From Acetobacteraceae bacterium (lineage in GTDB: Bacteria; Pseudomonadota; Alphaproteobacteria; Acetobacterales; Acetobacteraceae), in assembly GCA_025352375.1 (NCBI GenBank), contig JANXTL010000281.1, positions 1-41,638 on the forward strand: a stretch of 41,638 bases of DNA, read 5' to 3'. The translations under genes were made by a program, and so were the position numbers. The notes beneath the pieces were generated by a model. That model was not told the DNA's origin. It made no database searches and saw only the letters and a program-made list of their open reading frames with translations. This document shows, piece after piece, positions 1 to 41,638 of the stretch (its first letter is position 1; every line of letters begins with the position of its first letter).

Positions 1-117
1 TAGAGCGTGATCGCCTGAGGTTGACTTCAACCTCGGGCGTGAATCACCCTCTCAAACAAAGGCTTAGACCATGATCCAACGCCGAGATCGCATGCAACCT
101 CAAACGATCATGGTCTA
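1..117 (+). repeat. 117-bp two-hairpin repeat, copy 1 (inverted partner at 11158-11274)
   Basis: The reverse complement of 11158-11274 matches this segment at 116 of 117 positions without gaps. The repeat contains two hairpins. The first has an 8-bp perfect core, GAGGTTGA/TCAACCTC with a 2-nt loop (about 18-35), with flanking imperfect pairing. The second has a 14-bp perfect stem (CTTAGACCATGATC and its complement) at the two ends of about 63-119. The copy lies upstream of the catabolic operon that starts at 253. It touches the window edge, so its true left end is not visible. There is no coding capacity; it looks like a non-autonomous intergenic repeat. Confidence 0.9.
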
Positions 118-252
118 AGCCGCCCGGAGACGGTCACGGACATCGCAGCCTCGTGCTTCAACGCCTTACGTCGTTACCACGGACGGTACCCTCTTCCCAT
201 ACCCAAGCTGGCGCACCATGATCCCTCGGAACGACCGACCCGGAGCCCACCC

Positions 253-435
253 ATGGACCAAATTCTTCTCCAGGCGCTGTCCCGCGCCGCCGGCCTGGAA
301 AAAGCACTCAAAGAATTCCCCGACGATGTTGCCGCCGCCGCGGCGCAAGCGCTCGACAACGCCGGCGCGGTAAAGTTCCCGGCGGACCCGCGCGCCGAAC
401 CCTGGCCGCCAATGCGCCCGGGGGTGGGGCTATGA
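253..435 (+). CDS. Small GatC/AtzG-like putative amidase partner
   Basis: This 60-residue acidic, Ala-rich protein starts behind a GGAG ribosome site. Its TGA overlaps the ATG of the amidase (ATGA at 432-435), so the two are translationally coupled. The C-terminus has a Pro-rich tail (FPADPRAEPWPPMR) after a helical Ala-rich stretch. This is the layout of the short DUF4089/AtzG and GatC-type proteins that bind amidase-signature enzymes; AtzG pairs with the amidase AtzE in cyanuric acid breakdown. Length, position and tail support the assignment, but similarity is weak by eye. It could also be an unrelated small leader protein. The gene is probably the first of the operon, with its promoter in 118-252. 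Confidence 0.6.
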   Translation: MDQILLQALSRAAGLEKALKEFPDDVAAAAAQALDNAGAVKFPADPRAEPWPPMRPGVGL

Positions 436-1826
436 CCGAGCTCCATTGGCTGACGGCGTCGGAGGCTTCCCGCGCCTTCGCCGCCAAGACCCTGTCGCCC
501 GTCGAACTGGTGCAGCACCTGCTGAAGCGCACCGAATCTCTCGACCCCAAGCTGCACGCCTATATCCGGTTGGACGCGGAGGGCGCCCTCGACGCCGCCC
601 GAACGGCCGAGAAAGAAATCGCCCAAGGCCGGATCCGGGGCCCCCTTCACGGCGTACCCGTCGGCGTAAAGGACATTTTCGACGTCGCGACGCTGCCCAC
701 CACCTGCCACTCCCAGGTCCTGGTCGACAACATCGCCAAGACCGACGCCGTATCGATCCAGAAACTGCGCCAGGCTGGCGCGGTGATCATGGGCAAGCTG
801 TCCACGCATGAGTTCGCCATCGGCGGCCCCAGCTTCGATCTTCCATTTCCACCCGCACGCAACCCGTGGAACCCGGACTACCACCCCGGCGGTTCCTCCT
901 CCGGTTCCGGCTCGGGCGTCTGCGCCGGCTTGTTCCCCGTGGCGCTGGGCTCCGACACCGGCGGGTCCATTCGCAACCCCGCCAGCGCCTGCGGCATCGT
1001 GGGGCACAAGCCGACCTACGGGCTGGTGTCGCGGCGCGGGGTTTTCCCGCTGTCGTTCACCCTGGACCATGTCGGCCCGCTCACGCGCACCGTGGCCGAC
1101 GCGGCAATCATGCTGGACGCGCTCGCCGGTCACGACCCGGAGGACCCCGGTAGCTCCGCCACCCAGTCCCGCCACTTCGGCCGCATGCTGGATCGCGGCG
1201 TGCGCGACCTCCGCATCGGCTTTGTCCGCCACTTCCACGAAACCGACATGCCCGCCCACCCCGAGGTCACCGCCGGCCTGGAAGATGTATCCCGCGTGCT
1301 GCAAGCCGAGGGCGCCGAAGTTCGCACCGTACACCTCCCGCATTTGGACGAATTCCGCGGCATCAACCGCGTGATCCTGAGTTCCGAGGCCTGGTCGATC
1401 CACGCCCCTTGGCTTCGGGAACAGCCCGGCAATTACGGAAAACTCGCCCGCCAGCGCCTGTTGCCGGGCGCCTTTATGTCAGCCGGCGAGTACATCGGCG
1501 CGCAACGCCGCCGGCTGGAGCTGATCGCCGCGGTCGAGGACGTGCTGCGCGACGTCGACGTGCTGCTCTGCGCCAGTTCGATGGACCCGTCGTGCCGGCT
1601 GGACGACGTCCCCGAGACCAACCGCACCTATCCCCGCCAGGCGCGCGCCCCGTTCAACGTCACCGGCCATCCGGCGCTGGCGATGATGGCCGGGCTGTCG
1701 TCCGGCGGCCTCCCGGTGTCGGTGCAATTCGTTGGGCGTTACTTCGATGACGCAACCGTGCTACGCGTCGCCGCCGCATACGAAAGGGCGACACCTTGGC
1801 ACAAAAAGCATCCGCCGATCGGGTGA
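432..1826 (+). CDS. Amidase-signature family hydrolase (AtzE/GatA-like)
   Basis: This 464-residue cytosolic hydrolase cleaves a carboxamide C-N bond. The Ser-cisSer-Lys triad is complete: Lys80 in GVPVGVKD, Ser155 in the glycine/serine-rich loop GGSSSGSG, and nucleophile Ser179 in GSDTGGSIR. The 24-residue spacing between the two serines is the usual one for GatA-type amidases, and the length is normal. No gatB or other tRNA-amidotransferase gene is nearby, so a catabolic amidase is more likely than GatA. It is coupled by ATGA to the upstream small protein, and its 3' end overlaps the downstream alpha/beta hydrolase by 31 nt. The substrate is unknown; carboxybiuret, short amides or lactam products are possible given the AtzE/AtzG parallel and the amidohydrolase downstream. 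Confidence 0.93.
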   Translation: MTELHWLTASEASRAFAAKTLSPVELVQHLLKRTESLDPKLHAYIRLDAEGALDAARTAEKEIAQGRIRGPLHGVPVGVKDIFDVATLPTTCHSQVLVDNIAKTDAVSIQKLRQAGAVIMGKLSTHEFAIGGPSFDLPFPPARNPWNPDYHPGGSSSGSGSGVCAGLFPVALGSDTGGSIRNPASACGIVGHKPTYGLVSRRGVFPLSFTLDHVGPLTRTVADAAIMLDALAGHDPEDPGSSATQSRHFGRMLDRGVRDLRIGFVRHFHETDMPAHPEVTAGLEDVSRVLQAEGAEVRTVHLPHLDEFRGINRVILSSEAWSIHAPWLREQPGNYGKLARQRLLPGAFMSAGEYIGAQRRRLELIAAVEDVLRDVDVLLCASSMDPSCRLDDVPETNRTYPRQARAPFNVTGHPALAMMAGLSSGGLPVSVQFVGRYFDDATVLRVAAAYERATPWHKKHPPIG

Positions 1827-2716
1827 TCGCACAACCGGATCCGGGTCCAACCTCGCGGGTTTATTTCTCCCAGCGGCTGCGGATGCACTACGTCGACTGG
1901 GGCAACCCCGACGCGCCGCCAATGATCCTGTTGCATGGCGGGCGGGATCATTGCCGCAACTGGGACTGGGTCGCCCGCGCCTTCCGGCGCGATTACCACG
2001 TGATCGCCCCCGATTTGCGGGGGCACGGGGACTCCGCATGGTCCGCCGCCGGCCATTACACCATGGCCAACTATGTCTACGATCTGGCGCAGCTCATCCA
2101 TCAGCAGAAGCTGTCACCGGTAACCATTATCGCGCACTCCCTGGGCGGCAATATCGCGCTCCGCTACAGCGGCATTTACCCGGAGAACGTGCGCAGGCTG
2201 GTGGCGATCGAGGGGCTGGGACCCGGCCCGCGCGCGCCCGACGCGGCGACGCCGGACACGATCGCTGAGCGCATGCGCGCCTGGATCGATGAATCCCGCG
2301 TTTATTCCGGCCGCCAGCCGCATCGGTACAAAACGCTCGAAGACGCCCACGCCCGTATGCGGGAGGCCAACGCCCATTTGTCGGACGAACAGACCCGCCA
2401 TCTGACCGAACACGGCATCAACCAAAACGAGGACGGTTCCTATAGCTGGAAATTCGACCAGTATGTCCGCCTCTGGCCGCCCTACGACATGACCCGACAG
2501 ATGATTGCGTCTCTGTGGTCCAGTATCGTTTGCCCGACACAACTGGTTTACGGCGAAGAAAGCTGGGCGAAGCATCCCGCCGCCGATGGCAGGCTCGACT
2601 GCTTCAAGAACGCTCAGGTCCTGGCTGTACCCAATGCCGGTCACTGGGTTCACCACGACCAGTTGGATTTCTTCCTGCGGCAGGTGCGCGCCTTCCTCGG
2701 TCATCCCATGGCATGA
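1796..2716 (+). CDS. Alpha/beta-fold hydrolase
   Basis: This 306-residue serine hydrolase has the standard fold signatures: oxyanion region [13 protein letters not shown] near residue 46, [10 protein letters not shown] near 71, nucleophile elbow AHSLGG with Ser115, and catalytic His283 in AGHWVHHDQ near the end. The most upstream start is TTG at 1796, inside the amidase gene. That overlap fits the tight packing of this operon, but a later start is possible. No signal peptide is seen, so it is cytosolic. Neighbours suggest it hydrolyses an ester, lactone or C-C bond in the same pathway as the amidase and amidohydrolase. The family does not allow a substrate call. Confidence 0.9.
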
Positions 2717-4557
2717 GCGAAACCGAGGAAATCGCCGATTTTGCCGGACGGGCCGATCGTTACGCACAACGGCTCATCAGAAAAATAGTAACCATCGCGG
2801 TTATTCTCGCCGCAATGATGTGGCTGTTTATCGGCGGGTTGATCTGGTCGGAGCGTGAATCGACGCTCCAGCATGGCCTGATCAACGGCCGCAATCTGGC
2901 TGCGGCCTTCGCGGTGGAACTGACCCATACCCTGGACCACATCGATGGTGCGATGGACGCTATCGTCCACCGCATACCGATCGACGAGGATGGACACCCG
3001 CGGGTCGCCGAACTCGACCTATGGGCCAAGGATTTCGCGCTGCTGGGTGCACCCGCCAAATACCTGGGACTGATCGGTCCAGACGGCAAGTTGATTTTCA
3101 GCAACAACCCGACCAGGACAGGTCCCAATGGATCCAGTAGCGTCGACCTCAGCGACCGGGAGCATTTCCGCGTTCATGTAGACCATCCCGACTACGGGCT
3201 GTTCATCAGTAAACCGCTGCCCGGCCGGGTCGCCGAAGGCAAAATGCTGTATTTCAGCAAGCGAATCGCCGATCACGACGGCAAGTTCCGCGGCGTGCTG
3301 GTGTTTGTGGTGCCGCCAGTCGAACTGACCCGCATGCATGAGCGTATCGACCTCGGGAAGCGCGGTGCCCTCGCCATCATCGGTACCGACGATATCGTGC
3401 GCATCCGCGTCAGCGCGGACCAACCCGATGGCAGCGTCGGTCTGGGCTTGTCGATCCGCGGCGCCCCCTGGCCCGAGAACGTGCCGCCCGGCGGGTTCGG
3501 ACACTATTCCCGGTCTGGCGTGATCACCCCCACCGCGCGCCAGTTCAATTACCGCCGCCTCGAACGTTATCCGCTGATCGTCAACGTGGGTCTGGACCTC
3601 GACGATTTGCTCGGTGAGGCACGCAGCCATGCCTGGATCCTTGCGGCCATCGGCGGAGGCATGACGACCCTGGTCTTCGGCCTGGCAAGTTTGCTCGTGC
3701 GGGAAATCCATCGCCGCATCTTGCAAGACGTCCAATTGGCGGCTGAACGCGGGCAGCTGGAAGCAGCGCGCCACCGCATCCAGGAGGAACAGACAAAGCT
3801 ATCGCACGCCAACGCGGAATTGCGCGAAGCCGTCGAACGGGCGGAAGCGGCGAACCAGGCTAAATCCCGCTTTCTGGCCAACATGAGCCACGAGTTGCGG
3901 ACCCCGCTGCACGCCATCATCGGGTTCTCCGAATTGATTCAGGATCGAGCACCGCGGGTTGGCGGCGATACCACGGCCGGCGAATTCGCGACGGACATCC
4001 TGGCGTCCGGCCGTCATTTGCTCGAACTGATCAATGCCATCCTGGACATTTCCAAAGTCGAGTCGGGCACCGAGCGGTTGGCCGAAGGTTCGGTGCGAAT
4101 CATGGACGAAGCCCGAGCCAGCGTCGTCTCGGTGGCCGGCCGTGCTCGCGAACGTGGCGTGAAAGTCAGCCTGAACATTCCCGACGACCTGCCGCGGGTG
4201 CGCGCCGACGCCACCAAACTGCGCCAAATCCTCATTAACCTGATGTCCAACGCGGTGAAGTTCACCGAAGCGGGCGGTGACGTCGTGTTATCTGCCAACG
4301 TCGGACCGGACGGCGGCATGACGATCGCGATCCGGGATACCGGCATCGGCATGAGCCCCGCCGAGGTGGAAATCGCGCTGCAACCCTTTGGGCAGGTCGA
4401 TAACTCGCTGTCTCGGACCCACGAAGGGACCGGACTGGGCCTGCCCTTGGCGCTGCGGCTGGTGGAGTTGCACGGGGGCTTGCTGCGGGTGGAGAGTGTC
4501 AAGGGCGCCGGCACAACCGTCCATGTGAGGCTACCGAAAGAAAGGGTGGAGGTTTGA
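2713..4557 (+). CDS. Membrane sensor histidine kinase
   Basis: The 614-residue kinase starts at ATG 2713, overlapping the hydrolase stop as ATGA; longer upstream frames are shadows. A membrane segment lies at about residues 25-45, followed by a periplasmic Cache/PDC-like sensor region of about 260 residues. A second membrane segment (about 306-330) leads into a coiled coil. The HisKA domain has phospho-acceptor His393 in [18 protein letters not shown]. The HATPase domain has N box Asn513 (NAVKF), G1 Asp542 (DTGIGM) and G2 GTGLGL. It has no receiver domain, and no response regulator is encoded in the window. Embedding in a catabolic operon suggests that its periplasmic domain senses the pathway substrate or a related ligand. 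The partner regulator must lie elsewhere. Confidence 0.95.
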
Positions 4558-4558
4558 C

Positions 4559-5779
4559 ATGGATCTTGTCGTTCGCAACGCACGCCTGAGTAGCGGGGAA
4601 CTGACCGACATCGGCGTCGTTGCCGGCCGCATCGCCGCGATCCAGCCCGGTCTGGTAACCGATGCGCCGTCCCATGACGCCGAGGGGAGCCTGGTCTGCG
4701 CCGGCCTGATCGAAACCCATATTCACCTGGATAAATCCCGCATCGTCGACCGCTGCGACCCGGAACCTGGGCGTTCGCCAAAGTCGATGGAACGCGTCGC
4801 AGCGGTAAAGCACACGTTCACACAACAGGATGTTTACGATCGCGCCAGCCGAACGCTGGAAGAATGCATCAAATGGGGCGCCACCCGGATGCGCACCCAT
4901 GTCGAACTCGACGCCGGTGTCGAACTGCGCAGCTTCGAGGCGATCGAGCAGCTTCGCCGCGATTATGCCTGGGCGATCGACCTGGAGCTGTGCGTCTTCC
5001 CGCAGGAAAGCCTGACCGACAATCCCCGATCCGACGCGCTGATCGTGGAGGCGCTGAAGCGCGGCGCCAAGGTCGTCGGCGCGGCGCCGAACTACGATCC
5101 CGACAAATCCGCGCATGTGCACCGCATCTTCGACCTCGCCCGCGAATACGATGTCGATATCGATATGCACCTGGATTCCGGCAATTCCCCGGATGACATG
5201 GACATTCACCTCGTGTGCGACCTGACCGAGAAATACGGGCTGGGCGGGCGCGTAGCAGTGGGGCATGGGTGCAAATACTCCACGATGCCGCTCGCCGATC
5301 TGAAGGTCCTGGCCCGCCGCATCGCCAGTGCCGGGGTGGCGGTGACCGCTCTTCCGGCGACCGACCTGTTCATGCAGGGGCGCGATCGGGAGTGCAACGT
5401 TCGCCGCGGTCTGGCCGACGTCAATCTTCTGTGCGACCACGGCGTGAATTGCTCGATTTCGTCGAACAACATTCTGAACCCCTTCACGCCGATGGGCGAC
5501 GGATCGTTGATCCGGATGGCGAACATGCAGGCCAATGTCTGCCAAATCTCCCGCCCGCACCACTTCCGCGAATGCTTCGCCATGTTGACCGATCGGTCGG
5601 CGCGCCTGATGAACTTGAAGGATTACGGCATTGCCGTCGGTAATCCGGCGGATATCGTGATCGTCGATGCGACATCGCCGGAACAGGCCATAGCCGAAAT
5701 CCGAGCCCCTCTGGCAGCGTTCAAGCGTGGGGTCCGAACCGTCACACGTCCACGAGCAGAATTACACAAACCGGGGTAA
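4559..5779 (+). CDS. CodA-like amidohydrolase with altered active-site residues
   Basis: This 406-residue enzyme of the amidohydrolase superfamily belongs to the cytosine deaminase/AtzC-like branch. The N-terminal beta strands are followed by the metal-binding HxH (His54, His56 in ETHIHLDK), His204 in DMHLDS and His236 in VGHGCKYS. At the position of the CodA proton-shuttle Glu (HCDE) this protein has Ser207. At the position of the CodA metal/catalytic Asp (HDD) it has Asn303 in SISSNNILNPF. A cytosine deaminase label is therefore not justified; cyclic amide or imide hydrolysis, or a different metal mode, is possible. The start is 1 nt after the kinase stop. The residue comparison with CodA is from memory of the family, not an alignment. 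Confidence 0.9.
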   Translation: MDLVVRNARLSSGELTDIGVVAGRIAAIQPGLVTDAPSHDAEGSLVCAGLIETHIHLDKSRIVDRCDPEPGRSPKSMERVAAVKHTFTQQDVYDRASRTLEECIKWGATRMRTHVELDAGVELRSFEAIEQLRRDYAWAIDLELCVFPQESLTDNPRSDALIVEALKRGAKVVGAAPNYDPDKSAHVHRIFDLAREYDVDIDMHLDSGNSPDDMDIHLVCDLTEKYGLGGRVAVGHGCKYSTMPLADLKVLARRIASAGVAVTALPATDLFMQGRDRECNVRRGLADVNLLCDHGVNCSISSNNILNPFTPMGDGSLIRMANMQANVCQISRPHHFRECFAMLTDRSARLMNLKDYGIAVGNPADIVIVDATSPEQAIAEIRAPLAAFKRGVRTVTRPRAELHKPG

Positions 5780-5783
5780 ACCG

Positions 5784-6086
5784 ATGAAACTTTCCGATGT
5801 TGCACAGGTCGTCCGCAGCAAGAACGCGGGGCCGCGCAGGCTGACGTTCGACATCATGTTCGGGTCGGACGAGGATTATCGGCGTGTGGCACAGTCCCCC
5901 GCGATAAACGCCGAAATCATTGGCGGGCTGTACGGCGTACCCGCGGCAGAGGTGACCATCTTTCCGTACCCGGTCGGACGCGCCATCAAAATTGTGCTGG
6001 CCCGGAAAATCATGGCTGGCGACCCTGGGGATTTCGACGTCTACGGCGCCCAACAACACGCGCCCCTCCTGGGGATCGAGCTATGA
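5784..6086 (+). CDS. DUF4387 family protein
   Basis: This 100-residue protein has the hallmarks of DUF4387: VVRSKNAGPRRLTFDIMF near the N-terminus and the DVYGAQQHAPLL end. ATG 5784 is chosen because it begins exactly at the family N-terminus (MKLSDVAQ), 4 nt after the amidohydrolase stop. Its own stop overlaps the next ATG (ATGA at 6083). DUF4387 genes are habitually adjacent or fused to AtuA/DUF1446 genes, as here, which suggests one two-part enzyme. The biochemical role is not established. No signal peptide is present. Confidence 0.92.
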   Translation: MKLSDVAQVVRSKNAGPRRLTFDIMFGSDEDYRRVAQSPAINAEIIGGLYGVPAAEVTIFPYPVGRAIKIVLARKIMAGDPGDFDVYGAQQHAPLLGIEL

Positions 6087-7477
6087 GCGCCTCGGGCCGC
6101 GTCCTGCGGGAAATCCGCGCCAACCGGCGCCCGCTGCGGCTGCTGGGCGCCTCGGGCCAATTGGGCTACGGCGTGCCAACACCGGCTTTCAACGCCGGAC
6201 TCGCGCGCAAACCGGATATGATCGGCTGCGACATGGGCTCGATCGATATCGGCCCGACCTATCTGGGCAAGGGGGAAATGGCGACATCCCCCGAATCGAC
6301 ACGACGCGATTTGCGCAAGGTGCTGCGCGGGGCTCGATCGCTGGATATTCCGCTGATCATTGGTTCCGCCGGATCGGCCGGCGCCGCCGCCCATCTGAAT
6401 GCCACCCTCGATATCATCCGCGATATTGCTCGGACGGACGGATTGTCGTTCCGGATGGCGGTTATTCCGGCAGATACCGATCGCGCTATGCTGCTTGAAG
6501 CAGTGCGGGCGGGACGCGTGACCGGGTTGGACGACATGCCCGCGCTGACCGAACAGGACGTTAACGACGCTTCCAATATCGTGGGCCAGATGGGCACCGG
6601 GCCATTTCGGAAAGCGCTGGAAATGGACGTCGACGTGATTGTCGCCGGACGCGCCTGCGATACCGGTATTTTTGCCGCCTTGCCGACCGCTTTGGGATTC
6701 CCCACCGGCTTGTCGGTGCATATGGCCAAGATCGTGGAATGCGCATCGTTGTGCTGCGTGCCGGGCGGGCGAGATTCGATTCTCGCCATCCTCGACGATG
6801 ACGGTTTCGTGCTGGAAAGCATGAACCCCGACCGGCGCGCGACCCCGACTTCGGTCGCGGCGCACAGCCTATATGAGCAATCCGACCCGTACACCGTCCA
6901 CGAACCCGACGGGTCGCTGGACCTGACCAACGCGCGATACGTCGCCGTGGACGACCGCCGAGCCCGCGTCAGCGGCGCGGCATGGAAGGACAGCATCGAC
7001 CCGACCATCAAGCTGGAGGGGGCCACCAAGATCGGCGAACGCGCCATCCTGCTGTGCGGTTCAGCCGATCCGCGCTTCATCGCGCAAAGCAAGGAGCTGC
7101 TGCCCAAGGTCGCCATCGTGGTGCGCGATCTCGTCTGCGAGGACACAACCGAAGACTATACATTGCATTTCCGTGTCTATGGCGTGGACGGCGTCCGCAT
7201 GAACGTGCCGCCAAACGAAGCGATGCCGGGCGAGGTCTTCATCATGGCCGAATGCATCGCACCCACGCGGGAGCGGGCATCGGAAGTGGTGCGCACCTGC
7301 AAGCAATTCCTGCTCCATTACGGATACCCCGGCAGGCTTTCGACAGCGGGCAATATCGCGTTTCCATTTACCCCGCCGGAGATCTCCGTAGGACCGGCTT
7401 ACCGGTTCTCCATCTATCATCTGCTGCACGTCAGCGACGTCGATGCGCTATTCCCTGTCGAGGTCGAAACGCTATGA
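6083..7477 (+). CDS. AtuA/DUF1446 family protein
   Basis: The 464-residue protein matches the AtuA (acyclic terpene utilisation, DUF1446) family. It has a Gly-rich N-terminal part (LLGASGQLGYG), the acidic stretch DMGSIDIGPTYLGKG, then IIGSAGSAGAAAH and VAGRACDTGIFAALP. Length is typical for the single-domain form. It is coupled by 4-nt overlaps to DUF4387 upstream and to the binding-protein gene downstream. The citronellol/geraniol genes that usually accompany true atuA (the atuC/atuF carboxylase pair, HMG-CoA lyase-like atuE) are absent, so a terpene role should not be inferred from the name. Most likely it is a catabolic enzyme acting with DUF4387 on an operon intermediate. Confidence 0.9.
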   Translation: MSASGRVLREIRANRRPLRLLGASGQLGYGVPTPAFNAGLARKPDMIGCDMGSIDIGPTYLGKGEMATSPESTRRDLRKVLRGARSLDIPLIIGSAGSAGAAAHLNATLDIIRDIARTDGLSFRMAVIPADTDRAMLLEAVRAGRVTGLDDMPALTEQDVNDASNIVGQMGTGPFRKALEMDVDVIVAGRACDTGIFAALPTALGFPTGLSVHMAKIVECASLCCVPGGRDSILAILDDDGFVLESMNPDRRATPTSVAAHSLYEQSDPYTVHEPDGSLDLTNARYVAVDDRRARVSGAAWKDSIDPTIKLEGATKIGERAILLCGSADPRFIAQSKELLPKVAIVVRDLVCEDTTEDYTLHFRVYGVDGVRMNVPPNEAMPGEVFIMAECIAPTRERASEVVRTCKQFLLHYGYPGRLSTAGNIAFPFTPPEISVGPAYRFSIYHLLHVSDVDALFPVEVETL

Positions 7478-9045
7478 AACGCCGCGCCTTGCTGACCGGC
7501 GCCGCTGCCGCTTTGGCGGCGCCCGCCATCGGGGCCGCGGCCAAAACGCTGAAATTCGTGCCGCAATCGCCGCTGGCCAGCCTCGATCCCGTGTGGACCA
7601 GTGCCATGACCACCCGCAACGTCGGGTTCATGATCTACGATGTGCTATTCGGTCGCGACGAGCACATGAACCCCAAGCCGCAAATGCTCGCGGGCTACAC
7701 GATCGAGGACGACGGCAAGCGCTGGGTCATGACGCTGCGGCCCAATCTTTGGTGGCACGACGGGGAAAAGGTCCTCGCCCGAGACTGTGTGGCGTCGCTC
7801 AATCGCTGGCGGCAACGCGATCCCGGCGGCGCAACGCTGTCGGCCCGATTGGACTCGCTGGACGCGACCGACGACCGCACCATCGTGCTGAGGCTGAAAA
7901 AGCCGTTCCCCGCACTGCCGACTCTGCTGTCCAAATTCCAGACCGCCGCTGTAATGGTACCGCAACGCATCGCCCAAGGCACCGATCCCTATAAGCAGAT
8001 GACCGAAACCATTGGCAGCGGACCGTTCCGCTTCCTGAGCAACGAATACGTCATCGGCAGCCATGCCGCGATGATCCCATTCGACAAATACGTGCCACGC
8101 GACGAGCCCGCCAGTTTCACCTCCGGCGGGCATCGGGTCATGGTCGACCGGGTCGAGTGGAAAATGATCCCCGACCCCGCCACCGCCGCCAATGCGCTGC
8201 TGACCGGCGAAGTCGACTGGCTGGAAATGCCCATGCCCGATCTGCTGCCCATGCTGAAGAAATCGCCCAATATCGTGCTGGGACGGCTCGACGACTATGG
8301 GTTTATCAGCCAGCTCCGCCCCAACCATCTGAATGCCCCCACCAGCAACGCCGCGTTCCGCCGAGCAATGATGGCGGCGATCGACCAACGGGAGGTGATG
8401 GACGGCGTGATGGGCGGCGACCCCGAAGGGACACTCGTTCCGATGGGATATCTGGCGACCGGCAAACCGGAGGTGGACAAGGCTGGCATCGAGGCGCTCA
8501 CCAAGCGTAAAAGCGTCGCTGAAATCAAGGAGATGGTGTCCAAGTCCGGTTACAAAGGCGAAAAACTGGTTCTGCTCCACACCAGCGACCAGCCCTTCTA
8601 CAATGCCGCGACCCTGGTGGTCGCCGACGCCTTGACCAAGGTCGGTATCGATATCGACGACCAGGTGATGGATTGGGGAACGGTGCTGCAACGGCGCGGC
8701 AGCAAAGCCCCGTTGGACAAAGGTGGCTGGTCGTTGTTCGTCAGCGTCACCCCAGTGCCGGAATACCGCGACCCGCTGCTGGGATCGCTGCTACGCGGCA
8801 ACGGCCAGGACGCCTGGATCGGCTGGCCGGACAGCCCCCGGATCGAGGCGGCCTATAACACCTGGCTCGATACCGCGGAGGAAGCCGAAAAGACCCGGTT
8901 GGAACGGGAGATCCAAATCGCCGCGTTCGATTCCGTGCCGTTCGTTCCGCTCGGCCGCTACATGCCGCGCGCGGCCTGGAGTAAGGGGATCACCGCGCCG
9001 TTGAAGGGACCGGCGCCGGTGTTCTGGAATGTCAGCAAGGGGTAG
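7474..9045 (+). CDS. Periplasmic family-5 solute-binding protein
   Basis: This 523-residue SBP_bac_5-type (DppA/OppA-like) binding protein starts at ATG 7474 (ATGA overlap with AtuA). The N-terminus MKRRALLTGAAAALAAPAIG is a signal peptide with a twin-arginine-like KRRALLTG stretch, cut near AAA. Typical landmarks follow: LDPVWTSA, the LRPNLWWHDGEKVLARDC box around residue 90, then IGSGPFRF. The last gene of the operon, it has no dpp-type permease or ATPase genes beside it. It may deliver a peptide-like or amide-containing substrate to a transporter encoded elsewhere, or present ligand to the sensor kinase of the same operon. The latter is speculation. Confidence 0.93.
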   Translation: MKRRALLTGAAAALAAPAIGAAAKTLKFVPQSPLASLDPVWTSAMTTRNVGFMIYDVLFGRDEHMNPKPQMLAGYTIEDDGKRWVMTLRPNLWWHDGEKVLARDCVASLNRWRQRDPGGATLSARLDSLDATDDRTIVLRLKKPFPALPTLLSKFQTAAVMVPQRIAQGTDPYKQMTETIGSGPFRFLSNEYVIGSHAAMIPFDKYVPRDEPASFTSGGHRVMVDRVEWKMIPDPATAANALLTGEVDWLEMPMPDLLPMLKKSPNIVLGRLDDYGFISQLRPNHLNAPTSNAAFRRAMMAAIDQREVMDGVMGGDPEGTLVPMGYLATGKPEVDKAGIEALTKRKSVAEIKEMVSKSGYKGEKLVLLHTSDQPFYNAATLVVADALTKVGIDIDDQVMDWGTVLQRRGSKAPLDKGGWSLFVSVTPVPEYRDPLLGSLLRGNGQDAWIGWPDSPRIEAAYNTWLDTAEEAEKTRLEREIQIAAFDSVPFVPLGRYMPRAAWSKGITAPLKGPAPVFWNVSKG

Positions 9046-9049
9046 GATG

Positions 9050-9068
9050 GACCGATCGGCGATCGGTC
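9050..9068. terminator. Perfect hairpin between convergent genes
   Basis: GACCGATC and GATCGGTC form an 8-bp perfect stem with a 3-nt loop, 4 nt after the binding-protein stop and before the convergent lactonase gene end. No T-run follows on either strand, so termination by it alone is doubtful; position supports a weak bidirectional role. Confidence 0.45.
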
Positions 9069-9083
9069 GCTCGGCAGGGCGTG

Positions 9084-9950
9084 TCAACCGCGCGTCTTGT
9101 ACCAAGGCACCGGCATCCCCGGCGTCGCCACGCGCAGCGTGTAAACCGAGGTGCTCGCGGTAAACATCAGCGTGCGCAGGTCGTCCCCGCCAAACGCGAT
9201 ATTGGCGCACACCTCGGGGGTTTCGATGATGCCAATCTTGGATCCGTCCGGACCGAACACCCACACGCCCGTCGCACCGGTGCAGTACACGCGCCCAGCG
9301 GTGTCGACCTTCATCCCATCCGGGACGCCGTTGGTGGCATCGATCGACATGTCGGCGAAGATGCGCCGGCGCACCATCGCGCCCGCCGCGTCGATCTCCA
9401 CCGCATGAATGTATTGCGTCCACCGGGTGTTCGCTATGTAGAGGGTCTTCTCGTCCGGCGACAGCGCCAACCCGTTGGGATACTCGACCCAGCACACCAG
9501 CGTGCAAACACCGTCCGGCGTCAGGCGGTAAACCGCGCCCTCCCCCACATCGCGGTTCTGGACGGGCACGCGCAAAGCGGGGTCGGTGAAAAACAGGGTG
9601 CCGTCGGACCGGCAGATCACGTCGTTCGGGCGGTTCAGGCGCTTACCATCCTGCTTGTCCAGCAGGATGGTCACGGTCCCGTCCAGCTCAGTGCGCGTCA
9701 GGCGGCGGCTATCGCCCTCGCAGTTGATCAGGCGGCCCTGCATGTCGAACGTTGTGCCATTGCCGCCGCCTGTGGTGCGCACCAGTCTGTGCGGCTTGCC
9801 GAGTTCGATGCTGAACAGTTCGCTGGTCCGCACGTCGACGAAATAGAAAAACCCATCGGGGTGCCACACCGGCCCCTCGGTAAACACGAACCCGCGTGCG
9901 ATCTTCTCGAACCCGGACGTGTCTTCCAGGATATCCGTCAGCGTTTCCAT
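9084..9950 (-). CDS. SMP-30/gluconolactonase-like hydrolase
   Basis: This 288-residue six-bladed beta-propeller lactonase starts at ATG 9950 behind GGAACC; an upstream in-frame ATG at 10025 would add a non-conserved tail. Metal-site candidates are Glu25 in FTEGPVW, Asn109 in NRPNDV, Asn159 in YPNGLALSPDEK and Asp211 in VPDGMKVD, the arrangement seen in SMP-30 lactonases. No signal peptide is present. It is transcribed divergently from the cyclase gene and convergently with the operon. It probably opens a lactone intermediate made by the block, though SMP-30 proteins act on many lactones and some phosphoesters. Confidence 0.92.
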   Translation of the reverse strand: METLTDILEDTSGFEKIARGFVFTEGPVWHPDGFFYFVDVRTSELFSIELGKPHRLVRTTGGGNGTTFDMQGRLINCEGDSRRLTRTELDGTVTILLDKQDGKRLNRPNDVICRSDGTLFFTDPALRVPVQNRDVGEGAVYRLTPDGVCTLVCWVEYPNGLALSPDEKTLYIANTRWTQYIHAVEIDAAGAMVRRRIFADMSIDATNGVPDGMKVDTAGRVYCTGATGVWVFGPDGSKIGIIETPEVCANIAFGGDDLRTLMFTASTSVYTLRVATPGMPVPWYKTRG

Positions 9951-10033
9951 CGGTGGTTCCCCGTTACCGGATGGAACATTGCACCCAAGTCCGGTCTTGC
10001 TCAAGCGTCGCGACCCCGGTAGCACTACGCCGT
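9951..10033. promoter_or_regulatory. Shared intergenic region of divergent lactonase and cyclase genes
   Basis: The 83-nt gap between the lactonase start (9950, minus) and the cyclase start (10034, plus) must hold the promoter and ribosome sites of both. I see no clear -10/-35 pair and no strong palindrome, so co-regulation is inferred only from the layout. Confidence 0.4.
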
Positions 10034-10723
10034 ATGGAACTCATCGATCTCAGCCGTGAACTCTTCCACCGCACGCAGGCCCATCCGTCGCATCCGCCGG
10101 TGATCGTCACCGTCTGGGGCGATCATTCGGAGAAGAAGGTGGCCGGCAACACCGTCTTCACCTCCAAGGCGCTTTCTATCGCCATGTCCGACCACGCCGG
10201 CTCCCACGTCGATGCGCCCTGCCATTTCGACCCGCGCCCCGAGGCGCTGTCGATCGACCAGATGCCGCTGGAGAAATTCTTCACCCCAGCCATCTGCCTC
10301 GACCTGTCGCACGTGCCCCTGAAGGGCCAGATTACCGTGCCCGAAATGGAGGCGGCGTTGGCCGCCAGCGGTGAAAAAATCCTGCCCGGCGACACCGTCC
10401 TGCTCCACATGGCCACCAACGACCGGCTTTTGGGAAAACCCGGCTACCTGCACGACTTCCCCGGCCTGGCGCTCGAGTCGGTGCACTGGCTGGCGGACAA
10501 AGGCATCGGCATGTTCGGGGTCGAGGCCATCAGCCCCGCACCGGAAGGCGAGCCCAACTTCCAGGCCCACATGGCCTGCGCCGAACGCGGCATCACCCAC
10601 ATGGAATGCCTGGCGAACCTCGACAAACTGATCGGGCGCGGCCGCTTCACCTTCATTGGCTTCCCGCTGAAAATCCGTGGCGGCACCGCCAGTCCCATTC
10701 GCGCGGTAGCGATGTTCGGGTGA
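10034..10723 (+). CDS. Cyclase family metal-dependent hydrolase (kynurenine formamidase-like)
   Basis: This 229-residue protein of the cyclase/KynB family carries the Zn/Mn signature HxGxHxDxPxH: His54, His58, Asp60 and His64 in SDHAGSHVDAPCHF, with Ser in place of the usual Thr. ATG 10034 gives the conserved N-terminus MELIDLSREL. Family members hydrolyse formamides, cyclic amides, isatin or lactone-like substrates. Its stop overlaps the GTG of the next gene (GTGA at 10720). With the amidase and amidohydrolase it adds a third amide-type hydrolase to the block. Kynurenine itself is unlikely because no other kyn gene is present. Confidence 0.92.
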   Translation: MELIDLSRELFHRTQAHPSHPPVIVTVWGDHSEKKVAGNTVFTSKALSIAMSDHAGSHVDAPCHFDPRPEALSIDQMPLEKFFTPAICLDLSHVPLKGQITVPEMEAALAASGEKILPGDTVLLHMATNDRLLGKPGYLHDFPGLALESVHWLADKGIGMFGVEAISPAPEGEPNFQAHMACAERGITHMECLANLDKLIGRGRFTFIGFPLKIRGGTASPIRAVAMFG

Positions 10724-11160
10724 CCTCGGCGTTTCGTGTCGGAATTACCGTCCGCCGGCCACGGCCCGAAGTGGCGTCGGTGATGTTCGATGTGCGCTAC
10801 CTGGAGGCATGGCTCGACGGCATCCGCCGCGTGGAACTGCGGTCCGGGGAGCCGCCCGAGGAAGGTGCGACCGTCGCCCTGACCGACGAAGTGTTTGAGA
10901 TCGTGGAGCACGAGCACGAGTTGACGCTGGTTCTACAGGGCGAACGCCGGACCATAACGCTCGCGTTGGAGGGGGTGCCGGTGGGCACCGTTGCCTGGGT
11001 GGGGATCCAAACCGAACGCACAGGCCTTAAAAGGCTGCTCAGCCGCTGGATCGACCACCGTGATCGAAAGGTCGCAATCCACGACCTCCGCCGGCTGAAG
11101 CAGTTCGTCGAATCCGGCGAATACCGAACCTGGTGGGCCGACCCGGACGCCGAGGACTAG
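10720..11160 (+). CDS. SRPBCC-like small protein
   Basis: The 146-residue protein starts at GTG 10720 (VTSAFRVGITV), overlapping the cyclase stop by 4 nt; no ATG fits. The pattern RPRPEVASVMFDVRYLEAWL, followed by an alternating strand-rich middle and a long C-terminal basic helix (KRLLSRWIDHRDRK), resembles START/SRPBCC ligand-binding folds. Recognition is by fold-like pattern only. It may bind a hydrophobic intermediate. Its TAG stop (11158-11160) is also the first three bases of the inverted repeat copy. Confidence 0.7.
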   Translation: MTSAFRVGITVRRPRPEVASVMFDVRYLEAWLDGIRRVELRSGEPPEEGATVALTDEVFEIVEHEHELTLVLQGERRTITLALEGVPVGTVAWVGIQTERTGLKRLLSRWIDHRDRKVAIHDLRRLKQFVESGEYRTWWADPDAED

Positions 11161-11274
11161 ACCATGATCGTTTGAGGTAGCATGCGATCTCGGCGTTGGA
11201 TCATGGTCTAAGCCTTTGTTTGAGAGGGTGATTCACGCCCGAGGTTGAAGTCAACCTCAGGCGATCACGCTCTA
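11158..11274 (-). repeat. 117-bp two-hairpin repeat, copy 2 (inverted)
   Basis: This is the reverse-complement copy of 1-117 with one substitution (position 96 of copy 1, A to T). It fills the convergent gap between the SRPBCC-like gene and rpmB exactly: its first three bases are the TAG stop of the former, and its last three are the TAG stop of rpmB on the other strand. The two internal hairpins make it a plausible bidirectional terminator. Confidence 0.9.
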
Positions 11275-11574
11275 AGCCGCGGCGGCCACCTTCTTGTCCC
11301 GAGCGCGCTCGATCCGGCGCTTCAGGGCCAGACCTTCCACGGTCAGCTTCGTGTTCGGCGTGCCGAGCAGGAAGGCGTCGATGCCGCCATTGTGCTCGAC
11401 CGTGCGAATGGCGCGGGTGCTCAGGCGCATGCGCACGGAGCTGCCGAGGGTGTCGGACAGGAGGGAGGTCACCTGCAGGTTGGGCAGGAAACGGCGGCGG
11501 GTTCTGTTGTTGGCGTGGCTGACATTGTTGCCACTCAACACACCCTTGCCCGTAAGTTCGCAGCGGCGAGACAT
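11272..11574 (-). CDS. rpmB: 50S ribosomal protein L28
   Basis: The 100-residue L28 starts at [20 protein letters not shown], a clear match to the alphaproteobacterial family, and continues with the [11 protein letters not shown] motif. It is a structural protein of the large ribosomal subunit. An in-frame GTG at 11598 would add eight residues not found in the family. The C-terminus RDKKVAAAA ends in a TAG formed by the inverted repeat at 11272-11274. The gene is monocistronic and divergent from the LLM monooxygenase at 11700. Confidence 0.97.
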
Positions 11575-11699
11575 AGCTAAACTGATCCTTGGGTACACAT
11601 CGGAAGGGCCGGGTTATGGCGACAGAGTCGGGCCGCGTCAAGGAAGGTGTTGCGGCCGTTCCTCGTCGTGACACAATACGGCCAACCAGGGGAAACACC

Positions 11700-12719
11700 A
11701 TGAAAGTCGGCATTCTGCAGTTCTTCGGCTGGCGGGACCGTTCGGTGCCGCTGGCATCCGTCTACGAGACAGCGCTGGAGCGATTCTCGATCATGGACCG
11801 CACCGGCTACGACGCGGTGTGGCTGGCGGAGCACCATTTCTCCAGCTTCTCGGTCTGCCCGTCGGTGCACATGATGGGCACCATGGCCGCCGCCCGCACC
11901 ACCCGGCTGCGGATCGGCACCGCCGTGTCGCTCGCGCCGTTCTACAACCCCCTGCGCCTGGCCGAGGAGGTCGCGCTGCTCGACGTGCTGTCCGGCGGCC
12001 GGGTCAACTGGGGCGCCGGCCGCGGTTTCGAGCGCAGCGAGTTCGCCGCCTTCGGAATCCCCGGGGAGGAAAGCGCCGCCCGCTTCCACGAAACCGTCGA
12101 GATCGTCCTGAATGCCTGGACCAACCAACGCGTGACCCACCACGGCAAGTTCTTCGATTACGACGGGGTGGAGGTGCTACCGAAACCCGTCCAGGCGCCG
12201 CACCCGCCGGTGTGGATGGCCGCGTCGTCCACCCCCGCGATCGAGTGGGCGGCGCGCCAGGGGTTCTCCATCCTTATGGACCCGCATTCGTCACGCGCGG
12301 ATTTAATCGGGAAGCGGCGGCATTACGGGACTTGTTTGTCCGCCGCCGGTTTCTCCGACACCGGACGCGACATCCCTATGGCTCGGCTGATCGCGGTGGA
12401 CGAGACAGCGGACAAGGCGCGGGAGGTTGCGCGGCGAGTCGCGGAATGGACGGTGGCCTCCTACGTCGGGAAAGCGGGCAATGTCCGGCAGGAGGCTCGG
12501 TCTTGGGGCGGCAAGGATCCGATCGATTATTACCTGGACGAAGTGATGATCCACGGCACGGCAGACAGCGTGGCGGACCAGATCCGCTCGTTCGGAGCGG
12601 AGATCGGGATGAACTACCTGATGGCCGCACCCATGAGCGGACGGTCGTTCCGGTTGTTGACGGATAAGGTTCTGCCGCTGGTGGCGACCCGAACCGCGAC
12701 GCCATCGCGATCGAACTAA
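11700..12719 (+). CDS. LLM-class flavin-dependent monooxygenase
   Basis: This 339-residue luciferase-like TIM-barrel oxidoreductase starts at ATG 11700 after GGGG. It shows the family pattern DAVWLAEHHFSSFSVCPS, RIGTAVSLAPFYNPLRLAEE and LLDVLSGGRVNWGAGRGF. The HHF segment places it with bacterial-luciferase-like FMN enzymes rather than F420 enzymes, though this is not certain. It is cytosolic and probably oxidises a small organic substrate using reduced flavin from a partner reductase that is not visible here. It sits outside the inverted-repeat block. Confidence 0.93.
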   Translation: MKVGILQFFGWRDRSVPLASVYETALERFSIMDRTGYDAVWLAEHHFSSFSVCPSVHMMGTMAAARTTRLRIGTAVSLAPFYNPLRLAEEVALLDVLSGGRVNWGAGRGFERSEFAAFGIPGEESAARFHETVEIVLNAWTNQRVTHHGKFFDYDGVEVLPKPVQAPHPPVWMAASSTPAIEWAARQGFSILMDPHSSRADLIGKRRHYGTCLSAAGFSDTGRDIPMARLIAVDETADKAREVARRVAEWTVASYVGKAGNVRQEARSWGGKDPIDYYLDEVMIHGTADSVADQIRSFGAEIGMNYLMAAPMSGRSFRLLTDKVLPLVATRTATPSRSN

Positions 12720-12952
12720 CCGGCGGCGCCGCCATCCGCTTACCCGACATTGCCATCGGCATGCACGGCCTGCTGGCCGCAGCCCGGCCAAAATGAGCGA
12801 CGAGGCGCTGGAGACAGCCAAGAACGAAATCCGGACGCTCTGCGTCACGCCACTATTCAACAAGAGACATCCCCTGCTCCTTGAGCCACTGCGCATGCAG
12901 CCGTCGGCACCCGATCCTTGACCCAAAACCGCCCCCGCCCTAAACGCGCCGC
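12720..12952. other. Intergenic stretch with possible decayed coding remnants
   Basis: No intact gene is seen in these 233 nt. On plus, continuing past the LLM stop in another frame, a short peptide (IELTGGAAIRLPDIAIGM and on to a stop near 12795) vaguely recalls the end of IS66-type accessory proteins. On minus, about 12856-12900 reads LHAQWLKEQGMSLVE and stop, like the C-terminus of a lost protein. Both are too short to assign. The argB promoter must lie at the right end. Confidence 0.35.
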
Positions 12953-13861
12953 ATGACCGAAGCCAGCCACGCGACAGACGTCGCCGCCGCGGCCGAACGC
13001 GCGCATGTGCTCGCCCAGGCCCTTCCCTTCCTGCGCCGCTATGCCGGTGCGACGATCGTCGTGAAATACGGCGGCCATGCGATGGGGGAGGAGCATCTGG
13101 CCCAGGAATTCGGCCGCGACATCGCCTTGTTGAAACAAGTAGGCGTGAACATCGTCGTGGTGCACGGCGGCGGGCCGCAGATCAACGCCATGCTCAAACG
13201 CCTGAACGTGCAATCCACGTTCATCGACGGGCTGCGGGTGACGGACAAGACCACGGTGGACGTGGTCGAGATGGTGCTGGCCGGTTCGGTTAACAAATAC
13301 GTCTCCAACCTCATCACCCAGGCCGGCGCCCTGGCGGTGGGGATTTGCGGCAAGGATGGCGGGATGATCCGGGCGCGCAAGGTGACCAAGACGAAGAAGG
13401 ACCCGGATAGTCATATTGAGAAAGTGCTGGACCTCGGCTTCGTTGGCGAACCCGAACACGTCGATGTCCGCATCATCCACGCGCTGACCGGCGGCGGGCT
13501 GGTGCCGGTGATCGCCCCGGTGGGGGTGGATGCCAACGGGCAGACCTACAACATCAACGCCGACACCGTCGCCGCCGCCATTGCCGGCGCGCTGCATGCC
13601 ACGCGCCTGCTGATGCTGACCGACGTCCCCGGCGTGCTGGACATGGACAAAAAACTGATCCCCGAACTGACCGTGGCCGACGTGGAGGCGCGTATCGCCG
13701 ACGGCACCATCACCGGCGGCATGATCCCCAAGGTGGAAAACTGCGTCGAGGCGGTGAAGCTCGGCGTCAAGGGCGCGGTGATTCTGGATGGCCGTGTGCC
13801 GCACGCCTGCCTTTTGGAGTTGTTCACCGAGGGCGGAACGGGCACCATCATCCGCCGCTGA
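12953..13861 (+). CDS. argB: Acetylglutamate kinase
   Basis: This 302-residue enzyme phosphorylates N-acetyl-L-glutamate, the second step of arginine synthesis. Visible signatures are the nucleotide loop VVKYGGHAM near residue 37, [10 protein letters not shown] near 64, GLRVTD near 89, [15 protein letters not shown] near 200 and the C-terminal GTGTIIRR. The length fits the hexameric, arginine-inhibited type with an N-terminal helix. It is not in an arginine operon here; argG lies 10 kb away on the other strand. A TGATG overlap at its stop opens a 41-codon frame of doubtful significance. Confidence 0.97.
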
Positions 13862-14380
13862 TGCTGGAGCAATTTCCTCCTTTGCCCGTTCGCCTGAGCC
13901 TCTCGACCATGACACTCTGCCTGCTGCTCGCGGTTGCGCGCGGTCTGGTGAGCAACTCTCGCGCATCGTACGATCCAAAGAATTAACGATCTGGTGGCGT
14001 AGGACCGCGAGTGCGTGTCGGCCTGTTTCCTGTAGTTCGCCGCCGCGCCGCGTGCACAGTGCCCGCGAAAACGGGACGGAAAACGAGACGACCATGGCGG
14101 TGGCCGTCCAGATGACGCGCATCGCCTCCGCTTTGGGCGTGGCACCGGCCGCCGCCGCCGAGATGGTGCGCACCAATCCTGGTGCCGTGGAGGGGCTGAC
14201 GCCCGACGACCCGATGTCTCGAAATATTGAACCAGCCTACTATAACATATTTGGGAGCGGTCTTGCCAACTTAATGGCGGGGGGTTTAAGGTTCGTTCAT
14301 TCGGGTCATGAGATGTCCAACCCCACCTGAGCGAGGTCGGGGTTGACGATTAGGTGACTTGCAGAATGAGGAAAATGCCG
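13862..14380. other. Long intergenic region with small doubtful frames
   Basis: About 520 nt without a recognisable gene. A 41-codon frame (13861-13986) has a short hydrophobic stretch. A frame from 14094 (MAVAVQMTRIASALG) runs to 14330 but resembles nothing known. Base composition becomes clearly less GC-rich from about 14220 (for example ATTGAACCAGCCTACTATAA), marking the left edge of the atypical patch that holds the next two genes. The promoter for 14381 is expected here. Confidence 0.5.
14318..14345. terminator. GC-rich hairpin upstream of lipoprotein gene
   Basis: CAACCCCACCT pairs with AGGTCGGGGTTG (one bulged base) around a GAGCG loop. There is no T-run on either side. It could be a weak terminator or a leader structure of the gene starting at 14381. 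Confidence 0.4.
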
Positions 14381-14860
14381 ATGAAACGGACTGGTTGTGT
14401 GTTGGTGTCCGCGGCAATGGCGCTGACGTTAACAAGCGGATGTGCTAACAATGAACAAACCGGCATGCTGGTCGGAGGAGGCGGAGGCCTGCTAGCCGGT
14501 GGCCTCATCGGCAACGCATTAGGCGGACGAAATGGGATGCTTATCGGAGGGGCGATTGGTGGCCTCGGCGGCGCGCTCATAGGTGGCCAGATCGGTCGCG
14601 ATCTTGATGAACGCGATCGCCGCAGGGCTGAGGAAGCCACCCGTTCGGCGCTGATGGACTCATCCAGACAGCCGGTAAATTGGGTTTCCAGCCAAAACAC
14701 GGGTACCCGGGGAGGAGCGCAGGTTGTCGCCGTTCAGCGTCAAGCAGCCGGTGGAGAGTGCCGTACCGTCCGCGAAACCGCATATATCAAAGGCGAGGAG
14801 CGGGTACAAAACGCTCGGTATTGCCAAAACGCCAGTGGTGAATGGATAGCGCAAACATGA
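14381..14860 (+). CDS. Glycine-zipper surface-antigen-like lipoprotein
   Basis: This 159-residue envelope lipoprotein starts MKRTGCVLVSAAMALTLTSGC, with the lipobox LTSGC at the end of the signal peptide. ATG 14381 is spaced about 10 nt from GAGG; ATG 14375 is an alternative. A Gly-zipper of repeated GG/GA pairs (about residues 28-72) would insert in or pack on the membrane, as in the rickettsial 17-kDa antigen family. The C-terminal part (CRTVRETAYIKGEERVQNARYC) is the paired-cysteine domain common in that family. Its stop overlaps the next start (ATGA), so the two are probably co-expressed. Codon use is less GC-rich than in neighbours. Confidence 0.85.
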   Translation: MKRTGCVLVSAAMALTLTSGCANNEQTGMLVGGGGGLLAGGLIGNALGGRNGMLIGGAIGGLGGALIGGQIGRDLDERDRRRAEEATRSALMDSSRQPVNWVSSQNTGTRGGAQVVAVQRQAAGGECRTVRETAYIKGEERVQNARYCQNASGEWIAQT

Positions 14861-15738
14861 GGACAATCTTCTTTCTGATCGTCGTCGGCGCCCTGCTCGG
14901 TGGTATCAAGCCAACCCTCGGGCAGGGGAGCGCCATCTTTGTACCGCTACCGTCGGATTTCAGCTCTGACTTCGTTTTCAAGCAAGAGCATCTGCAGTTT
15001 TCCATCATCCGCGGACCTAAGTCCAACACGATTATCGCTTGGGGCGGTGTAGACCAGGGCGATGCCGTCAGATTCGCCCTGGCGCTGACCGAGGCCAAGC
15101 CCGTAGCGGAGGTCCAATTATTCTCCCCAGGCGGAAGTCTTGGCGAGGGCCTGAAAATCGGCGTCCTAATACGAAACCGCGCGCTGGCGACCCGCGTTGT
15201 CGCTGGTGCGGCATGCGTTAGCGCCTGTAATTTTATGTTTATGGGCGGGGTGGTGAGAATGATCGAACCCGGCGGGTCGTTTATGGTGCACATGTTCAGC
15301 AATAACTCTGCGCGGTTATTGCTGAACGATCTACGCAGCCCGCCAAGATCGGTTGAAGAATTTAATGACCGCTACCCGCAATTCAAGCTTCGGACGTATC
15401 AGGTTCAGGAGAAAATCGATAAACTCAACCAGGTTGCAAGGGATGGCATCAAAGTCGCTCCGAGTCAGACATCGGTTCCGACCACCGGACCGGCATCTCC
15501 GACTGAATCCGTGTCAATACAGACCTTTATCCGCGACTATGTTATTCCAGACAATATTGTCGACATGCGTGTGAGAGACATTCAGCAGAACTCTGCCCAG
15601 ACGGCAGCAGTCATTGCTGAATTTCTTTTGCAAATGCGTCTGCCGATGCGGTTTTTAACCGAATTCGCCAACATACCTAACAGCGAGCCAAGGGCGCTTA
15701 CGCGGGAGGAGCTCAAGGATCTCAATATTGTGAATTGA
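14857..15738 (+). CDS. Periplasmic ClpP/crotonase-fold protein
   Basis: The 293-residue protein has an N-terminal signal peptide (MRTIFFLIVVGALLGGIKPTLG). Its core has the ClpP/crotonase layout: IIAWGGVDQGDAVRFALAL, LFSPGGSLGEGLKIG and AACVSACNFMFMGG, in which the Ser of VSAC is the likely nucleophile, then GGSFMVHMF. This corresponds to the COG3904-type predicted periplasmic serine peptidases. ATG 14857 overlaps the lipoprotein stop; ATG 14842 would precede the signal peptide by five polar residues. Pairing with a surface lipoprotein suggests envelope protein processing. Peptidase activity is not proven. Base composition is atypically low in GC for this window. Confidence 0.82.
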   Translation: MRTIFFLIVVGALLGGIKPTLGQGSAIFVPLPSDFSSDFVFKQEHLQFSIIRGPKSNTIIAWGGVDQGDAVRFALALTEAKPVAEVQLFSPGGSLGEGLKIGVLIRNRALATRVVAGAACVSACNFMFMGGVVRMIEPGGSFMVHMFSNNSARLLLNDLRSPPRSVEEFNDRYPQFKLRTYQVQEKIDKLNQVARDGIKVAPSQTSVPTTGPASPTESVSIQTFIRDYVIPDNIVDMRVRDIQQNSAQTAAVIAEFLLQMRLPMRFLTEFANIPNSEPRALTREELKDLNIVN

Positions 15739-15840
15739 TACGACTTCATCTGTACGCCGACCAACAACATACGCGGCCAGGGTCGATGTCTAACGCTGTT
15801 TCATGCCATGCATCCTCAGTCGCATGGCGAAAACGCCTCG

Positions 15841-15945
15841 ATGCGTTCTGTGCATCGGATTCTTCACATTTCGGTTACGCTTGCCATACTTGTTTCCGCT
15901 GGCTGTCCGGACGACCGGATACTGATGAATGTCGCGATAGGGTAG
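15841..15945 (+). CDS. Possible small lipoprotein or lipoprotein remnant
   Basis: A 34-codon frame reads MRSVHRILHISVTLAILVSAGC followed by 12 residues and TAG. It has a basic start, a hydrophobic segment and an apparent lipobox VSAGC. No strong ribosome site is visible. It may be an entericidin-like small lipoprotein, the start of a truncated lipoprotein gene, or chance. It lies in the atypical patch between the ClpP-like gene and tmk. Confidence 0.3.
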   Translation: MRSVHRILHISVTLAILVSAGCPDDRILMNVAIG

Positions 15946-15958
15946 AACAGTTTAACCG

Positions 15959-16561
15959 CTATTTCCGCGCGTCGATCGCCGCCATGATAGCGGCGTGGAC
16001 TGCGGCGATATCGCCGCCGGCCGGCACCAACTGGCATCGAGATGGCTCCGCCGCGGCAATCGCGCGAAAGCCGGCGTTGACCCGGGCATGGAACGCCGTG
16101 TCCAGCTTTTCGTAACGATCGGCCGCGCCGCCGCGCCCGCGCAGGCGGGAGGCGCCGACGGCGTCCGGCACGTCCAGCACCAGCGTCAAATCCGGCACCA
16201 ACCCCAACAACTGGGTCAACGAACCGATAAAATCCCGATCCGCGCCCTGCCCGAACCCTTGATACGCATGGGTGGAGTCATAGAACCGGTCGCACACCAC
16301 CCACATGCCGGCGGCCAGCGCCGGGCGGATGGTTTTTTCCACGTGCTCCACCCGCGCGGCGAAATGCAGCAAGGTCTCGGCACGGGACGACCAGTCGATG
16401 GTGCCACCCAGCAGCAAGCCGCGCAGCAATTCGGAGCCGGGCGAACCCCCAGGTTCGCGGGTGCGCAGCACGGCAAGTCCCCGAGCACAAAGCGCATCGG
16501 CCAGCAGCGCGGCCTGGGTGGATTTACCCGCGCCCTCCCCCCCTTCGAGCGTAATGAACAA
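15959..16561 (-). CDS. tmk: Thymidylate kinase
   Basis: The 200-residue enzyme phosphorylates dTMP to dTDP. The P-loop is GGEGAGKST (residues 7-15). TREPGGSPGSE near 34 is the dTMP-binding segment, CDRFYDSTHAYQG near 90 carries the DR motif, and LRGRGGAADRYE near 140 is the lid, with arginines as in the bacterial type. It is the last gene of the minus-strand envelope operon and starts 4 nt after the carboxypeptidase stop. In related alphaproteobacteria holB often follows; here none does. Confidence 0.96.
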   Translation of the reverse strand: MFITLEGGEGAGKSTQAALLADALCARGLAVLRTREPGGSPGSELLRGLLLGGTIDWSSRAETLLHFAARVEHVEKTIRPALAAGMWVVCDRFYDSTHAYQGFGQGADRDFIGSLTQLLGLVPDLTLVLDVPDAVGASRLRGRGGAADRYEKLDTAFHARVNAGFRAIAAAEPSRCQLVPAGGDIAAVHAAIMAAIDARK

Positions 16562-16565
16562 GCGC

Positions 16566-17798
16566 CTACCTGCCGCCGGTCAAATGGTGCAGCATCGCCA
16601 TCGACCGACCAGGCAGGCCTAACCGCGGCACGTCGGCCCCAGCGAGCAGTTGCACGTTCAGCGGCGGCACGCCCTTGCCGCCAAGGGTCAGGTTGCCCAG
16701 CACGTCGCCCTTCATGACCGGCGCCCGCACCGGGCTTTCGAACGACACCTTCACGGCGGCGTTGTCGCGCCAGTTCCGCGGCATTGTGACGGTCAGGTCG
16801 CGCCCGGCAATCAGCGGCACGTCCTTACTGGTGCCAAGCCAAACGGGCGCGCTTTCGATCGTATCGCCAGCGGAGAACAGCGTGACGTTCTCATAGTTGG
16901 CGAAGCACCAATCCATCAGGCGTTCGCCCTCTTCGCCCCGTTCTTTCATCGAAGCCATGCCGTTCAGTACCAGGACGACACGGCGGCCGCTGCGAACCGC
17001 GCTTGCCACGAGACCATACCCACCGGCGTCGGTGTGGCCGGTCTTCAGACCGTCCGCCGTACCCTTCTGCACCATCGGGTTGCGGTTTTCCTGCTCGATA
17101 TTATTGTATTTAAACGATTTTTCGGCGTCGTAATGGTAGTATTCCGGGAAATCCAGGACGATGCGGCGGGCGACGGTGGCGATGTCGCGCACGCTCATGT
17201 GCTGTTCCGCATCCGGCCAGCCGGTGCAGTTGCGGAACTGGCTGTGCTTCAGCCCCATTGTCTTGGCTTTGGCGTTCATGGATTCAGCGAACTGCTCCTC
17301 GGAACCCGCGAGGGCTTCGGCCAGCACAACGGCAGCATCATTGCCGGATTGAACGATCACGCCGCGTATCAGATCCTCCACCCGCACCTGGGTGCCGACC
17401 TGAACGAACATCTTCGACCCACCCATTTTCCAGGCGCGCTCGGACACCGTGAGCTGGTCGTCCAGCTTGAGGCGGCCCTGCTTCAGGCGCTCGTAAACCA
17501 AATAGATGGTCATGAGTTTTGTCATCGACGACGGCGGCATTTCCTCGTCGGACGCTTTTTCCAGCAAAGTGGCGCCGGTCGTGAAATCGAGCGCGATGGC
17601 CCATTTCGCCCCGGTATCCACCGGCCCGAGCGGCGAGTCAGCGGGACTGCCGGTCGGCACGACGTCCTTCGTGCGCGGACGCCCGGCCTGTGGGTGCGGC
17701 GCGGGGGGACGGGCCGGGGCGGGTTTGCGCTGTTGCGCGGACGCTGGCACCGACGCTGCGAGCGCGGAAGCGAGCACGGCCAAACGGCGGGTCAACAT
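16566..17798 (-). CDS. dacC: D-alanyl-D-alanine carboxypeptidase (PBP5/6-type)
   Basis: This 410-residue periplasmic peptidoglycan carboxypeptidase has a signal peptide (MLTRRLAVLASALAASVPASAQ) and a proline-rich linker. The SxxK motif is Ser91-Met-Thr-Lys94, SxN is Ser151-Gly-Asn153 and KTG starts at Lys252. The C-terminal beta domain (about residues 305-385) and an amphipathic tail complete the PBP5 layout. ATG 17798 is chosen for the signal peptide; an upstream ATG adds 21 polar residues. It removes the terminal D-Ala from pentapeptides. It sits in an operon with rlpA and a lytic transglycosylase. The dacA/dacC/dacD choice is not resolvable from sequence alone. Confidence 0.93.
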   Translation of the reverse strand: MLTRRLAVLASALAASVPASAQQRKPAPARPPAPHPQAGRPRTKDVVPTGSPADSPLGPVDTGAKWAIALDFTTGATLLEKASDEEMPPSSMTKLMTIYLVYERLKQGRLKLDDQLTVSERAWKMGGSKMFVQVGTQVRVEDLIRGVIVQSGNDAAVVLAEALAGSEEQFAESMNAKAKTMGLKHSQFRNCTGWPDAEQHMSVRDIATVARRIVLDFPEYYHYDAEKSFKYNNIEQENRNPMVQKGTADGLKTGHTDAGGYGLVASAVRSGRRVVLVLNGMASMKERGEEGERLMDWCFANYENVTLFSAGDTIESAPVWLGTSKDVPLIAGRDLTVTMPRNWRDNAAVKVSFESPVRAPVMKGDVLGNLTLGGKGVPPLNVQLLAGADVPRLGLPGRSMAMLHHLTGGR

Positions 17799-17820
17799 AG
17801 CAGCGGTCTCTCCCACGGGG

Positions 17821-18687
17821 TTACTCGACAACGATGTGAGCGTCCGGAATGCCTCTGGCAAGCGCGTTTGTCAGCGCTTCATCGGCCTGCCGGACGGTAT
17901 CCATCGGCCCGATCCGCACCCTGAACCGGCGCACCCGTCCGTCGACGATCCGGTCGATCGAGGCACCGAGGTCGCCCACCCGGGTCCGCTGGGCCGCCGC
18001 ATATGAATACTCCTCGAAGGCATCGAGTCGCACCCATAAACGCCCGGGATTTGCCGGCCCCTGGGCCACGGTTTCCGACAGGCGCGCAACCGAGACAGGC
18101 GCTGCCGCGGCCACGGCAGGCGTTGCGGTGGGCCGAACCTTGTTCGGCTCCGACGCCATACCTGGCGGAGGCGCGAGGTCGGTGGCGACCACCGCCGAAC
18201 GGGGGGCGGCCGCCATGGCCAACTGCGGATGGCCCGGCAGTTCGTCGGAAGCCGCGTGGCTTTCCTCGGGCAGCACCTGCAGGCGCACCCGGGTGGCGCC
18301 AACGTCGGGCATGCCCAACAGCATCGCCGTTCGCCGGGTCACATCGATCGACCGGCCGGGTTTCCCGGTGCCCCGGTCGTTGATCCGCACGAGGATGGAG
18401 CGCCCGTTTTCCAGATTGGTCAGGCGCGCGACGGCGGGAAGCTGGAGGGTCGGGTGACCGGCCATGACGGCGGATTGGTCGAAAAACTCCCCATCCGAGG
18501 TTAGCGCCGCATGGCCGGAACCGTACACGTTCGCCAGCCCGGTCTCATCGAGGGTGAAGTTCTCACCGGGATAGTACCACGCGCTACCCACTTGGTAGGG
18601 GCGGCCCACCTCATAGTGCGGGTTCGCGCTGGGACGCAGGCATCCGGTCAGAAGCGTCACACACAGCAGGACCCAAACGCGCATCAT
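17821..18687 (-). CDS. rlpA: RlpA-type septal ring lytic transglycosylase lipoprotein
   Basis: The 288-residue outer-membrane lipoprotein has the signal MMRVWVLLCVTLLTGC with lipidated Cys16 (Cys15 if the second ATG is used). The double-psi beta-barrel spans about residues 30-125, with NVYGSGHAALTSDGEFFD and the SILVRINDRGTGKPGRSIDVT segment containing the catalytic Asp. A low-complexity Ala/Pro linker leads to a C-terminal SPOR domain (about 210-288) that targets denuded septal glycan. The first ATG overlaps the stop of the upstream transglycosylase gene (ATGATG). RlpA cleaves naked glycan strands during division. Confidence 0.94.
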   Translation of the reverse strand: MMRVWVLLCVTLLTGCLRPSANPHYEVGRPYQVGSAWYYPGENFTLDETGLANVYGSGHAALTSDGEFFDQSAVMAGHPTLQLPAVARLTNLENGRSILVRINDRGTGKPGRSIDVTRRTAMLLGMPDVGATRVRLQVLPEESHAASDELPGHPQLAMAAAPRSAVVATDLAPPPGMASEPNKVRPTATPAVAAAAPVSVARLSETVAQGPANPGRLWVRLDAFEEYSYAAAQRTRVGDLGASIDRIVDGRVRRFRVRIGPMDTVRQADEALTNALARGIPDAHIVVE

Positions 18688-19655
18688 GCGGTGACCCGGT
18701 CACCGATCGTTCCCACCGCGATGGCATAGAAATCCGAGGGATTATAGCGCCGGATCGCCTTGAAATTGGCATGCACGATGAACGCGTCGCCGGTGATGCC
18801 ATCGGGCGCCACGATCGCCGCGGGCCGTTCATTGCCGGCGCGCCAGGTCCCGCCCATCGGGCGCACCCCGGCGCGCGCCCAATCGCCGAGTGGGCGCATA
18901 TTGTCGCGACCGGCAGCGGAAAGATCGAAACCGGTCGGAAGAATGACCGGTTGGCCCCAGCCCTCCCCGGCACGCCAGCCGGCTTTCGCGAGGTAGTTGG
19001 CGATGGAGCCCAGCACATCGGGTTTGCTGGTCCAGATGTCGCGCTTGCCGTGGCCCTCGAAATCCACGGCGTAGCGGAGGTAACTGGTCGGCATGAACTG
19101 CGGTTGACCCATCGCACCGGCGTAGCTGCCGGTCATTTTGGTGGGCGATATGTCGCCATTTTCAAGTATCTTCAGGGCCGCCATCAGCTCGCCCCGGAAG
19201 AAACTGGCGCGCCTTCCGTCCCAGGCGAGGGTGGCCAGCGCCTCGATCACCCTATAGTCGCCAGTCGCGGCGCCGAACCCCGATTCCAACCCCCAAATGC
19301 CGGCGATGACGCCTGGGCCGACACCGAAGCGGTCTTGCACCTGTTGGAACAGGGCGCGCTCCCGCGCGACGACGTCGCGGCCGTTGGCGATGCGCTGGTC
19401 GTTGATAACCAGGGTCTTGTAGCGTTCCCAGGTCATGGTGAATTCGGGCTGGTGGCGGTCCTTTTCCAACACCTTTTGGTTCGGCACCACCCCGGCGAAG
19501 GCTTTATCCAGTGTCACCTGGGATATACCGGCCTTGCGGGCGTCGGCCTTCACCCCTGCGACGAAGGCCGGGAAACTACCTTCGGCTGCGGCAAGGGTGG
19601 CCCCTGCCGGCAAGGCCAACATTGGGACGGCAAGTACGTGGCGGCGGCGGATCAT
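18684..19655 (-). CDS. mltB: Lytic murein transglycosylase B
   Basis: This 323-residue periplasmic SLT_2-family enzyme starts at ATG 19655 with a twin-arginine-like signal (MIRRRHVLAVPMLALPAGA). The catalytic Glu124 lies in IAGIWGLESGFG. Further family segments are RYAVDFEGHGKRDIW, LGSIANYLAKAGW and the C-terminal HANFKAIRRYNPSDFYAIAVG. It cleaves the MurNAc-GlcNAc bond with formation of 1,6-anhydroMurNAc. It lacks the C-terminal peptidoglycan-binding repeat found in some homologues. It is the first gene of the operon mltB-rlpA-dacC-tmk. Confidence 0.93.
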   Translation of the reverse strand: MIRRRHVLAVPMLALPAGATLAAAEGSFPAFVAGVKADARKAGISQVTLDKAFAGVVPNQKVLEKDRHQPEFTMTWERYKTLVINDQRIANGRDVVARERALFQQVQDRFGVGPGVIAGIWGLESGFGAATGDYRVIEALATLAWDGRRASFFRGELMAALKILENGDISPTKMTGSYAGAMGQPQFMPTSYLRYAVDFEGHGKRDIWTSKPDVLGSIANYLAKAGWRAGEGWGQPVILPTGFDLSAAGRDNMRPLGDWARAGVRPMGGTWRAGNERPAAIVAPDGITGDAFIVHANFKAIRRYNPSDFYAIAVGTIGDRVTA

Positions 19656-19773
19656 GACGCGCTTCCTGCCACGGGGGGCATGGCGGGGCAATTGCTGGAT
19701 TTGCGCGGCAGTGGTGACACCGCAGGTTTGGTGGGCTGCGTCGGGGTTGCGTTGGTGGATAACCGAAACGCCA

Positions 19774-20241
19774 TCATCCCGTGATGAGCGGCCAGTTCAG
19801 CTCCGTTCGCCAATCCTCTGGGTTGGGGCTGGTTTCCGGACCGACGACGTAGCACTCCCAGAACTCCGGACGGGTCGTATGCCCTTGCGCGGCTATCCAG
19901 GTTCGCAATGCGCCCCAGGCGGCGCCGAGGCCAGCGTAATCGCCCTGCATCACGGTCCGAACCACTGTCATCGCCGGACGCAACCCAGGTTCGACCCGGC
20001 CCACGGACCGTATTTCCGACGCCACGGGCACGCAGATCGCGAAGTCCAGCGAGTCGGTTGGCTGCCGAACGTGATGGTTGAACCAGGGCCCGGTTGCGGG
20101 GATGTCCTGAGCGGCGATGGCTTGGGCGATCTCGCTCAGCCCCGGACGCATGGCATGGCGCATCTCGGCCCAGGACACGCTTAGCCGCACCATCGCGACC
20201 TGTTGGGGTGCGGTCGCGACGATGCGGGGCGGCTCGATCAT
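19774..20241 (-). CDS. GyrI-like / AraC effector-binding domain protein
   Basis: The 155-residue stand-alone effector-binding (GyrI-like/Rob-type) domain starts MIEPPRIVATAPQQVAMVRLSV. It has the internal pseudo-repeat of this fold (GPWFNHHV, then VVRTVMQGDYAGLGAAW) and the terminal PEFWECYVVGPETSPNPEDWRTEL with its acidic pocket residue. No DNA-binding domain is present. Such proteins bind cationic or hydrophobic small molecules, and some hydrolyse them. It follows the VOC gene by 3 nt on the same strand and is probably controlled by the MarR regulator at 21075. Confidence 0.87.
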   Translation of the reverse strand: MIEPPRIVATAPQQVAMVRLSVSWAEMRHAMRPGLSEIAQAIAAQDIPATGPWFNHHVRQPTDSLDFAICVPVASEIRSVGRVEPGLRPAMTVVRTVMQGDYAGLGAAWGALRTWIAAQGHTTRPEFWECYVVGPETSPNPEDWRTELNWPLITG

Positions 20242-20244
20242 GCC

Positions 20245-21021
20245 TCAGCGACTCGGCGCGACGATGCCGAAATGGGCGCCTTGCGGATCGGTGCATTGGA
20301 CGATCCACTGCCCGCCAGGCACTTCCATCGGCCCGTTTACGATGGTGCCGCCAGCGCGAGTAACCCGAGCGGCGGCGGCGTCGATGGCCTCGGCGTTAAT
20401 GTAGAAGCCCCAGCAAGGGACGGGCATCTCCGGCATTTTGGTCATCATGCCGCCGCGGGTGACGCCGTCCTTGGCGAACAACTGGTAAACGCCCATTGGG
20501 CCCATATCGTGGGCTTCAGCCTTGGTCCAGCCGAACATCGTGACGTAAAAGGCGAAGTCGGCAGGCATGTCGCCGGCCATCAGTTCGCGCCAGCCGATGT
20601 TACCAGGGGCGTCCGGCGCCAAACCGGGGCCAGGCGGTGTGGGGCTGCCGGGCTTGAACAGAATGAACACTGCGCCATGCGGATCGGCAACGACGGCGAA
20701 CCGGCCAATGCCGGGGATGTCGTCGGCCGGCTTGTGCACCGAACCGCCGGCGGCGGTCAGCCGCTTCACATCGGCATCGACGTCGTCGGATCCGATGTAG
20801 CCGGTCCAGCAGGGCGGGACGCCCGTCGCCTTGGCATCGTCCGGCAGCCGCATCAACCCACCGACCCCCGTCGAGCCGACCGAGAGCACGGTATATTCGT
20901 GGCCGGGAACGCCGGGATCGGCCATGTTCCAGTCGAAGACCGCCTTGTAGAAGGCGCGGCCGGCGTCCGGGTCTGAGGTCATCACGTCGTACCATAGGAA
21001 GTCACCGGGGACGCTGCTCAT
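20245..21021 (-). CDS. Tandem VOC (glyoxalase/bleomycin-resistance fold) protein
   Basis: This 258-residue protein consists of two vicinal-oxygen-chelate modules (about residues 5-120 and 135-258). Each has the strand pattern beginning FLWYDVMTSDPDAGRAFY or IGWRELMAGDMPADFAFY, and each ends with a DP.GA.F box (VVADPHGAVF and QCTDPQGAHF). ATG 21021 excludes 20 residues encoded by the operator region. Family functions include metal-dependent lyases, dioxygenases and drug binding. It is transcribed divergently from marR and upstream of the GyrI-like gene, so a role in tolerance to or conversion of an organic compound is likely. Confidence 0.92.
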   Translation of the reverse strand: MSSVPGDFLWYDVMTSDPDAGRAFYKAVFDWNMADPGVPGHEYTVLSVGSTGVGGLMRLPDDAKATGVPPCWTGYIGSDDVDADVKRLTAAGGSVHKPADDIPGIGRFAVVADPHGAVFILFKPGSPTPPGPGLAPDAPGNIGWRELMAGDMPADFAFYVTMFGWTKAEAHDMGPMGVYQLFAKDGVTRGGMMTKMPEMPVPCWGFYINAEAIDAAAARVTRAGGTIVNGPMEVPGGQWIVQCTDPQGAHFGIVAPSR

Positions 21022-21048
21022 CGTTGGACTCTCCAAGTGTTGACGGGA

Positions 21049-21066
21049 TATGTTGATATCAACATA
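21049..21066. promoter_or_regulatory. Perfect 18-bp palindrome, likely MarR operator
   Basis: TATGTTGATATCAACATA is a perfect inverted repeat with no spacer, placed in the 53-nt gap between the divergent VOC and marR starts and ending 8 nt before the marR ATG. MarR dimers bind 16-20-bp palindromes of this kind, usually repressing both flanking genes. The local AT-richness contrasts with the flanks. Confidence 0.8.
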
Positions 21067-21074
21067 CTGGCGAT

Positions 21075-21533
21075 ATGTCAAACCCCGAATCGGTGCCCTA
21101 CGCCACCACGATTCACGTCCGCGACCACTGCCTGTGCCTGCACACCCAGCGGGCGGCGCGTTTTATGGCGCGCCTGTTCGATGACGTTCTGCGGCCGTTC
21201 GGGCTGACCAACGGGCAGTTTTCGACGATGATGGCGCTCAACCGGCCGGAGCCCGCGAAGATGGCCGGTGTCGCGACGCTGCTGGGCATGGACCGCACCA
21301 CCCTGACGGCGGCGCTGAAGGTACTGAATCGACGGGGATGGATCGTGGTCGCCGCCGACCCCAGGGACAAGCGCGGCCAGCTGCTGAGCTTGACTTCGGA
21401 AGGTCGGCAAGTGCTGGCAAGCGCGATGCCGGCATGGGAGCAAACACACGCGACAATCGCGGGGCGGGTCGGCGACGCAGACCGTTTGCGACGGGACCTG
21501 TCGTCAGTCGTTGGCGACCTTTACCCCGGTTAG
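21075..21533 (+). CDS. MarR family transcriptional regulator
   Basis: This 152-residue winged-helix regulator has an N-terminal dimerisation helix (VRDHCLCLHTQRAARFMARLFDD). The recognition region is GVATLLGMDRTTLTAALKVLNRRGW (about 66-90), and the wing is VAADPRDKRGQLLSLTSEGR. It is divergent from the VOC-GyrI-like operon across a palindrome, the classic autorepressed MarR layout. Cys19 and Cys21 in CLCLH could make it redox- or electrophile-responsive, which is inference. Its last 30 nt overlap the convergent remnant gene at 21504. Confidence 0.94.
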   Translation: MSNPESVPYATTIHVRDHCLCLHTQRAARFMARLFDDVLRPFGLTNGQFSTMMALNRPEPAKMAGVATLLGMDRTTLTAALKVLNRRGWIVVAADPRDKRGQLLSLTSEGRQVLASAMPAWEQTHATIAGRVGDADRLRRDLSSVVGDLYPG

Positions 21534-21683
21534 CCGCTCGTAAACCTTCACCACCGCGGAGCCTTCTTCCTTGCGCCGGCCGCGAGGGTCGTGCACCACA
21601 AGTTTCACGCCGGCCTTCAACAGGTTGCGGGCCATTGGGCCAGCCATGTTGCCAAGGCCCACGAAGCCTACTTTGCCGGTCAT
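21504..21683 (-). pseudogene. Internally deleted 3-hydroxyisobutyrate dehydrogenase-like gene
   Basis: A 59-codon intact frame begins with the exact N-terminus of NAD-dependent beta-hydroxyacid dehydrogenases (MTGKVGFVGLGNMAGPMARN, Rossmann loop). After HDPRGRRKEE it passes directly into what looks like the family C-terminus, GSAVVKVYERLTGVK. About 230 central residues, including the catalytic Lys region, are missing, so no dehydrogenase activity is possible. A ribosome-like GGGGACAC precedes the ATG, so a micro-protein could still be made. The end overlaps marR by 30 nt. Confidence 0.75.
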
Positions 21684-21696
21684 CGGTGTGTGTCCC

Positions 21697-22119
21697 CTAT
21701 GCGTGGATCGTTGTCGGCGTCCAATTGGCCGCGCGGCGGGCAATGCGGCTTTGCACCGTTTCACCGTCGTGATCCGTCGACGCCGGCACGCCGGTGAAAA
21801 GCGCCCAGTCTTCCAAACAGTTCGTGTTGGTCACCATCCGCGTGCCGCCGTCCGTTTCGGTGACGGCGCCGAGGTAGATGCCGCAACGACGGCAGACCAG
21901 GAAATCGGCCGTGCCGGTGCCGAACCGGTAACGGGAAACCTCCGCCCAGTCCTCGGCCCAAATCTCCGCCGCGCCGTTCGGATCGCTGGCCGTGCGCGTC
22001 TGGTTCGCTCGACAGAACGAACAGCCGCAGGCGCGGAGCTTTATCGCCTCCGGCCGTTGCGTCAAACGCAAAGTGAGGCGCAGGTTGCCGCAATGGCAGC
22101 CCCCTTTATGGGTGCTCAT
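21697..22119 (-). CDS. GFA family zinc protein (second of pair)
   Basis: This 140-residue protein has the glutathione-dependent formaldehyde-activating/CENP-V fold. Zinc cysteines are in CHCGN (residues 8-10), ACGCSFC (31-36) and CRRCG (76-79). ATG 22119 overlaps the stop of the upstream GFA gene (ATGA). The name reflects the family founder; most members have no proven formaldehyde activity. It is co-transcribed with a paralogue that is only distantly similar, so the two are not a recent duplication. Confidence 0.92.
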   Translation of the reverse strand: MSTHKGGCHCGNLRLTLRLTQRPEAIKLRACGCSFCRANQTRTASDPNGAAEIWAEDWAEVSRYRFGTGTADFLVCRRCGIYLGAVTETDGGTRMVTNTNCLEDWALFTGVPASTDHDGETVQSRIARRAANWTPTTIHA

Positions 22120-22553
22120 GACTTGCCTCCAACGGGATAGGCTTGGCCAGTGGGGTAGCTGTCGAAGCGCGGGGCATCGACGTGGTCCCAGGGTTGGGCG
22201 CTTTGCATGAAGATGTCGGCGTCCGGTTTGAACCAGCTTGGATCGTCCAGGGTGGTGACGCGCAGGCCGACGATTTCTGGTTTGGTGGACACCTGCACGT
22301 AGAGGGGGGTGCCGCAGTCGCCGCAGAAGATTCTCGAGATATCGTTGCCGCTGTCGGCTTTGTTCACATAGCGCTTCGGCGTGCCCTGGACGATGCGGAA
22401 CCCCGCACTGGGCATGCGCGCGGCGGGCACGTGGGCCGCGCCACTTGCCCGCTGGCAGTCGCGGCAATGACAGCGGAGGGTGAAGACCGGCTCCCCCTCG
22501 GTTTCGTAGCGGATGGCGCCGCAGAGGCAGCCACCGGTTCTGGGTTGGGACAT
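22116..22553 (-). CDS. GFA family zinc protein (first of pair)
   Basis: This 145-residue GFA-fold protein starts at ATG 22553, MSQPRTGGCLCGAIRYE. The zinc-binding motifs are CLCG near residue 9, RCHCRDCQ near 28 and FCGDCGTPLY near 76. The C-terminal half has the usual TLDDP..FKP and W....R..SYP segments. ATG at 22583 would add ten residues and is less family-like. It faces the LLM oxidoreductase at 22643, so both may share a control region in 22554-22642. Confidence 0.93.
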   Translation of the reverse strand: MSQPRTGGCLCGAIRYETEGEPVFTLRCHCRDCQRASGAAHVPAARMPSAGFRIVQGTPKRYVNKADSGNDISRIFCGDCGTPLYVQVSTKPEIVGLRVTTLDDPSWFKPDADIFMQSAQPWDHVDAPRFDSYPTGQAYPVGGKS

Positions 22554-22642
22554 GGTTGTTGGCTCCCTGGATGATGGCGGCATACTGGCCGGGTTACGGG
22601 TGGTATGCCAAGGTTCGGGCCTGGCGATGCGGAGCGTGTGTT

Positions 22643-23488
22643 TTGAAGTTCGGGATTTCGTTGTTCTTCACTGAAGAATCAATCCGGCCGCAGGTGCTCG
22701 CACCCGAGCTGGAACGGCGCGGGTTCGAGTCCGTGTGGTCGGGCGAGCACTCCCACATTCCGGAGGTGCTGACATCCGCTCCCCCCGCGAGCGGGATGAA
22801 GCGCTGGTATTACGAGGTCATGGACCCCTTCGTGACGCTGACGGCGGCAGCGATGGCGACGCACACGCTGAAGATCGGCACGGGGGTGTGTTTGATCCCG
22901 CAACGCGATCCGATTCAGACGGCGAAGCTGGTGGCGTCGATCGACCAGGTCTCCGGCGGGAGATTTCTGTTTGGGGTTGGAAACGGGTGGAACCGGGCGG
23001 AGATCGAGAACCATGGAACAGTGTTCGCGACGCGGCACAAGCGGGCGCGGGAGAGCATCGAGGCGATGAAGGCGATCTGGACACAGTCGAAAGCGGAATA
23101 TCATGGGGAGATCGTTCAGTTCGATCCGATGATGGCATGGCCCAAGCCGATGCAGAATCCATTTCCGCCCATCCTGGTCGGTGGTTCGTTTCCCTATTCC
23201 GCTCGGCGGGCGATTAATTACGGTACCGGATGGTTGCCGAGCACACCGAATGGAAAGACGGATATTCTGGAGGAGATACCGAGGTTCCGGCAGATGGCAG
23301 CGGAGGCTGGGCGGGATCCGGCTTCGTTGCCGATTACGGTCTGGTATCCGCCCCGGAATTTGGAACTGATGAAGAAGTACCGGGATGCGGGGGTCGAGCG
23401 GGTGGTGTTCAGCGTGCCGTCCGACCCGGCGGACGTGGTGATGCCGCATTTGGATGAGATTGGGGGGGTGATGGCGGGGGTGTCGTGA
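22643..23488 (+). CDS. LLM-class F420-type oxidoreductase
   Basis: This 281-residue luciferase-like protein shows family segments FESVWSGEHSHIPEV, LKIGTGVCLIPQRDPIQTAK, LVASIDQVSGGRFLFGVGNGW and PPILVGGSF. The best N-terminus is LKFGISLFFTEESI, read from TTG 22643 behind GGAGCG; the frame is open further upstream but that sequence does not look like the family. The pattern resembles the Rv2161c-like group that binds F420 or FMN; the cofactor cannot be settled here. It is divergent from the GFA pair. Confidence 0.9.
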   Translation: MKFGISLFFTEESIRPQVLAPELERRGFESVWSGEHSHIPEVLTSAPPASGMKRWYYEVMDPFVTLTAAAMATHTLKIGTGVCLIPQRDPIQTAKLVASIDQVSGGRFLFGVGNGWNRAEIENHGTVFATRHKRARESIEAMKAIWTQSKAEYHGEIVQFDPMMAWPKPMQNPFPPILVGGSFPYSARRAINYGTGWLPSTPNGKTDILEEIPRFRQMAAEAGRDPASLPITVWYPPRNLELMKKYRDAGVERVVFSVPSDPADVVMPHLDEIGGVMAGVS

Positions 23489-23489
23489 A

Positions 23490-23844
23490 GGGCGATCGGG
23501 CGACGACCATGAAGGCCCGATCCGGTTCGTCGGACATGGAGGACGATGCGGCAGTGCGTTCGACATCGATCGAAGATTGCTCAATCATGCCAGCGACAGC
23601 CTCATACGGTCTCTCGCCCTGCTCGATCGCCACTATTTCGGCGGCGCCCGACAATGGGAGCGCCCCCAGGCGCCTTTCGTTCCCCGCCCGGTTTATCGGG
23701 TGAGAACGACACGGTCGGCCGCATCCGCTGCAACAAAATGTCGCGTGCTTCGGGCAGATAAACGGCTTTGAGGTCGAAGTCGGAACGCGGGGTGGCCGTC
23801 CCGTAAAGGTGCGAGATGAATCGCATCTCCACGATCGGGTCCAT
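23490..23844 (-). pseudogene. Collapsed nucleotidyltransferase gene
   Basis: The minus-strand frame begins MDPIVEMRFISHLYGTATPR and continues SDFDLKAVYLPEARDILLQR, the N-terminus of a Pol-beta-type nucleotidyltransferase with its SDFD metal motif. After about residue 60 the frame is lost. In the next frame the sequence AAEIVAIEQGERPYEAVAGM continues to SSSMSDEPDRAF, which looks like the C-terminal part of the same family. The central region is missing, and the extreme C-terminus is replaced by the end of the LLM gene. It lies 17 nt downstream of argG on the same strand. Confidence 0.7.
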
Positions 23845-23861
23845 CGGATCGACGAGCGCCC

Positions 23862-25091
23862 TTACAGTCCCCCGCCTTTTCTCCCCACCATCGCCCCCAG
23901 CCGCAGCCGCAACGCGTTCAGCTTAATGAACCCCGCCGCATCGACCTGATCGTAAGCCCCCTGATCGTCCTCGAACGTCACCACCCGCGTATCGTACAGG
24001 GAGTGCGGCGACTCTCGCCCAATGCAAGAAACATTGCCTTTATACAACTTCAACCGAACCCGCCCGCTCACCGACTTCTGCGACGTATCGATCAACGCCT
24101 GCAACATCCGCCGCTCGGGGCTGAACCAGAACCCGTTATAAATCAACTCGGCGTACCGAGGCATCAAACTGTCCTTCAGATGCCCAGCCTCCCGGTCCAG
24201 CGTGATGCTCTCCATCGACCGGTGCGCCACCAGAAGAATAGTGCCGCCAGGCGTCTCGTAGACCCCGCGGGACTTCATCCCCACGAACCGGTTCTCTACC
24301 AGGTCCAGCCGCCCGATGCCGTTGGCCTTTCCCAGCTCGTTCAGCCGGGTCAGCAGCGACGCCGGAGACAACCGAACCCCGTCGATCGCCACGGGATCCC
24401 CGCCCTCGAAATCGACGGAGATCACGGTCGCCTTATCCGGCGCATCCTCCGGCCGGATGGTGCGCTGGTAGACGATTTCGTCCGCCTCGATCGCCGGGTC
24501 TTCCAGGATTTTGCCCTCGGAGGACGAGTGCAGCATGTTGGCGTCGACGCTGAACGGGGCCTCCCCGCGTTTGTCCTTCGAAATTGGAATCTGATGGGTC
24601 TCGGCGAATTCGAGCAAGCGGGTGCGGCTGGTCAGCTCCCATTCGCGCCACGGTGCGATGATTTTGATGTCCGGTTTCAGGGCATAGTAGGATAACTCGA
24701 AGCGCACCTGATCGTTGCCCTTGCCGGTCGCGCCGTGCGCCACCGCGTCGGCGCCGACCATTTCCGCGATCTCGATCTGGCGCTGGGCGATCAGCGGGCG
24801 GGCAATCGATGTCCCAAGCAAATACTGCCCCTCGTAGACCGTATTCGCCCGAAACATCGGGAACACGAAATCGCGGACAAACGTCTCGCGCAAATCGTCG
24901 ACAAAAATTTCCTTCACGCCGGCCATCTCGGCCTTCTTGCGGGCGGGCTCCAGCTCCTCCCCCTGGCCGAGGTCGGCGGTGAAGGTCACCACCTCGCATT
25001 TGTAGGTGGTTTGCAGCCAGCGCAGGATCACGCTGGTATCCAGCCCGCCGGAGTAGGCGAGCACGATTTTCTTCACATCCTTGACGGCCAT
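23862..25091 (-). CDS. argG: Argininosuccinate synthase
   Basis: The 409-residue enzyme condenses citrulline and aspartate using ATP in arginine synthesis. The start at ATG 25091 gives the conserved [20 protein letters not shown], whose SGGLDTS is the PP-loop. Further segments are [16 protein letters not shown] near 120, APWREW, DEAP-type acceptor region [10 protein letters not shown] and SPERRMLQ near the end. Frames extending upstream of 25091 lack conservation. It is divergent from the TPR gene at 25178. Length matches the bacterial family. Confidence 0.97.
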
Positions 25092-25177
25092 CGGCGGGGT
25101 CTCCTTGACGGCGGGCAGGTAGCGCGGTCGTGTCTTAGTGGCAAGCGCGCCGATCGTACCGCACCAGGAGACGCCCC

Positions 25178-26458
25178 ATGCCCACCGACCGCTACGGCCT
25201 TTCGCTGTCCACTCAGTCCGACGCCTCGGCGACAGCCTACACCGAGGCTTGCAATCTGCTGCTGACCCTTTATCCCGGTGCCGGCGACGCGTTCGATCGG
25301 GCAATCGAGGCCGATCCGGACTTCGCCCTGGCGCATGCCGGTAAAGCGCGGCTGCTGCAACTCAGCGGCAATATCCCGGCGGCGCGGGAGGCCATTGCCA
25401 CTGCCGCCGCATGCCCCGCCAACGAGCGCGAGGCCAGCCATATCGGCGTGTTTCAAGTGCTGCTCGACGGTAATGCCTTCCCCGCGGTCTGCGCCCACAC
25501 CGAACGCTGGCCCACCGACGCGATGATCCTCGCCACCACCGCCAACCAGCTCGGCCTCATCGGCATTTCGGGCCGCGCCGGCCGCGTTCAGGAACTGGCG
25601 GCGTTCCTCGACCGGCTCGCCCCGGCGTATGGCGACGACTGGTGGTTCGGCGCCCATCACGGCATGGCGGTCTCGGAAGCCGGCCGGCACGCCGAGGCTC
25701 GGCGTATCGTCGAGCGCTCCCTCGCGGGCAATCGGCACAACGGGTCGGTCGCGCATTCCTACGCGCATGTCTGCTACGAAGATGGTCACCCCGATGAAGG
25801 GATCGCGTTCATCCGCGACTGGCTGCCCGGCTACACCCGCTTCGGCGGTATGTACGGCCACCTGAACTGGCATCTGGCCCTGTTCGAACTGCACCGCGGC
25901 AACGCGGACGAAGGCATGCGCATGTTCGGCGACAGCTTCGGGGCCGAGGACTACCCCGGCCCCCTCCCCAATAAAATGTTCGACGCCGCCGCCTTCCTGT
26001 GGCGGTCGGAATTGGCGGGGCACAAGCGCGACGAAGCCCGCTGGGCCATGTTGCGGGATTTCGCCCACGCCAGCTTCCCGCAACCTGGCTTGAACCTGCT
26101 CGACTGGCACGTCGCGCTGGCCGAGGCTGTCGCCGGCGACACCGAAACGCTGGAATCCCGCCTGCGGACCATCGAAGACCGCGCCGCCCAAGGCCGCTAC
26201 GGCGCCGGCAGCACCATCCCCGACGCCGCCCGCGCCTTCGCGGCGTTCGAGCGCAAGGATTTCGCGACCGCCATCGACCTGCTGGAACGGCTATTACCCG
26301 AGCGGGAACGGATTGGCGGCAGCAACGCGCAGATCGATTTGGTGGAGTTCACCCTGCTGCGCGCCTACATCCTGGCCGGGCGACGGGATACAGCCGAGCA
26401 GTTGCTGGGCGCTCGGCGACCCGGCGCGGTGGGTGCTCCGGTCGCGGGGTTCCACTAA
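25178..26458 (+). CDS. TTC38-like tetratricopeptide repeat protein
   Basis: This 426-residue all-helical protein starts [27 protein letters not shown]-like helix pairs run through the chain ([54 protein letters not shown]). The block GHLNWH in the middle is typical of the TTC38 family, which also occurs in proteobacteria. There is no signal peptide. The function of bacterial members is unknown. It is divergent from argG and followed at 26 nt by the aminotransferase, so the two may be one transcript. Confidence 0.88.
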
Positions 26459-26484
26459 CCGCGCGGGCAACGCAAGATGGCGGC

Positions 26485-27654
26485 ATGTCATTGCCCCCGC
26501 TCTCCCCGCGCATCCGCGCCACCTTCGCCGCCCCCATCCCCACCGCCAAGGCCTGGGCTTTGCGCTACGACGGGCGGGCGGGGCCAACGATCGATCTGAC
26601 GCAGGCGGTACCGGGGTATCCGACGCACCCCGACCTCGCTTTGAGGTTAGCCGAGGGGGCGGAGTCCCCGATCCAGGCGCGCTACGGCACCATCGATGGG
26701 GATGAGGCACTGCGGGCGGCTCTGGCGGCGGACATCGACCGCGTCTACGGGGCGGATATCGGCGCGGGCGACGTAGCGATCACCGCCGGTGCCAATCTGG
26801 CGTTCACCATGGCCATGACCGTGCTGTGCGGCGTGGGCGACCAAGTGATGCTGCCAGTGCCCTGGTATTTCAATAATGCCATGGCGCTGACCATGCAGGG
26901 ACTGGAGCCGCTGCCGCTGCCCTGTCTCGCCGAGGACGGCTTCATCCCCGACCCCGAGCGCGCGGCGGCGCTGCTGACCGAGCGCACGCGGGCCATCGTG
27001 TTGATCAGCCCCAATAACCCCACCGGGGCAGTCTACCCGCCGGACGTCATCGCCCGTTTCGCAGCTTTGTGCCGCGCTCGAGGAATTTGGCTGATCGTGG
27101 ACGAGTCCTATCGCGACTTCCTACCCGAAAGAACGGTTCCGCACACCCTGTTCCAGGACCCGGATTGGCGGGATTACGTTGTGCATCTGTATTCGTTCTC
27201 GAAGGCCTACTGCGTCGCTGGCCACCGGGTTGGCGCGATGGTGTGCGGGCCCCGGGTGCGCGCTGAATTAAACAAAGTCCTGGACACCATGCAGATATGC
27301 CCCCCGCGAGGCCCCCTGCCCGGCCTGACCTGGGCGATCGACAACCTCCACGACTGGAAAGCCGGCAACCGCGCCATCATCGCGGAACGTGCGCGCGTGT
27401 TCCGCGACGGTGTGGGTCGTTTGCAGGACTGGAAGATCGATGCCCTAGGCACCTACTTCGCCTATTTGCGCATCCCCGAAGCCGCGTCCGACGCGATGGC
27501 TGTGGGCGAGGCCCTGGCCTCGGAATGCGGGCTGCTGTCGCTGGTGGGGCCGTTCTTCGGGCCGGGGCAGGAGCGGCATCTGCGGCTGGCGTTCGCGAAC
27601 GCGGACCTGGAGGCGATTGCCGCGGTGCCCGAGCGGTTGCGGGCGTTGCGATAA
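26485..27654 (+). CDS. PLP-dependent aminotransferase, class I/II
   Basis: This 389-residue fold-type I aminotransferase carries the PLP lysine Lys240 in YSFSKAYCVAGHRVG. ISPNNPTGAVYP near 170 and VDESYRDF near 204 hold the ring-binding Asn and Asp, and HLRLAFAN near the end holds the substrate-carboxylate Arg. ATG 26485 (MSLPPLSPRIRATFAAP) is chosen because longer frames run through the TPR gene. The substrate is unassigned; the family includes aspartate, aromatic and alanine aminotransferases. Confidence 0.93.
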   Translation: MSLPPLSPRIRATFAAPIPTAKAWALRYDGRAGPTIDLTQAVPGYPTHPDLALRLAEGAESPIQARYGTIDGDEALRAALAADIDRVYGADIGAGDVAITAGANLAFTMAMTVLCGVGDQVMLPVPWYFNNAMALTMQGLEPLPLPCLAEDGFIPDPERAAALLTERTRAIVLISPNNPTGAVYPPDVIARFAALCRARGIWLIVDESYRDFLPERTVPHTLFQDPDWRDYVVHLYSFSKAYCVAGHRVGAMVCGPRVRAELNKVLDTMQICPPRGPLPGLTWAIDNLHDWKAGNRAIIAERARVFRDGVGRLQDWKIDALGTYFAYLRIPEAASDAMAVGEALASECGLLSLVGPFFGPGQERHLRLAFANADLEAIAAVPERLRALR

Positions 27655-27724
27655 AGGCGAGTCCGGGTTAAGCTACTCGCCAGTAGGTCCGCTAAACGAC
27701 CTGTAAGGGTTGGAGTAACCAGCA

Positions 27725-27973
27725 ATGTCCGCCACAATCGACGCTCCTGCCCGCGAGTACGACACCGTCGTCATTGGGGCCGGGGTGTCCGGCCTTTATC
27801 AGCTTTACCGGTTGCGCGAACTCGGCCTCAAAACCCGGGTGTTCGAGGCCGGCAGCAACGTGGAAGGAAAACAGACCCGCAAAGTCATGGGCTACGGCGG
27901 CAGTTTTCCGTCGTTCCGGGAACATTGCGACGGGGTGGTTGCCGACGCGTATCGCGGCTTGGTAATGGCCTGA
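27725..27973 (+). pseudogene. Internally deleted flavin monooxygenase mini-gene
   Basis: An 82-codon intact frame with a GGAG site begins like a Baeyer-Villiger monooxygenase (YDTVVIGAGVSGLYQLYRLR, FAD Rossmann loop). At about residues 43-46 (EAGSNVEG) it jumps to the family C-terminus: NVEGKQTRKVMGYGGSFPSF through YRGLVMA. That tail aligns with the last 40 residues of the intact neighbour (NVEGRNVRRVLQYQGGAPQY to YAGMVLG). Roughly 450 residues are missing in frame. It cannot be an active oxygenase. It ends 18 nt before the intact paralogue, so a tandem duplicate has collapsed. Confidence 0.85.
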
Positions 27974-27991
27974 GCCGAAGGAGTTCCATTG

Positions 27992-29632
27992 ATGCTCGAT
28001 ACCACCGTCGCACCGTCCGTTGCGGCCAAAACCACCACCTTCGACGCCATCGTCATCGGCGGAGGCATCGCGGGGATTTACCAGCTGTATCGCCTGCGGG
28101 CGCTTGGGCTGTCGGTGCGGGTGTTCGAGACCGGCGGCGGCGTCGGCGGCACCTGGTATTGGAACCGCTACCCCGGTGCTCGGTTTGACTCGGAAAGCTA
28201 CACCTACGGCTACGCGTTCTCCGACGACCTGTTGCGGGATTGGAACTGGAGCGAGCATTTCGCGCCGCAACCGGAAACCGAGCGGTATTTGAACCATGTG
28301 GTGGATCGGTTCGATCTGCGCCGGGATATTCAGTGCCATAGCCGCGTCGCCTCGGCCGCGTGGGATGAGAGCGTCCGTCAGTGGGACGTGGTGTTGGACG
28401 ATGGCAAATCGTATCGATGCCGGTTTTTAATCACCGCCGTGGGGCCGCTGTCGGCGGATACGTTGCCGCGGTTCGAGGGGATCGGAGATTTCAAGGGCCG
28501 GTCGTTCCATACATATCGCTGGCCGCATGAGGCCATCGATTTCTCCGGCAAGCGCGTCGCGGTGATAGGCACCGGCGCGACCGGGGTGCAGGTGATCCAG
28601 ACCATTGCGCCTCTGGTTGGATCGCTGACCGTGTTTCAACGCACCGCCAACTGGTGCACGCCGTTGCACAACAAGAAGATCGCCGAAGAAGAGCAGGCTA
28701 AGATCAAGGCCGGCTATCCCGCGATGTTCGATCTGCTGCGGCGTACCCCTGGCTGCTACATCCACGACACCGATCCTCGGGGCACGTTCGAGGTAACGCC
28801 CGAAGAGCGGGAGGCGAATTGGGAGCGGCTGTATGCCGAGCCGGGGTTCAGCATCTGGATGGCGAATTTCCGGGATGTGCTGACAGATTTAAAGGCCAAC
28901 GCGCTGTTCAGCGCGTTCGTCGCGAACAAGATCCGCCAACGGGTGAAAGATCCGGTCGTGGCGGAACGACTGATCCCGAAAAACCACGGGTTCGGGACGC
29001 GGCGGGTGCCCCAGGAGACCGGGTATTACGAGGTCTACAACCTGCCGCATGTGGAGCTGGTGGCCACGGTGGAAACGCCGATCTTGCAGGTTACTCCAAA
29101 CGGTATCGCGTGTTCGGACCAGTCTTACGATTTCGATATCATCATCTATGCCACCGGGTTCGATGCCGTTCTGGGGTCGTTCGACCGCATCGATATCCGT
29201 GGGGTCGGCGGCGTGACGTTGAAAGAGCATTGGGCGGTTGGGCCGAAGACCTACCTCGGCATGATGTCGGCAGGGTTCCCGAATTTGCTCACGATCGTGG
29301 GGCCGCACAATGCCTCCACCCGTTGCAACATCCCTCGGTGTATCGAGCAAAACGTGGACTGGGCGTCCGATTTGGTTCGTTACGTGGGGGCGCATGGGAT
29401 TACGCGGTTCGAAGCGATGCCGGACGCCGAGGCGGAATGGTCGCGGCATGTCGAGGAACTCGCGGCGGGGATGCTGTATACGCAGGTGGATTCGTGGCTG
29501 ACCGGGATCAACACGAATGTCGAGGGGCGGAACGTGCGGCGGGTGCTGCAATATCAGGGCGGCGCGCCGCAGTATCGGGAGCGGTGCGACGCGGTGGCAG
29601 CGGCAGGCTATGCGGGGATGGTTTTGGGGTAG
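27992..29632 (+). CDS. Baeyer-Villiger-type flavin monooxygenase
   Basis: The 546-residue class B flavoprotein has the FAD Rossmann motif VIGGGIAG (22-29), the GGTWYWNRYPGARFDSES segment, the Baeyer-Villiger fingerprint FKGRSFHTYRWP (167-178) and the NADPH motif VIGTGATG (191-198). FDIIIYATGFDA follows near 380. It would insert oxygen next to a carbonyl, turning ketones into esters or lactones. ATG 27992 is 9 nt from AAGGAG; a TTG at 27989 is the alternative. It is co-oriented with its collapsed paralogue and close to acyl-CoA dehydrogenases, which suits catabolism of a ketone. Confidence 0.95.
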   Translation: MLDTTVAPSVAAKTTTFDAIVIGGGIAGIYQLYRLRALGLSVRVFETGGGVGGTWYWNRYPGARFDSESYTYGYAFSDDLLRDWNWSEHFAPQPETERYLNHVVDRFDLRRDIQCHSRVASAAWDESVRQWDVVLDDGKSYRCRFLITAVGPLSADTLPRFEGIGDFKGRSFHTYRWPHEAIDFSGKRVAVIGTGATGVQVIQTIAPLVGSLTVFQRTANWCTPLHNKKIAEEEQAKIKAGYPAMFDLLRRTPGCYIHDTDPRGTFEVTPEEREANWERLYAEPGFSIWMANFRDVLTDLKANALFSAFVANKIRQRVKDPVVAERLIPKNHGFGTRRVPQETGYYEVYNLPHVELVATVETPILQVTPNGIACSDQSYDFDIIIYATGFDAVLGSFDRIDIRGVGGVTLKEHWAVGPKTYLGMMSAGFPNLLTIVGPHNASTRCNIPRCIEQNVDWASDLVRYVGAHGITRFEAMPDAEAEWSRHVEELAAGMLYTQVDSWLTGINTNVEGRNVRRVLQYQGGAPQYRERCDAVAAAGYAGMVLG

Positions 29633-29641
29633 GGTCGCGGC

Positions 29642-30227
29642 TCAGATTCCAGGCCCCCCGATATCGGCGGGCCGGCGGGCAAACCTGGACCAGAGCAGTC
29701 CGATAACGATCGTCATCGCGATCAGCGTGGACAAGACCCCGAACATCCGGCGCGGCGCTGGGCCGGCCGCCCAACATCACATCGGAGCCCAACAGCCGAA
29801 ACGCTGGACTCGCGATCGTGAACGGCGATGGCCCCGGCAAACCAACCCGCTTCGGGGGCCACCCGTCGGGCGATGCACCAGACGCAGACTACGGTCGCCG
29901 CCACCCCAACAGCTCGGGTACCACGCCCAATCGGGCGTCCACGCGCGTAACGGCCATGATGAAGCCGAGCACCAGGGGATGGAGCGGCGGCCATGTCACC
30001 TCCCGCGTGGCGGCCGTCAGGACACCGACCGGGTCGAGGTCGCGGAGGGCCAGCGCGATATCGATGCCGCGCGACAGATGGGTGTTACGATCGTGATACG
30101 GGTCGTGCCACAGGGTTGCCGGGTTGTTCCAATTGTCCAGGAAGAGGCCGCCGGCGATCCCCAGGGATATGGCGGCGATGAGCCAGATCGTCGCATTGCC
30201 GCCGGACGACGGCTTACAAGGCGTCAC
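29642..30227 (-). pseudogene. Decayed membrane glycosyltransferase-like gene
   Basis: On minus, the N-terminal part is readable: a hydrophobic segment IWLIAAISLGIAGGLFLDNW, then ALRDLDPVGVLTAATREVTW and PPLHPLVLGFIMAVTRVDAR, as in polytopic RgtA/PMT-like glycosyltransferases. Frameshifts near 29915 and 29835 move the reading into VAATVVCVWCIARRVAPEAG and then TIASPAFRLLGSDVML. A third shift near 29755 leads into MFGVLSTLIAMTIVIGLLW, a membrane helix, and the stop at 29642-29644. The large middle is missing. It starts 5 nt after the acyl-CoA dehydrogenase stop. Confidence 0.7.
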
Positions 30228-30232
30228 CTACC

Positions 30233-31303
30233 CTACCACCCCATGGCATCCGCCATCTGCCGCCGCTGCCACCCCGGCGAGCCGAGCAGCTCGTACATCG
30301 ACCGGGAAATCCGCGTATAAAGCGTCAACCCGAACCTCGGATCGCTCCCAATCGCGGCATGCACCTCATGCGCCGCGTTCGCCGCCTCGATCGCGCTGTC
30401 GCAGGCGGTGGAGCACGCCAGATAGCTCCGCCCCACGCCGTTCCGCCCGGATTCGATCGCCCAGGCCGCCTCGTAGACCGCCCACTTCGCCGCATCCATG
30501 GCGTTCAGCAGCCGGATGATATGGTCCTGCACCCGCTGGAACCGCCCGATCGGGGTGCCGAACTGTACGCGGGTGTTGCTGTGCGCCACCGACATATCCA
30601 GCATTTCCATCATCCCGCCCACCTGATAGGCGGCAGCCACGATCCGCGCGACCGAAAGCGAGTGATCGAACGACACCGCCCCAGGACGGAGCAAAGCCCC
30701 AACAGCTACGCCCGAGAACGTCACCTCATACGCCGCCTGAATAAATCCCCCCAACAACCGCACAGAAGCCGCCTCAGCCGGCACGATCGCCAACCCACCC
30801 TCGACAGTCACCAGAAAATGCGTCGCCGCCGCCGCGAACGGCACGAAAACCTTAACCCCCGTCAGCAACCCATCCACCAACGAAGAACCAGTCGCCGCCA
30901 CGCCCTTCCAGGACGAAGCCGGCTGCCGCAACGCCGGGATCAAAATCATCGTCCCGTCCGCGATCGCCGTCAGCGCGGCATCCCGCTGTTCCGACTCAGC
31001 GCACCCCAGCAACAACCCCACGGACATCGCGCTCGACGCCAGCAACGGGCTGGGCACCGCGCCGCGGCCGAGTTCCTCGAAGATCAGCGCCGCACTCAGC
31101 GGGTCCAGCTCCAACCCGCCGCAAGATGCCGGCACCAACGCGCCGGTCCACCCGGCCTCGGCGAACAAAGTCTGCCAAGCCGGATCCCAAACCTCCCCGG
31201 CCCCCGCCTGGCGCACCAGTTCCGCTCGGGGAACATGCCGCTGCACAAAAATCCGCACGCTGTCGCGGATCAACACCTGCGAATCAGACAGAGAAAGATC
31301 CAT
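30233..31303 (-). CDS. Acyl-CoA dehydrogenase-like subunit (short)
   Basis: This 356-residue protein has the acyl-CoA dehydrogenase fold: N-terminal helices (MDLSLSDSQVLIRDSVRIFV), GALVPASCGGLELD, then the C-terminal four-helix bundle (AYQVGGMMEMLDMSVAH, RVQFGTPIGRFQRVQDHI). The canonical C-terminal (Y/H)xGT loop with catalytic Glu is absent, and the middle beta domain is divergent. It is coupled at 3 nt to a full acyl-CoA dehydrogenase gene, so the pair probably forms a heteromer, as in the steroid-type FadE pairs. By itself it may lack a complete active site. Confidence 0.88.
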   Translation of the reverse strand: MDLSLSDSQVLIRDSVRIFVQRHVPRAELVRQAGAGEVWDPAWQTLFAEAGWTGALVPASCGGLELDPLSAALIFEELGRGAVPSPLLASSAMSVGLLLGCAESEQRDAALTAIADGTMILIPALRQPASSWKGVAATGSSLVDGLLTGVKVFVPFAAAATHFLVTVEGGLAIVPAEAASVRLLGGFIQAAYEVTFSGVAVGALLRPGAVSFDHSLSVARIVAAAYQVGGMMEMLDMSVAHSNTRVQFGTPIGRFQRVQDHIIRLLNAMDAAKWAVYEAAWAIESGRNGVGRSYLACSTACDSAIEAANAAHEVHAAIGSDPRFGLTLYTRISRSMYELLGSPGWQRRQMADAMGW

Positions 31304-31306
31304 CTC

Positions 31307-32578
31307 TCAGGCCTCCACAGCCGCTTTACGCGCCATGCCTTCCTCGCCCAACCGACCCGCTTGTTGCGGCTCCCGAGCACCAACACCCAAACGCCGAGCG
31401 ATGACGACGCGCTGGATGTCGGTAGTGCCGCCGGGGTGTTGCTCGACGATGCCGCGCCGCTGCTGCATTTCCGCTATTCCACCCATCGCCCCGTACAGGG
31501 CGTCGGACGTCAGAGCCTCCGGCCCCAGCAAGTCATGAATAGCTTTCGTCAGCCACAAATTGGTGGTTTTCCGCAGATAGGACGTTTGCGAGCCATGGTA
31601 TGATCGTTTCTCGCCCGCGTAGACCATCCAGAAATTGCGGGTGGACAGCAGACGCACAGCCTCCAGCCGGCTGTAGATTTCGGCCAGTTTTTCCCGCGCC
31701 TCCGGGTCCTCGATAATCGGGCGGCCATCGCGCATCTGGGTGCGGCAATGCGCCAGCAGCGCGATCCACACCGGGTTGGTGCGGATGTTGCCCTGGCCGC
31801 TGTGCTCGACCTCCAGATGGGTGGAGGCCACCTTCCAGCCGTTGTTTTCCCCACCCACCAGGCAATCCGCCGGCACGCGGACGTTATCGAAGAAGATGAT
31901 GTTCTTGTGCCCGAACTCGTCGGTCTCACCCTCGCTTTGAGCGCTCAGCATATACAGTGGCTGCGTGGTAATCCCCGGCGTGGCCGAGTCAATCATGAAC
32001 CAGGACACGTTCTGGTGTCGCTTGCCCTTGGGATCGGTCACCGCGATGGTCCAGTAACGGTCGGCGCCGTGGTGGGATCCGATGTAGATTTTCTGCCCGT
32101 TGAACACATACACGTCGCCATCGCGGATCGCCGTCATCTTGATCCCGGCCAGATCGGACCCTGCGGTCGGTTCGGTCAGCAACTGCCAGCTGCGCACTGC
32201 GCCGGTATAGATCGGCGGCAGGAAGCGTTTTTTCTGGTCCTCGGTCCCCCAGACGCGAATGCTGGCGGCACCCATCTTTCCGCCGCTGTCGTAATAAGGC
32301 GGCAGACCGAGGCCCAGCCGCGCGGTTTCCTCCTCCAGTACGACGATCTGGTCCAACCCCAGCCCACCGCCGCCGTACTCTTTCTCCCCCGACGGATACA
32401 GCCAGCCCTTCACCCCCAACGCCCGCCCAAGCGCCCGCTTCTTCAGGTAAAGCGCATACGATTCCTCGAAAGTCCGAGGCCGCACCGCCACGCCATCCGG
32501 CACATTCGCTGCCAGCCATGCTGTGACTTCCTGCCGGAACGCCTCCTGCGCCGGCGTGTATTTGAGCTCGAATTCCAC
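31307..32578 (-). CDS. Acyl-CoA dehydrogenase (large subunit)
   Basis: The 423-residue FAD enzyme starts at GTG 32578 (VEFELKYTPAQEAFRQEV) after GGGAGCGGGACC. Family signatures are WLYPSGEKEYGGGGLGLDQI, QLLTEPTAGSDLAG (FAD/substrate loop), NIIFFDNVRVPADCLVG, and HPGGTTDIQRVVIARRL near the C-terminus. The residue in the usual MCAD Glu position of that loop is Gly, so the base must come from elsewhere, as in the isovaleryl type, or from the partner. It would introduce a 2,3 double bond in an acyl-CoA. It is transcribed first, followed by the short partner. Confidence 0.93.
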   Translation of the reverse strand: MEFELKYTPAQEAFRQEVTAWLAANVPDGVAVRPRTFEESYALYLKKRALGRALGVKGWLYPSGEKEYGGGGLGLDQIVVLEEETARLGLGLPPYYDSGGKMGAASIRVWGTEDQKKRFLPPIYTGAVRSWQLLTEPTAGSDLAGIKMTAIRDGDVYVFNGQKIYIGSHHGADRYWTIAVTDPKGKRHQNVSWFMIDSATPGITTQPLYMLSAQSEGETDEFGHKNIIFFDNVRVPADCLVGGENNGWKVASTHLEVEHSGQGNIRTNPVWIALLAHCRTQMRDGRPIIEDPEAREKLAEIYSRLEAVRLLSTRNFWMVYAGEKRSYHGSQTSYLRKTTNLWLTKAIHDLLGPEALTSDALYGAMGGIAEMQQRRGIVEQHPGGTTDIQRVVIARRLGVGAREPQQAGRLGEEGMARKAAVEA

Positions 32579-32742
32579 GGTCCCGCTCCCTCTCGAACCC
32601 CGCGATCTCACGGCCGAACCGAACCGGAGTCAACTTGCCACACACCCCCCAGGTGACTCCTGCGCCAACCCCCGCTAGGAGTCCGCTCCTGCCGACCCCG
32701 GCAGACCCGTACCGAGACCCACCCAAGGGGAGCAAGATTCTC

Positions 32743-33225
32743 ATGACGATCAAAGTTGGCGACAAAATCCCGTCGATGAAGCTGATGCAAGCGACGGCGG
32801 AAGGACCGAAGGAGACCTCGACCGACGATTTCTTCGCCGGCAAGAAGGTCGTGCTGTTCGCCGTTCCCGGCGCCTTCACCCCGACCTGTAGCGCCAAGCA
32901 CCTGCCGGGCTTCGTGCAAAACGCCGCCGAATTCACGGCCAAGGGCGTCGATACCGTCGCCTGCATCGCAGTCAACGACGTCTTCGTGATGGGCGCCTGG
33001 GGCAAGGATCAGGGCACCGAGGGCAAGGTCGAAATGCTGGCCGACGGCGCCGCCGCCTTCGCCAAGGCGATCGGCCTGGAACTCGACCTGAACAGCCGCG
33101 GCATGGGCTGGCGCAGCCAGCGCTACGCTTTGGTCGCCGAGAATGGCGTCGTCACCCACCTCGGCATCGAAGCGCCCGGCGGGTTCGAAGTCAGTAAGGC
33201 CGAGGCGATCCTCGAAGCCGTCTAA
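32743..33225 (+). CDS. Prx5-type peroxiredoxin
   Basis: This 160-residue thiol peroxidase has the peroxidatic Cys49 in VPGAFTPTCSAKHLPGF, the Prx5/AhpE-like form PxxxTxxC. A further Cys75 (VACIAVND) is buried in the family and not a typical resolving Cys, so a 1-Cys mechanism with glutaredoxin or glutathione is likely. ATG 32743 follows AAGGGGAGC; the earlier frame lacks conservation. It is divergent from the acyl-CoA dehydrogenase genes and is closed by a good intrinsic terminator. Confidence 0.95.
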   Translation: MTIKVGDKIPSMKLMQATAEGPKETSTDDFFAGKKVVLFAVPGAFTPTCSAKHLPGFVQNAAEFTAKGVDTVACIAVNDVFVMGAWGKDQGTEGKVEMLADGAAAFAKAIGLELDLNSRGMGWRSQRYALVAENGVVTHLGIEAPGGFEVSKAEAILEAV

Positions 33226-33234
33226 GACTGTCTG

Positions 33235-33262
33235 CGCGGCCGCCGAAAGGTGGCCGCGTTTT
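33235..33262 (+). terminator. Intrinsic terminator of the peroxiredoxin gene
   Basis: The stem at 33235-33244 pairs with 33249-33258 (ten pairs, one G-U) around a GAAA tetraloop and is followed by TTTT. It starts 10 nt after the stop and ends against the stop of the convergent porin gene. Confidence 0.88.
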
Positions 33263-34632
33263 CAAAAGACCAGCGTGGCCCGCATGCCGGCGACCAACGC
33301 ATTTTTCAGCGGCGTATTCGTCGCGTTCGGCAAACCCGCGCCGGGATTGATGACGCATTGCAAGTCGGGTTGCAGGGTCAGGCCCGGCATGACCCAGTAT
33401 TGGTAGGTCAACTCCACCACCGTCTCATGCCCCCGAAATGCGGAGGTCGCGGCACCATAACGCACCAGATCGCCACCCAACGCCCGCTGCGCACTGCTCA
33501 GATTGGTATAGGCGAAGGCCAGGCCGGCGACATCCTTCTCCCGCCCCTCGAACGGCCCGGTCCACGCCACCCCGCCTTCCATGAAGAAGCTGGAGAAATT
33601 GCGGTCGTCCGGCGCCGCCATCGCCAAAGCGAACACGTTAATTCCCCGGTCCTTGTCGCCGGCAGGGCGCCAGACGGTCTGGTCGATAGACACGTAGATC
33701 CCCCGATTGCCTCGCAGCTGTCGCGGTATCCCGTTGCTCCCCGGGCTGGCGAGCGACTGGCCAGTGGTATCGCGGACCGGGTCGTTGAATTGGCCGGAGT
33801 GGTACCAACCGCCCAGCTTGTAGGTCCCCGGGCGCCCATCCGCGCCATCCGAACCCGCGGTATACGTAAGCTCAAGGAAGGTCAGCACGCCGTCGCGCAG
33901 GCGGAACGCGGTCCCCGTGCGGTCGCGCAGTTGCGGGTCGCCGAACCCCGGCCCCGCCGGGTCGCCGTCGAACGCCGCCCCGGTAACAGTGAACCGATCG
34001 TTCAGCTTGTAATGCAGTCGCACCATCAGTGCCGCCAGCGGATAACTCGGTGCCCCGGATGGGAGGTTCAACGCCATGAGCGCAGGGAAGCCAAAGCTGG
34101 AATTGATAAAGGTGCCAGCGGATTTCACGACCATCAGTTCGTCGGCGGCGCTCTCCTGACCAATGCGAACGGTCAGATCGCCGCCCAGCAGCGACTGTTC
34201 GATCCACAACCCGTAAAGCTTGGTAGAACGCGTTGCCTCAGTATTGGTGATGGTCTGGAGGTTGCCGACCAAATTCGCCGTCGGGCCGCGACCGTGGATC
34301 TGCAACAGGCTGACGTAAACCGACGTTCCGTTCAAACCACCGATGTTGTCCACCTTCAGGCTCGCCGTGGTCAGACCATCGTACGTCGCCCCGCGCCGGA
34401 GGCCGCCGCGCAGATTTCCGAAAACCTCGCTTTGCTCCTGCACGCAGAACGTGATGCCGTACTGGGACGCGATCGTGTCCCGCCGCCCGCCCCAATTTCC
34501 GGTCAACGTGTCGTCGGCAGACGCACAAGGCGCCGGCAAAGCAATCGCGGCCGCCGGCTCCGCTCGGGCAGCGGGCGAAAGCCACAGCCCGAGAAACCCC
34601 GCGAAGATGGAAATCGATCCAACTCTGGTCAT
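33262..34632 (-). CDS. OprB-like carbohydrate porin
   Basis: This 456-residue outer-membrane beta-barrel protein has a signal peptide (MTRVGSISIFAGFLGLWLSPAARA). It begins its mature part with LTGNWGGRRDTIASQYGI, a hallmark of the OprB/COG3659 family. Alternating amphipathic strands and the terminal aromatic residue (MRATLVF) fit a barrel inserted by BamA. ATG 34632 is preceded by AAGGCGG; ATG 34647 is the alternative. It probably admits sugars or small solutes. It is divergent from the carbonic anhydrase gene. Confidence 0.93.
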   Translation of the reverse strand: MTRVGSISIFAGFLGLWLSPAARAEPAAAIALPAPCASADDTLTGNWGGRRDTIASQYGITFCVQEQSEVFGNLRGGLRRGATYDGLTTASLKVDNIGGLNGTSVYVSLLQIHGRGPTANLVGNLQTITNTEATRSTKLYGLWIEQSLLGGDLTVRIGQESAADELMVVKSAGTFINSSFGFPALMALNLPSGAPSYPLAALMVRLHYKLNDRFTVTGAAFDGDPAGPGFGDPQLRDRTGTAFRLRDGVLTFLELTYTAGSDGADGRPGTYKLGGWYHSGQFNDPVRDTTGQSLASPGSNGIPRQLRGNRGIYVSIDQTVWRPAGDKDRGINVFALAMAAPDDRNFSSFFMEGGVAWTGPFEGREKDVAGLAFAYTNLSSAQRALGGDLVRYGAATSAFRGHETVVELTYQYWVMPGLTLQPDLQCVINPGAGLPNATNTPLKNALVAGMRATLVF

Positions 34633-34771
34633 GCCGTCCGCCTTCATGGTTGCGCGATCCATCGGATAGGCGATCCGACCCACGTTGACGAGACGTTGGG
34701 ACCGATATTGTGGTGCTGCACCGCACAACCGGCGTTATGCTACGTACGTTCGCACAGCCACCGGGAGAGTC

Positions 34772-35368
34772 ATGGAACACCTGCTTGAAGGATACCGCCG
34801 GTTTCGGACCCAAATCTGGCCAGCAGAACGCGCCCGCTATGAAGCACTCGCCAAATGGGGCCAGCAACCGGACACGCTGATCGTCGCGTGCTCCGACTCG
34901 CGCGTCGATCCGCAGACGGTGTTCGGCGCCGTGCCGGGGGAGATGTTCGTCGTCCGCAACGTCGCCGCGCTGGTGCCGGCGTACCAGCCGGATGCCGGCT
35001 ATCACGGCACCAGCGCCGCACTGGAATTCGGCGTCCGCGTGCTGAAGGTTCAGCGCATCGTGGTGCTCGGCCACGCCCAATGCGGCGGCGTGCGCGCGAT
35101 GGTGGAGGGCGCCCCGTTGGAAGCCCGCGATTTCGTGCAGCCCTGGGTCTCGATGGCCAAATCGGCCTTGGACGATATGCCGAGGACCGGGGACATTCTG
35201 ACCCAAGCGGAGACTGCGGTGGTGCGCCTGTCGTTGGGAAATCTGATGACCTTTCCCTGGATCCAGGACGCCGTGGCCGATGGGACGCTGGCGTTGCATG
35301 GGTTCCGGTTCGATATACATACGGGGGTGTTGACGCACCTTGAGAACGGCGTGTTGGTACCGGTTTAA
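34772..35368 (+). CDS. Beta-carbonic anhydrase
   Basis: The 198-residue zinc enzyme interconverts CO2 and bicarbonate. Zinc ligands are Cys40 (with the Asp42-Arg44 dyad in ACSDSRVDP), His101 and Cys104 (VLGHAQCGG). ATG 34772 follows GGGAGAG. The segment GEMFVVRNVAALVP is the conserved second strand. It is followed at 23 nt by zwf on the same strand, so the two may be one transcript, supplying bicarbonate alongside sugar metabolism. Confidence 0.95.
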   Translation: MEHLLEGYRRFRTQIWPAERARYEALAKWGQQPDTLIVACSDSRVDPQTVFGAVPGEMFVVRNVAALVPAYQPDAGYHGTSAALEFGVRVLKVQRIVVLGHAQCGGVRAMVEGAPLEARDFVQPWVSMAKSALDDMPRTGDILTQAETAVVRLSLGNLMTFPWIQDAVADGTLALHGFRFDIHTGVLTHLENGVLVPV

Positions 35369-35391
35369 GAACAACCATCAGGCGGACTCCC

Positions 35392-36867
35392 ATGGCCAAA
35401 ATCATCCCCGTCCCTGTGTTCGACGGCGTCGTGTTCGGTGCGACCGGTGATTTGACGCTACGAAAACTGCTGCCGGCCCTCTATTACCGGTTCCGGGACG
35501 GCCAAATGCCCGAGGGCTCGCGCATCGTCGGCACCGCCCGATCGGCCCTAAGCGACGATGGCTACCGCGCCAAGGCCCAAGAAGCGTTGGAGGCGCACAT
35601 CCTTCACGACGACCTCGATTCCTCCGTGCTGCGACGGTTCCTGGCCAGCCTGCATTACGTCGCGATCGACGCATCTGCCGACAACGCCAATTGGGGCGGG
35701 CTGACCGAGCTGCTGGATCCCGAACGCATCCGGGTCTTCTATCTCGCCACCGCCCCGGCGTTGTACGGCCCGACCTGCCGCAACCTCGCCGCTGCCGGGC
35801 TGGTCACGCCCCGATCCCGCGTCGTGCTGGAAAAACCGATCGGCCACGATTTGGCATCCTCGCAAGAGATCAACGACAGCGTGGGCGCGGTGTTCACCGA
35901 GGCGCAGACCTACCGGATCGACCATTTCCTTGGCAAAGAAACCGTTCAGAACCTGCTCGCGCTCCGCTTCGCCAATACGATTTTCGAGCGGCTTTGGACC
36001 TCCGACGTGATCGATCACGTGCAGATCACCGTGGCCGAAACTGTCGGGGTCGAGGGGCGGGCCGGCTACTACGATACCTCCGGCGCGATGCGCGACATGG
36101 TGCAGAACCATCTTTTGCAACTGCTGTGCCTGATCGCGATGGAGCCACCGGTGACCCTGAACGCCGATCGGGTACGCGACGAGAAACTGAAGGTGCTGCG
36201 GGCTTTGCGCCCGATCCCGCCGCATCGGATCGGGGCGGAGACGGTGCGTGGCCAGTACGGCGCTGGCGCGGTGAACGGCAAGCCGGTTCCGGCCTATCGA
36301 GACGACCTCGGCGCCAGAGAGCCCAGCACCACCGAAACCTTCGTCGCTCTGAAAATCGAGGTCCGCACCTGGCGCTGGGCCAACGTGCCGTTCTACCTGC
36401 GCACCGGCAAGCGCATGCCGCGCAAAATTTCCGAAATTGTGGTGCAGTTCAAGGACCAGCCCTTCTCGCTGTTTCCAGACTCGGCCGGGCAACGCCAGCC
36501 CAACCGGCTCGTCATCCGCTTGCAGCCCGAGGAAGGCATTCGCCTTGAGGTGATGACCAAGGATCCCGGTCCTGGCGGGCTGCGCCTTTCCCCCACCGTC
36601 CTGGATATCCGCTTCGACACCGCCTACGGCATGCGCTTTCCCGATGCTTACGAACGCCTGCTGATGGACACCGTGCGCGGGGATGCCACCCTGTTCATGC
36701 GCCGCGATGAGGTGGAAGCCGCGTGGACCTGGGTGGAACCGATTCTCGAAGCCTGGGTCGCCGCACCGGAACCGCCCCGCCCTTACGCGGCCGGCAGTTG
36801 GGGTCCCACCGCGTCGATCGCCTTGATTGAACGGGACGGGCGCACCTGGAACGAAGATGTTGCCTAA
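35392..36867 (+). CDS. zwf: Glucose-6-phosphate dehydrogenase
   Basis: This 491-residue enzyme oxidises glucose 6-phosphate to 6-phosphogluconolactone and feeds the Entner-Doudoroff and pentose phosphate routes. The coenzyme loop is VVFGATGDLTLRKLLP (14-29). The substrate motif RIDHFLGKE starts at Arg175, and His240 in MVQNHLLQLL is the catalytic base. Length and the GYYD..GAMRDM segment match the family. pgl and edd, which often follow zwf, are absent. A hairpin lies 10 nt behind the stop. Confidence 0.97.
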   Translation: MAKIIPVPVFDGVVFGATGDLTLRKLLPALYYRFRDGQMPEGSRIVGTARSALSDDGYRAKAQEALEAHILHDDLDSSVLRRFLASLHYVAIDASADNANWGGLTELLDPERIRVFYLATAPALYGPTCRNLAAAGLVTPRSRVVLEKPIGHDLASSQEINDSVGAVFTEAQTYRIDHFLGKETVQNLLALRFANTIFERLWTSDVIDHVQITVAETVGVEGRAGYYDTSGAMRDMVQNHLLQLLCLIAMEPPVTLNADRVRDEKLKVLRALRPIPPHRIGAETVRGQYGAGAVNGKPVPAYRDDLGAREPSTTETFVALKIEVRTWRWANVPFYLRTGKRMPRKISEIVVQFKDQPFSLFPDSAGQRQPNRLVIRLQPEEGIRLEVMTKDPGPGGLRLSPTVLDIRFDTAYGMRFPDAYERLLMDTVRGDATLFMRRDEVEAAWTWVEPILEAWVAAPEPPRPYAAGSWGPTASIALIERDGRTWNEDVA

Positions 36868-36877
36868 ACAAGAAAAA

Positions 36878-36909
36878 AGCGACTCGGCCAAGGTTGTGGC
36901 CGAGCCGCT
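36878..36909. terminator. Hairpin after zwf
   Basis: CTCGGCCA and TGGCCGAG pair around an AGGTTG loop; the stem extends to 13 positions with one A-C mismatch. An A-tract (36873-36878) precedes it and no T-run follows, so on plus it is an atypical terminator, while on minus it would be followed by T6. It sits just behind zwf. Confidence 0.6.
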
Positions 36910-37043
36910 AAGGGTGGTCCGGGTTGACCGAGATCCTAAAAGATCCCACCAGCGGCGCATCTGTTGGGGAAACGCCTCCGGTAGTCCGACTTTGCGCCCG
37001 ACGACCCGAAAAAAAAGTGAGCTGGTTCACATTCCGGGGATAA

Positions 37044-37088
37044 AAATCGAATTTCCAAAATTTTTCGCGCGATTTGCTACGCTATAAA
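37044..37088 (+). promoter_or_regulatory. AT-rich promoter region of the nitroreductase gene
   Basis: An AT-rich island upstream of 37132 contains a TATAAA box at 37083-37088, 43 nt before the ATG. Inverted arms AAATCG (37044-37049) and CGATTT (37070-37075) flank the position where a -35 element would lie, which suggests regulator binding. No consensus -35 hexamer is visible. The remainder of the 36910-37131 gap shows nothing I can name. Confidence 0.4.
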
Positions 37089-37131
37089 CGCCCGGCGATG
37101 ATGGGGCTATCCAATTTTCCCGGAGTTCAGA

Positions 37132-38004
37132 ATGTCCGCCGTCCCCGAACGCGCCCCCGAATGTGCCCCCGAATGTGCCATCGACCACGACGCCGCCGCG
37201 GCGCTGCTGCATCGACGCAATCGTAATGAGGCGGTCGCCGCTCCGCCGCAATGGAACGGCACGCTCGCCTCCATTCTCGGTCACCGCTCCGTGCGCGGCT
37301 TCCTGCCCGACGCGATGCCCGAGGGTACGCTGGAACTGCTGATCGCGGCGGCGCAATCGGCGTCGACATCCTCGAACCTGCAAGTCTGGAGCGTCGTTGC
37401 GGTGCGCGATCCCGCACGCAAGGCGCGGATCGCGGATTTGGCGGGCGACCAGCAATTCATTCGCGACGCGCCGCTCATGCTGGTGTGGCTCGCCGATCTG
37501 AACCGCATCGACCAGATCGCGGCTGACCGGCAGACCCAGGTCGAAGCGACCCATTATACCGAGGCGTTCATCCTGGGCGTGGTCGACGCCACCCTGGCGG
37601 CGCAGACGGCGTTTGTCGCCGCCGAATCCATTGGCCTGGGGGCGGTTTATGTCGGTGCCGTACGCAACCACCCGGAAAAGATCGCCGCCGCGCTGAACTT
37701 GCCGCCCCATGTGTTCGCGGTGTTCGGCATGGCGGTCGGCTATCCCGACCCGGCCAGAGAAACCGGCATCAAGCCGCGTTTGCCGCAGGAGGTCGTGCTG
37801 CACCACGAACAGTACGATTCCGCCCTGAAGCGTGACGCCATCGAGCGTTACAACCACGTCGCCCGCGCGTTCATGAGCGAGCAAGGCATGCAGGAGCAAG
37901 ACTGGACCCTGCAAGCAACCAACCGCCTCAAGGATATCCCAGCCCTGCACGGGCGCGACCGGATGAAGGAAGCGCTGCTGAATTTGGGGTTCGAACTGCG
38001 GTAA
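37132..38004 (+). CDS. NfsA-like nitroreductase / flavin oxidoreductase
   Basis: This 290-residue FMN-dependent NAD(P)H oxidoreductase has the family start LASILGHRSVRGF and QSASTSSNLQVWSVVAV (FMN phosphate site). VEATHYTEAFILGVVDATLA lies in the middle, and AVFGMAVGYPD with its arginine partner is further on. The N-terminus is extended and contains an 11-bp direct repeat (CCCCGAATGTG twice at about 37156-37178) that encodes APECAPEC. The enzyme reduces nitro compounds or quinones. An AT-rich promoter with inverted arms precedes it. Confidence 0.93.
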   Translation: MSAVPERAPECAPECAIDHDAAAALLHRRNRNEAVAAPPQWNGTLASILGHRSVRGFLPDAMPEGTLELLIAAAQSASTSSNLQVWSVVAVRDPARKARIADLAGDQQFIRDAPLMLVWLADLNRIDQIAADRQTQVEATHYTEAFILGVVDATLAAQTAFVAAESIGLGAVYVGAVRNHPEKIAAALNLPPHVFAVFGMAVGYPDPARETGIKPRLPQEVVLHHEQYDSALKRDAIERYNHVARAFMSEQGMQEQDWTLQATNRLKDIPALHGRDRMKEALLNLGFELR

Positions 38005-38171
38005 GGCAATTGCGCCACCACACCGTTTGTCCAGCAGCACGGAATTTTATTGCACCTTAGCTTCGTCGGTGTCATATGATCGCCCACGATGCCGTCGGCC
38101 GAAGCGTCCGAATGGGACATATCGTGTCGAACCGAGGCGGAAAGGTTCACAAAGCGAAGAAGGAATACGAC

Positions 38172-39881
38172 ATGAGCGATACAGGTCACGGCAGTATCGG
38201 ATTGCGTCGGCAACCCTTTACCAAATTGCTGCCATCCCGCACGACGCGGTTCGGCGTCGCGGATATGCTCGCGCTGGCGAACCTCATGCAGGGCGAGGTC
38301 GATACGGTCAAAGACGGTGCCGATCCCGAGGAAAATCTCTGGGTTCCGGCCGGTTACACCTATTTCGGCCAGTTCATCGATCACGATCTGACCTTCGACA
38401 GCACATCGTCGCTGAACGTGGCGGATGTGCCGGATCTGGCTGACGAAAGCCGAATCCCCAGCAATTTGCGGACGCCGCGCTTCGACCTGGATTGCGTCTA
38501 TGGCGACGGGCCGGATGCGCAGCCGTTCATGTATGCTGACGATGGCGCCACCCTGCTCTATGGCGGGACCGGCCAGCCGACGCATCAGGCCAATCCCGAC
38601 GGAATGATCACCAGCGAAACGGCGTCGTGGGATTTGCTGCGCGCACCGAACGGGCGGGCTATCATCGGTGACAAGCGCAATGACGAGAACTCCATCGTCT
38701 GCCAAATTCAGCTGGGCTTCGTAAAGTATCACAATGCCGTGGTGCGACGTTTGAATGGCGTGGACGCCAAAGACTGGAACACGCCTTACAACCTGTTCGC
38801 GTCCGCCCAGAACGAGGTGCGCTGGACCTATCAGCGACTGGTAATCGAGGATTTCCTGCCGCGGATTGTCGCAGCCGACGTGCTGGCCGATCTGCGCGGC
38901 AAGACCGTCGAGGAGCGGAAGAACAGCTACGCGCTTTATACCGAGGACCTGCGCGCCAACCTGCCGCGCGAATTCGTGGCGGCGGCGTATCGCTTCGGCC
39001 ATTCGGGCGTGCGGACCGGCTACCGGCTGAATCGACACACGAAATTGTCGATCTTCCCCGCGAGCAACGATACCAATCAAGCCTCGGACAGCTTGCTGGG
39101 CTTCGATCCGCTCCCCAAGCATCATGTCATCGATAAATGGAGCCGGTTTTTCCCATTGACGGGCCCCGCGGGGGATATCCACATGACGGGCCGGGTCGCA
39201 GCCGACAATACCCCCCATCCGGCGCCGCACATGCAGTTCGCCTATAAGATCGATCCCACCCTGGTCGATCCGCTGGGCGTGCTGCCCCCAGGGGTCGCTG
39301 GTGGGGCGACTAAAGAGGTCAAAGATAAATTCGCCGAACAAACACCCAAGCTGGCGCTGCCGAACCCCGATCGGCCGTCGCTGGCGTTGCTGAACCTGAT
39401 GCGCGGCAACAGCTACGACCTGCCGACCGGCCAGGATGTGTTCGCGGCGTTGGCGGCGAAAGGGCTGAATCCAAGGCCGACACCGCCGAATCGGCTCGTC
39501 GTGCGAACCCCCGCCGGCGACAAAACCCCGCCGGGCGGCGGCAAAGCGGTGCCTCAATTCCAATGGACGCCCATCGACGGGGCGTTGCTGGATGCGACCC
39601 CGCTGTGGTTCTACATCCTCGCGGAAGCCCAGGCATCCATAGTCGATGCCATCAAGCCCGCCGATGACGGCAAATTCCCCGAAACCGTCTTGTTGAACGG
39701 CGCGGGTGCCCTGACGCAGCTCGGCTGGGTCGGCGGGCGCATCATCGCGGAGGTGTTCTACGGCATCCTCGATTCCGATAAAGACTCGCTCTTCAATGCC
39801 GAAAAGGCGATGGAGCACATCACCAGAATGCCCAACGGCGAGACGGTCGACCACGTGCGGCAGTTGCTCGAGTTCGGTTGA
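38172..39881 (+). CDS. Animal-type heme peroxidase
   Basis: This 569-residue protein belongs to the peroxidase-cyclooxygenase superfamily (bacterial peroxicin-like branch). Distal His71 lies in YFGQFIDHDLTFD, and proximal His277 in AAYRFGHSGVRTGYR; QIQLGFVKYHNAVV and TYQRLVIEDFLPRI are further family blocks. ATG 38172 follows AAGGA. No signal peptide is apparent, so it may be cytosolic or exported by another route. The reaction would be peroxide-dependent oxidation of halides or organics; the substrate is unknown. It is not part of an obvious operon. Confidence 0.94.
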   Translation: MSDTGHGSIGLRRQPFTKLLPSRTTRFGVADMLALANLMQGEVDTVKDGADPEENLWVPAGYTYFGQFIDHDLTFDSTSSLNVADVPDLADESRIPSNLRTPRFDLDCVYGDGPDAQPFMYADDGATLLYGGTGQPTHQANPDGMITSETASWDLLRAPNGRAIIGDKRNDENSIVCQIQLGFVKYHNAVVRRLNGVDAKDWNTPYNLFASAQNEVRWTYQRLVIEDFLPRIVAADVLADLRGKTVEERKNSYALYTEDLRANLPREFVAAAYRFGHSGVRTGYRLNRHTKLSIFPASNDTNQASDSLLGFDPLPKHHVIDKWSRFFPLTGPAGDIHMTGRVAADNTPHPAPHMQFAYKIDPTLVDPLGVLPPGVAGGATKEVKDKFAEQTPKLALPNPDRPSLALLNLMRGNSYDLPTGQDVFAALAAKGLNPRPTPPNRLVVRTPAGDKTPPGGGKAVPQFQWTPIDGALLDATPLWFYILAEAQASIVDAIKPADDGKFPETVLLNGAGALTQLGWVGGRIIAEVFYGILDSDKDSLFNAEKAMEHITRMPNGETVDHVRQLLEFG

Positions 39882-39892
39882 GCCGGCATTGG

Positions 39893-39918
39893 CCCCCGTC
39901 GCGTCCGCGAGGCGGGGG
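39893..39918. terminator. Hairpin between peroxidase gene and tRNA
   Basis: CCCCCG/CGGGGG and TCGCG/CGCGA pair with a two-base bulge in the gap between the peroxidase stop and the 3' end of the convergent tRNA gene. There is no T-run; it could act for both genes. Confidence 0.45.
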
Positions 39919-39919
39919 T

Positions 39920-39993
39920 TGGAGCGGGTGGAGGGAATCGAACCCTCGTGTGCAGCTTGGGAAGCTGCCGTTCTACCATTGAACTACACCCGC
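39920..39993 (-). tRNA. tRNA-Gly (anticodon CCC)
   Basis: On minus the cloverleaf is complete: acceptor GCGGGTG/CACCCGC, D arm with AGTTCAATGGTAGAAC, and anticodon stem GCAGC/GCTGC with loop TTCCCAA (anticodon CCC). The T arm is GAGGGTTCGATTCCCTC, the discriminator is T, and CCA is encoded. Confidence 0.96.
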
Positions 39994-40166
39994 GTGCCGT
40001 TCGAAGGCATGCCTTTAAACGACCCCGCCGCTCGGTGCAATCGGGACGAAAACCAAAGGGGAAACCAAGCTCCATTCGAGCGCAATCATCCAGGCCGACC
40101 CTGGGCCGGCCCCTCGCACGGGCTGGTCGACGCGGCGGTGATCGTGTCGTCCTTCAGCGGCTCAGG

Positions 40167-40727
40167 TCAGGCGGCGTTCCGTTCTTCCCAGTCGCGTTTG
40201 TTCATCGGTTCGGCTTTGGCGACCGGCGGCGCATCGGCCACCGAACGCGGGCGGTCGTGCGCCCTTTCGTCGCGGCGCCAGGCGCGGAGGCGGTCGTCCG
40301 GGGCCTCCGTCTCACGTTGCAAGGGGTGTTGTGGCGGAATCGGCGGTTGGGCCGGCTCCTCACGGTGCTTGGCCTCTTGCTTGAAAATATTCTGACCGCC
40401 CAGCTCGATGACCCCGGCCTGGCGGGACGCGCGGGAGAGCTGCGCGGCCAGACGCTGCACCTGGAACGCCTCGTAAAGCGACAGGGCGGGGTCCACGCCC
40501 AATGCGCTGGCATGCTCGCACACCTCGGCCAATAGCGCGGCCAGGGTTTGCGCATTCGCGTCGGGCATGGTGCCGCCGAAGCGCAGCCGCACCTCCCGCG
40601 CCAGCGCGATCACGGCGCGATAGAGGCGGAGCTGGTTGTCGAACGTCATCCCTGGGGTCAAAGCACGGCGGCACATGTTGCGCAGGAAGGCTTCGAGGTT
40701 GGTGGCGGCATGGGGGCAGGACGACAT
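40167..40727 (-). CDS. Uncharacterised helical protein with charged tail
   Basis: This 186-residue protein from ATG 40727 (MSSCPHAATNLEAFLRNMCR) is not one I recognise. The first 110 residues are helical and alanine/leucine-rich (YRAVIALAREVRLRFGG, ALSLYEAFQVQRLAAQLSRA). The last 65 are charged, Pro-rich and low in hydrophobics, likely disordered (HREEPAQPPIPPQHP, RAWRRDERAHDRPRS). It has no signal peptide or membrane helix. Good coding statistics and no competing frame support it. It stands alone between the tRNA gene and a palindromic repeat. Confidence 0.65.
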   Translation of the reverse strand: MSSCPHAATNLEAFLRNMCRRALTPGMTFDNQLRLYRAVIALAREVRLRFGGTMPDANAQTLAALLAEVCEHASALGVDPALSLYEAFQVQRLAAQLSRASRQAGVIELGGQNIFKQEAKHREEPAQPPIPPQHPLQRETEAPDDRLRAWRRDERAHDRPRSVADAPPVAKAEPMNKRDWEERNAA

Positions 40728-40950
40728 GGCGGCGGTGGCTCCGGCTGGGGATGTATAAAATAGGAAATTGTGCTGGTGAATGGCCCGTTTCAAGAGTGAA
40801 AAAAGGTTTATTTTCTGTGTCGGTTATCCGATACGCTGACCGTTGCGGTGCGATACCCTCGTCATGGCGGCGTATGCTTCAACTTTCAATGCTCCGGAAC
40901 CGTGCATCCCTTTGGATTGGCGGCATTGTGCCGTTCGCGATACCGCAAGT

Positions 40951-41110
40951 TTCCTCACGAAGGTCGCGAAGCAAGATGAAGCCACGAAGGGCCGCGAAGC
41001 GAGGTTGGCGCCGTCACAGGCCTCGGCCCACGCACCCGAGCGTGCGGACGGCCGGATGCGGGCCTTCGCGGCCCTTCGTGGCTTTGATTCTTTGTGTTCT
41101 TCGTGAGGAA
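40951..41110. repeat. Palindromic intergenic repeat (MITE-like)
   Basis: TTCCTCACGAAG (40951-40962) is inverted at 41099-41110, and a perfect 21-bp inverted pair lies inside (40979-40999 with 41064-41084, core GAAGGGCCGCGAAG). The whole 160 bp can fold into one long hairpin with a GC-rich loop region. Short frames through it are accidental. It fills most of the gap 40728-41158; the rest shows no gene. Confidence 0.82.
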
Positions 41111-41158
41111 CCTTGCCGACGTGCGATCCCCCCGAACCGATCGGAGGAGGCCCGAATG

Positions 41159-41638
41159 TTACGGCGACATTTTGGCCAGGGTGGCTTCCATTGCCACGAT
41201 CCGTTGCTCGGCGGTCGGCAACCAGTAGGCGACGTTGCCCTGGCGGTAGACCTCGGCGGCATCGCGCATGCTGGCGATGGCCTCGGTCATGCGGGCGCGG
41301 TCGTGAGTCCGCGCGGCCAGGGTGGCGAGGACGTTGGCCAGATTGTATTGCGTCCCCGCCCAGTCCAGCGGCACACGGTCGCGGGTGCGTTCCTCCAGCG
41401 CGGCGCGGTAGGCGGCGACGGCTTCGTCCAGCCGGGCGGTGCCGCTCTCGCGGTCGCCGAGCGTCTTGAGTGCGTTGCCGAGGTTGTTCTGCGTCGCCGC
41501 CCAATCCAGCGGCACGCGGTCGCGGGTGCGTTCCTCCAGCGCGGCGCGGTAGGCGGCGACGGCTTCGTTAAGCCGGGCGTTGCCGCTCTCGCGGTCGCCG
41601 AGCGTGCCGAGCGCGCTGCCGAGGTTGTTCTGCGTCAT
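41159..41638 (-). CDS. TPR protein, C-terminal part (5' end beyond window)
   Basis: The last 159 codons of a tetratricopeptide protein of the kinesin-light-chain-like bacterial type. Units of 47 residues (TQNNLGNALKTLGDRESGTA, then RLDEAVAAYRAALEERTRDR) repeat at least twice, followed by a divergent third unit (TQYNLANVLATLAARTHDRA) and the tail WLPTAEQRIVAMEATLAKMSP. A Met at the window edge is part of a repeat and not a convincing start, so the gene continues to the right. Relatives often carry CHAT, TIR or kinase domains at the other end; that part cannot be seen. The role is probably protein interaction. Confidence 0.85.
   Translation of the reverse strand: MTQNNLGSALGTLGDRESGNARLNEAVAAYRAALEERTRDRVPLDWAATQNNLGNALKTLGDRESGTARLDEAVAAYRAALEERTRDRVPLDWAGTQYNLANVLATLAARTHDRARMTEAIASMRDAAEVYRQGNVAYWLPTAEQRIVAMEATLAKMSP
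41354..41635 (-). repeat. 141-bp tandem coding repeats
   Basis: Two consecutive 141-bp units (41495-41635 and 41354-41494) encode nearly identical 47-residue TPR units and are also nearly identical as DNA, including the GCGGTCGCGGGTGCGTTCC stretch. This shows recent unit duplication or gene conversion. More units probably lie to the right. Confidence 0.85.

What the first reader, a model, noticed from the sequence alone, without database searches (positions are those of the whole stretch)
21504..30227. Four genes collapsed to their two ends within 9 kb
At 21504-21683, 23490-23844, 27725-27973 and 29642-30227 the N- and C-terminal ends of unrelated families (beta-hydroxyacid dehydrogenase, nucleotidyltransferase, flavin monooxygenase, membrane glycosyltransferase) are preserved while the middle is lost. 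Two are still intact open frames. Ordinary decay scatters frameshifts and truncates one end; repeated loss of only the interior suggests a specific deletion process, for example short-homology deletion, or selection to keep the gene ends with their overlapping signals. All junctions lie in otherwise intact gene neighbourhoods.
Basis: partly seen in the sequence, partly recalled or inferred. Interest (0 to 1): 0.72.

Follow-up and report, generated by a model that had tools for sequence, protein, structure and literature searches.

The report
Four genes with missing middles
Four neighbouring bacterial genes have each lost their middle and kept scraps of both ends, which is most simply leftover DNA from ordinary deletions that could not spread because intact genes sit tightly on both sides.

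Summary
In a genome whose sister is an Acetobacteraceae MAG, four genes in 8.7 kb keep both ends and lack the middle: a hydroxyacid dehydrogenase (R1), a RlaP-like nucleotidyltransferase (R2), a flavin monooxygenase (R3) and a membrane protein (R4, C-terminal end only moderately supported). R1 and R3 have intact counterparts between the same neighbours in sister species, lost 714 and 1371 nt in frame, and look recent; R2 and R4 are frameshifted, and intact homologues were found only elsewhere. R1's junction has a likely 5-nt microhomology; R3's is ambiguous (3 nt exact in the nearest orthologue, up to about 11); R2 and R4 are unresolved. 'Only the interior is lost' needs no special process: intact genes overlap or lie within 70 nt, so in a simple model 73-97% of neighbour-sparing deletions of these sizes leave both ends (56-86% if 30 nt of each must remain). 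A fifth broken gene in the window decays the ordinary way. Four in 9 kb is denser than in my partial scan, but the window was picked for it and that scan covered few genes. Verdict: separate deletions, filtered by selection on flanking genes; the clustering is unexplained.

The parts
21504..21683 (-). R1: hydroxyisobutyrate/2-hydroxy-3-oxopropionate dehydrogenase-type gene reduced to its first ~32 and last ~25 codons, still an open frame of 59 aa
   Evidence: Pfam NAD_binding_2 on the N-terminal part; full-length genes next to the same GFA gene in G009 and G001
21569..21573 (.). R1 deletion junction; CCTTG
   Evidence: alignment of both flanks with five homologues: N-terminal-side flank has CCTTG in 5 of 5, C-terminal-side flank in 3 of 5 (G009 has CCTT, G007 TTG at the same place)
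23508..23844 (-). R2: RlaP-like nucleotidyltransferase gene reduced to ~60 N-terminal and ~50 C-terminal codons, frame changed at the junction
   Evidence: tblastn with the G025 homologue; Pfam RlaP on that homologue
27725..27973 (+). R3: flavin/Baeyer-Villiger-type monooxygenase gene reduced to ~46 N-terminal and ~39 C-terminal codons, still an open frame of 82 aa
   Evidence: intact orthologue directly upstream of the same second monooxygenase gene in G016
27854..27864 (.). R3 deletion junction; 3 nt exact (CAA) in the nearest orthologue, up to about 11 nt if the lost parental codons were AGC and AAC
   Evidence: both flanks of G016 and of 40 named loci, G016's MAG included
29642..30227 (-). 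R4: membrane protein gene (glycosyltransferase name unverified) reduced to ~155 N-terminal and ~40 C-terminal codons, with two further frame changes in the N-terminal part
   Evidence: homologues in G066 and G342
21697..22119 (-). intact GFA-family gene ending 13 nt upstream of R1
21075..21533 (+). intact MarR-family gene whose 3' end overlaps the 3' end of R1
22643..23488 (+). intact luciferase-like monooxygenase gene, convergent with R2
23862..25091 (-). intact argininosuccinate synthase gene ending 17 nt upstream of R2
26485..27654 (+). intact aminotransferase gene ending 70 nt upstream of R3
27992..29632 (+). intact second flavin monooxygenase gene between R3 and R4
30233..31303 (-). intact acyl-CoA dehydrogenase gene ending 5 nt upstream of R4
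13870..14330 (+). fifth broken gene, decaying by frame changes, a small deletion and loss of a recognisable C-terminal part (outer limits approximate)

Best explanation
The four are pseudogenes of dispensable accessory genes. Shown: pieces of both ends of each family are present (R4's C-terminal end moderately so) and about 0.6 to 1.4 kb of interior is missing; R1 and R3 have intact versions between the same neighbours in sister species. Inferred: each was made by a separate deletion, probably joined at short direct repeats (replication slippage, single-strand annealing or end joining; the genome encodes Ku and LigD). Deletions that reached a flanking gene were removed by selection, so what survives in such tightly packed positions is a deletion whose two ends fall inside the dead gene. 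R1, R2 and R4 each follow a same-strand gene by 5-17 nt and face a convergent gene, so nothing downstream depends on them; R3 is followed by a gene whose likely ribosome-binding site starts a few nt after R3's stop codon. R1 and R3 are probably recent; R4 is older.
For: Intact counterparts in place: R1 in G009 and G001, R3 in G016. Likely CCTTG microhomology at R1; random deletions inside three intact homologues give 5 nt or more in 0.7-1.0% and 3 nt or more in 6.3-7.8%. Published spontaneous Salmonella deletions had 6-15 bp homology in 19 of 30 and 4 bp or less or none in 11 of 30 (PMC3386194, passages). Geometry: both ends left in 0.92, 0.95, 0.73 and 0.97 of allowed placements; with at least 30 nt of each end left, 0.61, 0.80, 0.56 and 0.86. 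Ends of R1 and R3 differ from intact homologues with pN/pS 0.06-0.18, within the range of the intact comparisons (0.05-0.28). Different states of decay point to separate events. A sister genome (G009) has a likely independent case, an in-frame interior-deleted hydantoinase-B-like gene. The slots are variable: G016 has an unrelated gene at the R2 position and G003 only 37 nt at the R4 position. Ku and LigD lie on one contig.
Against: Four in 9 kb is dense: my scan of 1.58 Mb of own and sister sequence found one likely case elsewhere, none of it in the 242 kb of own sequence outside the window; but only 25-34% of genes there had a homologue in the query set. [quoted passage not shown] R2 and R4 have no intact copy at the same locus, so for them deletion in place is inferred. 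Junction homology could not be read at R2 and R4, and at R3 the nearest orthologue gives only 3 nt exact, which chance gives in about 6% of placements.
Confidence: 0.75

Rival explanations
1. A lineage- or locus-specific deletion process, for example end joining by Ku and LigD after local breaks, repeatedly hollows genes in this region.
For: Four cases in 9 kb against one likely case in a partial scan of 1.58 Mb; Ku and LigD are encoded; microhomology at R1 and possibly R3.
Against: Different states of decay, no common junction motif seen, the window was chosen for the cluster, ordinary decay occurs in the same window, and the geometry alone predicts the interior pattern.
Confidence: 0.12
2. 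The ends, or the small proteins of 59 and 82 aa, are kept because they do something (mini-protein, overlapping signal, translational coupling).
For: R1 and R3 are in frame (1 in 9 by chance for both) and their ends have low pN/pS; the likely ribosome-binding site of the next gene lies a few nt after the R3 stop codon.
Against: Low pN/pS is expected if the deletions are recent; both lack nearly the whole fold; R2 and R4 are frameshifted; promoter-like and terminator-like sites in 21000-30600 are no more numerous than in shuffles (2 against a mean of 1.8, 7 against 6.9), although one of each lies inside R2.
Confidence: 0.08
3. Assembly error in a metagenome-type assembly joined reads across short repeats.
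For: The genome is in 355 contigs; no junction-spanning match was among the listed rows in the other 32 genus genomes (the list was cut).
Against: Repeats of 3 to 11 nt are far shorter than assembly words (general knowledge); R4 carries further frame changes; flanks are collinear with several relatives.
Confidence: 0.05

Closest known systems
Bacterial pseudogenes made by deletion (Salmonella survey, PMC2916853; passages seen)
   Same: Gene remnants between conserved neighbours; deletions are named as the main force of erosion, and deletions that take a neighbour are not seen by such a comparison
   Different: [quoted passage not shown] these lost about 60-85%
Spontaneous deletions between short repeats (PMC3386194, passages seen; PMC5426353, title and abstract start in a search listing)
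   Same: Short homology at the endpoints (likely at R1, possible at R3)
   Different: RecA independence not tested here; two of four junctions unresolved
Bacterial end joining by Ku and LigD (recalled)
   Same: Both genes are encoded, on one contig
   Different: No junction feature here separates end joining from slippage or annealing

Membership tests
Pseudogene by internal deletion | Both ends of one protein family present, interior missing | tested here: met
   R1, R2, R3 clear; R4 N-terminal part clear, C-terminal end moderate
Pseudogene by internal deletion | Intact orthologue between the same neighbours in a relative | tested here: inconclusive
   Met for R1 (G009, G001) and R3 (G016); not met for R2 (G025 copy on another contig than argG) and R4 (only own of 33 genus genomes)
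Pseudogene by internal deletion | Reading frame or most of the fold lost | tested here: met
   R1 and R3 are 238 and 457 codons shorter than the G009 and G016 genes; R2 and R4 also change frame
Short-homology deletion | Direct repeats of a few to about 15 nt at the endpoints | tested here: inconclusive
   Likely 5 nt at R1; 3 nt exact to about 11 nt at R3; R2 and R4 unresolved
Short-homology deletion | Occurs without RecA | not testable with these tools
   needs a genetic experiment
Ku/LigD end joining | Genome encodes Ku and LigD | tested here: met
Ku/LigD end joining | Junctions depend on Ku | not testable with these tools
   needs a genetic experiment

The most novel reading that the evidence does not exclude
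This stretch, or this lineage, hollows dispensable genes by one repeated end-joining or short-homology process that acts far more often here than elsewhere, so that interior collapse, not frameshift, is its main way of losing genes.
Probability: 0.1. Interest if true: 0.5.

Novelty: new member of a known kind. Interest (0 to 1): 0.27.

Why it matters
It shows how neighbour spacing can shape the look of dead genes in compact genomes: where genes are packed within tens of bases, surviving large deletions must begin and end inside the dead gene. That gives a simple null model (spacing plus deletion length) for anyone who sees 'gene ends preserved' and suspects a special process. If the density seen here held genome-wide it would also mark a lineage that loses genes mainly by large deletions.

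Tried and rejected
Recombination between the two tandem monooxygenase genes as the origin of R3: rejected, because the C-terminal piece and the whole second gene align as one collinear block with G016 (27853-29627 to 1932-155). One single event for all four: unlikely, because R1 and R3 are open and lightly changed while R4 has two further frame changes. A first reading of the R3 joint as six or more nt was weakened: the nearest orthologue has only CAA exact, and the codon before GTC/GTG on the left flank is GGC in 27 of 42 rows and AAT in 5 of 42. R2 and R4 joints: not readable from one or two distant homologues. Two weak extra hits of the scan (G003 L189 19747-19965; G016 L077 323-749) were not checked. 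An unbiased rate for the genome was not reached: homologue coverage outside the window stayed at 25-34% of genes (a first pass with stricter gene calls had 18-27% for own, G016 and G009 and 60% for the smaller G003 set). The list of intergenic hits was not worked through, so I have no ratio of interior losses to end truncations. The first genome-contig scan for R4 relatives found none. Four literature searches listed no paper that, by title or abstract start, is on interior-only gene collapse; that is a limit of those terms and that library, not proof of absence.
Full report
What was given. The window is the whole of contig C307 of a 5.1 Mb, 355-contig genome, 98% complete. Its same-genus relative G016 corresponds to a MAG titled uncultured Acetobacteraceae bacterium isolate Umea_bin-06648 in the named collection (100% match over 539 residues on a contig of the same 5000-base length), so the window very likely belongs to that family; no name was seen for the window itself.

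The four remnants. R1 (21504-21683, minus) is an open frame of 59 aa. Its N-terminal part hits Pfam NAD_binding_2, and the 297-aa homologue of G009 carries both NAD_binding_2 and NAD_binding_11; residues 1-32 and 273-297 match, the 240 between do not. R2 (homology 23508-23844, minus) matches residues 1-60 and 261-310 of a 326-aa G025 protein with a RlaP nucleotidyltransferase hit; the two pieces are in different frames. R3 (27725-27973, plus) is an open frame of 82 aa that matches residues 1-48 and 501-539 of the 539-aa flavin monooxygenase of G016. R4 (29642-30227, minus) has an N-terminal part of about 155 codons that changes frame twice and a C-terminal piece of about 40 codons in a third frame. 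The N-terminal part is clear against G066 and G342. The C-terminal piece scored as high in 1 of 1000 shuffles against the G342 end but in 123 of 1000 against the G066 end.

Are these deletions in place? For R1, G009 and G001 carry the full gene next to the same GFA gene. For R3, G016 carries, in order, the aminotransferase, a full first monooxygenase and the second monooxygenase; the window aligns collinearly on both sides of one gap (26493-27863 and 27853-29627). The R2 family was found in 2 of 33 genus genomes (own and G025), in G025 on a different contig from argG. The R4 family was found in 1 of 33 genus genomes (own) and in 3 of 397 family genomes, own included. At the R2 slot G016 has an unrelated open frame with repeats (lectin-like by recall), and at the R4 slot G003 has 37 nt. 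These look like turnover slots for accessory genes (inference).

Junctions. R1: the window reads CCTTG at 21569-21573. The N-terminal-side flank has CCTTG in 5 of 5 homologues aligned, the C-terminal-side flank in 3 of 5 (G001, G032, G017), with CCTT in G009 and only TTG in G007. A repeat of 5 nt is the likely joint. R3: the window reads CAGCAACGTGG at 27854-27864. In G016 the two flanks share only CAA exactly, inside an imperfectly matching block. Over 40 named loci (G016's MAG included) the left flank gave 42 rows, with GGC before GTC/GTG/GTT in 27 and AAT in 5; the right flank gave 40 rows, with AAC-GT in 30. So the shared stretch is 3 nt if the lost parent was like G016, and up to about 11 nt if it had AGC and AAC there. 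In simulated random deletions inside three intact homologues, 3 nt or more occurred in 6.3-7.8%, 4 or more in 2.2-2.9% and 5 or more in 0.7-1.0%; these figures do not allow for my freedom in placing the joint. R2 and R4 could not be resolved.

Why only the interior? With deletion sizes entered as R1 717, R2 600, R3 1371 and R4 1370 nt, and gaps to the neighbouring coding sequences entered as 0 to 70 nt, 92, 95, 73 and 97% of placements that spare both neighbours leave at least 1 nt of both gene ends, and 61, 80, 56 and 86% leave at least 30 nt. The products are about 0.62 and 0.24. So the pattern is unremarkable once the neighbours must stay intact. The R2 and R4 sizes and the R4 gene length (1900) are estimates. 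The neighbours are Pfam-recognised open genes. R1, R2 and R4 each follow a same-strand gene by 13, 17 and 5 nt and face a convergent gene; R3 lies between two same-strand genes.

Age. pN/pS of the R1 ends against G009 is 0.12 and 0.12 (N-terminal end against G001 0.06), of the R3 ends against G016 0.18 and 0.08. The intact second monooxygenase gives 0.18 overall and the intact G009-G001 dehydrogenase pair 0.20; all intact comparisons span 0.05-0.28. So R1 and R3 were probably under ordinary constraint for most of the time since the species split. That they are still constrained cannot be excluded, and the counts are small.

How unusual? A tblastn scan with open frames of 150 aa or more from all held stretches, against 242 kb of own sequence outside the window, 302 kb of G016, 369 kb of G009 and 666 kb of G003, looked for two-ended hits with a missing interior. 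Besides three of the four window remnants (R4 was not returned) it gave three other places: one likely case, an in-frame interior-deleted hydantoinase-B-like gene in G009 (L168 2600-3499, matched at 38-44% to an own-genome homologue; family name recalled), and two weak ones not checked. None lay in the own sequence outside the window. Only 45 of 182 (own), 76 of 226 (G016), 77 of 284 (G009) and 140 of 498 (G003) genes had a homologue in the query set, against 28 of 34 in the window, for which I had fetched homologues on purpose. So the rate elsewhere is an underestimate, and the window was selected for its cluster. The density here is higher than that estimate, but I cannot give a fair probability.

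Counter-examples to interior-only decay. At about 13870-14330 the window holds a fifth broken gene: its G016 counterpart is an open frame of 523 aa, of which 473 aa were scanned, with no Pfam hit and a weak ClpP-related hit far below that model's cut-off (22.7 against 120 bits). The window copy has frame changes and a small deletion, and nothing beyond residue 226 was recognised. In G009 the glyoxalase-like gene beside R1's counterpart matches only over its first 40 residues.

Mechanism. Ku (in a 272-aa open frame) and LigD (in an 892-aa open frame) lie on contig C112 within 200 nt of each other by their matched parts, so end joining is possible, but slippage or annealing would explain the joints equally well. 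Passages of PMC3386194 report 6-15 bp homology at 19 of 30 spontaneous Salmonella deletions and 4 bp or less, or none, at 11 of 30. [quoted passage not shown] The first point makes these four atypical in extent; the second is the same survivor effect invoked here.

Verdict. Observation confirmed with small corrections; interpretation partly supported. The specific-process reading is kept as the novel case at 0.1.

Noticed in passing
window 13870-14330 (+): A fifth broken gene, related to a 523-aa G016 open frame (weak ClpP-related hit below cut-off); frame changes, a small deletion and no recognisable C-terminal part.
   Followed up: partly
L168 2600-3499 (G009:C83): A likely in-frame interior-deleted hydantoinase-B-like gene in a sister species: about 225 N-terminal and 46 C-terminal matched residues in one open frame (family name recalled).
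   Followed up: partly
L081 6722-6841 (G009:C229): Only the first 40 residues of the glyoxalase-like gene are matched beside the intact dehydrogenase gene that corresponds to R1.
   Followed up: partly
window 21501-21533: The 3' end of the MarR-family gene overlaps the 3' end of R1, and the match to G016 contig C63 stops at 21501, so a rearrangement boundary may lie here.
   Followed up: no
G000:C112 3290-4766 (L120): LigD and Ku matches close together at the end of a 4.8 kb contig of the own genome.
   Followed up: partly
L102 2215-4374, L103 2211-4061: Homologues of R4: large hydrophobic proteins sharing a D-PYHDRN-like stretch; the G066 one had no Pfam, NCBIfam or PDB sequence match and the G342 one no Pfam match; family found in 3 of 397 family genomes including the window's own.
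   Followed up: partly
window 23560-23588 and 23660-23673 (+): One promoter-like and one terminator-like match lie inside R2, not more than shuffles give for the region as a whole.
   Followed up: no
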